From assembly GCA_040882285.1 (NCBI GenBank), contig JBBEBQ010000025.1:124001-188000 (forward strand): a DNA stretch of 64,000 nt, in the 5' to 3' direction. The position numbers were made by a program, and so were the translations under genes. Shown piece after piece: positions 1 through 64,000 of the stretch. The notes beneath the pieces are model-generated. The model did not search any database, was not told where the DNA came from, and worked only from the letters and a program-made list of their open reading frames with translations. The stretch comes from Gemmatimonadaceae bacterium. GTDB lineage: Bacteria; Gemmatimonadota; Gemmatimonadetes; Gemmatimonadales; Gemmatimonadaceae. Within the stretch, counting starts at the first letter, position 1; every line of letters starts with the position of its first letter.

Positions 1-1
1 C

Positions 2-571
2 CGCGAAAAGGTCGCGCGCTTCCGCGACGCCATCCCGGACGTGGCCATCCGCACGACGTGCATCGTCGGATTTCCCGGCGAGACGGACGCGGACTTCGAG
101 CACCTGCTGGATTTCCTGGAGGACGTCCGCTTCAACAGAGTCGGCGCGTTCACGTACTCCGCGCAGGAAGGCACGCGCGCCGCCGAGCTGCCCGACGACG
201 TACCGGAGGCGTTGAAGCGCGAGCGGCTAGAGCGCCTCACGGAGCTGCAGCGCGCGATCAGCGCGGAGCAGAACGAGGATCGGGTCGGGAGACGCGCCGT
301 CGCGCTGGTGGATCTGCCGGATCACGCGACCGGCACGTCGCGTGCGCGGCTGCAATGGCAGGCCGACGACATCGACGGAGTGACCTGGATCGATTCGGTG
401 CAGCGCGCTGGATCGTTCGTGGAGGTCGCGATCACCGAGGTGCGCGACGATTTCGATTATCTCGCTACGGCTGTTCGGGAGCTGCCCGACACTTCCGCCC
501 CGGCTCGCACCGTGCAGCCGAGCCGTTCGCTCCCGCTCGCTCCGGCAGGAGCGCACAGCTTTGGCCGGTAG
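2..571 (+). CDS. rimO: Ribosomal protein S12 methylthiotransferase RimO, C-terminal part (5' end off window)
   Basis: RimO is a radical-SAM enzyme that adds a methylthio group to an aspartate of ribosomal protein S12. Only the last ~190 residues are here, open at the left edge. The part seen holds the end of the radical-SAM domain (REKVARFRDAIPD, then TTCIVGFPGET, a hallmark of RimO/MiaB) and a C-terminal TRAM-like RNA-binding domain. The DIDGVTWI stretch in the TRAM region is more like RimO than MiaB. The catalytic cluster cysteines would lie upstream of the window. The stop overlaps the start of hemL by 11 bases, so the two are probably co-transcribed. Confidence 0.88.
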   Translation, partial: REKVARFRDAIPDVAIRTTCIVGFPGETDADFEHLLDFLEDVRFNRVGAFTYSAQEGTRAAELPDDVPEALKRERLERLTELQRAISAEQNEDRVGRRAVALVDLPDHATGTSRARLQWQADDIDGVTWIDSVQRAGSFVEVAITEVRDDFDYLATAVRELPDTSAPARTVQPSRSLPLAPAGAHSFGR

Positions 572-1850
572 CGACCGCTCGACCGCGCTGATGGACCGCG
601 GCCGCGCGATCTTCCCCGGCGGCGTCAACTCGCCCGTGCGGGCGTTCGGCGGCGTCGGCGGCACGCCGGTGGTGATGGCGAGCGGGAAGGGCGCGCGCAT
701 CACAGACGTGGACGGCAACGAGTACGTGGATTACGTGCTGTCGTGGGGGCCGCTGGTGCTCGGGCACGCGCACCCGAACGTCGTCGCGGCGATCGCCGGG
801 GCGGCGAGCCGCGGAACGAGCTTCGGCGCGCCGACCGAGCTGGAGGTCGAGCTGGGCGAGCTGGTGACCGCGCGAATGCCGCACGTCGAGATGCTGCGGT
901 TCGTGTCGAGCGGAACGGAAGCGATGATGTCGGCGGTGCGGCTCGCTCGCGCATACACCGGGCGAAGCGCGTTCGTCAAGTTCGACGGCTGCTACCACGG
1001 CCACGCGGACTCGTTTCTCGTGCGGGCGGGCTCCGGCGTCGCGACGCTCGGACTGCCGAACTCGCCGGGCGTCCCGGAGCGGCTCGCCGCGCTGACCCTC
1101 GTCGCGCCGTTCAACGACGCCGACGCCGTCCGCGCGCTCGCGCGCGACTCCGTGGAGCCGATCGCGGCGATCATAGTCGAGCCCGTAGTGGGCAATGCGG
1201 GAATGATCCTGCCGAAGCCGGGTTTTCTCCAGGCGCTTCGGGAAATAGCGGACGAGACCGGCGCGCTGCTCGTATTCGACGAGGTGATGACGGGGTTCCG
1301 CGTCGCTCCGGGCGGAGCGGCCGCGTTGTACGACGTTCGCCCCGATCTCACCGCGCTCGGGAAAGTGATCGGCGGCGGGCTTCCGGTCGCGGCGTACGGC
1401 GGGCGGCGCGACATCATGGAGCGCGTCGCGCCGGCCGGCCCGGTCTACCAGGCGGGCACGCTGTCGGGCAATCCGCTCGCGATGGCCGCCGGCCTCGCGA
1501 CCCTGCGCGCGCTGACGCCCGAAGTGCACCGGCAGATCGAGGCGCGCACCACGATGCTGCTCGACGGGCTCCGGCAAAGCGCGACCCGGCTTGGCGTGAG
1601 CTTCACGTCGAGCCAGGCCGGATCCATGTGGGGCTTCTTCTTTTCGCCGGGTCCGGTGTACGACTTCGACGATGCCAAGCGGTGCGATACGGCGATGTAC
1701 GCCCGATTCTTCCACGCGGCGCTCGCGCGCGGGGTCTATCTCGCGCCGTCCGCGTTCGAGGCGGCGTTCATGTCGGCCGCGCACACCGAAGCCGACGTGA
1801 GCTGGACGATCCAGCGGCTGCACGAAGCGATGCGCGAGGCGCGTGGCTAG
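561..1850 (+). CDS. hemL: Glutamate-1-semialdehyde 2,1-aminomutase
   Basis: This PLP enzyme converts glutamate-1-semialdehyde to 5-aminolevulinate, the C5 route to tetrapyrroles, in the cytosol. The 429 residues match the family's usual length. Visible landmarks are FPGGVNSPVRAFGG near the N-terminus, SSGTEAMMSAVRLAR (cofactor phosphate region), CYHGHADS, and the PLP lysine in ALGKVIGGGLPVAAYGG (about K268). The start is TTG at 561, inside the end of rimO; the family-typical sequence begins right after it. The 3' end overlaps the next gene by 8 bases. It is not the paralogous ornithine aminotransferase, which is present separately at 45977-47188. Confidence 0.95.
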   Translation: MAGSDRSTALMDRGRAIFPGGVNSPVRAFGGVGGTPVVMASGKGARITDVDGNEYVDYVLSWGPLVLGHAHPNVVAAIAGAASRGTSFGAPTELEVELGELVTARMPHVEMLRFVSSGTEAMMSAVRLARAYTGRSAFVKFDGCYHGHADSFLVRAGSGVATLGLPNSPGVPERLAALTLVAPFNDADAVRALARDSVEPIAAIIVEPVVGNAGMILPKPGFLQALREIADETGALLVFDEVMTGFRVAPGGAAALYDVRPDLTALGKVIGGGLPVAAYGGRRDIMERVAPAGPVYQAGTLSGNPLAMAAGLATLRALTPEVHRQIEARTTMLLDGLRQSATRLGVSFTSSQAGSMWGFFFSPGPVYDFDDAKRCDTAMYARFFHAALARGVYLAPSAFEAAFMSAAHTEADVSWTIQRLHEAMREARG

Positions 1851-3102
1851 AGCGCGCGCCGCGATCGGCGCGCTGGCCGCGCTCGTCGCCTGCGGGGCGA
1901 CGGCGCTGCCGGATCCGGACCGGCGCGCGCAGGCGGAGCAAGATGGTCCCCCGATTCGAGTCGCGCTGTCTCTGTCCGCGCCCACCGCGACGATCGGCGC
2001 GACGGGCGCATGGCGCGTGTATGCGGCGGACGGGCGAACCCTCCTGTATCGTCCCTCGGCGCGGGACAGCTGGCGCTTCGAGCCCGCCGGCGGCCGCGTG
2101 CGCGGCGCATCGCAGAGCGGCTTCTCCATGCCGGCGCGCAGCGGTGGCGTAGTCCTCCGTCCCGTGGATCCCACCGCGTTCCTGCTGCTCAATCGCAGGC
2201 GCTACCGGGGCGAGATCGTCATCGCGCCCGCGGGAACGGCGCTGCTGGTTGTCAACCGGCTGGGGTTGGAGAGCTATCTACGCGGCGTTGTGCCCCTGGA
2301 GATCGGGCGCCGCGCGCGGTCCGAGCTGGCGGCGATCAAAGCGCAGGCCGTCGTAGCGCGCAGCTATGCGCACACGCGCATCCGGACCTCCGCCGCGCGT
2401 CCCTTTGATCTCGTCGGCACGGTCACCAACCAGGTGTACGGCGGCGCGGACGCGGAGACGGCGCTGACCGACAGCGCGATCGCGTACACGCGCGGGCTCG
2501 TCCTGCACTACGGTCGCCAGCCCGTCGATGCTCCGTACTTCGCCAGCTGCGGCGGAAGCACGGCGGCCGGGGGAGAGCTATTCCCGGGTGGGGATCGCCC
2601 GTACCTGCGGGCGGTGAGCGACAGGATCCCCGGAAGCGACAGCCATTACTGCGACATCTATCCGCGCAAGGAGTGGACGCGCACCATCGAGGCCGCGCAG
2701 GTGAACGCTTCGCTGGAGAAGTACCTGCGCGAGTACATCGCGGGGCTGCGCGGCGGTCCCGGCCGCGCGATAGCGATAGACGAAGCCGGGCGCACGCGGT
2801 CGGGCCGCCTCGAGGCGCTGCGGATCCGCACCGACCGCGGCTCGCACTACCTGCGGGGCAACAGCGCGCGCTTTGTCGTTCGACCGGCGGATGGCGAGAT
2901 TCTGCCCAGTACCTATTTTTCCGCTCAGTCGGTTCGGGCCGCGAACGGCGATCTCATCCGCGTGACCTTCACGGGGCGGGGCAACGGCCACGGCGTAGGC
3001 ATGTGCCAGTGGGGCGCCATCGGCCGTGCGCGCGCCGGCCAGAGCTGGGAGAGCATTCTGCAGACTTATTATCCGGGGACGAGACTGGAGGCATTGTACT
3101 GA
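1843..3102 (+). CDS. SpoIID/LytB-domain secreted protein (putative peptidoglycan lytic enzyme)
   Basis: This 419-residue protein has a SpoIID/LytB domain, a family that includes the sporulation lytic transglycosylase SpoIID but is widespread in non-sporulating bacteria. Seen: a short hydrophobic N-terminus (signal peptide or lipoprotein-like, LVACGATAL); VVPLEIG with the Glu equivalent to the SpoIID catalytic residue near E153; AIKAQAVVARSYA; FASCGGSTAAGGE; and the C-terminal GNGHGVGMCQWGA signature. Start is GTG 1843, overlapping hemL. Activity on glycan strands is inferred from the family. The stop codon is followed at once by repeat element H7-1. Confidence 0.87.
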   Translation: MARARAAIGALAALVACGATALPDPDRRAQAEQDGPPIRVALSLSAPTATIGATGAWRVYAADGRTLLYRPSARDSWRFEPAGGRVRGASQSGFSMPARSGGVVLRPVDPTAFLLLNRRRYRGEIVIAPAGTALLVVNRLGLESYLRGVVPLEIGRRARSELAAIKAQAVVARSYAHTRIRTSAARPFDLVGTVTNQVYGGADAETALTDSAIAYTRGLVLHYGRQPVDAPYFASCGGSTAAGGELFPGGDRPYLRAVSDRIPGSDSHYCDIYPRKEWTRTIEAAQVNASLEKYLREYIAGLRGGPGRAIAIDEAGRTRSGRLEALRIRTDRGSHYLRGNSARFVVRPADGEILPSTYFSAQSVRAANGDLIRVTFTGRGNGHGVGMCQWGAIGRARAGQSWESILQTYYPGTRLEALY

Positions 3103-3103
3103 T

Positions 3104-3199
3104 GGCTATTGGCTATTGGCTGTTGGCTATTGGCCACTGCGGAGCGGCGGGAACCAAGGGGGCTGTTAGCCAAGAGCCAACAGCCAAGAGCCAAAAGCT
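3104..3199. repeat. Heptamer hairpin element H7-1
   Basis: The left arm is four consecutive 7-base words (GGCTATT, GGCTATT, GGCTGTT, GGCTATT) from 3104. The right arm is four AGCCA-centred words at the same 7-base pitch from about 3168 to 3199. The arms are largely complementary around a ~30-base G-rich spacer. The left arm begins one base after the stop of the upstream gene, and the right arm ends 6 bases before the next start codon. Confidence 0.85.
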
Positions 3200-3205
3200 C
3201 CCCGC

Positions 3206-4210
3206 ATGACTCAACCCATTCGCCTCGGTCTCGTTGGCGCGGGCGCCATAGCGCAGCTTGCGCACCTGCCCGCGCTGTCGAAGCTGCGCGGCGGCCAGCT
3301 CGTGGCGCTGTGCGACAACGACGGCCCGAAGGCGGGCGCGCTCGCCGAGCGGTTCGACGTGCCGCACGTGTTCACCGATCTCCAGGACATGCTCGAGCTG
3401 GACGAGCTGGACGCTGTGATCATCGCGACTCCCAACCACCTGCACGAGCCGCACGTTTTGAGCGCGCTCAGGGCGAAGGTGGACGTGCTGTGCGAGCGCC
3501 CGCTGGCGATGAACGCGCTCGGGGTCGAGCGAATCCTCGAGGCGGCGGAGCGAACGGGCCGGAAGGTGGTCGTCGGCAACAACCACCGGTTCCGCAACGA
3601 CGTGCAGCAGCTGAGCCGCTTCCTGTACGGCGGCGAGCTGGGGCGCGTGACCGGCATGCGCGCCGGTGAATACCGGTTCCGCACGTCGCGCGAAGGGTGG
3701 CGCTTCCGGCGCGCGGAGGCGGGCGGGGGCGCGTTCTTCGAGCACGGCTTCCCGCTGCTCGACCTCGCCATGTGGCTGGCTGGATTCCCCGAGCCCGTGC
3801 GGGTAACCGCGTACTCGGACCGGCAGTCCTCGCCTGGCGGCGTCGAGGATTCAATGCTCGTGCATCTCGAGTGCGCGGCGAAGGTCGACTTCACGTTCGA
3901 CATCAACTGGTGCTACATCGGCCAGGACGAGCGCTGGTGGTTCGAGGTCCTCGGCAACCGCGGCAGCGCGCGCCTCGCGCCGCTGCGCGTCGTGAAGGAC
4001 CTGAACGGCAAGCCGACCGACGTGTCGCCGACGGGCGCGGCCGCCCGTGAGAGCGTGTTTCTCCAGTCATACCGCGCGGAGCTGGCGCATTTCGTCGCGC
4101 TGTTGACCGGCGCGGCCGAGTACGAACCGCCCACCGATCAGCTCAAGCTCCACAGGATCATCGAGGCGATCTACCGCTCAGCCGGCGAGGGAGCGGAGAT
4201 CAGATTTTGA
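3206..4210 (+). CDS. Gfo/Idh/MocA-family protein with non-canonical active site
   Basis: A 334-residue NAD(P)-binding Rossmann protein: LGLVGAGAIAQLAHLPAL at the N-terminus (GxGxxA) and VIIATPNHLHEPH. Family enzymes oxidise sugars or cyclitols using an EKP lysine and a D-x-G-x-H motif. Here EKP reads ERP (E97-R98-P99). The second motif reads EHGFPLLD (GGGAFFEHGFPLLDLAMWL), so the Asp is Glu179 and the His is Pro183. The fold is clear, but ordinary dehydrogenase chemistry is doubtful and the substrate unknown. The start ATG follows H7-1 by 6 bases, and I see no Shine-Dalgarno sequence. Confidence 0.85.
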   Translation: MTQPIRLGLVGAGAIAQLAHLPALSKLRGGQLVALCDNDGPKAGALAERFDVPHVFTDLQDMLELDELDAVIIATPNHLHEPHVLSALRAKVDVLCERPLAMNALGVERILEAAERTGRKVVVGNNHRFRNDVQQLSRFLYGGELGRVTGMRAGEYRFRTSREGWRFRRAEAGGGAFFEHGFPLLDLAMWLAGFPEPVRVTAYSDRQSSPGGVEDSMLVHLECAAKVDFTFDINWCYIGQDERWWFEVLGNRGSARLAPLRVVKDLNGKPTDVSPTGAAARESVFLQSYRAELAHFVALLTGAAEYEPPTDQLKLHRIIEAIYRSAGEGAEIRF

Positions 4211-4252
4211 CCCTCGGCTCCGCCGCGCCCCGCCGCCACCATTGATTCGGCT

Positions 4253-5836
4253 GTGAAGCTGCGCGCCTGGGTTCCCACGCGGAGCGAAGCGATCGCAGTC
4301 GCCGTTTCCGCGGGGCTATTCGCGATCGCGTTCCCGCCGTTCGAGCTGCTGCTCCCCGCGTTCGTTTGTCTCGTTCCGTTGGGCGTGCACGTCGCCCGGC
4401 TGGCCGACCGCGACGGCACCGGCCGGGAGGCGGCGCGCGCCGGGCTCTGGTTCACGCTGCTCGGCTACGGCTGCAACATCTACTGGATCGCCGTCGCGCT
4501 GTCGCTGTTCACCAATCTCGCGTTCCTGGGATACGCGGCGGCCCTCGTCTGGCTGGCGCCGTTCGGCGCGCTCACGGTCGCGGTGCTGTTCACCGCGCGC
4601 CGGCACACCGGCTGGCCGATGGCGCTGCTGCTCCCGCTGACCTGGGTCTCGTTCGAGCTCGTGCTCAACTATCTGAGCGACCTCTCGTTCCCGTGGCTGC
4701 CGCTCGGGCTCTCGCTGTCCGGGTGGCCGGTGCTCGCGCAGGCGGCGGACCTGAGTGGGGTGCGCGGCCTCAGCTTCTGGATCGCGGCGACGAACGGCTT
4801 GATCGTGGACGCCTGGCACGCGGCGCGTACCCTGCCGGCCGCGGAGCGCGTGCGTCCGATCGCGCAGCGCGCCGCGATCGCGCTCGTGCTCGCGCTGGCG
4901 GTTATCGGCTACGGCGTCTGGCGAATGCGCACCATCGAGCTGACACCGCTCGCGCGCGTAACCGTCGTTCAGCCCAACATCCCGGAGGAGGACAAGCTCC
5001 GCGCGGAAGACAAGGACAAGTACCTGGGGATCGCAGGGCGCATCACGCGCGAGGAGCTGGCCCGCACGCGCACCGACCTCGTCGTCTGGCCGGAGACCGC
5101 GGTGCCGGACTTTCTCTGGCGCAACCCGCACTGGGCCGATTCGCTGCGCGCGACGGTTGGTACCAGTGGCGTGCCGATTCTGTTCGGCTTTCTGGACTCG
5201 ACGATGCCGGGGCCGCACGGCTTCGAGTATTACAACGCGGCGGCGCTGACCGACGGGCTGGGAAATCTCTCCCGCCAACCGCCGTATCGAAAAGCGTTTC
5301 TCGTGCCGATCGTGGAGCGCGTACCGTTCGTGAATCCGGCCTGGTTCGCGCGCTTCAACTATTTTGGCTCGTTCGGCCGCGGCGTGGACCCCGTCCCCTT
5401 CACGCTGCCGTTCGGGACCGTCGGCGTGCTCATCTGCTACGAGTCCATCTTCCCGCAGCTCTCGCGCAAGTACCTCACGGACGGCGTCTCGCTGCTGGTC
5501 AACGTGACGAACGACGCGTGGTTCGGGCGCAGCACGGCGCCGTACCAGCACTTCGCGCATCTCCCGATCCGCGCGATCGAGAACCGGCTCCCCATCGCCC
5601 GCTCGGCCAACACCGGCATCTCGGCCTATATCGATCCACTGGGCCGGGTGCACGGAGCCACGCCGCTCCAGGTGGAAGGGGCCTGGACGCACACGGTCGA
5701 GCGTGCCGGGGTTACGACGCTCTACAGCCGGCTCGGGGATTGGCTCAGCTGGTTGAGCGCGGCCGTCGTGATCGCGGTTCTGGCGCTTGGATTGGCCCGG
5801 ACGCGGGCCGAGCGGCGGAGAGCGGCCGGCACCTGA
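4253..5836 (+). CDS. lnt: Apolipoprotein N-acyltransferase
   Basis: Lnt adds the third acyl chain to bacterial lipoproteins at the periplasmic face of the inner membrane. The 527 residues match the family: several hydrophobic segments fill the first ~230 residues, followed by a nitrilase-like domain. The Glu-Lys-Cys triad is visible: WPETAVPDF (E281), PYRKAFLVP (K347) and LICYESIFP (C395). NVTNDAWFG is another Lnt hallmark. The start is GTG 4253, before the first hydrophobic helix. Presence of Lnt agrees with the many lipobox-bearing proteins in this window. Confidence 0.95.
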   Translation: MKLRAWVPTRSEAIAVAVSAGLFAIAFPPFELLLPAFVCLVPLGVHVARLADRDGTGREAARAGLWFTLLGYGCNIYWIAVALSLFTNLAFLGYAAALVWLAPFGALTVAVLFTARRHTGWPMALLLPLTWVSFELVLNYLSDLSFPWLPLGLSLSGWPVLAQAADLSGVRGLSFWIAATNGLIVDAWHAARTLPAAERVRPIAQRAAIALVLALAVIGYGVWRMRTIELTPLARVTVVQPNIPEEDKLRAEDKDKYLGIAGRITREELARTRTDLVVWPETAVPDFLWRNPHWADSLRATVGTSGVPILFGFLDSTMPGPHGFEYYNAAALTDGLGNLSRQPPYRKAFLVPIVERVPFVNPAWFARFNYFGSFGRGVDPVPFTLPFGTVGVLICYESIFPQLSRKYLTDGVSLLVNVTNDAWFGRSTAPYQHFAHLPIRAIENRLPIARSANTGISAYIDPLGRVHGATPLQVEGAWTHTVERAGVTTLYSRLGDWLSWLSAAVVIAVLALGLARTRAERRRAAGT

Positions 5837-5894
5837 AAAGTTCCGTCTGACGGCCGGGTTTCCGGGGTCGGGATGGCCGGTTCCTTGCTCAGTT

Positions 5895-5935
5895 AGCTCC
5901 CCAATAACGGGGCTGCCGCCCCTCATCTGGGAGCT
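5895..5935 (+). promoter_or_regulatory. Hairpin that would pair the ribosome-binding site of the next gene
   Basis: Outer stem: AGCTCCCC (5895-5902) with TGGGAGCT (5928-5935), one base bulged. Inner stem: GGGGC (5909-5913) with GCCCC (5918-5922) and a 4-base loop. The GGGAG at 5929-5933 is the only Shine-Dalgarno-like sequence before the ATG at 5940, so it would be hidden in the outer stem. A translational control role is inference; it could also act as a terminator for lnt, but no T-run follows. Confidence 0.45.
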
Positions 5936-5939
5936 GACG

Positions 5940-6887
5940 ATGTATCACCAAAAGCTGATTCGATTCTCGATGCTGCCGCTCGCGCTGTGCGCGATCGTCA
6001 CGGTCGCCGACGCGCAGGGACGGGGGCAGGGACAGGCCGCCGACAAGGCCAAAGGAAATCAGGGACGTGCCGAGCAGCCGGCGACCGCGCGCGGCGCCGA
6101 CAAGGCCAGGCCGCAGCAGCCGCGCAATGAAGCGCAGGGGAATCGCGGACGCAGCGACGCCGCGCCGAATCCGAGCCCGAGAGCAATCGAGCGGGCGAGC
6201 AGTAACGCGCGCTTCAAGAGAACGTGGACCACCAGCGACATCCGGCCCGATCTGCGTCGCCGCATAGCGAGCGATCGCTGGGCGGAGAGAGTCGCGGCCG
6301 GCGCGCTGGCGCACGCGTTCGCGCGCAACGTCAGCGATAACGCATTCGTCATCGCGTCTTCGGGCCGAAACATGCTCGTGCGCAACCGGAACGGCGACGT
6401 CCTCGTCGCGCTGGACGACGACCGGGCGCGCAACCTCGGCGGGTGGAAAGTCAAGCCGATCGACGACCGCATCGGCGAAGGCTCGCCTAGCTTCTGCAGG
6501 TCGGGCGAAGGTCACCCGAACTGGGGCCGCCAGTGGTGCATCGACAAGGGCTTCGGCATCGGCGTGGACAACAGCATCAACAACGTCCGCTGGGGACGGA
6601 ACCTCGACGTGAACGACGTCGTGTTCGCGCGCGAGCCGACGTCGGCGACGCTGACCCGCGCGGCGCTCGAGGCGGTGCTTGGCCAGCGCACGGTCGATCG
6701 CCTGGCGCTGCACGCCATCACGCTGGGCCTGGTGGATCCGCTGGTGGGGACCTGGCGCGTGGACCCGGCCGGGCCGCGGGTGCTGCTGGTCAACTCAGGT
6801 CGCTATCCGGTAGCGGAGATCGTGGACGTCGATCGTGACCTGCGCAGTGATCGAATGGTGGTGGCACTCAGGCCCTGGGACATCTAG
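5940..6887 (+). CDS. Secreted protein of unknown function
   Basis: A 315-residue protein I do not recognise. It begins with a clear signal peptide (MYHQKLIRFSMLPLALC, cut after ADA). A low-complexity linker of ~70 residues rich in Gly, Gln, Arg, Ala and Lys follows, then a ~210-residue domain. That domain contains a conserved-looking stretch with Cys and Trp (SFCRSGEGHPNWGRQWC). The two cysteines could form a disulfide in the periplasm. The ATG at 5940 was chosen because the signal peptide starts there and GGGAG lies 6 bases upstream. It lies in a run of exported proteins. Confidence 0.75.
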   Translation: MYHQKLIRFSMLPLALCAIVTVADAQGRGQGQAADKAKGNQGRAEQPATARGADKARPQQPRNEAQGNRGRSDAAPNPSPRAIERASSNARFKRTWTTSDIRPDLRRRIASDRWAERVAAGALAHAFARNVSDNAFVIASSGRNMLVRNRNGDVLVALDDDRARNLGGWKVKPIDDRIGEGSPSFCRSGEGHPNWGRQWCIDKGFGIGVDNSINNVRWGRNLDVNDVVFAREPTSATLTRAALEAVLGQRTVDRLALHAITLGLVDPLVGTWRVDPAGPRVLLVNSGRYPVAEIVDVDRDLRSDRMVVALRPWDI

Positions 6888-6899
6888 GGCAGCTCGGCT

Positions 6900-7772
6900 G
6901 TGACCCGGAAGGGTTTGCAGTCGGGGAGTAGATGGCTCGTCGTTGCCTTCCTGTTCGCTGCTTGCAGCGGACGGGAAGGCGACGCGGCCCCGGTAGAGGG
7001 CGGCCCCGAAGAGCGCGCCGCGGCGCAACGCGAGGGCAATGCGGCGGAGAGCGCGTTCACGAGGGAGCTCACGCGGATCCAGGCGAGGGCGGATTCGATC
7101 GACGCGATCTTCCAACCACTGCCGCTGCTCCGGCCGCAGCAGGAGTCGGCCCTCCGCCGCTTCGACAACGACGCGCAGCTCGTCGCGGCCAGGCGGCTCG
7201 GCATTCCCGCGAACACACCGCGTCAGGCGGTTGAGCGCATGGTCGCCGACGGGCGCATGGCTCGACTCGCGGACAGCACGGACCACTGGATGGTGCGGAA
7301 GCTCGACCACTCGTCTCCCTATCTCACGCCCGATGGGGCGGCCGCGCTGCGCGAGATCGCGCAGCGCTTTCAGCAAGCGCTCGCGCGGAGGGGACTGCCC
7401 GCGTACCGGCTCGAGGTGACCTCGGCACTGCGCAGCGCGGAGGATCAGGCGGTGCTGCGGGCCGGCAACGTGAACGCGGCCGCGGGCGAGAGCACGCACC
7501 AGTACGGGACAACTTTCGACGTGGCCTACAGCGCGTTCGCGCCCCCGGCCGAGCCCCTTGTCACACCTTCGCTCCCGGAAGCGCTCTGGCTCGAGCCGCA
7601 CCTCGTCTGGGTGGCTGGGACGCTGGCCGAAACGGTCGCCGCGCGCCGGTCGCGGGAGCTGATGGCGATCCTCGGCAACGTCCTGCTGGAAATGCAGGGG
7701 GAGGGGAAGATCATGGTCACCCTCGAGCGGCTCCAGCCCGTGTATCACGTGACGGTCGCGCGGCGCTATTGA
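6900..7772 (+). CDS. DUF5715-type lipoprotein, M15-like peptidase fold
   Basis: A 290-residue putative lipoprotein: FLFAACSG is a lipobox near residue 22. The C-terminal half carries STHQYGTTFDVAY, matching the SxHxxGxxxD zinc motif of M15/LAS peptidases such as D,D- and D,L-carboxypeptidases. QPVYHVTV near the end could supply the last His ligand. VTSALRSAEDQAVL also resembles that fold. A role in trimming peptidoglycan stems is inference from the motif. The start is GTG 6900. It follows the preceding gene by 12 bases. Confidence 0.8.
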   Translation: MTRKGLQSGSRWLVVAFLFAACSGREGDAAPVEGGPEERAAAQREGNAAESAFTRELTRIQARADSIDAIFQPLPLLRPQQESALRRFDNDAQLVAARRLGIPANTPRQAVERMVADGRMARLADSTDHWMVRKLDHSSPYLTPDGAAALREIAQRFQQALARRGLPAYRLEVTSALRSAEDQAVLRAGNVNAAAGESTHQYGTTFDVAYSAFAPPAEPLVTPSLPEALWLEPHLVWVAGTLAETVAARRSRELMAILGNVLLEMQGEGKIMVTLERLQPVYHVTVARRY

Positions 7773-7790
7773 GGGTGTCAGATTCCTCTT

Positions 7791-8504
7791 GTGAAGATCA
7801 TCGCCGGAACCAGCGGCTACTCGTTCAAGGAGTGGAAGGGCTCGTTCTACCCGGCCGACATCAAGCCGGACGGAATGCTCGCGTTCTACGCGACCAGGTT
7901 TCCGACCGTAGAGATCAACAACACGTTTTACCGGATGCCGCGCGAGAACGTGCTGCTGGACTGGGCGGCGCAGGTGCCGGACGGCTTCACCTTCGCGATC
8001 AAGGCCAGCCAGCGGATCACGCACCACGCGCGGCTCAAGCCCGAATTCGCGGCGGACCTGCTCGGCTTCCTCCTGAAGAACACGGCGGTGCTGGAGGACC
8101 ATCTCGGCCCCATCCTCTTTCAGCTGCCGCCGAACATGAAGAAGGACTTCGACCGGCTGCGCGGTTTCCTCGATCTGCTTCCCGCGGAGAGGAAGTTCGT
8201 GATCGAGTTCCGCCACGACAGCTGGTTCGAGGAGGACGTGTACGACGCGCTGCGCGCGCGTGACGTCGCCATGTGCGTTGCCGAGCAGGAAGAGTTCAAG
8301 TGTCCCATAGTGCCCACCGCGTCGTGGGGGTACTTGCGGCTGCACCGGTTCGACTATGGCGCGGCGGCTCTGGCGGAGTGGGTGAAATGCGTCGCCGGCC
8401 AGCCGTGGACCGACGCGTACGTGTACTTCAAGCACGACGAGGGAGTAGGGTCAGGACCGCCGGCGGTGGACGCTTTCGTCGCGGCGGTAAAGGCGCAGAC
8501 GTGA
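7791..8504 (+). CDS. DUF72 domain protein
   Basis: A 237-residue cytosolic DUF72 (YecE-like) protein. The N-terminus IIAGTSGYSFKEWKGSFYP, then VEINNTFYRMP and FAIKASQRITH, are standard family landmarks, and the length is typical. The fold is a TIM barrel; the biochemical function of the family is not established. The start GTG 7791 gives the family N-terminus MKIIAGTSGY. It lies 18 bases after the DUF5715 gene, so it is probably co-transcribed. Confidence 0.93.
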   Translation: MKIIAGTSGYSFKEWKGSFYPADIKPDGMLAFYATRFPTVEINNTFYRMPRENVLLDWAAQVPDGFTFAIKASQRITHHARLKPEFAADLLGFLLKNTAVLEDHLGPILFQLPPNMKKDFDRLRGFLDLLPAERKFVIEFRHDSWFEEDVYDALRARDVAMCVAEQEEFKCPIVPTASWGYLRLHRFDYGAAALAEWVKCVAGQPWTDAYVYFKHDEGVGSGPPAVDAFVAAVKAQT

Positions 8505-8540
8505 ACATGCGCCGTCACGCAGGGTAAGAACGAGGAATCA

Positions 8541-9215
8541 ATGACCATGAATCGCCGGATAATTCGCGTAACGCGCGCCATGGCGCCTGCTTGCTTCATT
8601 CTCGCCGCGGCCTGCCAGGCAACGACGCAGGCCGACGTGGCGCAGTCTCCCGCAGCCGTTACCGCAGCCCCCGAGCATCAGCATACGCCGGGGATGGTGA
8701 TGGACACCGCCATGATGCACCAGATGGACCCGGACACGCGCTTCATGCACCACATGACGATGCATCACGCGCAGGCGCTGGAGATGACGAGTCTCGTGCC
8801 GGGCAGGAACGCGAGCCCGGGGCTGGGATTGCTCGCCGAGCGAATCGACGTCTCGCAGAAGGACGAGATCGCGCTCATGCGGCGCTGGCTGGAGCGGCGG
8901 GGGAAGCCGCTGCCGCCGCCGCCGCCGCCGGGCGATCACATGATGCCCATGGCGATGCCGGGGATGCTCACGGATGCCGAGATGGCGCGCCTTCGCGCCG
9001 CGACCGGTAGCGAGTTCGAGCGCCTGTTTCTGGAGCTGATGATCAAGCATCACGAGGGCGCTCTGGCCATGGTGTCCGAGCTGCTCGGGAGTCAGGGAGC
9101 GGCGCAGGACTCCGAGCTGTTCGCCCTGGTCTCCGACATAGACGCCGATCAGCGGGCCGAGATAGCCCGGATGCAGTCCATGTTGCGCGCGATGGGACCA
9201 CGTCCGCCCCGGTAG
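8541..9215 (+). CDS. DUF305 lipoprotein
   Basis: A 224-residue exported protein with a lipobox (FILAAACQ) and two DUF305 units. HHMTMHHAQALEM and IKHHEGALAMV are the paired His-rich, ferritin-like helices of the family, which may bind metal (copper in some relatives). A proline run (PPPPPPPG) encoded by CCG repeats lies between the halves. ATG 8541 or ATG 8547 could start it; GAGGA lies just upstream of both. It directly precedes the LVIVD protein. The two families often appear together in soil bacteria, but no shared mechanism is known to me. Confidence 0.88.
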   Translation: MTMNRRIIRVTRAMAPACFILAAACQATTQADVAQSPAAVTAAPEHQHTPGMVMDTAMMHQMDPDTRFMHHMTMHHAQALEMTSLVPGRNASPGLGLLAERIDVSQKDEIALMRRWLERRGKPLPPPPPPGDHMMPMAMPGMLTDAEMARLRAATGSEFERLFLELMIKHHEGALAMVSELLGSQGAAQDSELFALVSDIDADQRAEIARMQSMLRAMGPRPPR

Positions 9216-9278
9216 CCGCAGGCGGTACCGTTGCTCAGCTTTAAGGACCATTCCGATCACTCCAAAACGAGATCCGAC

Positions 9279-11054
9279 ATGAGCTCCACGATGTCCCCGA
9301 TATTCGCGCGATCCATCTCTCTCGCACTGCGGGCGCTGCTGCTCGCGGCTTCCGTATTCGCCGTCGCGGGCGATGCCGCTGCCCAGGCGGCCGACCCGCG
9401 CGTCGGCCTCGCCGGCGGCCACTGGGTCCCCGCGGACGAGGCGATTCGCAACCTCGAGCGCGTCTCCTTCACGACTCGTCCGGCGCGCTTCTTCAACCCG
9501 TCGAACCCGAACGACTTCGGCTTCGCCAACACCGATCTGGCCTTCGACGGCAATCGCGTGTTCCTGGGGAACTACAGCGGCATTCAGATCTGGGACATCT
9601 CGAATCCAGCCACGCCGACGCTGGCGGCCGGTATTGTTTGCCCGGGCGGGCAGGCTGACGTCTCCGTGTACAACAACCTGATGTTCGTCTCGGTGGAAGA
9701 GACGCGCGGCCGGCTCGACTGCGGCACGCAGGGCGTGCGCGACACGGTGAGCAACGAGCGGTTCCGCGGGGTGCGCATCTTCGACATCACGAACCTGGCC
9801 GAGCCGAAGCAGGTGGCGACGGTGCAGACGTGCCGCGGCTCGCACACGCACACCCTCGTGCCGGATCCGAAAGACGCCGGCGTCGTCTACGTGTACGTGC
9901 AGGGCACCGGCGGCGTGCGTCCGGCATCGGAGCTGGCCGGCTGCGTCCGCTCCCCGGACGACACGGCCACGGCGCTGTTCCGGATCGAGATCATTCGCGT
10001 GCCATTGAACGCGCCGCAGGAGGCGCGGATCGTGAACATGCCGCGCATCTTCGCGGACCCGGCGACCGGCCGGATCGCGGGCCTGTGGCCCGGCGGCAGG
10101 CATGGCGAGGGAACGCAGGCCACGGAGCAGACGAACATGTGCCACGACATCACGGTGTATCCGGCGATCGGTCTCGCCGCCGGCGCGTGCTCGGGTAACG
10201 GCATCATCCTCGACATCCGCGATCCGGCCAATCCCAGGCGGACGCACGAAGTGGTCGATCCGAACTTCGCCTACTGGCACTCGGCCACGTTCAGCAACGA
10301 CGGTCGCAAGGTGATCTTCACGGACGAGTGGGGCGGTGGTGGAGCGCCGCGCTGCCAGGCGGCTGACCGGAAGGAGTGGGGCGCCAACGCGCTGTTCAAT
10401 CTGATCGGCGGCAGGCTCAGCCTCGCCGGTTACTACAAGCTGCCCGCCCCGCAGACCGCGCAGGAAAATTGCGTCGCCCACAACGGCTCGCTCATTCCCG
10501 TGCCGGGCCGCGACATCATGGTGCAGGCGTGGTATCAGGGTGGAATCTCGGTGTTCGACTTCACCGATCCCGCGCGTCCGTTCGAGATCGCGTTCTTCGA
10601 TCGCGGGCCGATCGATCGCGAAACGCTGGCGTTGGCGGGCTTCTGGTCCGCGTACTGGTACAACGGCATGATCGTGGGCTCGGAGATCGGCCGCGGGCTC
10701 GACATCTTCGCGCTCAAGCCGAGCGAGTTCCTGTCGCAGAACGAGATAGATGCGGCGAAGTCGGTGCGGGTGCGCCGGTTCAATCCGCAGCTGCAGGAGA
10801 AGATCCAGTGGCCGGCGAGCTTTGCGGTGGTGCGGTCGTATCTGGATCAGCTCGGGCGGAACAACGGGCTGGCGAGCGCGCGGGCAGCGGCGGTGGCGGC
10901 GGACCTGAGCCGGGCGGAAGGGATGAGCGCGGGCGCGCGGCGCAGTGCGCTCAACCGGCTGGCGTCGGCGCTGGATCGTGACACGCGGAGATCGAGCGAT
11001 GCGGCCCGGGTGCGGGCGATGGCGGCTGAGGTCAGGCGGCTCGCGAGAAGCTGA
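9279..11054 (+). CDS. LVIVD-repeat secreted beta-propeller protein
   Basis: A 591-residue secreted protein with a signal peptide (LALRALLLAASVFAVAG, cut near AAAQA). The body carries repeated beta-propeller blades of LVIVD type: IWDISNPATPTLAAGIV, IFDITNLAEPKQVATV, ILDIRDPANPRRTHEV, SVFDFTDPARPFEIAFF. The C-terminal ~100 residues form an Ala/Arg-rich helical tail. LVIVD propellers are found in surface or periplasmic proteins; the ligand is unknown. The start was set at ATG 9279 because the signal peptide begins there; an in-frame TTG at 9231 would add 16 polar residues. Confidence 0.87.
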   Translation: MSSTMSPIFARSISLALRALLLAASVFAVAGDAAAQAADPRVGLAGGHWVPADEAIRNLERVSFTTRPARFFNPSNPNDFGFANTDLAFDGNRVFLGNYSGIQIWDISNPATPTLAAGIVCPGGQADVSVYNNLMFVSVEETRGRLDCGTQGVRDTVSNERFRGVRIFDITNLAEPKQVATVQTCRGSHTHTLVPDPKDAGVVYVYVQGTGGVRPASELAGCVRSPDDTATALFRIEIIRVPLNAPQEARIVNMPRIFADPATGRIAGLWPGGRHGEGTQATEQTNMCHDITVYPAIGLAAGACSGNGIILDIRDPANPRRTHEVVDPNFAYWHSATFSNDGRKVIFTDEWGGGGAPRCQAADRKEWGANALFNLIGGRLSLAGYYKLPAPQTAQENCVAHNGSLIPVPGRDIMVQAWYQGGISVFDFTDPARPFEIAFFDRGPIDRETLALAGFWSAYWYNGMIVGSEIGRGLDIFALKPSEFLSQNEIDAAKSVRVRRFNPQLQEKIQWPASFAVVRSYLDQLGRNNGLASARAAAVAADLSRAEGMSAGARRSALNRLASALDRDTRRSSDAARVRAMAAEVRRLARS

Positions 11055-11144
11055 CCTGGGTTTCTGGTTTTCGGTCACCAAACAACAGGGATGGGTGAAC
11101 GGTGGTAGGTGTTGGTTGTGGTTAACTGATTGGTTATCGGTAAA

Positions 11145-11180
11145 CGGTCTGGCGTTGGCGCGTGTGCCGGCGCCAGACCG
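11145..11180. other. Perfect 10-bp inverted repeat upstream of the peptidase gene
   Basis: CGGTCTGGCG (11145-11154) is exactly complementary to CGCCAGACCG (11171-11180), with a 16-base loop that can itself pair GGC with GCC. It lies 33 bases before the ATG at 11214 and has no T-run, so it is either a leader structure or an operator. The 45 bases before it are rich in GGT words, some at 7-base spacing. Confidence 0.5.
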
Positions 11181-11213
11181 CGTTGCATTACGGACTCAAA
11201 CGAGGTTGGGCAT

Positions 11214-13340
11214 ATGCGGCTGAATTCACGTTGCGGGTTACTCGCGATTCTTCTTCTCGGTGCGTCGGTGCAGCTCGCCGAAGCGCAGGTCGGTGTCGCT
11301 CGGGCCGAGGTTGTCGTACACACCGAGGATCCGCATCTCTGGTTGGAGGAGGTGGAGGGCGAGCGGGCGCTTGCATGGGTCAGGGAGCGCAGCGCGCGCT
11401 CGCTGGCGGTGCTCCAGGGTGATTCGAGGTATCAGCGGTTCTACGACGACGCGCTGCGAATCCTCGAAGCGACCGACCGGATCGCGTCGCCTGGATTCCG
11501 CGGCCGTACGATCTACAACTTCTGGCAGGACTCCAGTCACGTGCGCGGGATTTTGCGGCGGACGACGCTGGAATCTTATCGCTCGGAGAATCCCGAGTGG
11601 GAGACAGTGCTCGACGTGGACGCGCTGTCGGCAAGCGAGAGCGCCAACTGGGTGTATCGCGGCGCGAACTGTCTCCCGCCGGAGCACAGGTTCTGTCTCA
11701 TCTCGCTGTCGAACGGCGGCAAGGACGCGGTCGAGATTCGTGAGTTCGACACGCAGACCAAGTCGTTCGTGGCCGGCGGGTTCGTGCTGCCCGAGTCCAA
11801 GGGCGGCGCGTCCTGGATAGACGCGAACGCGATCTTTATTTCGCGCGACCTCGGGCCCGGCACGCTCACCAAGTCGGGCTATCCGTTCATCGTGCGGCGG
11901 CTCAGCCGCGGGCAACGGATCGAAGACGCGCCGGAAGTGTTCCGCGGTACTGCCGACGACGTGTCCGCCAGCGCGTACGCGCTGCGCGATTCGGACGGCC
12001 GCGTGCAGGCGCTGCTGGCGAGTCGCGGGCTCACGTTCTGGGAGCGGGAGCAGTGGCTGCTGCGGGACTCGGGTCCGCCGGTGAAGCTGCCGTTCCCGGC
12101 CAAGGGCGGCATCAACGCGCTGGTGGACGGCCAGCTCGTCATGACGACCGACGTGGATTGGAACGGAATGAAGCTCGGCGACCTGTTCGCGTACGATCTC
12201 GCGGAGCTGAAGGCCGATCCGGCGAACGCGAAGCCGCACCTGATCCTTCGCCCCGGCCCGCGCGAATCCATTGAGGGCGTGTCGAGCACGCGCAACAAGC
12301 TCATCGTCGCGCTGTACGAGAACGTGAAGGGCGCGGCGTACGTGTACGATCGCGGTCCGGACGGCTGGACGCGCCGGCGGCTGGCGCTGCCGGAGAACGC
12401 GTCGGTAGGGATCGGATCCTCGTCCAGCCTCACGGACGAGATCTTCTTCAGCACTTCCAATTATCTGGAGCCGAACAGTCTCTGGCTCGCGGACGCGGCC
12501 ACCGGGCGCGTGGAGAAGGTGAAGGCGATCACGCCGCGGTTCGATGCTTCGCGGCACACCGTCACGCAGTACGAGGCGACGTCGGCGGACGGGACCAGGA
12601 TCCCGTACTTCGTTTCGCACCCGAAGGACATGGCGCTCGACGGCAACAACCCGACTCTCCTGTACGGTTACGGGGGATTCCAGTCGAGCCTGTTGCCGGG
12701 GTATTCGGGAACGGTCGGGAAGCTGTGGCTGGAGGACGGCGGCGTGTACGTGAGGGCCAACACCCGCGGCGGCGGCGAGTTCGGTCCCGCGTGGCACCAG
12801 GCTGCGATCGGTGTCAACCGGCAGCGGGCGCACGAGGATTTCGCCGCGGTCGCGCAGGACCTGATCGCGCGCCGTATCACGTCGCCGCGCAGGCTGGGCA
12901 TCATGGGCGGGTCGCAGGGCGGACTGTTCGTGGGCGTCGCGATGACGCAGCACCCCGAGCTGTTCAACGCAGTGGTCATCCAAGTTCCGCTGTTCGACAT
13001 GCTGCGCTACCACAAGCTGCTCGCGGGCGCGTCGTGGATTGCGGAATACGGCAACCCGGACATCCCGGAGCAACGCGCGTGGATCGAGGGGTACTCGCCG
13101 TACCAGGCGCTGCGCGCGGGACAGCGGTACCCCGAGCCGTTCATACATACCTCGACCAAGGACGATCGGGTGCATCCCGGGCATGCGCGAAAGGCAGTCG
13201 CGCGGCTGGAAGAGCTTGGATATCCGGTGCTGTTCTACGAGAACACCGACGGTGGGCACTCGGCGGCGGCGAACCTGCGGGAGTCGGCGAAGCGGGTCGC
13301 GCTCGAGTATACGTATCTCACGAGAAAGTTGAAGGATTAG
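11214..13340 (+). CDS. Prolyl oligopeptidase family (S9A) serine peptidase, secreted
   Basis: A 708-residue S9A peptidase: signal peptide (LLAILLLGASVQLAEA), a beta-propeller over roughly residues 60-440, then an alpha/beta-hydrolase domain. The triad is visible: Ser in GGSQGGLFVG, Asp in TKDDRVHPGHA, His in DGGHSAAAN. Family enzymes cut short peptides after proline or related residues; the exact specificity cannot be read from sequence. The signal peptide places it in the periplasm. The start was chosen at ATG 11214, directly before the signal peptide. Confidence 0.93.
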   Translation: MRLNSRCGLLAILLLGASVQLAEAQVGVARAEVVVHTEDPHLWLEEVEGERALAWVRERSARSLAVLQGDSRYQRFYDDALRILEATDRIASPGFRGRTIYNFWQDSSHVRGILRRTTLESYRSENPEWETVLDVDALSASESANWVYRGANCLPPEHRFCLISLSNGGKDAVEIREFDTQTKSFVAGGFVLPESKGGASWIDANAIFISRDLGPGTLTKSGYPFIVRRLSRGQRIEDAPEVFRGTADDVSASAYALRDSDGRVQALLASRGLTFWEREQWLLRDSGPPVKLPFPAKGGINALVDGQLVMTTDVDWNGMKLGDLFAYDLAELKADPANAKPHLILRPGPRESIEGVSSTRNKLIVALYENVKGAAYVYDRGPDGWTRRRLALPENASVGIGSSSSLTDEIFFSTSNYLEPNSLWLADAATGRVEKVKAITPRFDASRHTVTQYEATSADGTRIPYFVSHPKDMALDGNNPTLLYGYGGFQSSLLPGYSGTVGKLWLEDGGVYVRANTRGGGEFGPAWHQAAIGVNRQRAHEDFAAVAQDLIARRITSPRRLGIMGGSQGGLFVGVAMTQHPELFNAVVIQVPLFDMLRYHKLLAGASWIAEYGNPDIPEQRAWIEGYSPYQALRAGQRYPEPFIHTSTKDDRVHPGHARKAVARLEELGYPVLFYENTDGGHSAAANLRESAKRVALEYTYLTRKLKD

Positions 13341-13763
13341 GGCACAACAGGGTTGGGTTGCTGCAGTTGCGTTGCCGACCGACCCTGCTTCTTTCGTAAG
13401 AACCAACATTCCGCCCAACGCTACCGAGCATGTGCGTCTGCCTCGTGAACGTATGCTCGACGTGTTCTCGACCCTTTCGACGTGGTATTCGCTGCAGCAG
13501 CCTCCGAGGACGGTTTGTCCGGAGCTGGTGCACGCTTCGATGGATCGCAAGTACGGGTTCTTCATGGTTGAGGAACCGGACGCGCACCTAGTCTCCTTCA
13601 GCCGACGGGTTCTCAGGACCTTGCCTGATGGCCGTCACGTGCTGCAATCCACGCGCACGAGCGCGAACGACTTCCAAAGGACTACGCGGACGCCGGGGGT
13701 GGTGGCGCCGTAAAGAGGCTTCACAGCTGTTGATGCCTGACTAGCGATTCAGGGCCCCCTTCT
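13341..13763 (+). other. Region without a confident gene; one weak 113-codon open frame
   Basis: Between the peptidase and the toxin-antitoxin promoter there is no recognisable gene. The frame at 13372-13713 (+, TTG start) is open for 113 codons with moderate GC at third positions. Its product matches nothing I recognise, and it has no Shine-Dalgarno sequence. It could be a small orphan gene or a decayed remnant. Confidence 0.3.
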
Positions 13764-13764
13764 G

Positions 13765-13794
13765 TTGACAAGATGGTCTACCAATTGGTAGACT
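13765..13794 (+). promoter_or_regulatory. Toxin-antitoxin promoter with overlapping palindromic operator
   Basis: TTGACA at 13765-13770 is a consensus -35 box; TAGACT at 13789-13794 is a plausible -10 box 18 bases on. The spacer and -10 lie inside the perfect 18-bp palindrome GTCTACCAATTGGTAGAC (13776-13793). The antitoxin ATG follows 22 bases later, with GGGAG just before it. An RHH antitoxin binding this palindrome to repress its own operon is the usual arrangement; the binding is inferred. Confidence 0.7.
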
Positions 13795-13815
13795 GTTTCG
13801 TAACAGGGAGACAGG

Positions 13816-14052
13816 ATGCCCACTACGCGGATTCGTGAGTCGGACCACCAGCTCTTACAGGGGTTGGCGGAAAAAACCGGAAAGCAGCACCAGGAGATCA
13901 TCCACGAAGCTCTGGATGCTTATGAGCGCCAGCGGATGCTCGATGAGATAAATGCTGCCTATGCTCGTCTCAAGGCGAACCCGAAGGAATGGCAGCACGA
14001 GCTCGACGAGCGGAGGACCTGGGATTCGGCGGTAGGCGACGGGATCTACTAG
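13816..14052 (+). CDS. Ribbon-helix-helix antitoxin
   Basis: A 78-residue protein. The N-terminal ~45 residues fit a ribbon-helix-helix DNA-binding fold (TTRIRESDHQLLQGLAEKTG, then helix HQEIIHEALDAYERQ). The C-terminal part (LKANPKEWQHELDERRTW) would be the flexible toxin-binding tail. It precedes a MazF-like toxin with overlapping stop/start (TAGTG), the standard antitoxin-first order. The upstream palindrome is the likely autoregulatory site. Confidence 0.85.
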   Translation: MPTTRIRESDHQLLQGLAEKTGKQHQEIIHEALDAYERQRMLDEINAAYARLKANPKEWQHELDERRTWDSAVGDGIY

Positions 14053-14414
14053 TGGCCAAAGCCACCCTGCCGCACAGGGACCCGAGTCGCGGCGAGGTTT
14101 GGCAAGTGGACCTTCGGCCGGCGCGAGGGCGGGAGCAGGACGGGCCACGCCCGGCGGTGATAATCTCGGAAGACCGGTTCAATCACGGTCCAGCCGATAT
14201 GGTGATCGTCATTCCAGTCACCAGCCGGAACAAAAAAATTCCTTCCCATGTTTTCGTCCCGAAAGGCGAAGCCGGGCTGACGCTCGACAGTTACGTCAAG
14301 GTCGAGGACGTTCGCGCGATTTCCAAAGAAAGGCTTATCGCCTATCTCGGAGACCTCACCTCTCCGCGCGTTGAGCGGGTAGAGCAGATCCTGCGCGTGC
14401 TGCTGAAACTGTGA
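14052..14414 (+). CDS. MazF/PemK-family endoribonuclease toxin
   Basis: A 120-residue toxin that would cleave mRNA at short specific sites when free of antitoxin. Family features: RGEVWQVDLRPARGREQDGPRPAVIIS at the N-terminus, VIPVTSR in the middle and VKVEDVRAISKERL near the end (the usual D-Q-x-R region, here with E-D-V-R). The start is GTG 14052, overlapping the antitoxin TAG, which gives the expected N-terminus. Cleavage specificity cannot be predicted. Confidence 0.9.
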   Translation: MAKATLPHRDPSRGEVWQVDLRPARGREQDGPRPAVIISEDRFNHGPADMVIVIPVTSRNKKIPSHVFVPKGEAGLTLDSYVKVEDVRAISKERLIAYLGDLTSPRVERVEQILRVLLKL

Positions 14415-14467
14415 TCATCACTCGGCCGCGGTCAAGTCGTCAGACAACGGCGAGGACGGCAGGCAAC

Positions 14468-14503
14468 TTGTTTTGGGGCAAGGATTTGGCTTATATTTAT
14501 AAG
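14468..14503 (+). promoter_or_regulatory. Candidate promoter for rpmE-prfA-prmC
   Basis: An AT-rich island in otherwise GC-rich DNA: TTGTTT (14468-14473) and TTATAT/TATATT (14491-14497) at 17-18 bases, with a second TATAAG at 14498-14503. It lies ~75 bases before the rpmE start. No other promoter-like sequence precedes this operon. Confidence 0.5.
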
Positions 14504-14574
14504 CTGTCCCAGAAACATCACCGTCCCGGGCTGGCCGCGCGTCCAAGACTGCGGCCTCCGCTGAAGAGGTTCAC

Positions 14575-14781
14575 ATGAAGGCCGACATCCATCCCGTTTA
14601 CGCCACCGCTCACGTGAAGTGCGCGTGCGGGAATACGTTCGAGACACGCTCCACGCAGGCGGAGATCCACACCGACATCTGCGCGCAGTGCCATCCGTTC
14701 TTCACCGGCAAGCAGAAGCTCATCGATACCGCAGGCCGCGTCGAGCGCTTCCGCCAGAAGTACCGGAAGAAGGAAGCCTGA
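14575..14781 (+). CDS. rpmE: 50S ribosomal protein L31, zinc-binding form
   Basis: A 68-residue L31. The zinc-ribbon cysteines of the C+ form are present (C16 and C18 in KCACG; C37 and C40 in CAQCHPF), with the usual HPFFTGKQK motif. The C+ form stores zinc and is usually replaced by a C- paralogue under zinc starvation; no paralogue lies in this window. ATG 14575 follows AGAGG. Its stop overlaps the prfA start as CTGA. Confidence 0.96.
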
Positions 14782-15839
14782 GTCTCCGCGATCGGCTCGC
14801 GGAAGCGCTACAGCGCGCGGCCGAGGTCGAACGGGAGCTGTCCGATCCAAAGACGACCAGGGACCCGCAGCGGTTCGCTTCACTCGGCAGGGAACACCAG
14901 CGGCTCGGCGCCGTAGTCGAGCTGGGCGGTCGAATCGACAAGCTTACGAACGAGCTCGAGCAGGCGCGCGAGCTCGTTTCCGTTGACGACCCCGAGATGG
15001 CCGCCGAGGCGCGCGCGGAAGTGCGCAAGCTCGAAGAACAGCTCGAGGATCTCGAGCGCAAGCTCAAGCCCGTGCTCATCCCGCCCGATCCGCTCGACGA
15101 CCGCCCCGCGATCGTCGAGATCCGCGCCGGCACCGGCGGCGATGAGGCGGCGATCTTCGCCGGCGATCTCTTCCGCATGTACACGCGCTTCGCCGAAGGG
15201 CGCGGATGGAAGATCGAGATGCTGTCGCACTCCGCGGGCACGCACGACGGCGTGAAGGAAGCGATCTTCAAGATCGTCGGGAACGGCGCGTTCGGCGTGA
15301 TGCGCTGGGAGTCCGGCGTGCACCGCGTGCAGCGCGTCCCCGTGACCGAGAGCCAGGGGCGAATCCACACGTCGGCTGCAACAGTCGCCGTACTCCCCGA
15401 AGCCGCTGAAGTGGACGTGAAGATCGAGGAGAAAGACCTGCGGATAGACGTGTTTCGCTCGTCGGGTCCGGGCGGGCAGTCGGTAAACACCACGGACTCC
15501 GCGGTGCGCATCACGCACATCCCGACGGGTATCGTCGTCAGCCAGCAGGACCAGAAGTCGCAGCTCCAGAACAAGCTCAAGGGGATGGAAGTGCTGCGCG
15601 CGCGGCTGCTCGATCTGCGCGTGTCGGAGCAGGAAGCCGAGCGATCGAAGATGCGGAAGACGCAGGTTGGGACCGGCGACCGCTCGGCCAAGATCCGCAC
15701 GTACAACTTCCCGCAGAACCGCGTGACCGACCACCGGATCAACTTCACGCTGCACGAGCTGGATCGCGTGCTGAACGGCGGGATCGAGCCGCTAGTGGAA
15801 GCGCTGGTGGAGGCCGAGGTGGAGGAGAGACTGGGATGA
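14778..15839 (+). CDS. prfA: Peptide chain release factor 1, apparent CTG start
   Basis: RF1 reads UAA/UAG and triggers peptide release. The 353 residues match family length. Present are [38 protein letters not shown] (PVT is the RF1 anticodon-like motif), and [17 protein letters not shown] with the catalytic GGQ. The start is inferred at CTG 14778: it gives the family N-terminus (M)[10 protein letters not shown], overlaps the rpmE stop as CTGA, and is preceded by GGAAGAAGG. No ATG, GTG or TTG occurs in frame between the rpmE stop and about 70 codons downstream. Its stop overlaps the prmC start (ATGA). Confidence 0.95.
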
Positions 15840-16567
15840 CGGCTGGCAGCCAGCAGCTAGCAGCTAGCAGCAAGGGGCTTCAAGCCAATAGCCAACAGCC
15901 AACAGCCAATAGCGAGCGGCCACTTCAATACGCTGAAGGAACGGCGCATTTCCGGCATCTCGAGCTTCAGGTCGACGAGAGAGTGCTGATTCCGCGGCCG
16001 GAGACCGAGGTCGTCGTGGATTGGGCGTTGCGTCTTGCCGGTGCTGGTGGCGGGATCGCCGTCGATATCGGCACGGGCAGCGGGGCGATCGCGCTTTCGC
16101 TGGCGCTGGAGGGGTCGTTCGACCGCGTGATAGCGACCGACGTCTCGGCGGACGCCATCGAGGCCGCCGCGGCCAACCTCGCGCGATTGAGGCCGACTCT
16201 GCGGACGCCCGTCGAGCTCAGGCTGGGCTCGTTTTTGGCGCCCGTGCTGGGGGTAGGCGCGCGGCTCCTGATCTCCAACCCGCCGTACATCGCCGCGGGG
16301 GAGATGCGCGCTCTTCCTGCCAACGTGCGCGGCTGGGAGCCGCCGCTAGCGCTGCTGTCAGGGGAGGACGGAATGGCCGCGACCGCGACTATCATTGAGG
16401 GAGCGCATCGGGTGCTGGCGCAGGGTGGATGGCTGGTGCTGGAGACCGATTCGACGCGCGCGCGGGCCGCGGAAGCGCTGGTCCACGCGGAGGGCCGCTA
16501 TACGGACATAGCCGTTCACTCCGACCTCACCGGCCGCGACCGTGTGCTCGTCGCGCGGCTGCGATAG
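15836..16567 (+). CDS. prmC: Release factor glutamine methyltransferase PrmC, N-terminal domain replaced by repeat-encoded peptide
   Basis: PrmC methylates the glutamine of the GGQ motif in RF1/RF2. The methyltransferase domain is intact: DERVLIPRPETEVVVDW, SAM-binding VDIGTGSGAIALSLA and catalytic NPPY (LISNPPYIAAGEM). The protein is 243 residues, about 35 shorter than E. coli PrmC. The ~70-residue helical N-terminal domain, which contacts the release factor, is absent. After Met-Thr the sequence is AGSQQLAASSKGLQANSQQP, encoded by repeat H7-2, and then joins RPLQYAEGTAHF, the normal domain boundary. The ATG overlaps the prfA stop, so it is the native start site. Confidence 0.9.
   Translation: MTAGSQQLAASSKGLQANSQQPTANSERPLQYAEGTAHFRHLELQVDERVLIPRPETEVVVDWALRLAGAGGGIAVDIGTGSGAIALSLALEGSFDRVIATDVSADAIEAAAANLARLRPTLRTPVELRLGSFLAPVLGVGARLLISNPPYIAAGEMRALPANVRGWEPPLALLSGEDGMAATATIIEGAHRVLAQGGWLVLETDSTRARAAEALVHAEGRYTDIAVHSDLTGRDRVLVARLR
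15841..15914. repeat. Heptamer repeat element H7-2, inside the prmC coding sequence
   Basis: Words at a 7-base pitch: AGCCAGC, AGCTAGC, AGCTAGC on the left (from ~15849), then AGCCAAT, AGCCAAC, AGCCAAC, AGCCAAT on the right (15883-15910). The right run uses the same words as the right arms of H7-1 and H7-9. The two runs are less complementary than in the other elements. It starts two codons into prmC and keeps the frame. Confidence 0.8.
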
Positions 16568-16593
16568 CTGACGAATTTCGTTCTGGAGACGTG

Positions 16594-16947
16594 ATGCTCG
16601 AGGAAAAAGCAAAAGATCTCGGCCGGCAGATCGGCCAGACCGAGGAATACAAGCTGGTGAAGCGCTCCGGCGAGGCGCTCAACGGTGACGCCACCGCCGT
16701 CGCGCTGCTCAAGGAGATGGAGAAGATCCGCACCGACGCGCAGCGGATGATGGAGCGCGGCGAGCAGCCCACGCCCGAGATGGAGCAGCAGCTCGACGAC
16801 CTACTCGGCCGCATCCAGGTGAATCCCGTGTATCAGAGCGCGATCGTGGCCCAGGAGAACTTCGACAAGCTGATGGCGCAAGTGAACGGCTGGATTCTCG
16901 ACGGCATGAAGAAGGGCGCCGCCAGTCCCATCATCACGCTCGGTTGA
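16594..16947 (+). CDS. YlbF/YmcA-family protein
   Basis: A 117-residue, mostly helical, charged protein of the YlbF/YmcA (DUF964) family. Seen: LGRQIGQTEEYKLVKRSGEAL at the N-terminus, long amphipathic helices in the middle, and VNPVYQSAIVAQENFDKLM, a typical family segment. In Bacillus relatives work in a complex that affects RNase Y and development; whether that role holds here is unknown. ATG 16594 is preceded by GGAG. tmk follows after 3 bases. Confidence 0.8.
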   Translation: MLEEKAKDLGRQIGQTEEYKLVKRSGEALNGDATAVALLKEMEKIRTDAQRMMERGEQPTPEMEQQLDDLLGRIQVNPVYQSAIVAQENFDKLMAQVNGWILDGMKKGAASPIITLG

Positions 16948-16950
16948 TCG

Positions 16951-17637
16951 GTGTCCGCCGGCGCGCTCGTCGTCTTCGAAGGCGCGGAGGGAGTCGGTAA
17001 GTCCACGCAGGTGGATTTGCTGCTGCGCCGCCTCCAGGACGCCGGCATCGCAGCCGTCTCGTTCCGCGAGCCCGGGGGCACCGCCGTCGGCGACCGGATC
17101 CGTGAGATACTGCTCCGCCCGGGTAACGTGATTTCGCCGGCCACAGAGGCGCTGTTGTTCATGGCTTCGCGCGCGGAGCTGTGCGAGCGCGAGATTGCGC
17201 CGGCGGTCGCGGCCGGGAAAATCGTCGTGCTCGACCGGTTCTTCCTCTCGACTTACGCGTATCAGATCGCGGGACGCGGATTGCCCGAAGAGGATGTGCG
17301 CGGGGCCAACAAGCTCGCGACCGGCGGTCTGGTGCCCGATCTCACGGTCATCCTGGACTATCCCGTACGGAGCGGATTGGAACGCGCGAGCGGTCGCGGG
17401 AGTAGTGACCGGATGGAGCAGCTCGACGCTGAATTTCACGAGCGGATCGGCCGGGCTTTCGCGACGTTCGCGACCGACGAGTGGTCGGCGGAGCACCCGG
17501 AGTGCGGCCGGATCGTGAGCGTGGACGCCCGCGGCAGCGCGGAGGAGGTGGCCGCTCGCGTCGCCGACGCGCTGGCGGACAATCTTCCCGACAGATTCTG
17601 GATGTTACGGCAACCGGAGCACAGTGGACTTTCTTAG
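16951..17637 (+). CDS. tmk: Thymidylate kinase
   Basis: Phosphorylates dTMP to dTDP. The 228 residues contain the P-loop FEGAEGVGKSTQ, FREPGGTAVGDRIRE (substrate region), LDRFFLSTYAYQ (the DRY/DRF-type motif) and a lid-like SGRGSSDRME. Start GTG 16951 gives the expected N-terminus just before the P-loop strand. The 3' end overlaps the protease gene by 14 bases. Confidence 0.95.
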   Translation: MSAGALVVFEGAEGVGKSTQVDLLLRRLQDAGIAAVSFREPGGTAVGDRIREILLRPGNVISPATEALLFMASRAELCEREIAPAVAAGKIVVLDRFFLSTYAYQIAGRGLPEEDVRGANKLATGGLVPDLTVILDYPVRSGLERASGRGSSDRMEQLDAEFHERIGRAFATFATDEWSAEHPECGRIVSVDARGSAEEVAARVADALADNLPDRFWMLRQPEHSGLS

Positions 17638-19258
17638 GCGGCTTCGCGGCGATCAGGCGTATCGCACCGGCCTCGTCGCGGTCGTATTCCTGATCGCGAT
17701 CGTCGCCGGCGGCGCGCTCGTGCATCGCGGCGCGCGCGGCGGCCCGCCCACGGCGTACGAAGCCGCGCGCCTGTACGACAACGTCAAGGCGCATATCGCG
17801 CGCGACTACGTGGATTCCATCGGCGAGGAGCAGCTCTACAGGATGTCGGTGGACGGCCTGCTGTACGAGCTCGGCGATCCGTACTCGCGCTTCCTCTCGA
17901 GCGAGCGCGCCTTGCGGCTGTCGGAGTCCACGAGCGGGAACTACGTCGGCGTCGGGATGCAGGTGGACATTCGCGACGGCTGGATCATCGTCATCGCTCC
18001 GCTGCCGGGGAGCCCCGCCGAGCGCGCGGGCTTGCAGACCGGCGACCGGATCCTGGAGATCAACGGCAAGTCCACGTTCAACTGGACGTCCGAGGAGGCG
18101 TCGCGCGCGCTGCGCGGGCCGGAAGGGAGCCCGGTGTCCGTGGTTGTTGACCGCGTGAACTTCGAGCAGCCGCTGATGCTCCGCTTCACCCGCGGCCGTG
18201 TGCACCAGAACGCTGTGCGCCGCTCCGCGATGGTGGCGCCGGGCGTCGGCTACATAGATCTCAAGATCTTCACCGATTCCACTGCCGACGAGGTCGAGCG
18301 CGCGGTCCGCGAGCTGATGGGCGCGGGGATGAAGACGCTCATCCTCGATCTGCGCGTGAACCCGGGCGGGTTACTGCACCAGGGCGTCAAGGTCGCCGAT
18401 CTCTTCCTCGACCAGGGCGATCCGATCGTGCGGATCCGCGGGCGCACGCCGGACGCGAACCGCGACTTCGTGGACAGCGCGGCGCAGTCGTGGCCGCAGC
18501 TTCCGCTGGTGGTACTCGTGGATCGGCGCAGCGCGAGCGCGTCGGAGATCGTCGCGGGTGCGCTGCAGGATCTCGACCGCGCCGCGATCATCGGCCAGCC
18601 GACGTACGGGAAGGGCAGCGCGCAGACGGTCTTTCCGATGGCCGCCGAGCACACCGGCGCCGTCAAGCTGACGACCGCGAGGTGGTACACGCCGCTCGGC
18701 CGCACGATCGCGCAACCGTCCGAGCGCGCCTCGCCGCTGCTCGAAGAGTCCGAGAAGAAGCGCACCCGCTTCAGAAGCATGGGTGGGCGGACGATCCTCG
18801 GCGGCGGCGGGATCGTCCCCGATGCGCTGGCGGGCGACACCGCCGAAGCGCCGCAGGCGGCCGAGCTGTTGCGCCAGCTCGGACCGAACGTGCGCCGGTT
18901 CAGGGACGCCATCACCGATTACGCACTGGGAGCGAAGCGCGCGGGCAACGGAATCGCTCCGGGCTTCGTGGTCACGCAGCCGATGCTCGATGACCTGTGG
19001 AACCGGATGCGGCAGCGGGGCATCGACGTGCCGAAGGTCATCTACGACGACGCCGCGCAGTACGTCAGCCGCGTGCTCGGCTACGAGATAGCGCGGTACG
19101 TGCTCGGACCCGAAGCCGAGTTTCACCGGCGCGCGGCGGACGACGCGGTGATCATGGCCGCGCTGAGCGCGATCAACGGCGCGCGCGACGCGCGCGACCT
19201 GGTGCAGCGGGTGGAGGCGATGGGCGCGGACGCAGAGAAGCAAGCGCTGCGGGAATGA
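17624..19258 (+). CDS. Carboxy-terminal processing protease (S41, CtpA/Tsp type)
   Basis: A 544-residue S41 peptidase anchored by one N-terminal membrane helix (LVAVVFLIAIVAGGALV), catalytic part in the periplasm. Order: helix, PDZ domain (GVGMQVDIRDGWIIVIAPL, then GSPAERAGLQTGDRILEING), then the peptidase core with SASASEIVAGALQD (Ser nucleophile) and GQPTYGKGSAQTVFP (Lys base). A ~170-residue C-terminal extension follows. Family members trim C-termini of envelope proteins. GTG 17624 was chosen since it precedes the membrane helix. Its TGA overlaps the next ATG. Confidence 0.93.
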   Translation: MDFLRRLRGDQAYRTGLVAVVFLIAIVAGGALVHRGARGGPPTAYEAARLYDNVKAHIARDYVDSIGEEQLYRMSVDGLLYELGDPYSRFLSSERALRLSESTSGNYVGVGMQVDIRDGWIIVIAPLPGSPAERAGLQTGDRILEINGKSTFNWTSEEASRALRGPEGSPVSVVVDRVNFEQPLMLRFTRGRVHQNAVRRSAMVAPGVGYIDLKIFTDSTADEVERAVRELMGAGMKTLILDLRVNPGGLLHQGVKVADLFLDQGDPIVRIRGRTPDANRDFVDSAAQSWPQLPLVVLVDRRSASASEIVAGALQDLDRAAIIGQPTYGKGSAQTVFPMAAEHTGAVKLTTARWYTPLGRTIAQPSERASPLLEESEKKRTRFRSMGGRTILGGGGIVPDALAGDTAEAPQAAELLRQLGPNVRRFRDAITDYALGAKRAGNGIAPGFVVTQPMLDDLWNRMRQRGIDVPKVIYDDAAQYVSRVLGYEIARYVLGPEAEFHRRAADDAVIMAALSAINGARDARDLVQRVEAMGADAEKQALRE

Positions 19259-20130
19259 GCGAACGGGTATTCATCGTCGGCGCGGGCCGGGTCGGACAGG
19301 GACTCGCCCGCGCTTTTCGCAGCGCCGGCGTCGAGATCGTGGGCGTGCACGGCAAGCGCGCCGCGGCGGGCGCGACGTCGCACGGAGCGCTGCCCGCGGA
19401 CATCGCGCGCGCGAACACCGTGATCCTCGCGGTGCGCGACGATCAGATCGAGGCCGCGCTGGACCAGGTGCTCGGTGGAGCGGTGTACAGCTCGTCGGAG
19501 GCGCTCACGAGCGGGACGGTGATCCTGCATACCAGCGGGACGGCGGAGCCGGCCGGCTTCGAAGTGATCGACGACCGCGGGCTGTACGGCGGGACGTTCC
19601 ATCCGCTCGTGCCATTTCTCGATCCCGACCGCGCGCCCGAGCTGCTGCGCGGAGCGTGGGTGGGAATCGACGGGCACTCGGATGCGCGGTCCACGTCGCG
19701 GCGGCTCGCCGGGCACGTGGGCGCGCGCACGATCGACATTCCCGCTGGCGGCAAGCCGACCTACCACGCGGCCGCGGTATTTTCGGCGAACTTTCCGATC
19801 GTGCTCGCGGCGATTGCGGCGGAGCTGATGGAGAGCATCGGGGTCGGGTCGAAGAGCGCGGAGTCGGCGGTGCACTCGCTGATGACAGGGGCACTGGCGA
19901 ATGCGGCGGGGAAGTCGCCGGAGGAGGCGCTGACGGGGCCGGTGGTCCGGGGGGACGCAGTGATGGTGCGGAAGCATCTCGAGGCGCTGGCGGGGGATGA
20001 TCGCGCGCTCGGAGTTTACCGGCGGTTGTCTTTGGCGGCTTTGAGGATGGCGAAGGAGAGGGGGACGGATCCAGTCGCTTTGGCTCAGATCGAGAGGGCG
20101 CTGGTTCCGGGAAGGACAGTATCAAGGTAG
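19255..20130 (+). CDS. DUF2520 Rossmann-fold protein
   Basis: A 291-residue protein with an NAD(P)-binding N-terminus (VFIVGAGRVGQGLARAF) and a C-terminal helical domain (GGKPTYHAAAVFSANFPIVL, AVHSLMTGALANAAGKSPEEALTGPVVRGD). This is the DUF2520 architecture, related to ketopantoate-reductase and ProC-like dehydrogenases. The substrate is unknown. The start ATG overlaps the protease stop (ATGA). The gene ends before convergent element H7-3. Confidence 0.88.
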   Translation: MSERVFIVGAGRVGQGLARAFRSAGVEIVGVHGKRAAAGATSHGALPADIARANTVILAVRDDQIEAALDQVLGGAVYSSSEALTSGTVILHTSGTAEPAGFEVIDDRGLYGGTFHPLVPFLDPDRAPELLRGAWVGIDGHSDARSTSRRLAGHVGARTIDIPAGGKPTYHAAAVFSANFPIVLAAIAAELMESIGVGSKSAESAVHSLMTGALANAAGKSPEEALTGPVVRGDAVMVRKHLEALAGDDRALGVYRRLSLAALRMAKERGTDPVALAQIERALVPGRTVSR

Positions 20131-20173
20131 GAGCCGGCATCGTCCGCCTTTAGGCTCCGAACCGGGGGCTGGC

Positions 20174-20466
20174 AGAATCCGGGCCGTGAGCCGTGAGCAG
20201 TCAGCTCTCAGCGGTCAGACAACTGAGATTTGGACAGATCTTGCTAGACATCAGTATCAAGTCAACAGGGGAGGTGGAGTACCAACTTCAGCTTGCGCGG
20301 GATTTTGGGCTCGTCTCGGACCGCAACTGGAGATCGCTGGCAGAAGATGCGATCGAAGTACGGCGAATGCTGGTCGGTCTTCGCAAGAAAGTGTTACGGG
20401 ATCTGTCTCAGAAGCAGTTGTCTGACAGCTGACTTCTGACTGCTTCGAGCTCACAGCCCGGATTCC
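20174..20466. repeat. Heptamer hairpin element H7-3, carrying a truncated S23 gene
   Basis: About 290 bp bounded by AGAATCCGGGCCGTGAGC on the left and the reverse complement of GGAATCCGGGCTGTGAGC on the right (16 of 18 matching). Inner arm words (GTGAGCA, GTCAGCT, GGTCAGACAACTG) also pair across the element. It lies between two convergent genes. The termini match those of H7-6 and H7-10. Confidence 0.85.
20193..20432 (+). pseudogene. Truncated four-helix-bundle (S23-type) gene
   Basis: The open frame codes 79 residues. The part STGEVEYQLQLARDFGLVSD and the following helix match the C-terminal half of S23/TIGR02436 proteins; compare SASESDYHLLLARDLGYLAP in the intact copy at 48442-48828. The first two helices (the VWQ and SIPANIAEG regions) are missing. 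The frame begins in the left arm of H7-3 and its stop codon lies in the right arm. It is probably a deletion derivative, although a short protein could still be made. Confidence 0.75.
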
Positions 20467-20490
20467 AGTGAGCCGCGCTCGTGGGGTTGC

Positions 20491-21159
20491 CTACTGTCGC
20501 CCGAGCTGTCCCTGATCTATCACCCTCACCCCTCTCGGCGGCGTGAACCGGAACGCCGACGCCGGCACCGCAACATTCGCCTGAATCGAAGTCAGCGTCA
20601 CGTTCCGCACCAACCCGCTCGGCTCCGTCACCTCGAATCTCCTCACGAGCGAATTCCGCGTATCTATCCAAACCTTCGCCTTCGTGAAAGTCTCGCGGCC
20701 CTTCGGCGTCAGCAGCACCACTATCGTCGCCCGCCCGCCGACCGTCGCCGTCCCGCCGTCCGCGATATTGAACCGCGACCTCGGCGACCGCAGCAGCTGC
20801 GACGCGGGATCGAGCCGCTCGGCCTCGCTTCCACCGGGCCTCATCTTCATCACCTGTCCGGGAGTCGTGCTCGGCAGGTACACCCACACCGCGCTTCCGT
20901 CGGCGATGATCTTGTCGCCCGCTGGATCGGTGAAGGTGATCGCCAGTAGATCCGGCGCCTTCCGCAGCACCTGGCCGCGCGCGTTGATCCGGTTCCCGGT
21001 CAGCGGGTTGGTGATGACCTGGGTGAATTGCACCTTCGCGGTGCGCATTTTGGCGTGCTCCGCGGCCGCGCGATCCACTAGATCGCCAAGCGATTGAGCT
21101 GGCAGGCCGGAGGCCGCGGCGGCACCGAGGGCGACGGAAAAAGCGATCGATTTGAGCAT
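20491..21159 (-). CDS. LolA-like outer-membrane lipoprotein carrier
   Basis: A 222-residue periplasmic protein with signal peptide (AFSVALGAAAASGLPAQ) and LolA-type beta half-barrel sequence: TAKVQFTQVITNPLTG, GQVLRKAPDLLAITFTDPAG, DKIIADGSAVWVYLPST. LolA carries lipoproteins from the inner to the outer membrane. Together with lnt this supports a diderm envelope. Homology is at family level; it could be a LolA-like protein with another cargo. It is convergent with the DUF2520 gene across H7-3. Confidence 0.85.
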   Translation of the reverse strand: MLKSIAFSVALGAAAASGLPAQSLGDLVDRAAAEHAKMRTAKVQFTQVITNPLTGNRINARGQVLRKAPDLLAITFTDPAGDKIIADGSAVWVYLPSTTPGQVMKMRPGGSEAERLDPASQLLRSPRSRFNIADGGTATVGGRATIVVLLTPKGRETFTKAKVWIDTRNSLVRRFEVTEPSGLVRNVTLTSIQANVAVPASAFRFTPPRGVRVIDQGQLGRQ

Positions 21160-21175
21160 GACGAGAGGTACCCTG

Positions 21176-22219
21176 CTAGACGCGTACCGTTCCGGCGGGC
21201 TGGGTTATCTCGCGGCCGATGGCGGCCGCCACTCCGCGCAGCTCTTCCATCAGCGCGGAGAACTGCTCGGGATACAGCGACTGCGCTCCGTCCGAGAGCG
21301 CCCGCTCGGGCTCCGGATGCACCTCGAGCAACAAGCCGTCCGCGCCCGCGGCGAGCGCGGCCCGCGCCATGGGCCCGACCATGTCGCGCCGCCCGGTGCC
21401 GTGGCTCGGGTCTGCCACGATCGGCAGGTGCGACAGTTGATGCACGGTCGGTATGGCGGTGAGATCGAGCATGTTGCGCGTCGCCGTGTCGAAGGTGCGA
21501 ACGCCGCGCTCGCACAGGATCACCTGCGTGTTTCCTTCGGCCAGGATGTACTCCGCGCTCAGCAGCAGGTCGTGGATGGTCGCCGCCATGCCGCGCTTGA
21601 GCAGCACCGGCTTGCCGATCCGCCCCACGGTCTTGAGCAGGGAATAGTTCTGCATGTTCCGCGCGCCGATCTGAATGCAGTCGGCGACCTCGGCCACCAG
21701 GTGCGCGCCCTCGTCGTCCATCGCCTCCGTCACGATCGCCAGCCCGGTCTCCCGCTTCGCCACGGCGAGCAGCTCGAGACCCTGCTTGCCGAGCCCCTGG
21801 AACGAGTACGGCGAGCTGCGCGGCTTGTACGCGCCCCCGCGCAACGCGCTCGCGCCGGCGTCGCGCACCGCGCGCGCCGCGGCGATGATCTGCCGCTCGC
21901 CTTCGACCGAGCACGGCCCCGCCACGACCGGCGCCGTATCACCGCCGAACGAGACGCCGGGCGCGATCGTCACGATGGTGTTCTCCGGCCGCCACTCGCG
22001 CGACACCTGCTTGTACGGCTGGGTGACGTGAATGACCTGCGCGACGCCCGCGAGCGCCTCCAGCCGCGACGAATTGATCCGCCCGTCGTTGCCGACGATT
22101 CCCACCGCGGTCCGCTGCGCGCCCGGCATCGGGCGCGCCGAGTATCCCATCTCCTCGATGATCTCGACGACCCTGTCTATCTCGGCGCTCGTAGCGCCGT
22201 GCTTCATCACAACCAGCAT
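21176..22219 (-). CDS. aroF: 3-deoxy-7-phosphoheptulonate (DAHP) synthase with N-terminal ACT-like domain
   Basis: First step of the shikimate pathway: PEP plus erythrose-4-phosphate. The 347 residues comprise a ~90-residue ferredoxin/ACT-like regulatory domain ([20 protein letters not shown]) and the KDO8PS-like barrel of type I-beta DAHP synthases: [50 protein letters not shown]. Thermotoga-type enzymes of this build are inhibited by Tyr/Phe through that domain; the same is likely here. A weak hairpin (CGCTTT...AAAGCG) lies in the 60 bases between it and smc. Confidence 0.93.
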
Positions 22220-22279
22220 TCTATGCCGTTCGCTTTATGTAGTTAGGGCGCAGGCCGCAGTACGCAGCACAAAGCGCCG

Positions 22280-25200
22280 TTAAGCGACCAACGAAGCAGC
22301 GCTTTCGTCACGCGCCTCGGCCTCAGCCGCCTTGTCGCCGGTCAGCCGGACGCTCACGAGACTCGAAACCCCCGGCTCCTGCATCGTCACACCATACACC
22401 GCGTCCGCCGCTTCGGTAGTGGTCCGCGGGTTGTGCGTGATAACGATGAACTGGGTCTTCTTCTTGAACTCGTTCAGCATTCGCACGAACCGGCCGATGT
22501 TCTGGTCGTCCAGCGGCGCGTCCACCTCGTCCAGCAGGCAGAACGGGCTGGGCTTGTTGAGGAAGATCCCGAACAGCAGCGACAGCGCCACCAACGCGCG
22601 CTCACCGCTCGAGAGCAGGTGAATCCGCTGGGTCCGCTTGCCGCGCGGCGACGCGTGGATCTCGATGTCGCCCTCGAGCGGCGTGTCGGGATTCTCCAGC
22701 CGCAGATCGCACTCGCCGCCGCCGAACAGCGTGACGAAGATCCGCTTGAAGTTCTCCCGCACGGCGACGAACGTCGTCAGGAACAGATCGCGCGCGGTCA
22801 CGTCGATCTCGCGGATCGCCTGATGCAGCGACGCCTTGGCCGACGCGAGATCGGCGCGCTGCGCCGTGAGGAACTCGAGTCGCTTCGATTCCTCGTCGTG
22901 CTCCTCGATGGCCAGCGGGTTCACGGGCCCGAGCGCGTCGGCCTGCTCGCGCAGCGCGGCCGCCTCGGCGCGCAGCTCGTCGTCCGACAGCTCCAGCGGC
23001 TCCGCGGACGCCAGCAGCTCTTCGAGCGGCTTCCGCCACTCGATCTCGAGCCGCTCGCGGATGTTCGTCTGCTTCCCCGACAGCTCGCTGTGCCGCAGCT
23101 CCCCGGTGTGCAGCTCCTCCCGCGTGGCGTGCGCGCGGCGGCGAATCGCGTCCAGCTCGTGCTCCGCGCGGGTAAGGTCTTCGTCGGCGGTCTTCACCCC
23201 CAGCTCGGCCGCGGCCATCCGGGCCTCGACGTCCTTGTACGTGGCGTCGAGCGCCTCGAGATCCAGCCGCGACTTGGCGAGCTGCTCGCCGAGGTGCGCG
23301 TCGGACTGCGACAGCGTGGACAGCTCGCTCACCAGCGACTCCACGCGCGTGGACGCGGAGGCCAGCTTTTCATCGAGATGCCGCTCGCGGTCCTGCGCGA
23401 CCTGCAATCGCGCTTCGGCCTGCGCCTTCGCCACCTGGGCTTCGGTGCGACGGTCGCGCGCCGCTTCCTGCTTGCGCTCCGCGTCGACGAGCAGCTCGCG
23501 CGCGGCCGCGATCTCGGTGTCGCGCTCGCTGGTGTGCTCGCGCTGCGCCTGGAGCTGCGTGTCCACGCCCGTCATGCGCTTGCCCAACTCGCTCCGGCGC
23601 TCGTCGATTCGCGCGCGCGCGGCCGCGGCTTCCGCCAGCTCCCGCGCGGTGCGCTGGTGCTGCCGGTGCAGCTCGGAGAACCGGTCCTCGGCCTGCCGGG
23701 TGTCCCGCGTAGCGGTGGCGACGGCGGCGTTCGCGGTCTCGAGCACGGCCTCTGACGCCGCTAGCGAGTGCCGCGCCGCGCGTGACCGCGCCGACGATTC
23801 CGCGTGCCGCGCGCGCGCCTCCGTGAGCCGGTCGGCCAGCTCGCCAAGCTCGGCTTTGCGTCGCAATGGTCCCGGGCCCGCGAGCGCGCCCGGCAGCCAC
23901 ACCGCGCCGCGCGCATCCACGAACGCGGTTCCTTCGCCGATCGGTCTCGTGCCGCCGAGCAGAGCCCGCACCCAGCGATCCGCCGGCGCGGCCGGAGTGA
24001 CGCTGCGCAGCAGCTCGTCCGCTTCCTGCGACGACGCGACATCCGGCGCGCGGTCAACGGGCAAGAGGAGCAGGGGGCCGGGGTTGGCGCGCAGGTGCCA
24101 CTCGCGCACGGCGTCGGCGACGCCCGCGTCGCGCACGAGCACCGCGTGCACGCCCGCGCCGAGGAACCTCTCGACGAGTCCGGCGGCGGCCGTGCCCGCG
24201 GTGATGAAATCGCTGAGCGGTCCGAGAATCGCGCCGGCGCCGAACTGCTCGCGCTCCTCCAGCAGACGCGCGGCGGCGGGCGCGAGCCCGACGCGCTCGC
24301 TCTCGAGCGCCTCCAGCGCGTGCATCCGCGCTTCCATCGCAGTCTGCTCTTCGCCCACGCTCAGCATCTCCGCGCGCGCGAGCGCCTCGGAGTCGCGCGC
24401 AATACGCACGGACGCCTCCGCTTCGGCGGCGGTGGCTTCGGCCGCGGCGAGCTCCGTGCGCGCTATCTCGAGGCCGTCGCGCGCGGAATTCATCTCGCGC
24501 TCCAGCCCGCCCGCGGTCTCGCGCAGTTGTTGCTCTTCCTGCGACAGCGCCACGAGCCGCTGCTCCAGCTCGCCCAGCTCCCGCTCGGCCGCGTCGCGGT
24601 CCAGCGTAAGGCGGTGCAGATGCTCAGACAGATCGCGAGCCTTCCGCTCGGCGGCCTCGAGCGACGCGCGCGCGGCGGCAAGCGCGCCGCGGACTTCTTC
24701 CTCGGCACCGACTTCCTTCTGCACCGCGTCGATCGCTTCGGTCAGCTCGTACTCCAGCTGCGCGCGCTCTTCCGCCGACCGCGCGCGCTCGGCCGCTACG
24801 CGCTCCGCGACCGCGCCGCCCTCGCGGTGCTCCTGCTCCGCCTTCTCCCGCCGCATGAGCGCATGCCGCTGCCGCTCTTCCGCGACCATGATCTCGCGCC
24901 GCAGCGAGTCGAGCGCGTCGCGCTGCTCGGTGGCCAGCCGCGTCAGCTCGGCGCGCTGAGCTTCGGTCGCCGCGCGCAGGCCGTGCGCGGCGTCGCGCGC
25001 GGCTTCGGCGCGAGTGACCTCCGCTTCCGCCAGCGGCGCGGCCTCGCGCAGCCCGGCGACTTTGGCGCCGAGGTCGGCGAACTCTCCGTGCCACGACGCC
25101 ATCTCGCGCGCGGCCAGCGCGATCTCGACCGTGAATCGCCGCTTCGAGATCTCCTCCGCGCGCTCGGCTTTCTTTCGCTGCCGCGCCAGCGACCGCACCT

Positions 25201-25801
25201 GCGACTGCACTTCGCTCAGCAGGTCGTCGAGCCGCGAGAGATCGACCGTGGTCTCCTCGAGGCGCCGCTCAGCAGTGCGCTTGCGGTCGCGGTACAGGCT
25301 GACGCCCGCGGCTTCCTCGAACAGCTCGCGGCGCTCGTCGGGCTTGTCGGACAGGAGCGCGTCGATCATGCGCGCTTCGATCACCACGCCGGCGTCCGCG
25401 CCGAGTCCGGTGCCGCGCATCATGTCGTGAATGTCGCGGAGGCGGCACGCCGAGCGGTTGAGGAAGTACTCGCTCTCGCCCGAGCGGCTCAGCCGCCGCG
25501 TCACGACGACTTCGCGGAACGGGACGTCGAGCCCGCCGTCGTCGTTCTCGAAGTGGAGCGAGACTTCGGCGATGTTGACCGGCCGGCGCGCGGACGACCC
25601 CTGGAAGATCACCTCTTCCATCTTGGCGCCGCGCAGCGCTCGCGCGCGCTGCTCGCCGAGCACCCAGCGCACCGCGTCGGACACGTTGGACTTGCCGCAT
25701 CCGTTCGGACCGACGATCGCGGTCACGCCCGGCTCGAAGCTGAACTCCGTCAGGTCGGCGAACGACTTGAATCCATGCAACTCGAGCTTGGTCAGCCGCA
25801 C
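22280..25801 (-). CDS. smc: Chromosome segregation protein SMC
   Basis: A 1173-residue SMC ATPase that compacts and aligns chromosomes with ScpA/B. Visible: Walker A GPNGCGKSN (residues 31-39), a long coiled coil rich in Ala, Glu and Arg, a hinge around residues 510-630 (GAILGPLSDFITAGTAA and following), a second coiled coil, then the ABC signature LLSSGERALVALSL and Walker B FCLLDEVDAPLDD. Start GTG 25801 overlaps the upstream gene's TAG (TAGTG). scpA/scpB are not in the window. Confidence 0.97.
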   Translation of the reverse strand: MRLTKLELHGFKSFADLTEFSFEPGVTAIVGPNGCGKSNVSDAVRWVLGEQRARALRGAKMEEVIFQGSSARRPVNIAEVSLHFENDDGGLDVPFREVVVTRRLSRSGESEYFLNRSACRLRDIHDMMRGTGLGADAGVVIEARMIDALLSDKPDERRELFEEAAGVSLYRDRKRTAERRLEETTVDLSRLDDLLSEVQSQVRSLARQRKKAERAEEISKRRFTVEIALAAREMASWHGEFADLGAKVAGLREAAPLAEAEVTRAEAARDAAHGLRAATEAQRAELTRLATEQRDALDSLRREIMVAEERQRHALMRREKAEQEHREGGAVAERVAAERARSAEERAQLEYELTEAIDAVQKEVGAEEEVRGALAAARASLEAAERKARDLSEHLHRLTLDRDAAERELGELEQRLVALSQEEQQLRETAGGLEREMNSARDGLEIARTELAAAEATAAEAEASVRIARDSEALARAEMLSVGEEQTAMEARMHALEALESERVGLAPAAARLLEEREQFGAGAILGPLSDFITAGTAAAGLVERFLGAGVHAVLVRDAGVADAVREWHLRANPGPLLLLPVDRAPDVASSQEADELLRSVTPAAPADRWVRALLGGTRPIGEGTAFVDARGAVWLPGALAGPGPLRRKAELGELADRLTEARARHAESSARSRAARHSLAASEAVLETANAAVATATRDTRQAEDRFSELHRQHQRTARELAEAAAARARIDERRSELGKRMTGVDTQLQAQREHTSERDTEIAAARELLVDAERKQEAARDRRTEAQVAKAQAEARLQVAQDRERHLDEKLASASTRVESLVSELSTLSQSDAHLGEQLAKSRLDLEALDATYKDVEARMAAAELGVKTADEDLTRAEHELDAIRRRAHATREELHTGELRHSELSGKQTNIRERLEIEWRKPLEELLASAEPLELSDDELRAEAAALREQADALGPVNPLAIEEHDEESKRLEFLTAQRADLASAKASLHQAIREIDVTARDLFLTTFVAVRENFKRIFVTLFGGGECDLRLENPDTPLEGDIEIHASPRGKRTQRIHLLSSGERALVALSLLFGIFLNKPSPFCLLDEVDAPLDDQNIGRFVRMLNEFKKKTQFIVITHNPRTTTEAADAVYGVTMQEPGVSSLVSVRLTGDKAAEAEARDESAASLVA

Positions 25802-27096
25802 TAAAGAGTTCTCCCTTTCCGGTATACCAGCAGCGATCGAATCCCCGCCGAGCTCAGCGAGTCCTGCAACACCGCCGCGTCCGCCGGCGCGGCGAACGCC
25901 CCCGCGTACACGAGCGCGGTTCCCTCCGGCTGCAGCAACGCGTAGACCGGCAGTCCGCGGGCCAGATATTTCTGCAGCGCGCCCGGGACGCCCCCGGCGG
26001 TAGCCACGCTGTCCACGAGGAGCGCGAACGGCACGCGCACCACGAACCCCGCGGACTCGGCGACCACCCGCGACCGGCGAACAGCGACGAGCAGCGAATC
26101 AGCGCTCCGGATTTCAGGGTATGCGCCTCCGACGACACGATACCAGGTGATTCGATCGGGCCCCACGGGCACCGGCGAGATCGTTCCGGCCGGGACTGCT
26201 TTCAGCTTCTCGCGCAGCTCAAAGTTAGCACCTTCGAGGGTGTTTGCCGCGAGAAATTCCACCGCGTACGCCGCTGCCACGGCGGAGTCGCGGGGGTTGC
26301 CCACGAGCACGCTGTCGGGTGCCGGCGGCGCCGGGACGGCGATGGGCGCGCTCACGCGCGGCGCGGCGTTCTCCGAGCTGGGCGCTCTTTGCGTGATGAG
26401 GAACGTCGTCACGGCCAGCACGAGCACCAGCGCTGCCAGGCCGGCCGACGCATACGCGCGGGGCGACAGCCCCGCCGGCAGCAGCCGTTCGTCCTCCATG
26501 GGGATCTCGCGCGTGGGACGCGGCCGCTTCGGCAGCGGTGGGCTGTCCGGCGAGGGGATCCGCTTGAGGACGAGGAATTGCGGCGGCGGATTCACCAGCG
26601 CCTTGCCGACGACTACCGCGCCGTCGACGCTCTCGACCAGCCGCCGCAGCCCGGGGGCGGCGGCCGACGCCACGATCAGCAGCAGCGAGCCGTGCTTGCG
26701 GAATTCGCGCGCGAGAGCCAGCCAGCGCGTGCTCTCGTACACGCCATCCTGGCGCACGTCGTCAGTACCGCTGGGGAGGACGAACAGCCTGGACGATCCG
26801 GCGACCTGGTGCTCGAGGCGAGCGAACGACACGCCGTACAGGATCGCTTCCGTCACCCCGTCGAGGTTCCAGTCTCCCAGCAGCGCGTGGATCGGACGGA
26901 CGTCGCCGCTCAGGTCGGCGATGGTGACCTTGCGACGCTCGGCTGCCGTACGCGCCAGCCCGAGCGCGACCTCGGCGGCGACTTCATCGGTCTCGCCGCA
27001 GACGACCACGGCGTGGAAGCCGTCCACCACGGAGGCGAACGCGCTTCCCGCCTCCTCCCAGCTCCGGCCGGAACGCCGGCCGCGCAACGCGCTCAA
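25801..27096 (-). CDS. Membrane protein with ATPase-like N-terminal domain and SPOR-like C-terminus
   Basis: A 431-residue protein. The first ~200 residues resemble a MinD/CpsD-like alpha/beta domain (VVVCGETDEVAAEVALGLAR, KVTIADLSGD, GSLLLIVASAAAPGLRRLVE) but lack a Walker A lysine. Next come a proline/arginine linker, one membrane helix (AGLAALVLVLAVTTFLI) and a periplasmic part ending in a SPOR-like repeat (VYAGAFAAPADAAVLQDSLS). The start is TTG at 27096, overlapping the TGA of the upstream SPOR lipoprotein (TTGA). The pairing suggests a joint envelope or division-site role, which is inference. Confidence 0.7.
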   Translation of the reverse strand: MSALRGRRSGRSWEEAGSAFASVVDGFHAVVVCGETDEVAAEVALGLARTAAERRKVTIADLSGDVRPIHALLGDWNLDGVTEAILYGVSFARLEHQVAGSSRLFVLPSGTDDVRQDGVYESTRWLALAREFRKHGSLLLIVASAAAPGLRRLVESVDGAVVVGKALVNPPPQFLVLKRIPSPDSPPLPKRPRPTREIPMEDERLLPAGLSPRAYASAGLAALVLVLAVTTFLITQRAPSSENAAPRVSAPIAVPAPPAPDSVLVGNPRDSAVAAAYAVEFLAANTLEGANFELREKLKAVPAGTISPVPVGPDRITWYRVVGGAYPEIRSADSLLVAVRRSRVVAESAGFVVRVPFALLVDSVATAGGVPGALQKYLARGLPVYALLQPEGTALVYAGAFAAPADAAVLQDSLSSAGIRSLLVYRKGRTL

Positions 27097-28553
27097 GGCT
27101 CCCCTTCGTAAACCCAGTAGGGGCGGCCCGACTCGCGGCCCACGCGCTCGGCTTCCGCGCGCAGGGCGAACGGCCCGGCGATGACGCGGTACACGCGCGT
27201 GCCCGCGGTCTGCGTGGCGACCACTCTGACGGACGAGCTGCGCAAGGATATCTCGCGCGCCGCGGCGATGGCCGCGTCCTCGGAGAGCATCGCGGCGAAC
27301 GACACCGTGTAGCCCACGGGTGCCGGCGGGGGAGGCTGCGGCGCTGGCCGCGGGGCCTGCGGCGCCGGGGCGGAATCCACCGGCGCCGCGGGCCCGATCG
27401 AGTCGAAGCGCAGCGTCTCGGGCTGAGTGAACTCCACCGGCCGGTCGAGCCCGGCGGGGCGCGCGCGGAAGCCGTTCCAGGATGTGAAATACCAGAAATC
27501 CCGACCGCCGCCCTTGATCGTCCGCACGGACTGCAGCGATTCGGGCTCGATGATCTCGACGTCGGCGCCTCGCAGCGTCACCACGGCACCGTCGGGAGCG
27601 ACAGTGGGAAGATCGCTCTTCCACTCGGTCTCGACACTGCCGATGAGCCTGTTGGTGCCGACGGCGATCATCCACGCCGAGTCGCCGGACGCGGGCCGGA
27701 CCAAGAGGTAGCGCCCGAGCGGATCCATGCGCAGCTCGCGGGGCTGCGCGGGCAGCTCGATGGTTTCGGTCAGTCTCCCGTTGTACCTGTCGATGACGCT
27801 CACCACTTCCGCGTCACGGTTGGCCACGTAGATGCGGTCGCCGCTCGGCGTAAGCGCGACGGCGATCACCGGCGAGCGAAAGCGGACGCTGCGCGCGACG
27901 GAGAGGTCGCGGCCGGCCATGCCGATGAGCGCGGTGTCGGTCATGAAGTAAACGCGGTCGCCGATCTGGTTGCGCACGGCGGTCCCGGCGGCCGGAAGGT
28001 ACGCGGTGTCGAGCAACGTCGGGTCGGGGGCGCGCATCCGCCATACCGTGGTGCGCCCGCCCTCGCGCGCCGTGACGATGAGCGAGCCGTCCGGCTGCGG
28101 GATCACGGATCGCGGCGCAGCGGGAGGGGTGAAATCCCAGTCGCCGGCGGGAGTGAACCGGCGGACGCGCGCGCCGTCTACGGCGTAGATCGCGCTGCCG
28201 TCCGCGGAAGAGATGGACGTGAGCTTGCCGCGCGACGCGATGGACACGCGCGAGAGCCGGAGGTCGAGCCGCGCGGGATTTCCGCTCGTCGTCACGAAGG
28301 AGAGCAGCCCGGCTTCCGGATCGAACGCGAGGGTTCGGTCGATCGCGCTTACCGACGGCCCGCGCCACACGACGGAATCGAGCGCGGGATAGACGTACCC
28401 GCGCGCGGCGCCGCCGGTGCGGGGGATTCGGAGCACGATCGGGTCGGGACCGCGCATCGTCCCGTTGGAGCGCTCGGTCGCGGGGCGGGGCTCGCGGTCG
28501 CCGCATGCCGCCACGAGGAGCGCGACGGCCAGGACCGATGTGTGGCTTCTCAA
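27093..28553 (-). CDS. Lipoprotein with beta-propeller and C-terminal SPOR domain
   Basis: A 486-residue lipoprotein: lipobox VALLVAACGDRE. Residues ~40-370 look like a beta-propeller with repeated surface strands (DRVYFMTDTALIGMAGRDLS, DRIYVANRDAEVVSVIDRYN). A proline-rich linker (PQAPRPAPQPPPPAP) follows, then a SPOR domain (YTVSFAAMLSEDAAIAAAREI to YRVIAGPFALRAEAERV). SPOR domains bind denuded septal glycan, so a cell-division or envelope location is likely. It is translationally coupled to the next SPOR-type protein. Upstream lies H7-4. Confidence 0.82.
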   Translation of the reverse strand: MRSHTSVLAVALLVAACGDREPRPATERSNGTMRGPDPIVLRIPRTGGAARGYVYPALDSVVWRGPSVSAIDRTLAFDPEAGLLSFVTTSGNPARLDLRLSRVSIASRGKLTSISSADGSAIYAVDGARVRRFTPAGDWDFTPPAAPRSVIPQPDGSLIVTAREGGRTTVWRMRAPDPTLLDTAYLPAAGTAVRNQIGDRVYFMTDTALIGMAGRDLSVARSVRFRSPVIAVALTPSGDRIYVANRDAEVVSVIDRYNGRLTETIELPAQPRELRMDPLGRYLLVRPASGDSAWMIAVGTNRLIGSVETEWKSDLPTVAPDGAVVTLRGADVEIIEPESLQSVRTIKGGGRDFWYFTSWNGFRARPAGLDRPVEFTQPETLRFDSIGPAAPVDSAPAPQAPRPAPQPPPPAPVGYTVSFAAMLSEDAAIAAAREISLRSSSVRVVATQTAGTRVYRVIAGPFALRAEAERVGRESGRPYWVYEGEP

Positions 28554-28557
28554 AGTG

Positions 28558-28641
28558 CTATTGGCTGTTGGCTGTTAGCTGGTGGCTTGATCCATGAGCC
28601 GACAGCGAAACAAACATTGCCAACAGCCGATAGCCAATAGC
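28558..28641. repeat. Heptamer hairpin element H7-4
   Basis: Left arm GCTATTGGCTGTTGGCTG... (28558-28587) pairs with right arm GCCAACAGCCGATAGCCAAT... (28619-28641); the loop is ~30 bases. The words GGCTATT/GGCTGTT are the same as in H7-1, H7-7 and H7-9. It fills the gap between two genes of the minus-strand operon, ending ~10 bases from the stop at 28652. Confidence 0.85.
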
Positions 28642-28651
28642 TAACCGCTGC

Positions 28652-31600
28652 CTAAAAGCTTGGCCCCAGCGAGAACGTCCAGTTGCCCTTCCTCTCGGGC
28701 AACGTGAGCGGAATCGCGTAGTCGAAGCGCAGCACCGCGAGCCCGAACAGGTTCATTCGAAGCCCGGCGCCCCAGCTCGTCATCGGCACGCGGTGGAGCG
28801 TGTAGTCGTAGTCGTCCGGCTTGCTGAGCGACACCTGCTGCCCCTTGGTCCACGCCAGGCCGGCGTCGTAGAACACGACCGCGTCGAGCGGCGGGAGCCC
28901 GAAGCTGGATCCGATGTCGAACCGCCGGATCAGCGGGAAGCGGAACTCAGCATTGGCTACCACCACGCGGCTGCCGACCAGCTCCGCCGTGCTGCAGGCG
29001 CTGCTCGCGCGTCCGGCCACGCCGGTGCCCAGGAACTCGTTGCACTCCGCCAGGCCGCCGTAGAAGTTCGCCCGGTCGTATCCCCGCACGAAGTCCGGCC
29101 GCCCGATGTATTTCGGGAAAAGATCTTCGTCCCGTCCCGTCGCCACCGCACCCAGCAGCCGGGTCGCGAACGTCAGCGTGTTGGGAATGATCGGGAGGTA
29201 GCCGCGGGCGTCTGCCAGGTAGTCCATCCGCTGCACGGAACCGAAACTCGGCGTCAGCTCGAGGCGCATGCGCTTGCCGGTCAACGGTCCCGTATAACCG
29301 AAGAACGCGTTGTCCGTGACGAAGGCGACGTTCGGCGAGAAGTAGTTGAGGCTCGGCGCCTTGTCCACGGTCTCGAGGAGCGGCGAGCCCACGAAGCCGC
29401 CCGGGAAGATGTCGTACTGGAAGACGAAGATCTCGCGGGAGATGCTGTTGAACTGCGCCCCCAGCTCGAACCGCGTGAACCGGTTCAGCGGATACATCGA
29501 GGCGGCGAAGACGTTTTTCTGCACGTACCGGGCAAAAAGCTGCTGAACTGTGAAGCCGCCCGTCTCCGGGTTCTCGTACAGGGTTCCGTTGTCGACCGGC
29601 AGGATCAGCGGCTGGAGGAAACCTCCGGTCGCGTACTGCAGCCGGCGGCTCATGTTGGTGTACGCGAGGAACGCGCTCGCGTCCTGGAGCCGGCCGTTCA
29701 CGTTCGCCGACGCCGCGATCTGGTGGTTCCCGAGCAGGTCGCTGAAGATGATCGTCGTCCCGCCGGCGAACCCGCTCGAGCCCATGTAGTTCGGCGTGTA
29801 GCCGATGTCGGTTTGCGCTATGTAGTCGGCGCGGAACGCGGGCCGGTACTTGTATTCCTTGAAGCGCGTGATGTCGGGCAGCGCGGCTTCGGGCTGCGCG
29901 ATCAGCTCGCTGATGCTGGCCGGCCTGTCCTCGGCCTCGATCTCGGCGGCGCTGAGCCGCGCCGATGCCCGCGATCCCTCAGGAGCGCGATACACCGAGC
30001 TCTGATCCGGACGCGCGGGCTCCTCGACGACCGGGACCGGCGTCACCGGAGTCGCGGCGGCCGGAGCGTGCGCCACGGCGCGGAACGGCTCGCCGCGCAG
30101 CGAGCGCGGATTCGTGACCGTCCACACGCTGTAATCGCCGTTCTCGTAGTACACCATCGCCAGCCGGTCCGCCTGCCGCGCCCAGGAGATCGCGGGGCTG
30201 TACTCGGTGATGGCGTTGACGCCCGAGACGACGTTGGTGAGCTGGTAGTGCGTCGCGCTGCCCACCTCGTACAGAAAGACGTTCGGAATTCCGGTACGGT
30301 CCGATATGAAGGCGATGGACTGGCCGTCGGGCGACCACTGCGGGTTCAGGTTGTGTCCCGCCTGTCCGGGGAGGAGCGTCACCTCGCCAGAAGCGAGGTC
30401 CAGCATGCTCATCCGCCACCCGCCAAGGCGCAGGATGTCGAGATCCAGGACGCCGCGCTCCGACGCGAACACGACGCGCGTACCGTCGGGCGACCACGAC
30501 GGCTGCAGATCGCCGTACTTGTCGTTGGTGAGCTGGCGGAAGTTCTTGCCGTCCACGTCCACCATGTACAGGTCGGTGATCCCGCCGCGCGCGCCGCTGA
30601 ACACGAGCCGGCGGTCGTCGGGCGACCAGGACGGGCTCATCGCGCCGTCGATCGGCAGATCTATCCGCTTCAACGTGCGCTGATTGCGCACGTCAATGAT
30701 GTACAGCACGTCCTTGCCCTGGCGCTGGCCGGTGAAGGCCAGCCGGGTGCCGTCGTTGGAGAAGCTGCTCTGCGAGTAGAGCAGCCGCAGCTCCTCGAAG
30801 TTCGGGTTGGTCGTGCTCTGCACCAGCTTCTTGATGCGCTTGCCGGTGACGCCGTCACCGAGCCACAGATCGATGAAGTAGTCGCCGCGCTTCGGGTCGC
30901 CGTTGGCGAGAAACGCGATGTACTTGCCGTCGGGCGAGAGCGCCGGCGCGAGGAAGATCTCGCCGCGCGTGTTCCGCGGGGTGAGCAGCGGGGTGGCGAA
31001 GGCGCTCGGCCGGTTGAGCGTGGCGACCGTGGGCAGATACTTGGTCTGCATCGCCTCGCGCCATTCGTCGCTGAGCTGCTCCGTGGAGATTCCGAGCTCG
31101 CGCCGGAACGCGCGCTCGACGCCGATGGTGGTGATCGCCTGCAGCAGCTCGCCGACGGCTTCGTCGCCGAAGCGCTGGCCGATGTACTGCCAGACCGCCT
31201 CACCGAAGCGGTACGGGAAGTACTTGTCCGGGCGCTCGGTCATCTGCGCGATCGTCGGCAGCGTACCGTTGACGACGGCGTCGCGGATCCACGCCGACGT
31301 CAGCGGGTGCTCCGGGCCGATCGACAGGTACTCGGCCATTCCTTCCATGAACCAGAGCGGGGGATCCGCCCGCTGGAGCCGCTCGATGCCCTGGCCGGCC
31401 TTGCCGCGCGCAAAGATGTCGTACTGGAACGAGTGGGTCAGCTCGTGCGCCAGGACGTGCTCGAAGCTGCGGTAGTCGCCCGTGAACGGCAGGAGCAGGC
31501 GATGGCGGCCCGCCTCCGTGACTCCGCCCACTCCCTCGCCCAGGTCGCCGGTGACGTTGTTCTGGCCGAAGTCGGAGCGCGACGCAAAGAGGATGATCGG

Positions 31601-31855
31601 CTTCTTCTCGCGGAACTGGTGGCCGAGCACCCGCGACAACCGCTCGTACGCCCGCTCGGCCATCCTGGCCGCGTCGGTGATCGCGGTCTCTTCCTCGGGG
31701 TAGAAATGGATCGTGAAGTGCTCCGTCTCGAGCACGCGCCAGCGGAAATGGCGGTACTGCACCTGGTTCTGCCCGAAGTACTGCTGCGCGGGAAGGGACG
31801 TGGCCGCGGCGGCCAGCGCGACGGTCGCGAGCGCGAGAGTAAGTCTCAGTCTCAT
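28652..31855 (-). CDS. Large outer-membrane protein: metallopeptidase-like domain, TolB-type propeller, beta-barrel
   Basis: A 1067-residue exported protein (signal peptide LTLALATVALAAAATSLPAQ). Residues ~40-270 form a peptidase-MA-like domain with HELTH as zinc motif and WFMEGMAEYL supplying the distal Glu. Residues ~290-570 hold PD40/TolB-like blades (SPDGKYIAFLANGD, SWSPDDRRLVFSGA, SWSPDGTRVVFASE, QWSPDGQSIAFISD). The last ~400 residues look like a BamA/Omp85-type barrel, ending in alternating strands and a terminal Phe (NWTFSLGPSF). The function is unknown. The start overlaps the rsfS stop (ATGA). Confidence 0.85.
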   Translation of the reverse strand: MRLRLTLALATVALAAAATSLPAQQYFGQNQVQYRHFRWRVLETEHFTIHFYPEEETAITDAARMAERAYERLSRVLGHQFREKKPIILFASRSDFGQNNVTGDLGEGVGGVTEAGRHRLLLPFTGDYRSFEHVLAHELTHSFQYDIFARGKAGQGIERLQRADPPLWFMEGMAEYLSIGPEHPLTSAWIRDAVVNGTLPTIAQMTERPDKYFPYRFGEAVWQYIGQRFGDEAVGELLQAITTIGVERAFRRELGISTEQLSDEWREAMQTKYLPTVATLNRPSAFATPLLTPRNTRGEIFLAPALSPDGKYIAFLANGDPKRGDYFIDLWLGDGVTGKRIKKLVQSTTNPNFEELRLLYSQSSFSNDGTRLAFTGQRQGKDVLYIIDVRNQRTLKRIDLPIDGAMSPSWSPDDRRLVFSGARGGITDLYMVDVDGKNFRQLTNDKYGDLQPSWSPDGTRVVFASERGVLDLDILRLGGWRMSMLDLASGEVTLLPGQAGHNLNPQWSPDGQSIAFISDRTGIPNVFLYEVGSATHYQLTNVVSGVNAITEYSPAISWARQADRLAMVYYENGDYSVWTVTNPRSLRGEPFRAVAHAPAAATPVTPVPVVEEPARPDQSSVYRAPEGSRASARLSAAEIEAEDRPASISELIAQPEAALPDITRFKEYKYRPAFRADYIAQTDIGYTPNYMGSSGFAGGTTIIFSDLLGNHQIAASANVNGRLQDASAFLAYTNMSRRLQYATGGFLQPLILPVDNGTLYENPETGGFTVQQLFARYVQKNVFAASMYPLNRFTRFELGAQFNSISREIFVFQYDIFPGGFVGSPLLETVDKAPSLNYFSPNVAFVTDNAFFGYTGPLTGKRMRLELTPSFGSVQRMDYLADARGYLPIIPNTLTFATRLLGAVATGRDEDLFPKYIGRPDFVRGYDRANFYGGLAECNEFLGTGVAGRASSACSTAELVGSRVVVANAEFRFPLIRRFDIGSSFGLPPLDAVVFYDAGLAWTKGQQVSLSKPDDYDYTLHRVPMTSWGAGLRMNLFGLAVLRFDYAIPLTLPERKGNWTFSLGPSF

Positions 31856-32226
31856 TGCAGTGCCCCCTCGGGACTGATCTCGATCGCTTCGGCGTCGCTC
31901 CAGAGCCGTTCCAGCTGGTAGAAGGAGCGCAGCGTTGGGTGAAAGAGATGGACCACGAAATCGACGTAATCGAGCAGAACCCAGCGGCCTTGCTCCAACC
32001 CTTCGACGTGATGTAGCCGGATGCCTTCCTTCTTCAGCTCCGCGATGACGTGCTCGCCGACCGAGCGGACGTGCGTATCCGACGTCCCACTGGCTATGAC
32101 GAAGCAGTCCGTCATGTCGGTCACTTTTCTCAGGTCCAGCACCACCACATCGTTCGCTTTCATGTCGAGGCAGAGCGCTGCCGCTCGTTGCGCTGCTGCT
32201 ACGCCGTTAGGGTCGGTTGACGCCAT
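31852..32226 (-). CDS. rsfS: Ribosomal silencing factor RsfS
   Basis: RsfS binds L14 on the 50S subunit and blocks subunit joining in slow growth. The 124 residues match the family: KANDVVVLDLRKVTDMTDCF, VIASGTSDTHVRSVGEHV, EGLEQGRWVLLDYVDFVVHLF. It follows the ribosomal-protein cluster rpsF-rpsR-DUF2232-rplI and is coupled to the large outer-membrane protein gene. Confidence 0.95.
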   Translation of the reverse strand: MASTDPNGVAAAQRAAALCLDMKANDVVVLDLRKVTDMTDCFVIASGTSDTHVRSVGEHVIAELKKEGIRLHHVEGLEQGRWVLLDYVDFVVHLFHPTLRSFYQLERLWSDAEAIEISPEGALQ

Positions 32227-32345
32227 TCAAATGGTGCGAGGGTTCTCTGCGGGACGGTTCCCGCCAGCTAAGGTATTGCCCGACCAGCCCGAATGTTCCC
32301 GGTCAGCTCACATTCTGCATTTGCCACGCCACTTTCCGGCCGCGC

Positions 32346-32789
32346 TTACTGCTTGATGACCCAGACCTTTATCTCCGCGCGCACGTCGGCATGGACGCGG
32401 ATCGGAACCCGGTAGACGCCGAGCGCCTTGATGGGCTCGTGCAGCTCGATCTGGCGCTTCTCGATCTTGAAACCCTGGCCCTCGAGCTGGTGGGCGATGT
32501 CGGCCGTGGTGACCGAGCCGAACAGCTTGCCTTCCTCGCCGACTCGCGCGGAAAAGGTCAGCGAGACCGGCTCCAGCTTCCTGGCCAGCTCTTCGGAGGC
32601 TTCCCGCCGCGATGCCTCGGCGGCCTCTAGCCGCTCGCGCTCCTGCTCCATCCGCTTCTTGTTGCCGGCGGTCGCCTCGTAGGCGAAGCCGCGGGGCAGG
32701 AGGTAGTTCCGGGCGAAGCCCGCGGACACGTTCACGATGTCGCCGGTGTGGCCGAGGTTGTCGACGGCCTGTCTGAGAATGACTTCCAT
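32346..32789 (-). CDS. rplI: 50S ribosomal protein L9
   Basis: A 147-residue L9: N-terminal MEVILRQAVDNLGHTGDIVN and NYLLPRGFAYEAT, a long connecting helix (KRMEQERERLEAAEASRRE), and a C-terminal domain starting KLFGSVTTADIAHQL. It belongs to a cluster with rpsF and rpsR, conserved in many phyla. Element H7-5 occupies the gap upstream; no Shine-Dalgarno sequence is visible in the ~18 bases between the element and the ATG. Confidence 0.96.
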   Translation of the reverse strand: MEVILRQAVDNLGHTGDIVNVSAGFARNYLLPRGFAYEATAGNKKRMEQERERLEAAEASRREASEELARKLEPVSLTFSARVGEEGKLFGSVTTADIAHQLEGQGFKIEKRQIELHEPIKALGVYRVPIRVHADVRAEIKVWVIKQ

Positions 32790-32807
32790 TGGTCGAGTTG
32801 GTTGCTG

Positions 32808-32936
32808 GTGACTTTATTGGTGACTAGTGACTTGTGACTAGTGACTGGTGACAGGTGGAAAAGACGGAAACGATGGGTTAGGCAGTTTGTGGTTCGTAGT
32901 TACTAGTCACTAGTCACTCGTCACTAGTCACCATTA
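32808..32936. repeat. Heptamer hairpin element H7-5
   Basis: Left arm: GTGACTA, GTGACTT, GTGACTA, GTGACTG, GTGACAG at 7-base pitch (about 32820-32855), preceded by a looser GTGACTTTATTG. Right arm: complementary AGTCACT/AGTCACC words (32898-32933). The loop is ~40 bases. It fills the gap between the DUF2232 gene and rplI. The word family is shared with H7-8. Confidence 0.87.
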
Positions 32937-32941
32937 AAGTG

Positions 32942-33931
32942 TCAGGCAGCCTTGGCTCGGCTTCTCCAATCCAGCCAGGTGTCACTAAGTCCGAGCGCTC
33001 CAAGCGCCGGCGGGAAGAGCGAGAAGAGAACGGCCAGCACGACGAACACGCCGCCCTTGGTGACCCAGGCCAGCACGCCGAGGCCGCGGACGAAATAGAG
33101 CATCGCGAAAAATACGACGAGATTCAGCCCGACCGCCTGCGCTTCCGCGAACGCCGGCAGCAGGAGGATGGTCAGCCCCACGGCCAGCCCCCAGACCAGC
33201 TGATCGTTGAAGCGAAAGTTGCGCAGCGGGGCGAGCGGCGGGCCTATTCGCACGCGGCTCAGCCGCTGGAACACTGCCCAGCCGAGGGCGAGCGCGGCCA
33301 GCGTCTGGAGCGCGAGCAGCGCCGGCGCGAGCACCCCCGAGATCTGGGGCGCGATGCGCAGCCGCTCCTTGGTGCGCTCGAGGTTCTGCGCCACGCGTTC
33401 CGAGCTCGCAGCCGCGCCGACGATCTCGTCCGCGCCGGCGTCGAACGCTTCGAGCGTCGCCTGATTGCGGGTGACGAACTCGCCCGAGACGATCGCCTGG
33501 AGCCGCTCGAACGAGCCCGCGCGCGCGCCGAGCACGGCCAGCGCGATGACGAAGCCCGCCACCACGGTGAGGAGCGCGCGGCCGAAGAACGGACGATCCG
33601 GCCCGAGGACGGCGGCCAGGCCGAAGATGCCCGCAACGAGCAGGATCCAGCCGCGCTCGAGCCAGTAGTACGCGTCGCCGTCGACACCGGGACGGAACAG
33701 CAGCCAGAGCGCGGCGGCGAGCCACACCACGGCCGTCATCGCGGGCGCGCCGCGAATCCAGCCTACCACGGCGCAGGCCGCGATGATCGTCGTCAGCATG
33801 ACGTGCCATGCCTTCACCGGCGCGTAAAAGCCCAGCACCGGCACGATGCTGACGACGATGAAGCCGATCAGCGCGAAGATGAGTCCGCGCCAGCGCTGCT
33901 TCGGGGGCTCCGGTGCTGGTGCGGCCGTCAT
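32942..33931 (-). CDS. DUF2232 (YybS-like) membrane protein
   Basis: A 329-residue integral membrane protein with about eight hydrophobic segments: FALIGFIVVSIVPVLGFYAP, AVVWLAAALWLLF, LVAGIFGLAAVLG, LLTVVAGFVIALAV and others toward the C-terminus. A soluble loop lies at ~155-215. Position and topology match YybS/DUF2232, which in Bacillus also sits in the rpsF-rpsR-rplI neighbourhood. The molecular function is unknown. It starts 2 bases after the rpsR stop. Confidence 0.78.
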   Translation of the reverse strand: MTAAPAPEPPKQRWRGLIFALIGFIVVSIVPVLGFYAPVKAWHVMLTTIIAACAVVGWIRGAPAMTAVVWLAAALWLLFRPGVDGDAYYWLERGWILLVAGIFGLAAVLGPDRPFFGRALLTVVAGFVIALAVLGARAGSFERLQAIVSGEFVTRNQATLEAFDAGADEIVGAAASSERVAQNLERTKERLRIAPQISGVLAPALLALQTLAALALGWAVFQRLSRVRIGPPLAPLRNFRFNDQLVWGLAVGLTILLLPAFAEAQAVGLNLVVFFAMLYFVRGLGVLAWVTKGGVFVVLAVLFSLFPPALGALGLSDTWLDWRSRAKAA

Positions 33932-33932
33932 C

Positions 33933-34154
33933 TCAGGCGGTGTGACCCCTCGTATAAGGAATCAGCGAGAGGAAGCGGGCCCGCTTGATCGCCGTCGCGA
34001 GCTGGCGCTGGTGCCGGGCACAGGTTCCGCTCAGCCGGCTCGGCAAAATCTTGCCGTGGTCCGTGATGAAGCGGCCGAGCGTGCGGTCGTCCTTGTAGTC
34101 GACGAAGCGGACGCGGGTCTCGCAGAACGGGCAGGATTTCTGTGGTCGTCTCAT
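33933..34154 (-). CDS. rpsR: 30S ribosomal protein S18
   Basis: A 73-residue S18 with [15 protein letters not shown] at the N-terminus and the conserved [19 protein letters not shown] core with [10 protein letters not shown]. It pairs with S6 in the ribosome platform and sits 3 bases after rpsF. No ssb lies between them, unlike in Bacillus. Confidence 0.96.
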
Positions 34155-34157
34155 GGA

Positions 34158-34523
34158 TCAATCCTCGTCGTCGTCATCGTCGTCGCGGCGGAGCGCGGCG
34201 GCGGCCAGCTCTTCCTGCGTCAGCGCGGGCGCGCCGACCTCGTGCTCGTGCAGGCTGATCAGGTGGCGAACGAGCCCGTCGTCGAGCTTGAGCGCGCGCT
34301 CGTATTCGGGCAGAACGGTGGGATCGGCCTCGAAGCGGGCGATCGCATAGTAGCCGTTCTCCTTATGGCCGATGGGGTAGGCGAGTTGGCGGCGACCCCA
34401 GTGGTCGACGGCGATGTCGCCTTCGATGTGCAGCAGTGAATGGAAGCGCTCGAGCTTCTCATTGATGGCGGCATCTTCGAGCGTGGAGTCGAAGATGTAC
34501 ACCGCCTCGTATGCGCGGGGCAT
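34158..34523 (-). CDS. rpsF: 30S ribosomal protein S6
   Basis: A 121-residue S6: YEAVYIFDSTLEDAAINEKL, WGRRQLAYPIGHKENGYYAI, then an acidic C-terminal tail (RRDDDDDDED), comparable to the Glu tail that E. coli RimK extends. The start is ATG 34523, after GGGAGG in the leader. The leader contains a strong hairpin that may be the S6:S18 autoregulatory site. Confidence 0.96.
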   Translation of the reverse strand: MPRAYEAVYIFDSTLEDAAINEKLERFHSLLHIEGDIAVDHWGRRQLAYPIGHKENGYYAIARFEADPTVLPEYERALKLDDGLVRHLISLHEHEVGAPALTQEELAAAALRRDDDDDDED

Positions 34524-34555
34524 GTCGGCAAACCTCCCTTCGGTCGTGGATCCGT

Positions 34556-34580
34556 CCCCCGCTGCTTGCCGGAGCGGGGG
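34556..34580 (-). promoter_or_regulatory. Leader hairpin before rpsF, candidate S6:S18 binding site
   Basis: In the mRNA, CCCCCGCT pairs perfectly with AGCGGGGG around a 9-base apical region beginning CCGG. It ends ~33 bases before the rpsF ATG. Many bacteria carry a leader motif bound by the S6:S18 complex with a conserved CCG next to a stem. Position and the CCG fit that motif; the assignment is inference. Confidence 0.45.
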
Positions 34581-34622
34581 AAGGGTGAGTTTTTGGCCGC
34601 GAGTGCGGCGGAATGAGTCTGA

Positions 34623-34651
34623 AAGGTAGACGGTAGGGGCGTGTATTACAA
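34623..34651 (-). promoter_or_regulatory. Candidate promoter for the rpsF operon
   Basis: Read on the minus strand: TTGTAA (34651-34646), 17 bases, TACCTT (34628-34623), each 4 of 6 to consensus. Transcription would start near 34616 and give a ~93-base leader containing the hairpin at 34556-34580. Confidence 0.35.
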
Positions 34652-34708
34652 CGGGGTTAGGCGCCGTGGCGGCGGAGGTTGGGCAATTGGCTACGAGGAT
34701 GTAGCAGG

Positions 34709-34814
34709 GGAATCCAAGATGTGAGAGGCCAGAGGACAGAATGCCAGAAGCCAGATGTGATGCTGTGCTGACAATCTGGCCATCTGACTTCTGGTATCTC
34801 ACATCTTGGATTCC
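34709..34814. repeat. Heptamer-type hairpin element H7-6
   Basis: 106 bp with exactly complementary 18-base ends GGAATCCAAGATGTGAGA. Inner words (GCCAGA, GTCAGATG) continue the pairing. It lies between the divergent rpsF operon and kinase gene. The terminal GGAATCC plus GTGAG is shared with H7-3 and H7-10, while the inner words differ. The remainder of the 34524-34939 gap holds the rpsF leader and promoter and nothing else I can identify. Confidence 0.85.
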
Positions 34815-34939
34815 TCTGACAAGTCACGTGGGCTCCCGGCAGCCAGATCAGCTCCTTTCATCCGCGACGCGGCCGAGGCGTGGAACAGTGGCTGATAGGC
34901 GCCTTATATTCGACTGCCTCTCAAAGTGCGGGCTACCGC

Positions 34940-37366
34940 ATGCCGGCTGATCTCCGCGCGCAACTCGAATCCAGTTTTCGCGGCCAGTACACCATCGAGC
35001 GCGAGCTCGGTGGCGGTAACATGGCGCGCGTCTTCGTGGCTACGGATCACGGCCTCGGGCGCCGCGTAGTTATCAAGGTGCTGTCCGGCGAGCTCGCGGA
35101 GGGGCTCTCCGTCAAGCGCTTCAGCCGCGAGATCAGGCTCGCGGCCTCGCTCCAGCAGGCGAATATCGTTCCCGTCCTCTCCGCCGGCGAAGCGGGTGGT
35201 GTGCCGCACTACACGATGCCGTATGTGGAAGGGTCGTCGCTCCGCGAGCGGCTCGCGCTGGAGGGCGGGCCGTCACTCGTGGAGACTCTCGGAATCCTGC
35301 GCGACCTGGCCCGCGCGCTGGCATACGCGCACGACCGTGGCGTCGTACATCGGGACATCAAGCCGGAGAACGTGCTGCTCTCCGGCGGTGCGGCGGTGGT
35401 GACCGATTTCGGAATCGCCAAGGCGCTGGCGAATGCGCGCGGGGAGCCCGCCGGCCCTGCGACTGGCGGAACGGGCACCGTGACACAGTCGGGGGTAGCC
35501 GTCGGCACGCCGGCCTACATGGCTCCGGAGCAGATCGCGGGTGACCCGCAGGTGGATCACAGGGCGGATCTGTATTCTTTTGGCTGCGTCGCCTACGAGC
35601 TCATAGCCGGAGAGCCGCCTTTCGCCGGACGCTCGATACAGGCGCTATTCACGGCGCACCTTACCGAGCAGCCTGCGCCAGTCACGGAGAAGCATCCGGA
35701 GTGTCCCCGCGCGCTCGCGCGACTCGTAATGAGCTGTCTCGAGAAGGATCCGGCCGCGCGGCCCCAGTCGGCGCACGAGATCCTCACGGCGCTGAACACG
35801 GTGGCGACGCACGCGACGCCAGTCGAGCGATTCTGGCACGCGCGCACACGCAGACAGCGCCTCGCCGTTTCCGGGTTGTTGCTGCTGGTCGCGCTCGGCG
35901 CTACGGCGTTCGTGGTGAGCGCCCGCATACAGAGCATGCGCGCCGAATCTGCCGCGCTGTCCGTGGCAGTCGTGCCGTTCCTGAATCTCAGCGGCGACCC
36001 GGCGCACGAATATCTCGGCGACGGGATGGCCGACGAGCTGGCGACGGCGCTCGGCAAGGTGCCGGGAATCCGCATCGCTTCGCGCAGTCTTGGCTACCGT
36101 TACAAGGGGCGGCGTGATCTCGACGCGCGGGAGATGGGACGCGCGCTGTCGGCGAATTATGTGCTGCAGGGATCGGTACGGCCGGTACGGGACCGGATCC
36201 GTGTGTCCGTACAGCTCACCAATGCAGCGGACAACAGCGAGACCTGGAGCGAGACTTATGACCGGGCCGGCGCCGATGCGTTCGCCGTGCAGAACGACGT
36301 AGCCAACGCCGTCGTGGACGCGTTGCGTCGGCGCCTCCGTCTTGCCCCCGAAGCCGTGGCCGCCGCGGTACCGGCTCGCGGCACCTCCTCCGCTCAGGCG
36401 TACGACGCATACCTCCGCGGCCGCTACCTGCTGAGGCGACGAGGGGCAGGCACACGGCAAGCGGCGGAGCACTTCGAGCGGTCGATCGCGCTCGACAGCA
36501 ACTTCGCCGCGGCGCACGCGGCGCTCGCGCTCGCGCTGGAGCTGTTGCCGTATTTCGAGCCGGTGGACGCGCGCGCACTCGGGGTCCGCGCGATGCGCGT
36601 GGCTCGCCGGGCGCTGGCGCTCGACAGCTCGCTCGCGGAGGCACATACCGCTCTGGCCATGGCTTATCAGCATTCGTACCGCTGGGCCGAGGCGGAGCGG
36701 GAGTATCGCCGGGCCGTCGCGGCGGGGCCCGCTGATCCGGACACGCACATTCAGTACGGCCGCTTCCGTTGGTACACGGGACGACTCAGCGACGCGCTGC
36801 CTGCCTTCGAGAGGGCGCGCGCGATCGACCCGTATTCCGCGGTGGCGTCAGCCTGGGTCGGTCATCTTCTCTTTCTGAGCGGCAGGCGCAGCGCCGGCAT
36901 GATCGAGCTGCGCCGCGCGCTGGAGTTCGAGCCTGTCAACCCACCGGCACTCGTCATGATGGCTGAAGCATTCCGGTTGCAGGGACAGCGCGACTCCTCC
37001 CGCGTGTACGCGGAGCGGCTCTGGAGAGGCGTACCCGCGTGGCGACCCGTCGCGGCGGCCGCGCTGGCCGAGTTGGGTGAGGCCGACCGGGCGCTCGCGT
37101 GGCTGCGAGCGTTCGAGACCGGACCGGCGCCCGAACACACCGTGATTAACGCGATTGGGGTATACGCCGGGCTGCGGGACAGCACGCGCATGCTGGCCGC
37201 TATGGAAGAGGCGACCCGGCGCGGCGAGATCTGGCCAACTTATTTTTCGCTCAACGAGCCGCGCTTCGACTTCGTGCGAAGCAGCGGACGCTTCGCAGCC
37301 ATCGTTCGCGGCGCCGGGCTGGACGAGCGCCTATTCACGGCTCCGGGAGCCGGGAGGTCACAATGA
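34940..37366 (+). CDS. Serine/threonine protein kinase with membrane helix, FlgO-like and TPR domains
   Basis: An 808-residue one-pass membrane kinase. Residues ~15-275 are the Hanks-type domain: ELGGGNMARVF (glycine loop), VVIKVL (Lys), VVHRDIKPENVLL (catalytic Asp near residue 138) and VTDFGIAKAL (DFG). The glycine loop ends GNM rather than the usual GxG/GGM. A helix follows (LAVSGLLLLVALGATAFVV), then a domain like FlgO/cyclase-associated modules (VAVVPFLNLSGDPAHEYLGD; NYVLQGSVRPVRDRIRVSVQ), then about seven TPRs. Such fusions are abundant in Gemmatimonadota. ATG 34940 was chosen; TATATT at 34905-34910 could be its -10 box. Confidence 0.9.
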   Translation: MPADLRAQLESSFRGQYTIERELGGGNMARVFVATDHGLGRRVVIKVLSGELAEGLSVKRFSREIRLAASLQQANIVPVLSAGEAGGVPHYTMPYVEGSSLRERLALEGGPSLVETLGILRDLARALAYAHDRGVVHRDIKPENVLLSGGAAVVTDFGIAKALANARGEPAGPATGGTGTVTQSGVAVGTPAYMAPEQIAGDPQVDHRADLYSFGCVAYELIAGEPPFAGRSIQALFTAHLTEQPAPVTEKHPECPRALARLVMSCLEKDPAARPQSAHEILTALNTVATHATPVERFWHARTRRQRLAVSGLLLLVALGATAFVVSARIQSMRAESAALSVAVVPFLNLSGDPAHEYLGDGMADELATALGKVPGIRIASRSLGYRYKGRRDLDAREMGRALSANYVLQGSVRPVRDRIRVSVQLTNAADNSETWSETYDRAGADAFAVQNDVANAVVDALRRRLRLAPEAVAAAVPARGTSSAQAYDAYLRGRYLLRRRGAGTRQAAEHFERSIALDSNFAAAHAALALALELLPYFEPVDARALGVRAMRVARRALALDSSLAEAHTALAMAYQHSYRWAEAEREYRRAVAAGPADPDTHIQYGRFRWYTGRLSDALPAFERARAIDPYSAVASAWVGHLLFLSGRRSAGMIELRRALEFEPVNPPALVMMAEAFRLQGQRDSSRVYAERLWRGVPAWRPVAAAALAELGEADRALAWLRAFETGPAPEHTVINAIGVYAGLRDSTRMLAAMEEATRRGEIWPTYFSLNEPRFDFVRSSGRFAAIVRGAGLDERLFTAPGAGRSQ

Positions 37367-38238
37367 TTCGAGTTGCGGTGGTTGGACTGGCGTTCGGCAT
37401 CGTGCTCTCGACGCCTGTCTCCGCGCAGACGGGTGAGATCGACGCCGGTGACGCCCGAATCAACTATTTGTCGTCCGGGCACGGTCATGCCGTGGTACTC
37501 ATTCACGGGTGGGCGCTGCATCTACGCGAATGGGACGATCAGATCAGAGCGCTGTCCCCGGAATTTCGAGTGGTCGCGTATGATCGGCGCGGATTCGGAA
37601 GATCCACCGGCTTCGCCGACATTTCAGCGGACCCCGGGGATCTCGCGCTTCTGCTCGATACGTTGGGAATCCGGTCGGCCGTGCTCGTCGGGCACTCCGC
37701 TGGCGCAGACGTGGCATACCGTTTCGCCGCGGCATTTCCGGGGCGAGTGGACGGACTGGTGCTGTACGGCGGTCCGCCGCCCAGCGGCTTTCCGGCGCTT
37801 CCCGCAGGTCCGTTTGCGCAAGATCCTCGCAGGGCAATCGCGCGGGAGCACGGTGTCGACTCCTTGATGAAATTCGTCACCTCCTTGCCGCAGTTTCAGC
37901 CCGGACCGAACCGGACGGCGGCCACGGCCGCGAGACTGAACAGCATCGTACGCCAATATTCAGGACGCGATCTGCTCGAAGATCACCCTCTATCCGGGCG
38001 CTTTTCGCCAGCGGCGCTCGACGCAGTGAGGCAATGGCGGATGCCGATCCTGTACATAAGCGGCGAAAGAGAAGCGCCCCGCTGGTTGCAGGTGACTGAT
38101 TCGCTCGTGCGGTGGCTGCCGAACGCAAGGAGGGTGTTGGTGCCCGGTGGCGGGCACGGCGTTCATTTCGACGAGCCCGACCGGTTCAATCAAGCGCTGC
38201 TCGCGTTCTTGCGTGAACTGCCAAGAGACAAACCGTAA
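37363..38238 (+). CDS. Secreted alpha/beta hydrolase
   Basis: A 291-residue alpha/beta hydrolase with a signal peptide (VAVVGLAFGIVLSTPVSAQ). Seen: oxyanion-hole HGWALHLREWD, nucleophile elbow VGHSAGADVAYR (Ser), and a C-terminal His in GGGHGVHFDEPDRF. The substrate is not readable. Its ATG overlaps the kinase stop (ATGA), so it is translated with the kinase. Confidence 0.88.
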   Translation: MIRVAVVGLAFGIVLSTPVSAQTGEIDAGDARINYLSSGHGHAVVLIHGWALHLREWDDQIRALSPEFRVVAYDRRGFGRSTGFADISADPGDLALLLDTLGIRSAVLVGHSAGADVAYRFAAAFPGRVDGLVLYGGPPPSGFPALPAGPFAQDPRRAIAREHGVDSLMKFVTSLPQFQPGPNRTAATAARLNSIVRQYSGRDLLEDHPLSGRFSPAALDAVRQWRMPILYISGEREAPRWLQVTDSLVRWLPNARRVLVPGGGHGVHFDEPDRFNQALLAFLRELPRDKP

Positions 38239-38252
38239 GGCTACTCGATCCT

Positions 38253-38278
38253 CAATCCCAAGTGAACGTCACCGGAAT
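38253..38278 (+). repeat. Direct repeat, left copy (26 bp)
   Basis: This 26-base segment is repeated in the same orientation at 39844-39869 with 24 of 26 identical bases; both copies run CAATCC to CCGGAAT. It overlaps the last codons of the minus-strand hydrolase. Together the copies bracket that gene and its small partner. Confidence 0.7.
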
Positions 38279-39252
38279 TGGCCCTCACGCCGTGCCGTGA
38301 TCCGCGCCATGACCATGTCCACCAGCGGGCGGACCACGTCCGCGTCCGACGCCACGTGAGCCCCGGGGAGCCACATAAGCTCCTTCGGCTCCCTCGCGGC
38401 GCGAAACAGCGAAAGAACCGCTTCCTTCGGCAACCGCTCATCGTCCGCGGCGTTGATCATGATGAAGGGACGCGGGCTGATACGCCCAACCCATCGCTCG
38501 GGCGTGATGCGCGGTCCTGACATCGCGAGCGTTCCGATGCTTGCCGCGAGGAAGCGCGCCGGCGCCGACGGGATGATCTCCCGCAGGCTGTACACCAGCG
38601 GCGTGAACGTGCCGCCGGATCCGTGCAGCGCCCACACGCGGGTCACGCGCGAGTCCAGCGCGCTCGCGATGATGACGAACGGCACGCCCAAGCTCACGCC
38701 GATCGCTTCGACCTGGCTACTGTCCACGTCGGGCCGCGCGAGCAAATCGTCGAGCGCGAGCATCAGCGCAGCGGGCGTGTCGAAGAACGCCTGCCGTACC
38801 TGCGGGATCGCGCGGATCACGCCCGCTCCCTTGGGCTTCGGGTCCCCGGCGTACGGGTACGACAGCGCCACCGCCATGACGCCGCGCGTGTTCTCCAGCA
38901 GCCGCACGGCGTCCTGCCCCGTGTTGCGCCCGCCTAGCAGAAGCGCCAGTGGCAGCCTCGCGCCGGAATCCGCCACATGCCGCTTGGTGGTCATGCTGAC
39001 CGTCAGGCCGCTGCTGCTCCTGAGCCGGACGACCTGCACGTAGTGCGAGTCGGCGAGCTCGAGCGTGTCTTCGTATGCAGCGACGAGTGAGCCGCGCCGG
39101 TCCAGGATCGTCGGCGCGGGATCGCGCAGAAGCCATGCTGCGCCCGCGGCGGCCGCCAGGATGAGAGCGAGGACGATCACATCCGCGGCGCCGCGCCGCG
39201 CCCCGCGCCGCCGGGCGCGACTCGTTGCCGCGCCCGGCGTCGCAGCCCTCAT
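38269..39252 (-). CDS. Membrane-anchored alpha/beta-hydrolase-like protein
   Basis: A 327-residue protein. After a basic N-terminus (RARRRGARRG) comes one membrane helix (VIVLALILAAAAGAAWLL). The rest fits an alpha/beta hydrolase: LALLLGGRNTG, VMAVALSYPYAGDP, VEAIGVSLGVPFVIIAS (Ser in GVSLG), INAADDERLPKEA (Asp) and LPGAHVASDADVV (His). The exact family is uncertain. ATG 39252 overlaps the stop of the small upstream gene (ATGA). Confidence 0.75.
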   Translation of the reverse strand: MRAATPGAATSRARRRGARRGAADVIVLALILAAAAGAAWLLRDPAPTILDRRGSLVAAYEDTLELADSHYVQVVRLRSSSGLTVSMTTKRHVADSGARLPLALLLGGRNTGQDAVRLLENTRGVMAVALSYPYAGDPKPKGAGVIRAIPQVRQAFFDTPAALMLALDDLLARPDVDSSQVEAIGVSLGVPFVIIASALDSRVTRVWALHGSGGTFTPLVYSLREIIPSAPARFLAASIGTLAMSGPRITPERWVGRISPRPFIMINAADDERLPKEAVLSLFRAAREPKELMWLPGAHVASDADVVRPLVDMVMARITARREGQFR

Positions 39253-39599
39253 GCGCCGGCCAGGACCTCGCCCAGTGCTTCCAGCCGCTCCGACCAATAC
39301 GCCTTCATGCGCTCAGCGGTCTCCTTGTCGGACAGCTTGGCGTGCTGCACCGCGACCGAGCTCTTCGACTTTCCCTTGGCCGTGAACCAGACCGCTACGA
39401 TCCCGCCGTCGCTCATACCGGCGAGCGCGGCGAAGTCCTTCGACTTGGGCGGCACGGCAGCGGTACGCGCGGCGCCGGCGGCGCGCGCGGTCCTGGCCCG
39501 GGGCGTTTGGGTGATTTGCGCGCGCGCGGTGGTGTAGGCTTCGCCAGTCTTCCGCATGCGGGCGCGAACGAGGCGCTTGAGATCCTTGTTGGCAGGCAT
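39249..39599 (-). CDS. Small basic protein of unknown function
   Basis: A 116-residue, Lys/Arg/Ala-rich protein that I cannot assign. The N-terminus NKDLKRLVRARMRKTGEAYT is followed by a low-complexity Ala/Arg linker, then a compact part (KDFAALAGMSDGGIVAVWF) and a helix (KETAERMKAYWSERLEAL). The start is ATG 39599, with AGGAG 8 bases upstream; ATG 39605 is also possible. It overlaps the hydrolase start. The 270 bases between it and the transporter hold no gene I can support. Confidence 0.65.
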   Translation of the reverse strand: MPANKDLKRLVRARMRKTGEAYTTARAQITQTPRARTARAAGAARTAAVPPKSKDFAALAGMSDGGIVAVWFTAKGKSKSSVAVQHAKLSDKETAERMKAYWSERLEALGEVLAGA

Positions 39600-39843
39600 C
39601 GTCATGTCTCCTTTGGGTACACCACGGGCCACTCCCCAGCAGCGCGCCATGGTGGACGCAAAAGAATGACGACACTGATCCGGGAGTGTGCCCCCCTTTG
39701 CCTCGCATTCGACTCCTGCTGGGGCGGAGTCTCAAGAGGTTGGGCGCGGATCGCCGCCACCGAAACGATGGCTGGCTCGGGCGCGATCGTCAAGCGGCGC
39801 AGAAGCTCGAGCGGGTCAGTCCTGCCGCACAGTCCTCAGTCCG

Positions 39844-39869
39844 CAATCCGAAGTGAACGTGACCGGAAT
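39844..39869 (+). repeat. Direct repeat, right copy (26 bp)
   Basis: Matches 38253-38278 in 24 of 26 bases. It is preceded by CAGTCCTCAGTCCG, itself 7-base-repeated, and ends 6 bases before the stop codon of the minus-strand transporter. Confidence 0.7.
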
Positions 39870-39875
39870 CATGAA

Positions 39876-41321
39876 CTAAGTGAAGATCCTCCCCGCGAGG
39901 ACGTAAACGACCAGCGGAAGCAGGACGATAAAGAAGATGTTCAGCCACACCCCGGCTCTCGCCATCTGTGGGACCGTGAGCGCGCCGGTGCCATAGACGA
40001 TCGCGTTCGGCGGCGTGGCGACCGGCAGCATGAACGCGCAGCTCGCGGCGAGCGCGGTCGGAATCGCGAGCATCAAGGGGTCCGCTCCTATGCCGACCGC
40101 CAGCGAAGCTACGACTGGAAGGAATGCCGCGGCGGTCGCGGTGTTGCTCGTCAGCTCGGTCAGAAAGATCACGACCGCGGTCACCACCAGGATCACCAGC
40201 AGCAGCGGCCATCCGGCCAATGCTCCCAGCTCTCCACCGATCCAGCCCGCGAGGCCGGTCTGCTGGATCGCGGCCGCGAGCGAGAGTCCGCCGCCGAACA
40301 GGATGAGCACCGACCACGGGAGGCGCTCGGCCTGCTTCCATGTCAGCGCGACGCGGGGCGAGCGCCATGACAGCGGCACGATGAACATCAGCAGGGCTCC
40401 GGTTATGGCGATTCCGGTATCCGTTATCGCGGGCACCCACCGCTCGATGATCGGACGGGTCACCCACGCCGCCGCGGTCAGCGCGGTTATCGTCCCGACT
40501 GTCCATTCGGCCCGCGTCATCACGCCGAGCGCGTGCCGCTCCTCGCGCAGCATCGCGGCTCCGCCCGCGACCGGGTCGGAGCCGACGGGATGCAGCCACT
40601 TGGTGAGCAGCAGCCACGCGACGGGAAGTGCCAGCAGCACGATCGGCACGCCGAGGAACATCCACTCCACGAAGCCGATGCGAACGCCGTACGTCTCCGA
40701 CATGAAGCCAGCGAGCAGCGCGTTTGGCGGCGTGCCGATGAGTGTGCCGAGCCCGCCGATGCTGGCCGAGTACGCGATTCCGAGCAGCAGCGCCACGCCG
40801 AACGCGCTGATTCGCGTGTCGCCCGCCGCATGGTCACCGTCACGCGCGAGCGCCATGACCGACGTGGCCATCGGCAGCATCATGACGACGGTTGCCGTAT
40901 TGCTCACCCACATGCTGATGAAGGCGGTGGCGACCATGAAGCCGAGAATCAGATTGGCCGGCTTCGTACCGACTACGCCGAGCACCCCCAACGCCATGCG
41001 CTTGTGCAGCCCGCAACTCTCGAGCGCCATCGCGATCAGGAAGCCGCCAAGAAAGAGGTAGATCACGGGATTCGCGTACGGCGCCGTTGTCGCCGCGACC
41101 GTCGCGATGCCGAGCAGGGGGAAGAGCACGATCGGCAGCAGCGCCGTCGCGGGGATCGGGATCGCCTCGGTGATCCACCATGTCGCCATGAGCGCGCCCA
41201 CGGCCGCTGTGCGCCAGGCGAGGAGCGACATGCCCTCGGGCGGCGCCAGCAGAAGCATGACAGCGAAGAGCAGCGGTCCCCCCGCGAGCCCCACCCGCCC
41301 GCGGGTGAGAGTGGCCGTCAT
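39876..41321 (-). CDS. SLC13/DASS-family anion:sodium symporter
   Basis: A 481-residue inner-membrane transporter with about 12 hydrophobic segments. Family landmarks: WWITEAIPIPATALLPIVLF near the N-terminus and two SNT motifs (SMWVSNTATVVMMLP and TELTSNTATAAAFLPV). DASS proteins import dicarboxylates, citrate or sulfate with sodium. The SNT motifs suggest a di/tricarboxylate substrate, but this cannot be decided. Divergent from the next gene across a hairpin-rich 120-base gap. Confidence 0.9.
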   Translation of the reverse strand: MTATLTRGRVGLAGGPLLFAVMLLLAPPEGMSLLAWRTAAVGALMATWWITEAIPIPATALLPIVLFPLLGIATVAATTAPYANPVIYLFLGGFLIAMALESCGLHKRMALGVLGVVGTKPANLILGFMVATAFISMWVSNTATVVMMLPMATSVMALARDGDHAAGDTRISAFGVALLLGIAYSASIGGLGTLIGTPPNALLAGFMSETYGVRIGFVEWMFLGVPIVLLALPVAWLLLTKWLHPVGSDPVAGGAAMLREERHALGVMTRAEWTVGTITALTAAAWVTRPIIERWVPAITDTGIAITGALLMFIVPLSWRSPRVALTWKQAERLPWSVLILFGGGLSLAAAIQQTGLAGWIGGELGALAGWPLLLVILVVTAVVIFLTELTSNTATAAAFLPVVASLAVGIGADPLMLAIPTALAASCAFMLPVATPPNAIVYGTGALTVPQMARAGVWLNIFFIVLLPLVVYVLAGRIFT

Positions 41322-41367
41322 CGAGAACGATCGGCGGAGGGAAGGGTGGCGGGCGTCATTGCGCCCG

Positions 41368-41388
41368 ACACGCTGCAGCGCAGCGTGT
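41368..41388. other. Short perfect hairpin between divergent genes
   Basis: ACACGCTG (41368-41375) pairs with CAGCGTGT (41381-41388) over a 5-base loop, in the gap between the transporter and the MBL-fold gene. It could be an operator or a structured leader; no T-run follows. Confidence 0.4.
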
Positions 41389-41442
41389 AGCGCCGCAAGG
41401 GCCTATGGCGCGGGCGGCTCCGGCTCCCGACATTGGAGCTTC

Positions 41443-42348
41443 ATGAACACGACATCGACGCGAGTACGAATCGCCCGGGCGGCGAGCGCCAGTGTGGCTT
41501 TGCTGCTTGCCCCGAGCAGCTGCGCTCGAGAGCCAGCCCCGGACCCGCGCGTGCAGCGCAGCGTGCTCGCGGAGCACACTTACCTTCTGTCCGCGCCGGA
41601 AGGAAACCTGGTGATGTACAATGGGCCCGCGTCGGTAGTGGTCGCCGGAGTTCAGTCGCCGACCCTGGTGCGGGCCGCATTGCGGGAGATGGGTTCGCGC
41701 GGCGACCGCCGGCTTTACGTGATCGCGCTCGCGGCGGACAGCGCCCCGCGGTACGGCGACGGCGGTTGGGGCGGGCGCGGGGCGGTGACCATCGCTCACG
41801 AGAAGCTGCGGACGCGCATGGTGCAGGCGATCGGAAAGGACACGGGGACAGTGCAGCCCGCATCGGTCGGGTATTCCCAGGTCATCCAGATCTACATCCC
41901 GGGCGTGGCGACGCATGCCGTGGCGCAGGCTCCGGGAATCTCGGATTCCGACGCGAGCGTTCACTTCCATTCCAGCAAGGTGTTGATGCTGGCGAACATG
42001 TTTGCCGCCGATGGCTATCCGGCCATCGACACGACCAGCGGCGGCAGCTTCCTCGGCCTGCTCGGCGTGACGCAATGGTTCGCCGAAAATTTCAAGGACG
42101 AGGACGTGGTGATTCCGGCCCGCGGCCCGGCGCTGCGCGGCCGCGACCTGCGGAACTACGTGGAGATGCTGGAATCCGTGCGCGACCGCGTGCAGCCGCT
42201 CGTGACGGACGGCCGTACGCTCCCCGAGATAATCGCGGCGAAGCCGCTGGCCGATCTCGACGCTCGGTGGGGGCGGGGGCCGGTCAGCGCTTCCGCGTTC
42301 CTCGCCGCGGTGGTTCACTCGCTACGGACGGGGCCGCCCCCGGGATGA
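41443..42348 (+). CDS. Metallo-beta-lactamase-fold lipoprotein lacking metal ligands
   Basis: A 301-residue exported protein with a lipobox-like LLLAPSSC. The order of motifs follows periplasmic MBL-fold hydrolases: NLVMYNGPASVVVAGVQSP, TIAHEKLRTRM, YPAIDTTSGGSFLGLLG, and a C-terminal helix pair ending LADLDARWGRG. Each metal site is changed. HxHxDH is replaced in LAADSAPRYGDGG, GHTxGD reads GISDSD, GDLF reads ANMF, and GHGP reads ARGP. It is probably a non-catalytic binding or sensing protein. It lies between two anion transporter genes. Confidence 0.75.
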   Translation: MNTTSTRVRIARAASASVALLLAPSSCAREPAPDPRVQRSVLAEHTYLLSAPEGNLVMYNGPASVVVAGVQSPTLVRAALREMGSRGDRRLYVIALAADSAPRYGDGGWGGRGAVTIAHEKLRTRMVQAIGKDTGTVQPASVGYSQVIQIYIPGVATHAVAQAPGISDSDASVHFHSSKVLMLANMFAADGYPAIDTTSGGSFLGLLGVTQWFAENFKDEDVVIPARGPALRGRDLRNYVEMLESVRDRVQPLVTDGRTLPEIIAAKPLADLDARWGRGPVSASAFLAAVVHSLRTGPPPG

Positions 42349-42366
42349 GACAAGAGGTTATGTGAT

Positions 42367-43719
42367 TCATCCCGCCAGGGCGATCCCCACCATGCCCACG
42401 ATGGCGACCAGCAGCGCCCCGGGCAGGGCGAATCTGATCCAGCGCCCGTAGCTGACTCTGGCGCCGAGCAACATCGCGAGCAGGGCACCGTTGGTCGGGG
42501 TGATCATGTCCGTCAGACCCGCGCCGGTCTGATAGGCGATCACTGCCGCGTCACGGCTGATCCCGAGCAGGTCGGAGAGCGGCGCCATGATCGGCATCGT
42601 GAGAACCGCCTGCCCGCTCACCGACGGGACGGGGACGTGCAGAATCGCCTGCACGGGAATCATCATCAGCGCCGCGGCCAGCCCTGGAAGGTGGGCGAGC
42701 GGTGTCGCGAGCCCGTGCACGATCGTGTCGATCACGCGCCCATCCGTGAACACGAGGCTGATTGCCCGCGCCACGCCCACGAACAGTGCCGCCCCGACCA
42801 TCGCTTCCATCCCTTTGAGAAAGGCGGCCGCGGTCGAGGAGAGGCTCATTCCGGCGACGAGTCCCACGGCGAAGCCGGCCACGAGAAACAGCGCCGACAG
42901 CTCGTTGAATCCCCAGTCGTATCTCACCACACCTACCACGTACGCGATGAAGGGCACGATCACGATCGCCAGCAGAACGATGTCGCGGATCGTGGCGCGT
43001 TCGGTTGGTGCGACGGTCACTTCAGGGCTGACCTCGTCGCGCGCCGCCATCGCCAGCGTCCACCCGATCCACACCGCCACGGCCGCGGCAAAGAGGCTGA
43101 ACCGCAGTACGGGCAGCGAGAGCGGCGGAAGCTCGGCGAAGCGGAGCGCGATTCCCGTCTGGAACGGATTCGTCGGCCCGAATGCCGAGCCGACCACCGC
43201 CGCGCCCACGCTCATCCCGAGGGCGGTGATCGCGCCGAATCCCAGCCCCTGGCTCAACACGACCAATACCGGAATCAGGGCGATGATCTCCTCGTGCATG
43301 TTCTCGAGCGCGCCCAGAATCGCGAAGGCCAGACTGACGGCGATCACGACGGTTCGCGGTCGCCGGGTGCGGCCCACGAGCGAGCCGACCAGCCGGCCCA
43401 GCGCCCCGGTCGCGTCGAGCAGAACGAATGCGCCGCCGACGAAGAGGATCACGACGATTATGTCCGCCCCGGCGACGATCCCGCGTGGCACCGCGAGCAC
43501 GGCGTCCCCGATTCCCACGGGCGCGGCCGCGGTCGGAGCGTACGTTCCGGCAACGACGACTTCGCGTCCCGTCGCCGGGTCGGTGCGTCGCTCGTACGTC
43601 CCCGCCGGCAGGATCCACGTTAGGATCGCCGCGACACCGACGGCGAACAGCAGGAGGACCAGCGGGTGCGGCAGCCGGAGTCTTGCCTGCGGCGTCGGCG
43701 CGGACGTCGATGCTAACAT
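42367..43719 (-). CDS. YfcC/DcuC-family permease
   Basis: A 450-residue membrane protein with about 12 hydrophobic segments. Landmarks: PHPLVLLLFAVGVAAILTWI, LPAGTYERR, a periplasmic loop, then GALENMHEEIIALIPVLVVL and ITPTNGALLAMLLGA. This is the YfcC/ArcD-like branch of the DcuC superfamily, whose members carry C4-dicarboxylates, short-chain acids or basic amino acids. With rocD nearby an arginine/ornithine substrate is possible, but this is only a guess. Confidence 0.85.
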   Translation of the reverse strand: MLASTSAPTPQARLRLPHPLVLLLFAVGVAAILTWILPAGTYERRTDPATGREVVVAGTYAPTAAAPVGIGDAVLAVPRGIVAGADIIVVILFVGGAFVLLDATGALGRLVGSLVGRTRRPRTVVIAVSLAFAILGALENMHEEIIALIPVLVVLSQGLGFGAITALGMSVGAAVVGSAFGPTNPFQTGIALRFAELPPLSLPVLRFSLFAAAVAVWIGWTLAMAARDEVSPEVTVAPTERATIRDIVLLAIVIVPFIAYVVGVVRYDWGFNELSALFLVAGFAVGLVAGMSLSSTAAAFLKGMEAMVGAALFVGVARAISLVFTDGRVIDTIVHGLATPLAHLPGLAAALMMIPVQAILHVPVPSVSGQAVLTMPIMAPLSDLLGISRDAAVIAYQTGAGLTDMITPTNGALLAMLLGARVSYGRWIRFALPGALLVAIVGMVGIALAG

Positions 43720-43722
43720 GCG

Positions 43723-44217
43723 CTAGAGCTCGCGCGAATGCGCGTGTTCTCCAGCTCGATGATCGCGGCGCTGGAACTCGAGGAACGAGTGCACCGCTGA
43801 CAGCGCCGCGGAATCGGTCGTGAGGATCCGGACCTGCGCGCCGCGCGGCAGCGTATCGGCCATGTATCGGATGCTCGCGCGCCGCGCGGCCAGCATCGCG
43901 GTGCCGGGAACTTCCATTGCGTGCACCATTCCGGGGATCGAGAAATCGCCGGCGGAGAAGCGCCGCGCGATGTCCCGCATGTGCGCGCGAATCGTCGCGG
44001 TCCCGGCGGAATCGACGGAATCGCGCTGCAGCACGATTCGGCCGCCGTCGGGCAGCGACTCGAAGACGTGGGACGACGTGTACTGGTCCACGCCCATGGC
44101 CGTCGCGCCGCGCTCCTGAAGCGCGGCAAACGCGGAGTCGGCGGACGTCCCGGGCGTCTCCGTGCGCGCGCGCCCGCACGCGATGACGAGGGACGCGAGA
44201 AGCGCGACGGTCCGCAT
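43723..44217 (-). CDS. Conserved hypothetical lipoprotein
   Basis: A 164-residue protein with a lipobox (LLASLVIACGRA). The core contains ATAMGVDQYTSSHVFESLPD, GGRIVLQRDS and HMRDIARRFSAGDFSIPGMV, then a C-terminal helix (VHSFLEFQRRDH). I know similar uncharacterised proteins in related bacteria but no function. The start was set at ATG 44217, right before the signal peptide. It sits 3 bases upstream of the permease gene, probably in one operon. Confidence 0.7.
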   Translation of the reverse strand: MRTVALLASLVIACGRARTETPGTSADSAFAALQERGATAMGVDQYTSSHVFESLPDGGRIVLQRDSVDSAGTATIRAHMRDIARRFSAGDFSIPGMVHAMEVPGTAMLAARRASIRYMADTLPRGAQVRILTTDSAALSAVHSFLEFQRRDHRAGEHAHSREL

Positions 44218-44273
44218 CCGTCTACGCGACCGGATCGAGGAAGGCACGGCCGTCGGTCACGGACCGTACGCGG

Positions 44274-44531
44274 TCACCGCTTCGGCGGCTCGTCGTCGTC
44301 CTCGAGCTCGACTATGTACGCCGGCAGCTTACCGGAGGCCATCAGCCCGAGTATCGTCCCGACCAGCGCGAACACGAGCGTCATGAGCAGCCAGCCGATC
44401 ACCCCGAGCTCCTCCCGCCCTGACGCCGTGCCGAACGCCGAGTACGTAACGAAGCCCCACATAACCAGGAGCATCGGGACGATGATCCATAGGATCCACT
44501 TCGGGAGATACGCTTTCATCCGCTTGGCCAC
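44274..44531 (-). CDS. Small membrane protein, two helices
   Basis: An 85-residue protein with two membrane helices (WILWIIVPMLLVMWGFV and VIGWLLMTLVFALVGTILGL), a basic N-terminus and an acidic tail (ELEDDDEPPKR). No family recognised. The start could be GTG 44531 or ATG 44519. It lies 23 bases after the stop of the barrel protein gene. Confidence 0.65.
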   Translation of the reverse strand: MAKRMKAYLPKWILWIIVPMLLVMWGFVTYSAFGTASGREELGVIGWLLMTLVFALVGTILGLMASGKLPAYIVELEDDDEPPKR

Positions 44532-44554
44532 GTCGCTCCTCCCGGGAAAATCGC

Positions 44555-45862
44555 CTAATTACCGGCGGAGTTCCCGAATCTCGGGTTGACCACGTTGTTG
44601 TAGATCGAGCCAAAAGTGTACGACAGCCCCGCGCCGAGGAAGTACTGGTACGACGTGGCGAGCTGCCGCCGGCGGAGGAGGACTTCCTCGTCCGTCGCGC
44701 CACCCTTCGCGAGATACAGCTGGTCGCGCAGCAGCGATATGTAGCCGAACAGATTGAGGCTCAGCCCGCGGAACAGCCGCACGTCGAACTCGGGGTTGAA
44801 CTGCAGCCGGTTCTTCTTGGGATCGTCGAGTAGCGCCCGGCCCTCCAGCGATATGCTGACCGAGCCCCACGGCTGGCGCGTGTCGAGCGACGCGAGCACT
44901 GAGTGATCGCCGCGGGTCTCCTGGATCTTGTCGAAGATCGTCGAGTCCTCGTACCGGTAGTGCGTCGCGCCTATGGCGTACTGCAGGCGGAGCTGCCGCC
45001 GGGTGGATTCCGAGTAGGGATAGATGTTGTACTCTACCGCCGGCGCGAAGCGGAACGCGAGGTCGGTGTTCTGGTACGTAGACGCCGTTATCGATGAGCG
45101 CTGCCCCGCCGACCAGTGCGGGCCGAGACTCTTCACGATCAGCTCGCGGATGCCATAGCCGTGGGAATAGCTGTTGAACTTCGAGCCGTCCTGAAAGGTG
45201 AAATTGTTCTGGCCGTAATTACCGTCGAGGGAAAGGTTCGCCTTCCATGCCTCGGAGATGCGATTCGCGGACACGGATCCGTTCACGTTTATCGAGCGGG
45301 AGCTTTCCTCGCCATTCAAGTAGCTGTTCGCGCGCGTGCGGAAGACCCACAGGTTCCACTTGTCCCGGGCCGGCGCGGCACCGGCGCCGGCAGCCGCCGC
45401 GGGGGCGGTGTAGGTGATCGTCAGCCGCTCGCTTCCCGGACGGCGCGCGACGTAGCGCACCAGCCCGCGCTTGAGCGCTTCGGTGACGACGCGGCGGCGC
45501 CGGTCCTGCGAGTCGGACTCCGGCGAGACGGTGACGAGCGTGTCGGATAAGTTCGCGAATTCCTTGAGGCCGATGAACGTCAGCGTGAACTCGCGGGCGT
45601 TGGCGGCGGTGGAGCGCGTAATGACGAGGACGTGCACGTCGGCGTCGGCGCGGTCACGCACGTGATCCACCCAGGGGATCTCCGTGCGGGTGAACTCCAT
45701 GTCGCACTCGTGCTGGCAGTCGAGAAAGACGCGGACGGGCTGTTGGACGGCTGCGTCCTGTGCGTGGATGCGGGCGGACGAAAAGCCGGGCAATAGCGCG
45801 GCTATCAATCCAGCGGCGAGCCAGCTGCGGCTCCAGCCACCGCGAACGCATGGAATGTTCAT
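44555..45862 (-). CDS. Outer-membrane beta-barrel protein (DUF481-like)
   Basis: A 435-residue exported protein (signal peptide AAGLIAALLPGFSSARIHAQ). Residues ~40-150 form a small domain with two Cys (FLDCQHECDMEF). The rest is alternating polar/hydrophobic strands with many aromatic residues typical of a barrel: SLDGNYGQNNFTFQDG, LRLQYAIGATHYRYEDS, FLGAGLSYTFGSIYNN. Such barrels in this group are uncharacterised. A TonB or secretin role is not supported. Confidence 0.75.
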   Translation of the reverse strand: MNIPCVRGGWSRSWLAAGLIAALLPGFSSARIHAQDAAVQQPVRVFLDCQHECDMEFTRTEIPWVDHVRDRADADVHVLVITRSTAANAREFTLTFIGLKEFANLSDTLVTVSPESDSQDRRRRVVTEALKRGLVRYVARRPGSERLTITYTAPAAAAGAGAAPARDKWNLWVFRTRANSYLNGEESSRSINVNGSVSANRISEAWKANLSLDGNYGQNNFTFQDGSKFNSYSHGYGIRELIVKSLGPHWSAGQRSSITASTYQNTDLAFRFAPAVEYNIYPYSESTRRQLRLQYAIGATHYRYEDSTIFDKIQETRGDHSVLASLDTRQPWGSVSISLEGRALLDDPKKNRLQFNPEFDVRLFRGLSLNLFGYISLLRDQLYLAKGGATDEEVLLRRRQLATSYQYFLGAGLSYTFGSIYNNVVNPRFGNSAGN

Positions 45863-45976
45863 CCGTTAATTTCGCCGCCCGACGCCCGGAGTGCTCGTGA
45901 AGATTTCTTAATGTTGCGGGCCGCGCCGCCCTGAAGCGCGGCGGATCCTACTACTGCTGATAGTCCGCCATCGAGG

Positions 45977-47188
45977 TCAGGCCCTGAACACCTCGCGCAG
46001 CCTCTCCACCGCCCACGCCAGATCGTCCCGCTCCACGACCAGCGGCGGCGCGATGCGGATCACCTTGTCGTGCGTCTCCTTGCACAGCATGCCGAGGTCC
46101 TTGAGCGCTTCGCAGTATTTGCGCGCGGGAACGGTGAGCTCGATGCCGATCAGCAGCCCGCGCCCGCGCACCTCGCGGATCTCCGGGTGCTCGATCTTCG
46201 CGATCTCGCCGAGGAACCACGTGCCGAGCTCGTCCGAGCGCTGCGCGAGCTGCTCGTCGCCGAGCACCCACAACGCCGTGCGCGCGATGGCGCACGCGAG
46301 CGGATTGCCGCCGAACGTGCTGCCGTGGCTGCCGGGATCGAATACGGCGAGCAGCTCGCGACTCGACACCACCGCGGACACGGGATAGAACCCGCCCGAG
46401 AGCGCCTTGCCGAGGATGTAGACGTCGGGGCGAACGCCGTCGTGATCCGACGCGAACTTGCGACCCGTGCGGCCGAGGCCGGTCTGAATCTCGTCGAGCA
46501 ACAACAGGACGTTGTTCTTCCTGCACAGCTCCGCCGCCGCCTTGAGATAGCCCGCCGGCGGAATCAGAATCCCGGCCTCGGCCTGGATCGGCTCGACGAG
46601 AAACGCGCAGGTGTTCGGCGTGATCGCCTGCTCCAGCGCGGCGATGTCGCCGAACGGGATCGGCACGAAGCCGGGCGTGAACGGCCCGAACCCGTCGCGA
46701 TACGCCTCCTCCGACGAGAATCCGACGATCGTGGTCGTACGCCCGTGGAAGTTGTTCTCGCACACGATGATCTCGGCCTTGTCCGTCGGGATCTTCTTGG
46801 TGCGATAGCCCCAGCGCCGCGCGGTCTTGATCGCGGTCTCGACGGCCTCTGCGCCCGTGTTCATCGGCAGCACCGCTTCCATCCCGCAGAACTCAGCCAG
46901 CTCCTTGCAGAAGAGCGGGAGCTGGTCGTTGCGGAACGCGCGCGACGTCAGCGTCACTTTGCGCGCCTGCTCCAGCATCGTCTCGAGGATGCGCGGGTGG
47001 CAGTGACCCTGGTTCACCGCGGAGTACGCGCTCAGGCAGTCGAGATACTTCTTTCCGTCGACGTCGTACACCCATGCGCCCTCGCCGCGCTCGATCACGA
47101 TGTCGAGCGGGTGGTAGTTGTGCGCGCCCCACTTGTCTTCCATCTGGATCAGAGCGTCGGCTTGCACTGGCTGGGCTGTCGTGGTCAT
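45977..47188 (-). CDS. rocD: Ornithine--oxo-acid transaminase
   Basis: A 403-residue class-III PLP aminotransferase that converts ornithine to glutamate-5-semialdehyde in arginine/proline metabolism. Key parts: [20 protein letters not shown] and [13 protein letters not shown] (strongly OAT-like), [26 protein letters not shown] and the PLP lysine in [13 protein letters not shown]. The N-terminal NYHPLD segment separates it from acetylornithine aminotransferase (ArgD). Confidence 0.93.
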
Positions 47189-47215
47189 CGCGCGGCTCGG
47201 CTGGAGATGTCTAAG

Positions 47216-48316
47216 TTACACGTTGAAGCGGAAAAGCATCACGTCGCCATCCTGTACAACGTATTCCTTGCCCTCGGAGCGCACGAGCCCCTTGTCGCGC
47301 GCCTCCTTGAGCCCGCCGCTGGCGAGGAAGTCGTCCAGGCCCACGGTCTCGGCCCGGATGAAGCCGCGCTGGAAGTCGGTATGGATCACGCCCGCTGCTT
47401 CAGGCGCCGTGTCCCCGCGATGGATGGTCCAGGCGCGCACTTCCTGCTCGCCGGCCGTGAAGTACGTCTGGAGGCCGAGCAGCTCGTAGCTCGCCTGGAT
47501 GAGCCGGTCGAGTCCGGCGGAATGGAGCCCGAGCGAGTGGAGAAACTCGTCGCGGTCCTCCGGCGCGAGCTGCGCCAGCTCGGCCTCGATGCGCGCGGAG
47601 AAGGGAACCACCTGCGCGTGCTCGCCGCTCTTGCTGATCGCTTCGCGGAGGGCCTCGAGGTGCGGTCCCTCGTCGCCAGAGAGCTCGTGGTCGGTGACGT
47701 TGGCTGCGTACAGCACCGGCTTGGCGGTGAGCAGCGTGAGCGGCGCCAGCACGGCGCGCTCTTCCGCGGACAGGCTCGCTTCCCAGAGTCCGCGCCCATC
47801 CTTCAGGAACTCGAACGCGCGCTTCAGCACCGGCAGCTCGGCCACCGCCTCCTTCTCGCCGGACTTCGCCGCGCGCGCCGTGCGGTCGAGCCGCTTCTCG
47901 ACCGTGCCGAGGTCGGCGAGCGCCAGCTCGAACTCGATGACCTCGCGGTCGCGCACGGGATCCACCGAGCCCATCACGTGCGTGACGTCCTCGTCCTCGA
48001 AGCAGCGCACGACGTGCACGATCGCGTCGGTCTCGCGGATGTTGGCGAGGAACTTGTTGCCGAGCCCTTCGCCTTCAGCCGCGCCCTTCACGAGTCCCGC
48101 GATGTCGACGAACTGCACTACGGCGGGGACGGTTCGTTTCGGCTGTACTATCTCGGCGAGCTGATAGAGGCGGGGATCAGGAACTTCGACCATCCCGACG
48201 TTCGGCTCGACGGTGCAGAAGGGATAGTTCGCGGCGTCGGCCGCAGCGGACGTCAGCGCATTGAAAAGCGTCGACTTGCCGACGTTGGGGAGACCGACGA
48301 TGCCGAGACGAAGCAC
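47216..48316 (-). CDS. ychF: Redox-responsive ATPase/GTPase YchF
   Basis: A 366-residue Obg-family ATPase associated with ribosomes. Seen: GLPNVGKSTLFNALT (P-loop), FVDIAGLVKGAAEGEGLGNK (switch II), the helical coiled-coil insertion, and the C-terminal TGS domain (DFQRGFIRAETV and DGDVMLFRFNV). GTG 48316 is the start; the edge of H7-7 is 2 bases upstream, so there is no ordinary ribosome-binding site. Confidence 0.95.
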   Translation of the reverse strand: MLRLGIVGLPNVGKSTLFNALTSAAADAANYPFCTVEPNVGMVEVPDPRLYQLAEIVQPKRTVPAVVQFVDIAGLVKGAAEGEGLGNKFLANIRETDAIVHVVRCFEDEDVTHVMGSVDPVRDREVIEFELALADLGTVEKRLDRTARAAKSGEKEAVAELPVLKRAFEFLKDGRGLWEASLSAEERAVLAPLTLLTAKPVLYAANVTDHELSGDEGPHLEALREAISKSGEHAQVVPFSARIEAELAQLAPEDRDEFLHSLGLHSAGLDRLIQASYELLGLQTYFTAGEQEVRAWTIHRGDTAPEAAGVIHTDFQRGFIRAETVGLDDFLASGGLKEARDKGLVRSEGKEYVVQDGDVMLFRFNV

Positions 48317-48318
48317 TG

Positions 48319-48856
48319 GGAGCTATTGGCTGTTGGCTATTGGCTATTGGCTAACGACCAACAGCGGTCGTCGCGAGAACTCGAATATTAGTGCAATCAA
48401 ACGATGACGCGGATTCGTCGATCGCTCGAAAACGTGGGCGCATGCAAGACTACCGAAAGCTCCGCGTTTGGCAGGCCGCCCATGCGCTTGTGTTGGGGGT
48501 CTACTCAGCCACCAAGCACTTTCCAACTGCGGAACGGTTCGGGTTAACGGCCCAGTTACGCCGCTCGTGCTGCTCGATCCCCGCGAATATCGCGGAGGGA
48601 GCGATGCGAAGCTCAGATCCTGGCTTCGGCCATTTCCTTCAGATAGCAGCGGCGTCGGCCAGCGAGTCGGACTATCACCTGCTGCTCGCTCGGGACCTTG
48701 GGTACCTCGCACCCGAGGTGCACGAGCAACTCGCCACTGAGCTTCAAGGCCTTCGCCGCGGGATTTCGGCTCTACAGAAATCCCTGAAGAAGAGTCGGTC
48801 AGTCAGTAAAGCAGGAGTGGTTAGCTAATGGCCAATAGCCAACCGCCAATAGCTCC
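48319..48856. repeat. Heptamer hairpin element H7-7 carrying an S23-type gene
   Basis: The left arm 48319-48355 and the right arm 48820-48856 are 37 bases each and complementary in 34. Both start GGAGCTATTGGC and consist of GGCTATT/GGCTGTT words. Between them lies one gene encoding a four-helix-bundle protein. The element spans exactly the gap between the hppA stop (overlapped by the right arm) and the ychF start. A small hairpin CGACC...GGTCG follows the left arm. Confidence 0.9.
48442..48828 (+). CDS. Four-helix-bundle protein (S23 / 23S rRNA intervening-sequence family)
   Basis: A 128-residue protein of the S23/TIGR02436 family, related to proteins encoded in 23S-rRNA intervening sequences and to the Avd accessory protein of diversity-generating retroelements. 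All four helices are present: LRVWQAAHALVLGVYSATKH; GLTAQLRRSCCSIPANIAEG; FLQIAAASASESDYHLLLAR; EVHEQLATELQGLRRGISAL. The biochemical role is unknown, but basic surfaces suggest nucleic-acid binding. The gene is opposite to its neighbours. Its stop codon TAA lies in the right arm of H7-7. ATG 48442 gives the family start (QDYRKLRVW); an earlier in-frame start at 48391 is less likely. Confidence 0.88.
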   Translation: MQDYRKLRVWQAAHALVLGVYSATKHFPTAERFGLTAQLRRSCCSIPANIAEGAMRSSDPGFGHFLQIAAASASESDYHLLLARDLGYLAPEVHEQLATELQGLRRGISALQKSLKKSRSVSKAGVVS

Positions 48857-50931
48857 TACGCAATAAACCACGGCGCCAGCACCAAACTCACGATCGACAT
48901 CAGCTTGATGAGAATGTTCATGGACGGGCCCGACGTATCCTTGAACGGGTCGCCGACCGTGTCGCCCACGACCGCGGCCATGTGCGCGTCGGAGCCCTTG
49001 CCGCCGTAGAGACCGCCCTCGATCGACTTTTTGGCGTTGTCCCACGCGCCGCCGGCGTTGGCCATGAACAGCGCCAGCATCACGCCCGTCACCGTCGCCC
49101 CGGCGAGGAACCCGGCCAGCGCCTCGATTCCCATGAACTTCCCGACCACGACCGGAAGACTGATGGACACGACCCCGGGCACGATCATCTCCTTGAGCGC
49201 GCCCTTCGTCGAGATGTCCACGCAGCGCGCGGAGTCGGGCTTGCCCGTTCCCTCCAAGAGGCCGGGGATCTCGTGAAACTGGCGGCGAACTTCTTCCACC
49301 ATCTTCTCCGCCGCGCGTCCCACCGCGGTCATCGTCGAAGCGCCGATGAAGAAGGGAACCGCTCCGCCGATGAACAGGCCGATCACTACCATCGGGTTGA
49401 GCAGGTTCACGCCGGTGTCCGCGAGCCCCACTGCCGACGCGTAGGCGCTGAACAGCGCCAGCGCGGTGATCGCGGCGCTCCCGATCGCGAAGCCCTTGCC
49501 GATCGCCGCCGTGGTGTTGCCGAGCGCGTCGAGCCCGTCGGTGATCTTGCGGACCTCGGGTCCGAGGTGGGCCATCTGCGTGATTCCGCCGGCGTTATCC
49601 GCGATCGGGCCGTACGCGTCCACGGACATGGTGATGCCGACCGTCGCGAGCATCCCGACGGCCGAGATCGCCACGCCGTACAGGCCTGCCACAGTGAACG
49701 CGACGTAGGTCGCGCCGCAGATGAGCAGCACGGGGATTACGACGCTGCGCATTCCGATCGCCAGTCCGGCGATGATGTTCGTGGCCGGCCCGCGCTGCGA
49801 CGCCGCGGCGATGACGCCGACCGGGCGCGAAGCGGTGTAGTACTCGGTCGCCAGCCCGATGGCGAGGCCGGCGACCGTTCCCGCCACGATCGCCCAGAAG
49901 GGGCCGAGCGCTCCAAAGGTGGCGCCGTCAGCCGCGACATTGGTGAACGGGATGTTGAGCGTGATGATGTAGGCGAAGACGAGAAACAGCACCGCGGAGA
50001 CGATCGTCACGGTGCGCAGCGCGGTCGCGGGATTTCCGCGCGCCAGGAGGCGCACCATGAACACGCCGACGAGCGACGCCGCCAGTCCGGAGATCACGTA
50101 CGCGAGCGGCAGCACCATCGCGGGCAGGATGTTCCCTCCGGCGATCGCGGCCGACGACACGGCGATGGAGATCGTCGCGATGATGGAGCCGACGTAGCTC
50201 TCGAAGATGTCGGCGCCCATGCCGGCGACGTCGCCCACGTTGTCGCCGACGTTGTCCGCGATCGTCGCGGGGTTGCGCGGATCGTCCTCGGGGATTCCCG
50301 CTTCCACTTTGCCCACGAGATCGGCGCCGACGTCGGCCGCCTTCGTGTAGATGCCGCCGCCGACGCGCGCGAACAGCGCGATCGAGCTGGCGCCCATGGC
50401 GAATCCGGAGATCACCTCCGAGAAGGCCCGCGGGTCGCTGCCGCTGGCGTCCGCCCACAGCAGGGCGAACACCGCGCCGATTCCCAGGATGCCGAGCGAC
50501 GCGACGCTGAGACCCATGACCGCGCCGCCGTTGAAGGCGATCTGCAGCGCCGACGCCTGGCCTGCCTCGCGCGCGGCTTCGCTGGTGCGGACGTTGGCGC
50601 GCGTCGCCGCCTGCATGCCCGCCAGACCGGCCAGCACCGAGGAGAAGCCGCCGCCGAGGTACGCCATCGCGGTCCGGGGTCCGATCGCCCACGCGAGCAG
50701 TCCCGCGACGACCAGGAGGAAGGGGAGCAGCACGGTGTACTCGCGCCTGAGAAACGCCATCGCCCCTTCGTGGATCCGCTCGGAGATCTCCTGCATGACC
50801 TCCGAGCCGGGCGAGTGGCGGATGATCGACCGATAGACCAGCATGGCCGCGGCCAGTCCGATCAGCCCGATCCACCACGCCGAGTTGGCGAGGTTCACCA
50901 ACCCGTTCGACCCGATTACCGCTTCGTTCAT
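48856..50931 (-). CDS. hppA: Membrane-bound ion-pumping pyrophosphatase, K+-dependent type
   Basis: A 691-residue, ~16-helix pump that couples PPi hydrolysis to H+ or Na+ export. The substrate site is intact: [20 protein letters not shown] and [20 protein letters not shown]. The subclass position reads [15 protein letters not shown]: Ala where K+-independent enzymes have Lys, which predicts K+ stimulation. Whether H+ or Na+ is moved cannot be settled by reading alone. ATG 50931 overlaps the pth stop (ATGA). The 3' end abuts H7-7. Confidence 0.95.
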
Positions 50932-51515
50932 GATTTCTTTTCCCTGTTGTGAACGTTCATCGCCACGTCGACGCCCTCCCTGACCCACAGCTCCACGGCG
51001 TCGGTGAGCCGCGGCAACAACTCGACAATCATATCACCTTCGTCCCGCGCGAACGGCGCGAGCACGAAGCTGGCCAGATCGCGGTAAATGCCGGCCCGCT
51101 CGGGAGACGGCCCCACACCGATCCGCAGCCGCGCATACTCGCGGCTGCCCAGCGCTTCCTCCACGCTCTTCAACCCGTTATGTCCGCCCGCGCTGCCGTG
51201 CGCGCGCAGCCGGTAGCGTCCCACCTGCAGCGCCACTTCGTCGACGACGGCGAGGAGGTCCTTCGAATGGTCCCAGCCGGCCTTGCGGGCGTACGGCCGC
51301 AGCGCGATTCCGCTCAGGTTCATGTACGTCCGCGGCTTCACGAGCCGGACGTGCGTCCGGCCGATCATCCCCGAGGACAGGTACGAGTCCCCGTCCCGCT
51401 TCCACCGGTCGAACCGCCAGACGTCGGCGCAGTGGTCCACTACCCACCAGCCGACGTTGTGCCGGGTGGCCTCGTACTCGCGTCCAGGGTTGCCGAGGCC
51501 GAGGATGACTTTCAC
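50928..51515 (-). CDS. pth: Peptidyl-tRNA hydrolase
   Basis: Releases tRNA from stalled peptidyl-tRNA. The 195 residues include [20 protein letters not shown] (with the active-site His and Asn), [24 protein letters not shown] and [21 protein letters not shown] 51515 begins the family sequence [12 protein letters not shown]7-8 lies ~10 bases upstream and leaves no visible Shine-Dalgarno sequence. It is coupled to hppA. Confidence 0.95.
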
Positions 51516-51524
51516 GGGCTAACG

Positions 51525-51630
51525 GGTGACTAGTGACTCGTGACTAGTGACTAGTAACTGCGAACGGCCAGGAGGTTCGGGCTCGATGGCAGTTCACCAG
51601 TCACTAGTCACTAGTCACCAGTCACCAATG
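51525..51630. repeat. Heptamer hairpin element H7-8
   Basis: Left arm GTGACTA, GTGACTC, GTGACTA, GTGACTA at 7-base pitch (from 51526). Right arm CAGTCAC/TAGTCAC words (51596-51628). The loop is ~40 bases. It fills the whole gap between pth and the rplY stop at 51631. The word family is as in H7-5. Confidence 0.87.
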
Positions 51631-52302
51631 TCACTTCTCCTCTTCCGTCTCTTCCTCTGCTTCCTTGCCGCGGCCGATCACTTCCGGCTCGCCCTCGGCC
51701 TCGCCCTCGACCGGCTCGGCGGCAACGACCGTCTCCTCGACCACGGCGCGCGGCGCGGCGACGACGCAGACAGGCGCCTCGGCGTCGTTGAGAACCTCGA
51801 CGCCCTCGGGAACCTGCAGCTCGCTGACGTGAATCGAGTGACCGATCTGCACCCCGGTGACGTCCACGTCGATGCGATCGGGGATGGACGACGGGTCCAC
51901 GCGGATCGACAGCTCGCGCAGCGTCTGATCCATGACGCCGCCGGATGCGCGCACGCCTTCGGGCACGCCCAGCAGGACGATGGGGATGTTGACCTGCACC
52001 TTCTCGCCGGCGACCAGCTCCTGGAAATCCACGTGCAGGATCTGGCGCTTGAAGGGATGCCGCTGGATCTCGCGGATCAGCGTCTTGGTCGTCTGGCCGT
52101 CGAGCGACAGCTCGATGACGGTGCTCTCGGCGGCGATGTGCGAGAGCAGCTTCTCGAACTCGCGCGTGTCCAGCGTGAGCGCCTGCGGCTCGCGCGCGTG
52201 GCCGTAAACCACGCCGGGAATCCGTCCCGCCGAGCGGAGCGAGCGCGCGGGACCTTTGCCGGAGCCGGTTCGCGGAGTTGCGTGGAGTTGTGCGGTTGCC
52301 AT
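51631..52302 (-). CDS. rplY: 50S ribosomal protein L25/general stress protein Ctc
   Basis: A 223-residue long-form L25 (Ctc/TL5): N-terminal 5S-rRNA-binding domain (SLRSAGRIPGVVYGHAREP, LHVDFQELVAGEKV), the C-terminal TL5 domain (DRIDVDVTGVQIGHSIHVSE), and a very acidic Glu/Lys tail. It follows prs in the minus-strand operon as in many bacteria (prs-rplY-pth). AGAGG lies 7 bases before the ATG, just after the T-run at the end of H7-9. Confidence 0.95.
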   Translation of the reverse strand: MATAQLHATPRTGSGKGPARSLRSAGRIPGVVYGHAREPQALTLDTREFEKLLSHIAAESTVIELSLDGQTTKTLIREIQRHPFKRQILHVDFQELVAGEKVQVNIPIVLLGVPEGVRASGGVMDQTLRELSIRVDPSSIPDRIDVDVTGVQIGHSIHVSELQVPEGVEVLNDAEAPVCVVAAPRAVVEETVVAAEPVEGEAEGEPEVIGRGKEAEEETEEEK

Positions 52303-52314
52303 GATAAAACCTCT

Positions 52315-52413
52315 AAAAAAAGCTGTTAGCTATTGGCTATTGGCTCTTGGTCACGGCGGAAAGGCGGGGTAACGAAGGGGTTACCAACAGCCAACAGCCA
52401 ATAGCCAACAGCC
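52315..52413 (-). terminator. Heptamer hairpin element H7-9 ending in a T-run (terminator-like)
   Basis: Arms of GGCTATT/GGCTGTT/GGCTCTT words at 52322-52350 and complementary words at 52384-52413, with a ~33-base loop that itself contains GTAACGAAGGGGTTAC. Read on the minus strand, the hairpin is followed directly by seven T (52321-52315), the form of an intrinsic terminator. It lies between prs and rplY, so it could terminate or attenuate. Confidence 0.7.
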
Positions 52414-52419
52414 CAGTTA

Positions 52420-53373
52420 TCAGTCGAACAACGAGCTCACCGATTGCTCGGAATGAATGAACCTCACCGCCTTGGACAACAGCTCGCCCACGGACAGCAC
52501 TGTCAGCGTGTCGAACTTCGACTCTTCCCGGATGGCGATCGTGTCCGTGACCACCACTTCCTTGATCGGAGCGCCGCTGAGCCGCTCCTTCGCCGGTCCC
52601 GACAGAAGCGCGTGCGTCGCACAGACGTACACGTCACCCGCTCCCAGCTCCTTCAACGCGCGCGCGGCCTCCGAGACCGTGCCCGCGGTGTCGATCATGT
52701 CGTCCGCCAGAATACAATCGCGCCCTTCCACTTCGCCGACGACGTTCACGACCTCCGACACGTTCGCCCGGGGGCGGCGCTTGTCGATGATCGCCAACGT
52801 CCCGTCCAGCCGCTTCGCGAAACCGCGCGCCATCTTCGCCGAGCCTACGTCCGGCGCCACCACCACCACGTCGTGCAGATTCTTCCGCTTGAAGTGCGAG
52901 ACGAACACCGGCGCCGCGTACAGATGGTCCACCGGAACGTCGAAGAACCCCTGCAGCTGGTGCTGGTGGAAGTCGACCCCCAGCAGCCTGTCCGCACCGG
53001 CCGTCATGATCATGTTCGCCACGAGCTTCGCGCCGATCGCCACCCGCGGCTGGTCCTTGCGATCCTGCCGCGAGTAGCCGTAGTACGGCATCACGCAGGT
53101 CACCCGCGCCGCCGATGCGCGCTTCGCCGCGTCGATCAGCAGCAGAAGCTCCATCAGGTTGTCCGCGGGAGGGTTCGTCGGCTGAACGATGAAAACGTCG
53201 TTGCCCCGCACGTTCTCGTCGATCCGCACGAACAGCTCGCCATCGGCAAAGCGGCTCAGCGTGACCTTGCACAGCTCCAGCCCGAGCTGCGACGCCATCT
53301 CTTCGGCCAGCGCACGATTGGCAGAGCCGCTCATGAGCTTGAAGCCGTGACTAGGTACGGCCAATCCGTCCAT
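52420..53373 (-). CDS. prs: Ribose-phosphate pyrophosphokinase
   Basis: Makes PRPP from ribose-5-phosphate and ATP for nucleotide, His and Trp synthesis. 317 residues from ATG 53373; a GTG at 53379 would add two. Landmarks: KLMSGSANRALAEEMA, RFADGELFVRIDENVRG, YYGYSRQDRKDQPR (flexible ATP loop) and the PRPP site DCILADDMIDTAGT. AGGG lies 9 bases upstream of ATG 53373, which favours that start. It lies downstream of ispE and tRNA-Gln. Confidence 0.95.
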   Translation of the reverse strand: MDGLAVPSHGFKLMSGSANRALAEEMASQLGLELCKVTLSRFADGELFVRIDENVRGNDVFIVQPTNPPADNLMELLLLIDAAKRASAARVTCVMPYYGYSRQDRKDQPRVAIGAKLVANMIMTAGADRLLGVDFHQHQLQGFFDVPVDHLYAAPVFVSHFKRKNLHDVVVVAPDVGSAKMARGFAKRLDGTLAIIDKRRPRANVSEVVNVVGEVEGRDCILADDMIDTAGTVSEAARALKELGAGDVYVCATHALLSGPAKERLSGAPIKEVVVTDTIAIREESKFDTLTVLSVGELLSKAVRFIHSEQSVSSLFD

Positions 53374-53442
53374 TGTCACAGCCCTGTAAGATACGGTGTG
53401 CCAGAGAGTTTAGTCAATCGGACCGGCCCGATTGGCGGCGAG

Positions 53443-53513
53443 TTGCCCCCGGTGGATTCGAACCACCATTCTCGGCTCCAAAGGCCGATGTCCTGCCGTT
53501 GGACGAGGGGGCA
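53443..53513 (-). tRNA. tRNA-Gln (anticodon TTG)
   Basis: Cloverleaf on the minus strand: acceptor TGCCCCC/GGGGGCA, D-stem GTCC/GGAC, anticodon stem TCGGC/GCCGA around CTTTGGA (anticodon TTG), variable GAAT, T-stem GGTGG/CCACC with loop TTCGAAT. The discriminator is A and CCA is not encoded. It reads CAA (and CAG by wobble). Confidence 0.93.
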
Positions 53514-53527
53514 GTGGGTCGCTAAAG

Positions 53528-54415
53528 CTAGTCCATCGGCTCCGGCGGTACAACGTGAGTGAGGGTCTCCGTCCGGATCTCCCGCCATTCCGTGACTGTC
53601 TCGCTGGAGCGCGCCTGGTCGTCCCGGTCGAAGATCCCGAAAACGGCGGAGCCCGAGCCCGTGAGCAGCGCGAGCCGCGCGCCGCGGGCGAGCAGGGACT
53701 CCCGGATCACGCGGATGACGGGGTGCCGCTCGGCGACCGCTTCGGAAAAGTCGTTCTCGGCGTACGCGGCCGCGCTCTCCCACGACGCGAACGCGTCGCC
53801 GGAGAGCGTCGGCGGCGGAGGCGCAGCGCCGCGCGAGCGGTCGAGCCAGCCGTACGCCTCCCGCGTGGAGACGTGCACGGGAGGAATCGCCAGCATGACG
53901 GGGCGTGCCGGGAGAGGGGGGAGCGACATCAGCCGCTCGCCGCGGCCCCAACCCACCGCGATGACATGGTCGCTCGCGAGGAACGGAACGTCCGAGCCGA
54001 TCGTCGCGGCCAGCGCCAGCAGCTCCGCGGGCGGCAGCCGTGCCGGCGCGAGGGCGTCGAGGGCGCGCAGCACGGCGGCGGCGTCGGCGCTGCCGCCACC
54101 GAGACCCGCGCCGACCGGAATCACCTTCTCGACACGAATGTCGACGTGGGGGTGCCAGTCGGCCCGCCGCATGTACGACTTCGCCGCGAGCAGCGCGAGG
54201 TTCTGCTCGGCGGGCCCGCTCGCCATCACCAGCGACTCGTCGCCATGGACGTCGAGCTCGACGCCGCCGCCGTCGGACACCGACACGGTGATCCTGTCGG
54301 CCAGCTCCAGTCGCTGGAATACCGTCTCGATCGAGTGGTAGCCGGTATCCCGGAGACCCAGGACCTTGAGGCGAAGATTGATCTTCGCCTGCGCTGCGAC
54401 CCGAACGGCGCTCAA
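53528..54415 (-). CDS. ispE: 4-diphosphocytidyl-2-C-methyl-D-erythritol kinase
   Basis: GHMP kinase of the MEP isoprenoid pathway. 295 residues: AQAKINLRLKVLGLRDTGYH (substrate motif), PVGAGLGGGSADAAAVLRAL (ATP glycine loop), SDVPFLASDHVIAVGWG and LTGSGSAVFGIF near the C-terminus. The start is TTG 54415, overlapping the TGA of the upstream gene (TTGA) and giving the expected N-terminus. The order ispE-tRNA-Gln-prs-rplY-pth is common in bacteria. Confidence 0.94.
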   Translation of the reverse strand: MSAVRVAAQAKINLRLKVLGLRDTGYHSIETVFQRLELADRITVSVSDGGGVELDVHGDESLVMASGPAEQNLALLAAKSYMRRADWHPHVDIRVEKVIPVGAGLGGGSADAAAVLRALDALAPARLPPAELLALAATIGSDVPFLASDHVIAVGWGRGERLMSLPPLPARPVMLAIPPVHVSTREAYGWLDRSRGAAPPPPTLSGDAFASWESAAAYAENDFSEAVAERHPVIRVIRESLLARGARLALLTGSGSAVFGIFDRDDQARSSETVTEWREIRTETLTHVVPPEPMD

Positions 54416-55422
54416 CGCGTCTCGGGCGCCGCTTTGAGATCGCGGAAGTGCATGCCGAGGTGAACGAAGTAGTACGCGCCCATCAGCGTGATGGGAATGA
54501 ACGTGAGGATGTGGAAGCCGATCGCCCAGCTGGTCGCGAGCGCGGCGGACACTCCGTACACCGCGAGCGTGAGCACGGCGATCGCCTCGAACACCCCGAA
54601 GAACCCGGGCGCCGACGGCAGCGCCACGCCGAATCCGGTGACGGTCTGCACGAACAGAGCGGCGGAGAACGGGAGATCTATGCCGACTGCCAGAAACCCG
54701 AGCCAGGTTGCGAGCCCGTTGATCAGCCAGTGCACCAGAGTCCAGAGGAACACCAGGAAGAACCTGCGCGGGCTGCGCATTACGCTGAGCCCGTCGCTGA
54801 AGCGCTGCAGCGCGACCCGGCCGCGCTCCTCGAGCTTCGGCGAGATCCGGCGGGAAAAGATCACGAACGTCACGATGAGCGCGCGCGGGAAGAACACCAG
54901 CAGGTAGACGATCGCCAGCATCGCCCCGGTCAGGGCGATCCCCCCGAGCGCCCAGTCGGCGAGCGGCTGCCCTGCGATCTTCGCGTTGGCGGGAAACGCG
55001 GGATCCATGACCGCTACGAGCCCGAGCGCGAGCAGGACGACCGCGTCGAACAATCGGTCCACGACCAGCGAGGCGACCGAGGTCGAGAACGGGACGCGCG
55101 GCACCTCGCGGGTCAGCGCGAACGCGCGCGCCAGCTCTCCGGCGCGCGCGGGGAGCACGTTGTTGATCATCATGCCGATGGCCGTGGCGCGCCAGAGCGG
55201 GCCGAACGGAGTGCCGGGCGCCACGGGCTCGAGAATCACGCGCCACCGGAGCGCGCGGATCGGAAAGATGATTGTCGCGGCGAACGTCGCCCAGAAGAAG
55301 AGCCACGGGTTGGAGCGGGACAGCTCGGCCCACACGGTGGCGGGCGAGACGTCGCGCAGGACCCACAGCAGCAGCGCACCACTCAGGAGGAAGCCTGCGA
55401 GGCTGCGCCAACCGGACTTCAT
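54412..55422 (-). CDS. Flippase-like/lysylphosphatidylglycerol-synthase-type membrane protein
   Basis: A 336-residue membrane protein with seven to eight helices (UPF0104/LPG_synthase_TM family). Seen: FLLSGALLLWVLRDVSP, ALRWRVILEPVAPGTPF, GMMINNVLPARAGELARAFA (the conserved N-x-x-P-x-R-x-G-E motif), VDRLFDAVVLLALGL, and C-terminal PSAPGFFGVFEAIAV. It lacks the catalytic aminoacyl-transferase domain of MprF, so it is probably a lipid flippase or related membrane factor. It is coupled to ispE. Confidence 0.85.
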   Translation of the reverse strand: MKSGWRSLAGFLLSGALLLWVLRDVSPATVWAELSRSNPWLFFWATFAATIIFPIRALRWRVILEPVAPGTPFGPLWRATAIGMMINNVLPARAGELARAFALTREVPRVPFSTSVASLVVDRLFDAVVLLALGLVAVMDPAFPANAKIAGQPLADWALGGIALTGAMLAIVYLLVFFPRALIVTFVIFSRRISPKLEERGRVALQRFSDGLSVMRSPRRFFLVFLWTLVHWLINGLATWLGFLAVGIDLPFSAALFVQTVTGFGVALPSAPGFFGVFEAIAVLTLAVYGVSAALATSWAIGFHILTFIPITLMGAYYFVHLGMHFRDLKAAPETR

Positions 55423-55427
55423 GAAGT

Positions 55428-56381
55428 TCAGGCCGACGCGGCTAGTTCCATCAGATCCATGAGCTCGTCGAGCTCTTCCGGAGTCGGCTCGCGCGCGGCG
55501 GCTGCCTGCGCGGCGCGGATCTCGCGCGCCCGCGCCAGTGCCGCGCGTCCCGTGTACAGCAGTGACTCGATGGGGACGAGTCCACCGGCTGCCGCCGTTG
55601 CCGCCGCCGCACTGTCCAGCTCCATCCCCTCGAGGCCCGCCAATCCCTGCGAGATAAGAGACTGAAGATCCCGCCCGCGCGGCGTCGCGCGCTCGTCATC
55701 GGCGAGAGGCCGCGGCTGCGGCGGCGTGGGGGTTCGAGCCGGAGCCCGCGGCTCCGGTTGCTCGCTTGTGCCGGGCTGGAAAGAGGCGGGTGCGGCGCTC
55801 GGGGGAGCGGCCGGCTCGCGTCGCGGACGCTCGGCTCGCGCGGTCCCTCCGTCCGCTTTCTCCGGCGGCGGCTCGCGCAGCTGCTGCTCGAACTGCGTCT
55901 GCGGCGTGACCGCGACATGGATGACGTGCGGCCCGGGATCGTCGTGAAACAGCCGCGCAATCGGCACGACCATGGGGCCGCTCTTCTTTTCTTCCGCCGG
56001 CGTGAAAGCGTGGAGCGCGTCCGCGATCGCGGCCGCCCGCTCGCTCTCGCCGGGACCCCACGAGCCGGCGGAGGAGATGAGCTCAGGCAGCTCATACAGC
56101 ACCGCCTGCAGAGAGTACGACAGCGGCTCGGTCCACTGGATGCGACGCGTGTGAATCGCCCGCGCGATCCGCTCCATCCGGTGCGCGACGACGGCGAGGT
56201 CGCTGAGCCGCACCATGATGGCCGCCCCGCGAATGCCGCGGGCGGCGCTCAGCATCTTGCCAGTATCGCGCTCGGCCGCCGGCAGCCACATGATCTCGCG
56301 CAGGGCGTCGGCGTAGCCGACGGCTTCGGCCACGAAGAACTCGAGCAGCCGCGCGGGCACGTTGGAGGCTGAAGTTGCCAT
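55428..56381 (-). CDS. Hpt-like protein lacking the phospho-accepting histidine
   Basis: A 317-residue soluble protein. The first ~110 residues look like a CheA P1/Hpt helical bundle, but the segment equal to AHTLKG reads ARGIRG (R48 in place of His). A middle linker rich in Pro, Glu and Arg follows (~150-235), then a C-terminal helical part with an acidic end (PTPEELDELMDLMEL). It may be a scaffold or regulator rather than a phosphotransfer protein. ATG 56381 was chosen; an in-frame TTG lies 9 bases upstream. No receiver or kinase gene is adjacent. Confidence 0.65.
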   Translation of the reverse strand: MATSASNVPARLLEFFVAEAVGYADALREIMWLPAAERDTGKMLSAARGIRGAAIMVRLSDLAVVAHRMERIARAIHTRRIQWTEPLSYSLQAVLYELPELISSAGSWGPGESERAAAIADALHAFTPAEEKKSGPMVVPIARLFHDDPGPHVIHVAVTPQTQFEQQLREPPPEKADGGTARAERPRREPAAPPSAAPASFQPGTSEQPEPRAPARTPTPPQPRPLADDERATPRGRDLQSLISQGLAGLEGMELDSAAAATAAAGGLVPIESLLYTGRAALARAREIRAAQAAAAREPTPEELDELMDLMELAASA

Positions 56382-56392
56382 CGGCGTCAACT

Positions 56393-57145
56393 CTATGGCG
56401 GCGGAGGTGCGACGTCAAACATCCGGGCGGAGCTCATGGCCTCCTTTATCTCCGCGACGGCGGCCCCGAGGCCGACGAACAGCGCTCGACTGACGATGGA
56501 GTGGCCGATGTTCAGCTCCTCGATCTCGGCGATCGCGCTGACCGGACGAACGTTGGCGATGGACAGGCCGTGCCCCGCGTGGACCGCGATTCCGAGCGCG
56601 GCGGCGCGCTCCGCCGCATGGCGCAGCTCGTCCAGTCGCGCGCGCTCCTCCGGCGTGTGCGAGTACCGCCCGGTGTGCAGCTCCACGGCGTCGCACCCGA
56701 GATCGCGCGACCGCTCGACGCTGTCCATGGTCGGATCGACGAACAGCGAAGCGCGGATGCCGGCGGAGCGCAGCTCCTCGATCGCCGCGCGAATGCGCCC
56801 CGGTTCGTGGGCCAGGTCCAGTCCCCCCTCGGTCGTAACTTCCTCGCGCCGCTCGGGTACGAGAGTCACCTGCTCCGGCTTCGTCACGAGCGCCATGGCG
56901 AGCATCTCGGGCACGCAGGCCAGCTCGAGATTGAAGTATGTTTTAATGACCTTTCGCAGTCCCCGCACGTCTGAGTCTTGTACGTGACGCCGGTCCTCCC
57001 GCAGATGGGCCGTGATTCCGTCCGCTCCTGCGGCCTCGCACACGCGCGCGGCCTCGAGCGGATCGGGCTCGCTCCCGCGACGCGCCTGACGCAGAGTCGC
57101 GACGTGATCGACGTTGATGTACAGCCGTTGGCGGGTTGCTGGCAT
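56393..57145 (-). CDS. pdxJ: Pyridoxine 5'-phosphate synthase
   Basis: Makes pyridoxine 5'-phosphate from 1-deoxyxylulose 5-phosphate and 3-amino-2-oxopropyl phosphate. A 250-residue TIM barrel: LYINVDHVATLRQARRG, ADGITAHLREDRRHVQDSDV (catalytic His region), TLVPERREEVTTEGGLD, and C-terminal VHAGHGLSIANV with the phosphate-binding NIGHSIV. It supplies cofactor for the several PLP enzymes in this window (hemL, rocD, dapL-like). Confidence 0.95.
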   Translation of the reverse strand: MPATRQRLYINVDHVATLRQARRGSEPDPLEAARVCEAAGADGITAHLREDRRHVQDSDVRGLRKVIKTYFNLELACVPEMLAMALVTKPEQVTLVPERREEVTTEGGLDLAHEPGRIRAAIEELRSAGIRASLFVDPTMDSVERSRDLGCDAVELHTGRYSHTPEERARLDELRHAAERAAALGIAVHAGHGLSIANVRPVSAIAEIEELNIGHSIVSRALFVGLGAAVAEIKEAMSSARMFDVAPPPP

Positions 57146-57179
57146 TTTTCCCGGCGGTTAGGTTCGCTTTCCCCGCAGC

Positions 57180-57659
57180 ATGGAGCCGTACGTGCGCAAA
57201 CCGATCTTGTTGACAGCTGTGCTTCTCTCCCTGGCCGCGTGCGCGACGGCGCCCATCGCGAACCCGGGTCCCGCGCCTTCGACGAACGACGGGCTCGGCG
57301 CACTGGCGCCGCGGCTGGCGGTCGACGCGTTTCTCGAGGCGGTGCGGACCGAAGACCTACAGGCCATCGGCGCCACCTGGGGAACGTCGCGGGGTCCGGC
57401 CCGCGAGACGATCGAACGGACGGAGCTGGAGAAGCGCGCCATCATCCTGCAGTGCTACCTGCAGCACGACAGCTACCGGGTGCTTGGCGAGGTTCCGGGC
57501 GAGGCGGGACGCCGCGTGGTCCGCGTGGAGATCACCCGCGGAAACCAGAAACGGCAGCCCAGCCTGCACACCGTGCAGGGCCCGCGCGGAAGATGGTACG
57601 TCGAGAACGTCGACCTCGCGGCCGTGCGGGACTTTTGCGGGCTCGGATTGACGTCCTGA
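57180..57659 (+). CDS. Small lipoprotein, NTF2/DUF4878-like
   Basis: A 159-residue lipoprotein (lipobox LLSLAACATA). The mature part contains AVDAFLEAVRTEDLQAIGATW, which is like the first helices of NTF2-like/DUF4878 domains, and a final strand GRWYVENVDLAAV. The function is unknown. It is divergent from pdxJ and convergent with the epimerase gene. Confidence 0.7.
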   Translation: MEPYVRKPILLTAVLLSLAACATAPIANPGPAPSTNDGLGALAPRLAVDAFLEAVRTEDLQAIGATWGTSRGPARETIERTELEKRAIILQCYLQHDSYRVLGEVPGEAGRRVVRVEITRGNQKRQPSLHTVQGPRGRWYVENVDLAAVRDFCGLGLTS

Positions 57660-57676
57660 GGCGGGCGGCGTCGTAG

Positions 57677-58087
57677 TCAGCCCTCGGTGAGCTCGACCAG
57701 AATGCCGCCGGTGGATCGCGGGTGGAGAAAGGCGATCCGCTTGCCTTCGGCGCCGATGCGCGGGACCTGATCCACCAGCTCCACCCCCTTCGCCCTGCAT
57801 TTCTCCAGCATCGCCTCCAGGTCCGGGACGGCGAAGCAGATATGATGGATCCCGGGGCCGCGCCTGGCGACGAAGCGGCCAATCGGCGAGGCCTCGTCGC
57901 TCGACTCCAGCAGCTCCACGAGCGATCCGCCCGCGTCGAACGCCTCGATCCGCGCGCCGTCCGAGTCGCTGACCGGGACACTCTCGAGTCCGAGCACGTC
58001 CCGGTAGAACGGGAGCTGCGCGTCGATCGCGCTGAGCGCGATCCCCACGTGCGCGATTCGCGTAGCCTGGCCTGTTGGATGGGTCAT
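57677..58087 (-). CDS. mce: Methylmalonyl-CoA epimerase (VOC family)
   Basis: A 136-residue vicinal-oxygen-chelate protein. Metal ligands are visible in IAHVGIALS (His), GSLVELLES (Glu), GPGIHHICFAV (His) and GILVELTE (Glu), the pattern of methylmalonyl-CoA epimerase, which links propionyl-CoA and succinyl-CoA. The mutase genes are not in this window. A generic glyoxalase-like role cannot be excluded, but the GPGIHHICF motif favours epimerase. Confidence 0.88.
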   Translation of the reverse strand: MTHPTGQATRIAHVGIALSAIDAQLPFYRDVLGLESVPVSDSDGARIEAFDAGGSLVELLESSDEASPIGRFVARRGPGIHHICFAVPDLEAMLEKCRAKGVELVDQVPRIGAEGKRIAFLHPRSTGGILVELTEG

Positions 58088-58164
58088 TAGATTACCGCAC
58101 TGTAGGCATGATCTTCGCTAATTGTGCACAACAGGCGCAGACCCGCGCCACGGAGGAATAGATA

Positions 58165-58491
58165 ATGTCGCACGCGGTCACAGTCACGGACGCCGATTTC
58201 GAGAGTGTAGTGGAGCAGGACACGGGCCTCACCGTGGTCGACTTCTGGGCGACCTGGTGCGCGCCGTGCCGCATGATCGCGCCGGTGCTGGAGCAGCTGG
58301 CGGAGGAATATGCGGGCAAGGCCAAGGTCGCCAAGCTCGACGTCGACACCAACGTCCGGACCGCGAGCCGGTTTCAGGTCAGATCCATCCCGACGCTCCT
58401 GTTCTTCAAGAACGGCAAGGTCGTGGATCAGGTGATCGGCGCCGTGCCGAAGCAGCAGCTGGAGATGAAGTTCAAGGAGCACGCCGCATAG
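58165..58491 (+). CDS. trxA: Thioredoxin with CAPC active site
   Basis: A 108-residue thioredoxin: VVDFWATWCAPCRMIAPVLE with the CxxC site, VDTNVRTASRFQVRSIPTLL (cis-Pro) and a C-terminal helix. The active site is WCAPC instead of the usual WCGPC, a variant known in some thioredoxins. Its stop TAG overlaps the rsmI start (ATAG). Confidence 0.94.
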   Translation: MSHAVTVTDADFESVVEQDTGLTVVDFWATWCAPCRMIAPVLEQLAEEYAGKAKVAKLDVDTNVRTASRFQVRSIPTLLFFKNGKVVDQVIGAVPKQQLEMKFKEHAA

Positions 58492-59312
58492 CGGGTCGGC
58501 TCTATCTCGTCAGCACGCCGATCGGAAACCTCGGCGACATCTCCTTTCGCGCCGTCGAGGTCCTCCGGTCCGTCGCCGTCATCCTGGCGGAGGACACGCG
58601 CCACTCCCGCCGGCTGCTTGACCATTACGAAGTAGCGACACCCACCAGCGCGTACCACGAGCACAATGAGGCGCGGGCCACCCCGAAGATTCTCGAGCGG
58701 CTGGCCGCGGGCCAGGACGTAGCGCTCATCTCGGACGCGGGCACGCCGCTGCTGTCGGATCCCGGCGCGCGGCTCGTGGCCGATGCGATCGAAGCGGGTT
58801 TCGATGTCGTGCCGGTCCCCGGCGCATCAGCGCTGCTGGCGGCGCTGGCGGGCGCCGGTCTCGGCGCCGAGCGATTCACTTTCTTCGGATTTCTGGAGCG
58901 GCGCGGACGCGCGCGCGCCGAGGCCATCGCCGAGATCGCCGCGACGCCGCACACGTGCGTGCTGTACGAGGCGCCGGGTCGAGTCGGGGCGACACTGCGG
59001 AACCTGGTCGAGGCGGGGATGGGCGAGCGGACGTGCGCGGTGGCGCGGGAGCTGACGAAGAAGTTCGAGGAGTTCAGGCGGGGGACGGTCGCCGGGTTGG
59101 CGGAGCACTACGGAGATGAGGGACCAAGGGGAGAGGTCGTCATCGTCCTCGGCCCAAAGGCGGAAGAGCAGGTAGACGAGGACGAGCTGCGAAAGCACGC
59201 GGATGCGCTGCGGGACGAGGGAAAGACGCCGCGGGAGATCGTGGCCGGGTTGATCGCGATGGGGGCGTCACGGAACCTTGCGTACAGATTGGGCCACGAA
59301 CGAGCTCCATGA
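58488..59312 (+). CDS. rsmI: 16S rRNA (cytidine-1402-2'-O)-methyltransferase, apparent ATA start
   Basis: RsmI 2'-O-methylates C1402 of 16S rRNA. 274 residues: AGRLYLVSTPIGNLGDISFR, AEDTRHSRRLL, ISDAGTPLLSDPGARLV, VPVPGASALLAALAG and FFGFLERRGRAR, all typical. The start is inferred at ATA 58488: it gives (M)AGRLYLV, overlaps the trxA TAG as ATAG, and lies 8 bases after AAGGAG. The next in-frame start codons lie well into the conserved domain, and there is none upstream short of the middle of trxA. Confidence 0.93.
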   Translation: MAGRLYLVSTPIGNLGDISFRAVEVLRSVAVILAEDTRHSRRLLDHYEVATPTSAYHEHNEARATPKILERLAAGQDVALISDAGTPLLSDPGARLVADAIEAGFDVVPVPGASALLAALAGAGLGAERFTFFGFLERRGRARAEAIAEIAATPHTCVLYEAPGRVGATLRNLVEAGMGERTCAVARELTKKFEEFRRGTVAGLAEHYGDEGPRGEVVIVLGPKAEEQVDEDELRKHADALRDEGKTPREIVAGLIAMGASRNLAYRLGHERAP

Positions 59313-59323
59313 ATATTCCAGAC

Positions 59324-59481
59324 GGAATCCAGGCCGTGAGCAGTGAGCGATTAGCTGTCAGCTATCAGGCAACTGACATTCGGACGTGTCGTTGCATTTC
59401 GCCGGCAAAATCCCTTGCCCGTCCAAATCGAGTTGCCTGACGGCTGACAGCTGAATGCTCGAAGCTCACGGCCTGGATTCC
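59324..59481. repeat. Heptamer-type hairpin element H7-10 (no gene inside)
   Basis: 158 bp with exactly complementary 18-base ends GGAATCCAGGCCGTGAGC. The next ~35 bases of each arm also pair (GCTGTCAGCT, CAGGCAACT). The loop is ~40 bases and holds no gene. The ends and the ATTTGGACGGGCAAGG stretch beside the arm match H7-3, so it looks like a short derivative of that element. The rest of the 59313-59563 gap holds only the tandem repeat below. Confidence 0.88.
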
Positions 59482-59489
59482 GCCTGATT

Positions 59490-59541
59490 CTCGCTCGGAC
59501 CATCCGGCTCGCTCGGACCATCCGGCTCGCTCGGACCATCC
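59490..59541 (+). repeat. Three tandem 18-bp repeats upstream of the FAH-family gene
   Basis: CTCGCTCGGACCATCCGG occurs at 59490-59507 and 59508-59525, then a third copy, changed in its last bases, from 59526. It ends ~22 bases before the ATG at 59564. It could be a repeated protein-binding site or simple slippage. Confidence 0.85.
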
Positions 59542-59563
59542 AGCAGACGCTAGATTTGCCCTC

Positions 59564-60187
59564 ATGTCGAAAACTGTTCTTCCCGGCAAAATCGTCTGCG
59601 TCGGCCGGAACTACGTCGAGCATGCCAAGGAGCTCGGCAACGAGGTCCCGACGGCTCCGCTGATCTTCCTCAAGCCTCCGTCCGCCGTCATTGCCGACGG
59701 CGATCCCATCCGGCTTCCATCGGCTTCGCAGCAGGTCGAGTTCGAGGGCGAGATCGGAGTCGTCGTAGGCAAGCGGCTGACGCGCGCGAGCGAGGCCGAA
59801 GCGCGGAGCGCGATCCGGGGGATCGCCGCGGTCAACGACGTGACCGCGCGCGATCTGCAGAAGACCGACGGCCAGTGGACGCGCGCGAAGGGCTTCGATT
59901 CGTTCTGCCCGATCGGGTCCGAGTCGAACGGCATTCCCGATCTGGGCAACCTCACCGTGGTGACGCGCGTCAACGGCGAGGAGCGACAGCGCGGCTCCAG
60001 CTCGCAGATGGTGTTCTCGATCCCGATGCTGCTGTCGTACATCTCCAACATCATGACGCTCGAGCCGGGCGACCTGATCGCGACCGGCACGCCGTCCGGC
60101 GTGGGCCGGCTCTCGCCGGGCGACGTCGTGGAAGTCGAGATCGAGGGAGTGAGCCGCGTGAGCAATCCCGTGGCGGAGAGCCGCTGA
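59564..60187 (+). CDS. Fumarylacetoacetate hydrolase-family protein
   Basis: A 207-residue FAH-fold enzyme: CVGRNYVEHAKELGNEVP, LIFLKPPSAVIADGDPI, VEFEGEIGVVVGK (metal-binding Glu), GFDSFCPIGSE and LIATGTPSGVG. Short FAH proteins are acylpyruvate hydrolases, oxaloacetate decarboxylases or 2-keto-diacid hydratases; the exact substrate is open. The stop overlaps the aminotransferase start (TGATG), so both are probably co-expressed. Confidence 0.92.
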   Translation: MSKTVLPGKIVCVGRNYVEHAKELGNEVPTAPLIFLKPPSAVIADGDPIRLPSASQQVEFEGEIGVVVGKRLTRASEAEARSAIRGIAAVNDVTARDLQKTDGQWTRAKGFDSFCPIGSESNGIPDLGNLTVVTRVNGEERQRGSSSQMVFSIPMLLSYISNIMTLEPGDLIATGTPSGVGRLSPGDVVEVEIEGVSRVSNPVAESR

Positions 60188-61371
60188 TGCCGCCGTACAC
60201 GAAGCGCGTGCTCGCCCTGCCGGAGTACCCGCTCGGCAAGATCCCGGCGCGCAAGCGCGAGCTCATCGCGCAGGGCGTGGACGTGATCGACCTCGGGGCC
60301 GGCGACGCGGACCTCGCCCCGCCCGAAGTCGCCGTGAAGCGGATTCAGCGAGAAGTCGAGCGGCCGGAGATCAGCCGCTATGGCTTCGCCCTTGGGCTCA
60401 TGGAGTACCGCGAGGCGATCGTGCGCTTCATGCAGCGCCGCTTCGGCCAGAAGTTCGATCCCATGACGGAGGTCGTGCCGCTGATCGGATCGAAGGAAGG
60501 AATCGCGCATCTCGCGCTCGCGTATCTCGAGCGGGGCGACGTGTCGATCATGCCGGAGCCGGGCTACCTCGCATACCTCGGCGGAACTCTCCTGGCGGAA
60601 GGCGAGGCGTACAGGTACGCGCTCCGCCCGGACAACGACTTTCTGGTGGATCTCGACGAGGTTCCCGCCGACGTCCTCGAGCGGGCGAAGATCCTGTACC
60701 TGAATTATCCGGGCAACCCTACGGGTGCCATCGCGCCACCAACCTACCTGAAGGGGATCGTCGACCGCTGCAAGGAACTCGACATCCTGCTGGTGTATGA
60801 CAATGCCTACTCCGAGCTCGCGTTCGACGGCTACGTGCCGCCGAGCATCTTCGAGATCGAGGGCGCGCGGGAAGTCGCGATCGAGTTCCACTCGATGTCG
60901 AAGACGTACAACATGACCGGATGGCGCTGCGGCTGGGCGTGCGGCAATCCGGAGATCGTCTGGCCGCTCGCCAAAGTGAAGTCGTTCATCGACACAGGGG
61001 TATTTCTGGGAATTCAGGCCGCGGCGGCAACGGCGCTCGACAACTGGGAGGATTGGGCGCCGCGCAACGCAGCGGTGTTCCAGGAGCGGCGCGACGCGGC
61101 GGTCGAGAGCTTCGCCGGGGCCGGCTTTCCCTGCGTCAGCCCCAAGGCGTCCATGTATCTCTGGCTGCCGCTGCCGTCGAGCATCCCGAGCGCCGAGTTC
61201 GCGACCAAGCTCATGGAAGAGGAGGGGGTCGTGGTGCTTCCGGGCTCGGCGTTCGGACCGGGAGGGGAGGGCTTCTTTCGCGTGTCGTTCATTACTTCGC
61301 CGGCCAGAATTCGCGAAGCGGCGGCGCGTGCCGGCCGCGTGCTGGCGAGCTACGGAGCCGTAGCGGCGTGA
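60187..61371 (+). CDS. Aminotransferase class I/II, LL-diaminopimelate-aminotransferase-like
   Basis: A 394-residue PLP aminotransferase: VIDLGAGDADLAPPEV, GSKEGIAHLALAYLERGD, LNYPGNPTGAIA, VYDNAYSELAFDGY (PLP-contacting Asp and Tyr) and the lysine in SMSKTYNMTGWRCGW. Overall it is closest to DapL/AlaC-type enzymes, so it could make LL-diaminopimelate directly from tetrahydrodipicolinate or act on alanine/aspartate. The symbol is left empty because the two groups are hard to separate by eye. Coupled to the next gene (GTGA). Confidence 0.88.
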   Translation: MPPYTKRVLALPEYPLGKIPARKRELIAQGVDVIDLGAGDADLAPPEVAVKRIQREVERPEISRYGFALGLMEYREAIVRFMQRRFGQKFDPMTEVVPLIGSKEGIAHLALAYLERGDVSIMPEPGYLAYLGGTLLAEGEAYRYALRPDNDFLVDLDEVPADVLERAKILYLNYPGNPTGAIAPPTYLKGIVDRCKELDILLVYDNAYSELAFDGYVPPSIFEIEGAREVAIEFHSMSKTYNMTGWRCGWACGNPEIVWPLAKVKSFIDTGVFLGIQAAAATALDNWEDWAPRNAAVFQERRDAAVESFAGAGFPCVSPKASMYLWLPLPSSIPSAEFATKLMEEEGVVVLPGSAFGPGGEGFFRVSFITSPARIREAAARAGRVLASYGAVAA

Positions 61372-62198
61372 AGCGCCGGTTCTCGCCTGCCGTTCTCGTT
61401 TCTCTCACCGTGCACGTCGTGGTGGGAGCAGCGATCGTGCAGTCGCTGCACGTGCCGACGCGCTTGAGCACGCTGTTCACGCGGGAAAAGCGCGCGCCGG
61501 TCGTGGCCGAGCGAATCGGATTTCTGTCGCTTCCGCGCGGCACCGGGCCCGCCGTGGCGGGCCGGAGAGGCGGTGACGGCAGCCCGGCTGCGGCCGTGCC
61601 GGCCCCGGCGCTCGTAGCGCCGAACGTGGCCCCTGATGGCATTCCCGCCGCTCCAGTTGCTGACTCCGGCGCGCGCGTGACGGGGACGGGACCGCTCGTG
61701 GGCGGCGGCGGTCCGACCCGCGGCGTGCGACCGTCGTACACCGGACGGGAGGTGTGGACCGCGCCCGGCAGGATCCTCAGCGCGCCGCGCACCACCGCCG
61801 AGGTGATCGGTGACGCGATCCGGGCCGACGTCGGGCGGATCACGGACTCCGTGGTGGCGCTCGGACCGCGGCGCGACCCGACGGACTGGACCGTCGAGCG
61901 CAACGGCCGGAAGTGGGGGATCGATCAGGAGTTCATTCGGCTCGGGCCGGTGTCCATCCCCACGCCCATCCTCGCGCTGCTTCCCATCAACGCGCAGGCG
62001 AACCCCATAACGATGGCGCGCGAGCGGCAGCTCAACTACATGCAGCGCGACATCGCCTTCCACGCGCAGCGCGCGGTCAATGAGAACGAGTTCAAGACCG
62101 CCGTGCGCAACCTGCGGCTGCGGAAAGAGCGCGAGCGCGCGCAACAAAAAGAGCGGGAGCCAGAGGCCCCCGCTCGAGACGAACCCGAAAAGAACTGA
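61368..62198 (+). CDS. TonB-like anchored envelope protein
   Basis: A 276-residue protein with one N-terminal membrane helix (SPAVLVSLTVHVVVGAAIVQ), the SLTVHVVV pattern seen in TonB and TolA N-termini. An Ala/Pro/Gly-rich periplasmic stretch follows, then a folded part (~120-200) and a charged coiled tail (LRLRKERERAQQKEREPEAP). No classical TonB C-terminal domain is recognisable. The start is GTG 61368, overlapping the aminotransferase stop. Its last codons contain a terminator for the opposite-strand lexA-like gene. Confidence 0.7.
   Translation: MKRRFSPAVLVSLTVHVVVGAAIVQSLHVPTRLSTLFTREKRAPVVAERIGFLSLPRGTGPAVAGRRGGDGSPAAAVPAPALVAPNVAPDGIPAAPVADSGARVTGTGPLVGGGGPTRGVRPSYTGREVWTAPGRILSAPRTTAEVIGDAIRADVGRITDSVVALGPRRDPTDWTVERNGRKWGIDQEFIRLGPVSIPTPILALLPINAQANPITMARERQLNYMQRDIAFHAQRAVNENEFKTAVRNLRLRKERERAQQKEREPEAPARDEPEKN
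62146..62175 (-). terminator. Intrinsic terminator of the lexA-like gene
   Basis: On the minus strand: GAGCGGG (62175-62169), an 11-base loop, CCCGCTC (62157-62151), then five T (62150-62146). It lies 26 bases after the lexA-like stop and within the 3' end of the convergent TonB-like gene. Confidence 0.8.
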
Positions 62199-62201
62199 TC
62201 G

Positions 62202-62852
62202 TTACGACGTGAGCGTTGCCCTCGGCATCGGCGGATTGTCGCAGAACGGCCGGAACACACCGCACACGATTCCGAGCGCGTGAAAATCGGCGCCCGGCTC
62301 CAGCACGATGTCCTTCTCGGAGATGTTCGCGGGCTGCAGCACCACTGATCCGTTCTTCCGCGTGTAGGTGCGGATCGTCGCGTTATTTCCCATCCGCACC
62401 GCCACGATGTCGCGCTCCGCTGGCTTCCCCGACGGGCTGACGAGCAGGTAATCGCCGTCGTTGATGCCGCGGCCGACCATCGCTTCGCCTTTTGCCCGCA
62501 GCATGAAGGTGTCGTTGCTCGGCAGAAAGCGGCGGTCCACCGTGATGAACCCCTCGCGATTCTCCGGCGTGAGCGCCGGCTCGGTCGAATTGATCTTGCC
62601 GTAGAACGGCACGGGCTGCGTGTTGACCGCGCCGGCGAAGCCAAGCAGGCGCACGCCGCGCGAGCGCGCCGGATCGCGCTCGATGTATCCCTTTCGTGTC
62701 AGCGATTGCAGCAGGTCCGAGACCGTCTTGGTGGACTTGATCTTGAACCGCGCTCCGATGTCGCGGATGCTCGGCTGGTACGTGTTTTCCGCCGTGAAGT
62801 CCAGCAGATACTGGTAGACGGAAGTCTCGAGACTGGTCAACGGTTCGGACAT
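62202..62852 (-). CDS. LexA-like repressor lacking self-cleavage residues
   Basis: A 216-residue LexA-fold protein: an N-terminal winged helix (YQPSIRDIGARFKIKSTKTV, then KGYIERDPARSRGVRLLG) and a C-terminal S24-like domain. The self-cleavage parts are changed. The Ala-Gly scissile site (VAAGEP in E. coli) reads INSTEP. The Ser nucleophile (GMSM) reads GEAM, Ala at residue 124. The Lys base (VTVKR) reads ATIRT, Arg at residue 161. It can probably dimerise and bind DNA but not cut itself. ATG 62852 was chosen because GGGAGA lies just upstream. Confidence 0.88.
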   Translation of the reverse strand: MSEPLTSLETSVYQYLLDFTAENTYQPSIRDIGARFKIKSTKTVSDLLQSLTRKGYIERDPARSRGVRLLGFAGAVNTQPVPFYGKINSTEPALTPENREGFITVDRRFLPSNDTFMLRAKGEAMVGRGINDGDYLLVSPSGKPAERDIVAVRMGNNATIRTYTRKNGSVVLQPANISEKDIVLEPGADFHALGIVCGVFRPFCDNPPMPRATLTS

Positions 62853-62942
62853 GAAGTCTCCCTGCGGTGGCGGCATCAGCGACGAGCGTGCCTCATCGGA
62901 GCCGGCAAACTGCCGATAATCTGCGCATGGCGATGGCGCCGG

Positions 62943-64000
62943 TCAACCATTTGGCGCAAGGCGCGCTATCGCGGATCGCATCCGTCCCAGGGACTTTTCC
63001 CGGCCGAGCATGAGCAACACGTCGAAAATGCCTGGGCTCACGCTCATTCCTGTCAGGGCCAGGCGCATGGGCTGGAATATCTTTCCGGCCGTCGTGCCGC
63101 GCTCGTCCGCGAGCGCGCGAAGCGCCGCTTCGAGACTCCCGGCGATCCATTCCGGGGTTGCGCTCAGCTTGTCGTACGCGGCTTGCAGGAGCGCGGCCGC
63201 TTCGCCGGGATCCTTCCATGATTTCGCGACAGCGTCGGGATCGTACGCAATCGTGTCGGAGAGGTACGGCGCGGCCTGACGCACGATGTCGTGGATGGTT
63301 CGGGCGCGAACGCGCAGCAGCTCCAGCAGCGCCAGGTACCGATCTCCGCGGAGCTGATCGGCGGTGCCGAGACCTGCGGCGACGAGGGCCGGCGTCACGC
63401 GCGGCTCCAGCTTTTCCAGCGGCAGCGACGACAGATACTGGCCGTTCATCCACTCCAGCTTCTGCGTGTCGAACACCGCGGCCTTTTTCTGGAGGCCGTC
63501 CGCGGAGAACAGCTCGACCATCTCGTCGAGCGTCATGATTTCGCGGTCGCCGCCCGGCGACCAGCCGAGCAGCGCGAGAAAGTTCACCATCGCTTCGGGC
63601 ACGATGCCGAGGTGCTGGTAGTCGCCCACCGCCGTCGCGCCGTGGCGCTTGCTCAGCTTCTTGCCGTCCATCCCGTGGATCATCGGCAGGTGCGCGAACC
63701 GCGGGACGGGCTCGGCCAGCGCGCGGTACAGCATGATCTGCTTCGGCGTGTTGGAGATGTGGTCGTCGCCGCGCATGACGAGCGTGATGCCCATCGCCAC
63801 GTCGTCGGACACTACGGCGAGGTTGTAGATCGGCGTCTCGTCGGAGCGCAGCACCACGAAGTCGTCCACGTCCTTGTTGGGGAAGGCGATCGTGCCGTGG
63901 ACGACGTCGTCCCATTCAGTCGTCCCGTCCGGCACGCGGAAGCGCACGACGAACTGCTCGCCGCCGGCCACCCGCGCGCTCACTTCGTCCGCGCCGAGGC
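62943..64000 (-). CDS. gltX: Glutamyl-tRNA synthetase, C-terminal part (5' end off window)
   Basis: Charges tRNA-Glu; the product also feeds the C5 tetrapyrrole route used by hemL. About 352 residues are present, open at the right edge. Seen: VLRSDETPIYNLAVVSDDVA, MRGDDHISNTPKQIMLYRAL, the class-I motif GKKLSKRHGATAVGDY, then the helical anticodon-binding domain (ALLGWSPGGDREIMTLDEM and onward). The HIGH motif would lie outside the window. Because the window encodes tRNA-Gln, it matters whether this enzyme discriminates Glu from Gln; that cannot be read here. Confidence 0.94.
   Translation of the reverse strand, partial: LGADEVSARVAGGEQFVVRFRVPDGTTEWDDVVHGTIAFPNKDVDDFVVLRSDETPIYNLAVVSDDVAMGITLVMRGDDHISNTPKQIMLYRALAEPVPRFAHLPMIHGMDGKKLSKRHGATAVGDYQHLGIVPEAMVNFLALLGWSPGGDREIMTLDEMVELFSADGLQKKAAVFDTQKLEWMNGQYLSSLPLEKLEPRVTPALVAAGLGTADQLRGDRYLALLELLRVRARTIHDIVRQAAPYLSDTIAYDPDAVAKSWKDPGEAAALLQAAYDKLSATPEWIAGSLEAALRALADERGTTAGKIFQPMRLALTGMSVSPGIFDVLLMLGREKSLGRMRSAIARLAPNG

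Follow-up and report, generated by a model that had tools for sequence, protein, structure and literature searches.

Intervening sequences (IVSs) of 23S rRNA in Coxiella and Leptospira consist of inverted repeats that enclose an S23 open reading frame and form a long stem (PMC4990558); S23 genes within the inverted repeats of rRNA IVSs are therefore already known. Tandem heptamers (GACAGAT) lie upstream of the frame in the Coxiella IVS, frames decay by deletion, the Coxiella element is cut by RNase III, and mobility of IVSs has been raised only as a hypothesis (PMC4990558). The S23 protein of Xanthomonas campestris is a homopentamer of four-helix bundles (PMC4990558), and the DGR accessory protein Avd, likewise a four-helix bundle, is a homolog of the S23 family (PMC10053308). 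REPINs are dispersed intergenic inverted doublets that form hairpins. A genome has several families of them, and each seems to be linked to a master that encodes a protein, the RAYT, and is flanked by the same repeat (PMC3116915). Tandem intergenic 7-nt repeats, for example TAACTGA in Beggiatoaceae and cyanobacteria, are distributed patchily across phyla and have no known mechanism (PMC4679880). MITEs are short, non-autonomous units with inverted repeats that are related, through internal deletion, to a parent which carries a gene. To our knowledge, S23 (PF05635/TIGR02436) is a widespread family to which no function has been assigned and which has no known catalytic site. The open-access literature that was searched, with subscription papers outside its scope, contained no description of S23-heptamer elements that lie outside rRNA, nor of the satellites of such elements.

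The elements described here, which came to light in a window of 64,000 nucleotides from a Gemmatimonadaceae genome, resemble each of these systems in part. Unlike rRNA IVSs they are intergenic, exist in many copies per genome with different words, are accompanied by satellites that lack S23, and encode an S23 protein under purifying selection. They differ from REPIN-RAYT systems in that S23 replaces the Y1 transposase, the arms are arrays of 7-nt words and the gene is inside the hairpin, and from MITEs in that neither a target-site duplication nor a parent transposase was seen, and the sites are old, with words that change in situ. The TAACTGA-type heptamers are direct repeats, only very rarely inverted, and their description does not refer to S23 (PMC4679880); a link between them and S23 elements is only suggested. 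In contrast to DGRs, the genome that contains the window (G000) has no reverse transcriptase match (PF00078).

The segment 20167-20474 of the window is a decayed S23 element, that is, a hairpin unit with an S23 gene in its loop that has been cut in place to the C-terminal half (Table 1). It is located between a DUF2520 gene and lolA, names that were read from translations rather than from profile searches. The 79-aa product of the frame at 20193-20432 (+ strand) matched TIGR02436 with an E value of 2.3e-8 (34.2 bits against a cut-off of 24), residues 18-67 aligning with positions 58-108 of the 109 in the profile. PF05635 matched the same product at 2.8e-7 (31.1 bits, positions 62-105 of 106), just under the cut-off of 33.8 because only positions 62-105 are left. 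As these are the profile positions that were matched, the product is the C-terminal half of an S23 (23S-rRNA-intervening-sequence, four-helix-bundle) protein. The initial annotation had proposed from the letters alone that a second heptamer element encloses only this half, and the profile search which it recommended returned a match above cut-off rather than the absence of S23. The fragment (profile 58-108 only) is not a complete four-helix bundle and the open frame is probably a pseudogene remnant without the first half of the bundle. The arms are 77% complementary across 66 nt (20175-20240 and 20400-20465), and the inverted repeat can be traced outward by eye through GGCTGGCAGAATCC (from 20167) and GGATTCCAGTGAGCC (to 20474); the RNA is predicted to fold into one long stem (z = -7.35). 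The left arm is homologous to the arms of a full-length element at the same site in the sister species G001 and to dispersed copies that lack S23. Its words are of the (NN)TCAGC/(NN)TGAGC type, distinct, as had been noted, from the GCTATTG-type words of H7-7, the full-length S23 element of the window.

Table 1. Heptamer elements of the window and their parts (window positions).
Feature	Position	Strand	Evidence and remarks
Left arm	20167..20240	.	GGCTGGCAGAATCCGGGCCGTGAGC..., (NN)TGAGC/(NN)TCAGC heptamers, end ...ACAACTGAGATTTGGACAGAT; inverted repeat with right arm
Open frame through the fragment, GTG (left arm) to TGA (right arm)	20193..20432	+	
S23 C-terminal half, profile 58-108/109, N-terminal half deleted	20244..20393	+	TIGR02436, PF05635, sister-species orthologs
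Right arm, inverted copy of left arm	20400..20474	.	...CAGTTGTCTGACAGC...GGATTCCAGTGAGCC; inverted repeat, fold
H7-7, full-length S23 element, GCTATTG arms	48319..48856	+	PF05635 7.8e-33; arms 90% complementary; orthologs L017, L044
S23-less GGAATCC-family satellite, ~160 bp hairpin	59324..59482 (hairpin 59304-59486)	.	Model R1 159.5 bits; ortholog in G001
S23-less GCTATTG hairpin	3094..3205	.	
S23-less hairpin, GCTAGCA/GCCAACA words	15832..15924	.	GGTATCA-type stretch at site in G002
S23-less GCTATTG hairpin	28551..28640	.	GGGATGCAAGCTGTGAG element at site in G002
S23-less TAGTGAC hairpin	32811..32940	.	Other words at site: TAGTGAT in G001, GTATTAG in G002, GTATCAG in G003
S23-less TAGTGAC hairpin	51514..51639	.	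TAGTGAT in G001, GTATCAG in G002 and G003
S23-less GCTATTG hairpin	52316..52424	.	Absent in G002

The frame of the decayed element begins with GTG at 20193 within the left arm and ends with TGA at 20430-20432 within the right arm. The initial annotation regarded this placement as a property of H7-7 too. The comparison holds for the stop, as the TAA of H7-7 (48826-48828) is in its right arm, and fails for the start, since the ATG (48442, followed by the conserved MQDYRKL) is situated 84 nt inward of the left arm. Thus, the start codon of full-length S23 genes lies outside the arm, and the start within the arm at 20193 is a result of deletion instead of a feature common to the two elements. The S23 gene of H7-7 is antiparallel to both neighboring genes. 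Its protein gave a weak NCBIfam match to Avd (E 0.0029), far below the cut-off.

The DUF2520/lolA gap was compared in three sister species. A full-length S23 element with the same type of arm (GGAATCCAGGCCGTGAGC...GCTCACGGCCTGGATTCC) occupies the gap in G001 (L078), and a full-length element with GGGATGCAGGCTGTGAG arms is present in G002 (L060). In G003 the contig begins inside S23, and the second half of the gene and the right arm are visible (L101). The window copy retains the left arm up to GATTTGGACAGATC and continues with S23 from approximately profile position 58. Because the site has a full-length gene in G001 and G002, and no less than the second half of one in G003, the window copy is an in-place internal deletion of an S23 element, and the description of its gene as truncated is apt. 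The fragment has 76% identity to the G003 protein versus 65% to that of G001, whereas for the flanks G001 is the nearest species; this site's element therefore has a history of its own. Full-length relatives with GGAATCC-type ends, which the initial annotation had suggested looking for, comprise L078 and, in the same genome as the window, L007 (G000:C5:295025) with CCGGAATCC ends. A second decayed S23 gene, L153 (G002:C12:2400-3300), occurs at the H7-7 site in G002. There S23 is down to its first codons, which are followed by a near-perfect inverted repeat of ~70 bp (AGGACTAACCGCCATTGAGGATC...) that is unlike the arms in other species. Elsewhere in the window, positions 11085-11135 resemble an arm of the G002 S23 element L085 (GGGATGGGT..ACTGATTGGT, score 68), and thus the window also contains members of another word family.

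Runs of period 7 were found at 218 window positions compared with 0-14 for periods 5, 6 and 8-11, which bears out the earlier view that a chance association of heptamer arms with S23 is unlikely. Rather than being independent inventions, as had been supposed, the two enclosures belong to a single kind of element, and the link between repeat and gene family extends far beyond two cases. PF05635 matched ten times in the 2.89-Mb genome G000 and at least once in 49 of 60 relatives, and heptamer-type arms were recognized by eye at every full-length S23 locus fetched from G000. Among the 93 S23 loci of the genus and relatives with enough flank, 84 possessed inverted arms scoring above the 99% level of a null distribution in which upstream and downstream flanks were mispaired (median score 61 versus 22). 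Arm words vary between loci and agree within each locus. Period 7 characterized 43% of the S23 loci of relatives (at least 20/28), other periods 0-12%, and a few loci appear to have period 8. The pattern recurs in other phyla (Chloroflexi, Nitrospirota, Cyanobacteria, Acidobacteria, Bacteroidetes, Planctomycetes, Poribacteria, CPR and others): period-7 arrays accompanied 57 of 73 S23 loci, which were the best-scoring ones and not a random sample, compared with 0-2 for other periods and none for shuffled flanks. Inverted arms were detected at p≤0.01 relative to the locus's own shuffles in 54 of the 73, and at none of 24 control genes from the window. The contig scan for S23 used the narrow alignment A2, and the set was restricted to S23 proteins with the motif (S/T)(I/V)P(A/T)NIAEG. 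An S23 gene between inverted arms of 7-nt (sometimes 8-nt) words is the usual S23 setting in the genus and in many phyla. Two loci have long, nearly identical inverted arms that are not heptamer arrays, L091 in G033 (~220 nt) and L093 in G022 (~137 nt); period 7 is therefore not obligatory. The density of period-7 arrays tracked S23 number in 21 sampled genomes (rs 0.63, p 0.002; rs 0.57, p 0.009 without G000), relatives being sampled as 20-kb stretches from 20 relatives. Other periods did not follow S23 number, and the genomes in this sample that lack S23 have almost no period-7 arrays. Overall, the occurrence of S23 genes between mirrored 7-letter repeats in many phyla suggests a poorly recognized kind of selfish repeat element.

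Purifying selection acts on S23 as a protein, with dN/dS of 0.05-0.17 in ortholog pairs. The nearest solved structure is that of XCC0516 (2GSC). PF05635 matches also occur within frames of 538 and 617 aa (G018:C2:4973452 and G026:C3:65950, respectively), which may be S23 fusions or read-through frames. S23 relatives were located on 25 plasmid records, mostly cyanobacterial (Nostoc, Calothrix, Pseudanabaena), ten of which are predicted to be conjugative, a possible route of transfer; phages gave no S23 match at E≤1e-5.

Hairpins with these arms but no S23 gene are dispersed through the same genomes. The GGAATCC family numbers 11, 20 and 19 copies in G000, G001 and G003, respectively, counted at ~88 bits or more with strands merged by hand, and none above ~51 bits in G002. 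Across 16 of its S23-less copies the hairpin is conserved, with changes on both sides at 13 of 40 pairs, and the window member at 59324 has a fold z of -12.9. A perfect 18-bp tandem repeat (2.9 copies, 59490-59541) directly adjoins this hairpin. The TAGTGAC family has 117 matches in G000, and the GCTATTG pattern has 311, 106, 28 and 286 overlapping matches in G000, G001, G002 and G003, respectively, compared with none for a reversed-pattern control.

At seven window sites the corresponding position in the sister species is mostly occupied by a hairpin as well, often one of a different word, as at 51514 and 32811 (Table 1). Between G000 and G001 the interiors of these two hairpins are 76-79% identical and their flanks 95-97%, whereas at 52316, 28551 and 59304 the interior is conserved as well as the flanks. 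The proposal that 32811 is an empty site in G002 and G003 was rejected, as these species have other heptamer hairpins there. Where other species have GGAATCC, G002 has a GGGATGC version, namely at 59304, at the satellite sites L107 and L108, and at the S23 site. The GGGATGCARGCTGTGAG version is present at the S23 master and ~10 other loci in G002, at none in G001 or G003, and in one element in G000. A single GGGATGCAAGCTATGAG hairpin in G000 (L245, G000:C7:32178-32271) has a version that otherwise is confined to G002 and is either a stray copy or a remnant. Word families thus change by lineage and in concert, the S23-bearing copy included, with old sites and young words. A strict rule that the satellite word equals that of the orthologous master was rejected, as it fails for TAGTGAC in G002. 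The TAGTGAC S23 element L001 has an ortholog in G002, L015, with arms that read ATCAGTG and differ from the GTATCAG and GTATTAG hairpins of G002 at 51514 and 32811; word matching by the master is therefore imperfect in this sample.

Two species have a broken S23 element. G000, in which the GGAATCC master is broken, has about half of the copies of that family that G001 and G003 have (11 versus 19-20), and G002, in which the GCTATTG master (L153) is broken, has the fewest GCTATTG matches (28 versus 106-311). These numbers, which come from one species each and from draft genomes, that of G002 being 89% complete, fit a dependence of satellites on their master. GCTATTG arrays nevertheless remain in G002, where the H7-7 site has no intact GCTATTG S23 gene. 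Five of six G001 satellite sites examined have no element in G000, two of them with clear remnants. A clean new insertion with target duplication was not found at the six G001 sites compared, which are mostly deletion products at old sites. A recent transposition of GGAATCC elements into G001 was discarded: several 'empty' G000 sites look deleted while other species are occupied, and therefore loss in G000 fits better. The junction of L109 with G000 accommodates both a 5-bp duplication and a deletion between ATTCC repeats. The flanks GGCTCC...GGAATATTCC...GGAGCC form a candidate target palindrome; at L326, where G000 keeps it without the core, insertion and deletion are equivalent in sequence.

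The interpretation that we favor, with a probability of about 0.6 and by analogy with RAYTs and REPINs, is that of S23 elements as selfish masters, the protein of which would act on heptamer hairpins and maintain satellites. The S23 protein, a homopentameric four-helix bundle related to Avd, would recognize the hairpin of its own word, as DNA or RNA, and promote copying or replacement of hairpins, with the chemistry performed either by S23 itself or by recruited host enzymes (replication, RNase III, recombination). S23 elements would be autonomous masters and the S23-less hairpins their satellites, the system working like a RAYT with its REPINs in which S23 takes the place of the Y1 transposase. 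When a master is broken, as in the window, renewal of its satellites would cease and deletions at short repeats would remove them. Arms mostly hold 3-5 heptamer units, beside which S23 is a pentamer. A bolder extension, possible although we would not back it at present, is that S23 proteins are mobility or homing factors of bacteria-wide hairpin replicators, reading 7-nt arrays and rewriting fixed intergenic hairpins, and that rRNA IVSs are S23 elements that landed in rRNA.

The anatomy of rRNA IVSs, an S23 frame between stem-forming inverted repeats, is identical to that seen here, and this, along with the tandem heptamers and RNase III cleavage in Coxiella (PMC4990558) and the strong predicted RNA folds, invites a reading in which the element is an IVS-like RNA: a transcribed long stem with the S23 message in its loop, cut by RNase III and spread via RNA-derived or recombining copies, with S23 protecting or chaperoning the RNA. 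That reading is unlikely. Neither the window nor any of 20 S23 loci checked contains rRNA, G000 has no reverse transcriptase, and the S23 gene of H7-7 opposes both neighbors, which leaves S23-sense transcription putative. The excess of sense-strand wobble pairs expected if only the S23-strand RNA hairpin mattered was weak in relatives (p 0.011) and absent in other phyla. Alternatively, an unrecognized transposase might move the hairpins in trans, S23 being an accessory or addiction-type gene. The want of a known catalytic site in S23 would accord with such a role, as would the fact that its relative Avd is a reverse transcriptase accessory factor (PMC10053308). Yet reverse transcriptase and RAYT were both rejected as mobilizers, as G000 has no match to PF00078 or to the Y1 transposase profile PF01797, the latter search being positive in 5 of 14 control genomes, and S23 is the protein found repeatedly inside such arms across phyla; we consider this alternative improbable. 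Since its own genome has neither reverse transcriptase nor RAYT, the best candidate for the role of acting protein is S23.

The intergenic location of the hairpins, and their retention at the same sites across species while words change, also could be expected of host features such as 3'-end stabilizers or terminators into which S23 genes insert as passengers. However, hairpins occupy gaps of all gene orientations and not just convergent ends, on which ground the idea of a convergent-gene terminator was dismissed, and genomes without S23 are nearly devoid of period-7 arrays. Furthermore, the S23-bearing copy and the S23-less copies have common lineage-specific versions, which passengers need not have. 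There is accordingly little to commend the view of S23 genes as passengers.

The location of S23 genes within heptamer-built hairpins across phyla, together with the surrounding satellites of the same word, provides the S23 family with a candidate natural substrate. Both the function of S23 and the mobility of IVSs become testable, through the binding of S23 to its own word compared with a foreign one. The window copy offers a natural knockout, which allows a species whose master is broken to be compared with sister species that keep it.

Follow-up and report, generated by a model that had tools for sequence, protein, structure and literature searches.

Does a protein with the build of a zinc-dependent hydrolase, from which every metal ligand has disappeared, come from a broken gene, or does it work in a new role? 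The question is raised by a gene of a soil bacterium of the Gemmatimonadaceae, located in the window (the whole stretch of 64,000 nucleotides that was analysed). The original prediction described its product as a metallo-beta-lactamase (MBL)-fold lipoprotein without any metal ligand, in keeping with a binding or sensing pseudo-enzyme. Here, we confirmed the open reading frame, which encodes a probably exported protein of 301 residues:

41443..42348, plus strand: MBL-fold pseudoenzyme gene, 301 amino acids, ATG start (GGAG lies four bases before it), hydrophobic export signal at the N-terminus

Domain models recognize this protein poorly. A Pfam scan of the window protein returned no family at E≤1, and the gathering score of PF00753 was hence not reached; among ten members of its clade (defined below) that were scanned, three matched PF00753 at E≤1, with a best E of 0.0016. 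The NCBIfam scan gave one weak match (E 0.01), to TIGR04559 (SoxH_rel_PQQ_2; quinoprotein relay system zinc metallohydrolase 2), at 15.3 bits against a curated cut-off of 280 bits, which places the protein outside that family. At the N-terminus, a hydrophobic stretch is present, but a scan for the lipobox pattern ([LVI][ASTVI][GAS]C near the N-terminus) found none in the window protein, where a proline occupies position -3, and a canonical lipobox was found in only one of the 17 clade members (L088, LAAC). Export is therefore likely for most members, whereas the description as a lipoprotein is unsupported for the window protein. The sister-species copy (L084) fits a laxer form of the pattern, and L088 is apparently the same gene as L030.

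The predicted structure matches the MBL fold. AlphaFold, run with an alignment of 72 rows (the window protein together with 71 of the 81 contig-scan stretches listed, active relatives included), returned the alpha-beta-beta-alpha sandwich of the MBL fold with a pLDDT of 90.5 and a pTM of 0.85, and the helices that follow the MBL core at the C-terminus were retained in both model and alignment. The best solved matches by Foldseek were 8d2z (E 4.3e-14), SPM-1 and chlorothalonil dehalogenase, and VIA-align superimposed the model on 6uxu over 257 residues (Z 24.0, 2.8 Å) and on 8d2z over 258 residues (Z 22.1, 3.4 Å). Since active relatives had been present in the first alignment, the prediction was repeated with 12 clade rows only, giving a pLDDT of 74.7 and a pTM of 0.71 with strands and helices mainly unchanged; MBLs were again the top Foldseek matches (8d2z, E 2.6e-11). 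Thus, 8D2Z, an MBL superfamily protein of Burkholderia cenocepacia with 16% identity, was the top match of both models. The stretches that had been quoted as evidence of a well-kept fold, YPAID..GG and the C-terminal DARWG, are indeed family-wide.

The relationship to MBL proteins was also evident from sequence searches, where the window protein found matches at E≤0.001 in 19 of 60 relative genomes, most of them to exported proteins of the MBL fold whose motifs are intact. Relatives gathered by genome searches and a contig scan (best 80 of 162 relatives) were assembled into a family alignment of 124 non-redundant rows, 17 of which are without a metal site. The comparison set of 104 active-type rows leaves out L163, in which two ligands are changed, and the distant proteins L019 and L023, whose ligands are intact; it includes two truncated rows (L144 and L158) without the HxHxDH region. 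When aligned to these active-type relatives, the window protein keeps none of the seven metal ligands: A97 and D99 stand at the HxH positions, A101 and P102 at the DH positions, I166 at the third His, N185 at the bridging Asp and R227 at the last His. The Asp that forms the first motif of the MBL superfamily is likewise replaced, by Gly69. The corresponding features are:

41647..41649, plus strand: Gly69 replacing the first-motif Asp (active type: Asp in 101 of 104 rows, gapped in the other three; clade: Gly in 17 of 17 members)
41731..41748, plus strand: residues 97-102 (A-A-D-S-A-P) replacing HxHxDH, by alignment
41938..41940, plus strand: Ile166 at the third-His position (His in 104 of 104 active-type rows and 4 of 17 clade members)
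41995..41997, plus strand: Asn185 at the bridging-Asp position (Asp in 104 of 104 active-type rows and 1 of 17 clade members)
42121..42123, plus strand: Arg227 at the last-His position (His in 104 of 104 active-type rows; in the clade Arg in 16 of 17 and Ile in 1 of 17)

The loss extends to the whole clade. Across its 17 members, the successive ligands of HxHxDH are kept in 0, 0, 0 and 1 sequences, the third His in four, the bridging Asp in one and the last His in none, so that no member has an intact HxHxDH. Every active-type sequence, on the other hand, has intact ligands wherever it is complete, with a full HxHxDH in 102 of 104 rows, the other two being the truncated ones. The replacement of all ligands, as originally predicted, therefore stands. 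Outside the clade count, the acidobacterial (gp2) sequence L163:1267-2145 is otherwise of active type but carries Asn and Leu in place of the first two His of HxHxDH, a change known from a single metagenome contig that could be an error.

The 17 non-redundant members, including the window gene, come from Gemmatimonadota and rarely Acidobacteriota and span at least 10 genus-level groups. A profile of the clade matched 13 of 395 genomes of the phylum at 328 bits or more, with the next match at 231 bits, and the same score gap separated the one clade member found among 396 Acidobacteriota genomes; the members from G157 and G487 and the two Acidobacteriota members came from searches other than the 395-genome scan. 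Identity to the window protein is 30–41%, except for the sister copy at 93%. In a tree of 83 rows (66 of the 102 active rows) built without the ligand loops, all 17 members fell on one side of a branch with an SH-aLRT of 99, and removing the first-motif columns as well, in a tree of 51 rows (34 of the 102), gave the clade UFBoot/SH-aLRT values of 100/100. When two distant intact MBLs were added to a tree with the same 34 active rows and one of them was used as root, the clade again held together (SH-aLRT 99) and was placed among intact proteins. As these two rows are long and provide no clean outgroup, a single loss is well supported while the rooting is not firm. The metal site would thus have been dismantled once, in a common ancestor. 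Elsewhere in the family, two intact MBL members, L034 (G119) and L080 (G089), occur in same-strand tandem pairs.

The loss of ligands was accompanied by a set of residues common to the clade. The loop at positions 106–109 reads D-x-G-W, with each of the three residues found in all 17 members; in the active-type rows, position 106 is Asn in 104 of 104, Gly108 occurs in one and Trp109 in none. Gly69 (17 of 17) and Arg227 (16 of 17) are similarly absent from all 104 active-type rows. These shared replacements, together with those of the loop, bear out the check proposed for the original prediction, that replaced residues should be conserved in orthologues. His158, His174 and Asp170 are invariant as well, but the active type has His at 158 in 30 and at 174 in 49 of its 104 rows, so that the two histidines are less telling and may be structural. 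Asp at the second-His position (D99 in the window protein) is found in 10 of 17 members. Together, the D, G and W of the loop and 14 more columns make 17 invariant columns over the 17 sequences, among which the Tyr-Pro of the active family's YPFID motif is retained:

41758..41769, plus strand: D-x-G-W loop, residues 106-109 (D-G-G-W)
41914..41916, plus strand: His158
41962..41964, plus strand: His174
42013..42021, plus strand: Gly191-Tyr192-Pro193 (17 of 17 clade members)

Given at least 16 relatives with the same replacement, the gene does not look broken but seems to encode a functional protein whose task has changed. We therefore read it as probably encoding an exported MBL-fold pseudoenzyme of a conserved clade that binds a ligand or a partner. 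The old active-site pocket would have become a metal-free site, formed in part by the D-x-G-W loop and by the Arg that stands in for the last His, and its conserved Asp, Trp, His and Arg may hold a small ligand or contact a partner protein of the cell envelope. More tentatively, the pattern of conservation might reflect a zinc centre replaced once by a metal-free D-x-G-W and Arg site, serving a new chemistry or a receptor function.

The conserved clade residues could also support catalysis without metal, and D106, E120, S145, H158, D170, H174 and R227 would then form an acid-base or nucleophilic site. The invariance of these polar residues (16–17 of 17) across a divergent clade and the retention of the MBL fold and Tyr-Pro motif are in keeping with such an enzyme. 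However, D170, E120 and the Tyr-Pro occur in the active family as well and might serve the fold instead, and we neither found nor know of an MBL-fold precedent, which makes a new metal-independent enzyme unlikely.

We consider a structural or regulatory subunit (a dimer partner, inhibitor or adaptor) about as unlikely. MBL-fold pseudoenzymes are known mainly from eukaryotic RNA processing, and CPSF100 is one such pseudoenzyme of an RNA-processing complex. INTS9 is likewise described as a pseudoenzyme that lacks important metal-binding residues and might recruit other subunits (PMC7980224). INTS9 and CPSF100 resemble the window clade at the level of the fold, with the metal site lost and the protein kept, and the retained C-terminal helices would suit a similar subunit role. 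They differ in being eukaryotic, in carrying a beta-CASP domain and in belonging to RNA-processing complexes, whereas the window clade is bacterial and exported. Moreover, the window genome holds no close active paralogue to serve as partner: searched with a profile of the active relatives, it yielded only the gene itself and a fragmentary, distant MBL match (E 3.1e-6).

The gene neighbourhood likewise points to no partner. In the window, the gene is flanked by two transporter genes:

39876..41321, minus strand: DASS-family sodium:anion symporter, PF00939 and TIGR00785 above cut-off, divergent from the pseudoenzyme gene
42367..43719, minus strand: DcuC/YfcC-type transporter, convergent with the pseudoenzyme gene, PF03606 above cut-off and the YfcC model of NCBIfam below it

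The predicted position between two organic-anion transporter genes is thus correct, but a link to organic-anion transport is weak. Among the genomes examined, the DASS/pseudoenzyme/DcuC arrangement occurs only in the window genome and its sister species (G001), and the DASS and DcuC genes are found together only in these two and in a congener, G003. In G003 (L192:2860-3010), no gene lies between them, and the DcuC stop and DASS start overlap as ATGA; the G003 pair is an apparent operon, which in the window's lineage (39876-43719) is split by a third gene that runs the other way. G002 has a DcuC gene and no DASS match, and none of the DASS matches in ten further genomes had a DcuC gene within 1.5 kb. 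The gene was therefore either gained between the transporters or lost in G003, and we rejected the transporters as functional evidence, as the pair stands beside the gene only in the window genome and its sister and exists in G003 without it.

Unrelated genes flank the remaining clade members. In an all-against-all comparison of the flanks, shared genes were confined mainly to the window's genus and the g32 group among the matches listed, and no conserved neighbour hinting at a partner was found in the clade flanks across lineages. Three of the 17 members (L039, L062 and L090) lie directly downstream of MacAB- or MacB-type genes, the flanking genes being called in part by a rough G+C-position heuristic. 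A link to MacB/FtsX efflux was rejected as uninformative because the genomes of L090 and L062 contain 106 and 68 MacB_PCD matches; that of L039 contains 12. With such numbers of these periplasmic-core-domain matches, the MacB/FtsX-type permeases of G491 (L090) and G423 (L062) have expanded to a very large set.

Several other elements were observed in the window. An inverted repeat with 8-base arms, CGGGATGA...TCATCCCG (42341-42374), sits where the pseudoenzyme gene and the DcuC gene converge and is possibly a shared terminator or an insertion trace. A small open reading frame, MQDYRKLRVWQAAHAL... (48391-48828), which lies at the same place in L084, may resemble four-helix-bundle S23-type proteins. 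A single tRNA gene, tRNA-Gln (ttg), was found in the window, at 53442-53513.

A relocated metal site, built from His158, His174, Asp170, Asp106 or the clade-frequent Asp99, would keep the protein a metalloprotein. The first four are invariant in the clade and Asp is present at position 99 in 10 of 17; however, Asp99 is thereby not invariant, and the active family, with its ordinary site, frequently has His at 158 and 174 too. A further comparison is offered by chlorothalonil dehalogenase (Chd, 6UXU), the closest solved structure by VIA Z, which aligns almost to the C-terminus with 14% identity. Chd binds one catalytic zinc through Asp116, His117, Asn216 and His257 (PMC12784990). By motif order, these ligands would correspond to A101, P102, N185 and R227 of the window protein, so that the reduced mono-zinc site would be missing too, except for the Asn at 185. 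With both the Asp-His and the last-His parts of this set gone, we regard a relocated metal site as improbable.

The gene is clearly constrained. Between the window gene and the sister-species copy, the mature region gave a dN of 0.034, a dS of 0.166 and a dN/dS of 0.206, the only species-pair estimate for the window gene, which rests on about 51 differences; the whole gene gave 0.227, and L003 against L028 gave 0.165. The neighbouring transporter genes gave 0.115 and 0.139, and the pseudoenzyme gene, with its dN/dS near 0.2, is therefore under purifying selection but somewhat less constrained than they are. A decaying pseudogene or assembly artefact, which the loss of all ligands and the long branch of the window lineage (1.24–1.28 changes per column) might suggest, is highly implausible against this constraint, stop-free frames in 17 of 17 members and replacement residues conserved over at least 10 genus-level groups.

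With its ligands lost and its fold and selection kept, the window protein is a probable MBL-fold pseudoenzyme, a kind of protein and not a family. The pseudo-enzyme reading is well supported by the matched fold, the absence of an intact HxHxDH from the clade, the conserved replacements and purifying selection, and neither outcome named as refuting the original prediction was observed. The clade's nearest known counterparts are exported MBL-fold hydrolases of many phyla with the motifs NTHWHxDHTGGN, AHTDGD, MGD and PGHG, for which TIGR04559 is the nearest NCBIfam model, below cut-off. The two groups share the fold, the export signal, the YPxID motif and the C-terminal helices, and sit across the clade's branch from each other in the trees; the hydrolases keep all ligands, whereas the window clade has lost HxHxD as well as the last His and carries a D-x-G-W loop and an Arg of its own. 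MBL-fold pseudoenzymes as such are already known (INTS9, CPSF100), while no account of this exported bacterial clade was found in the limited open-access literature that was searched.

An exported bacterial clade in which every ligand is lost and a replacement set is conserved would be a natural experiment in the dismantling and reuse of a metal site. It warns against calling such genes hydrolases or beta-lactamases from the fold alone, and it yields a short list of residues for direct tests: 69, 106–109, 158, 174 and 227.
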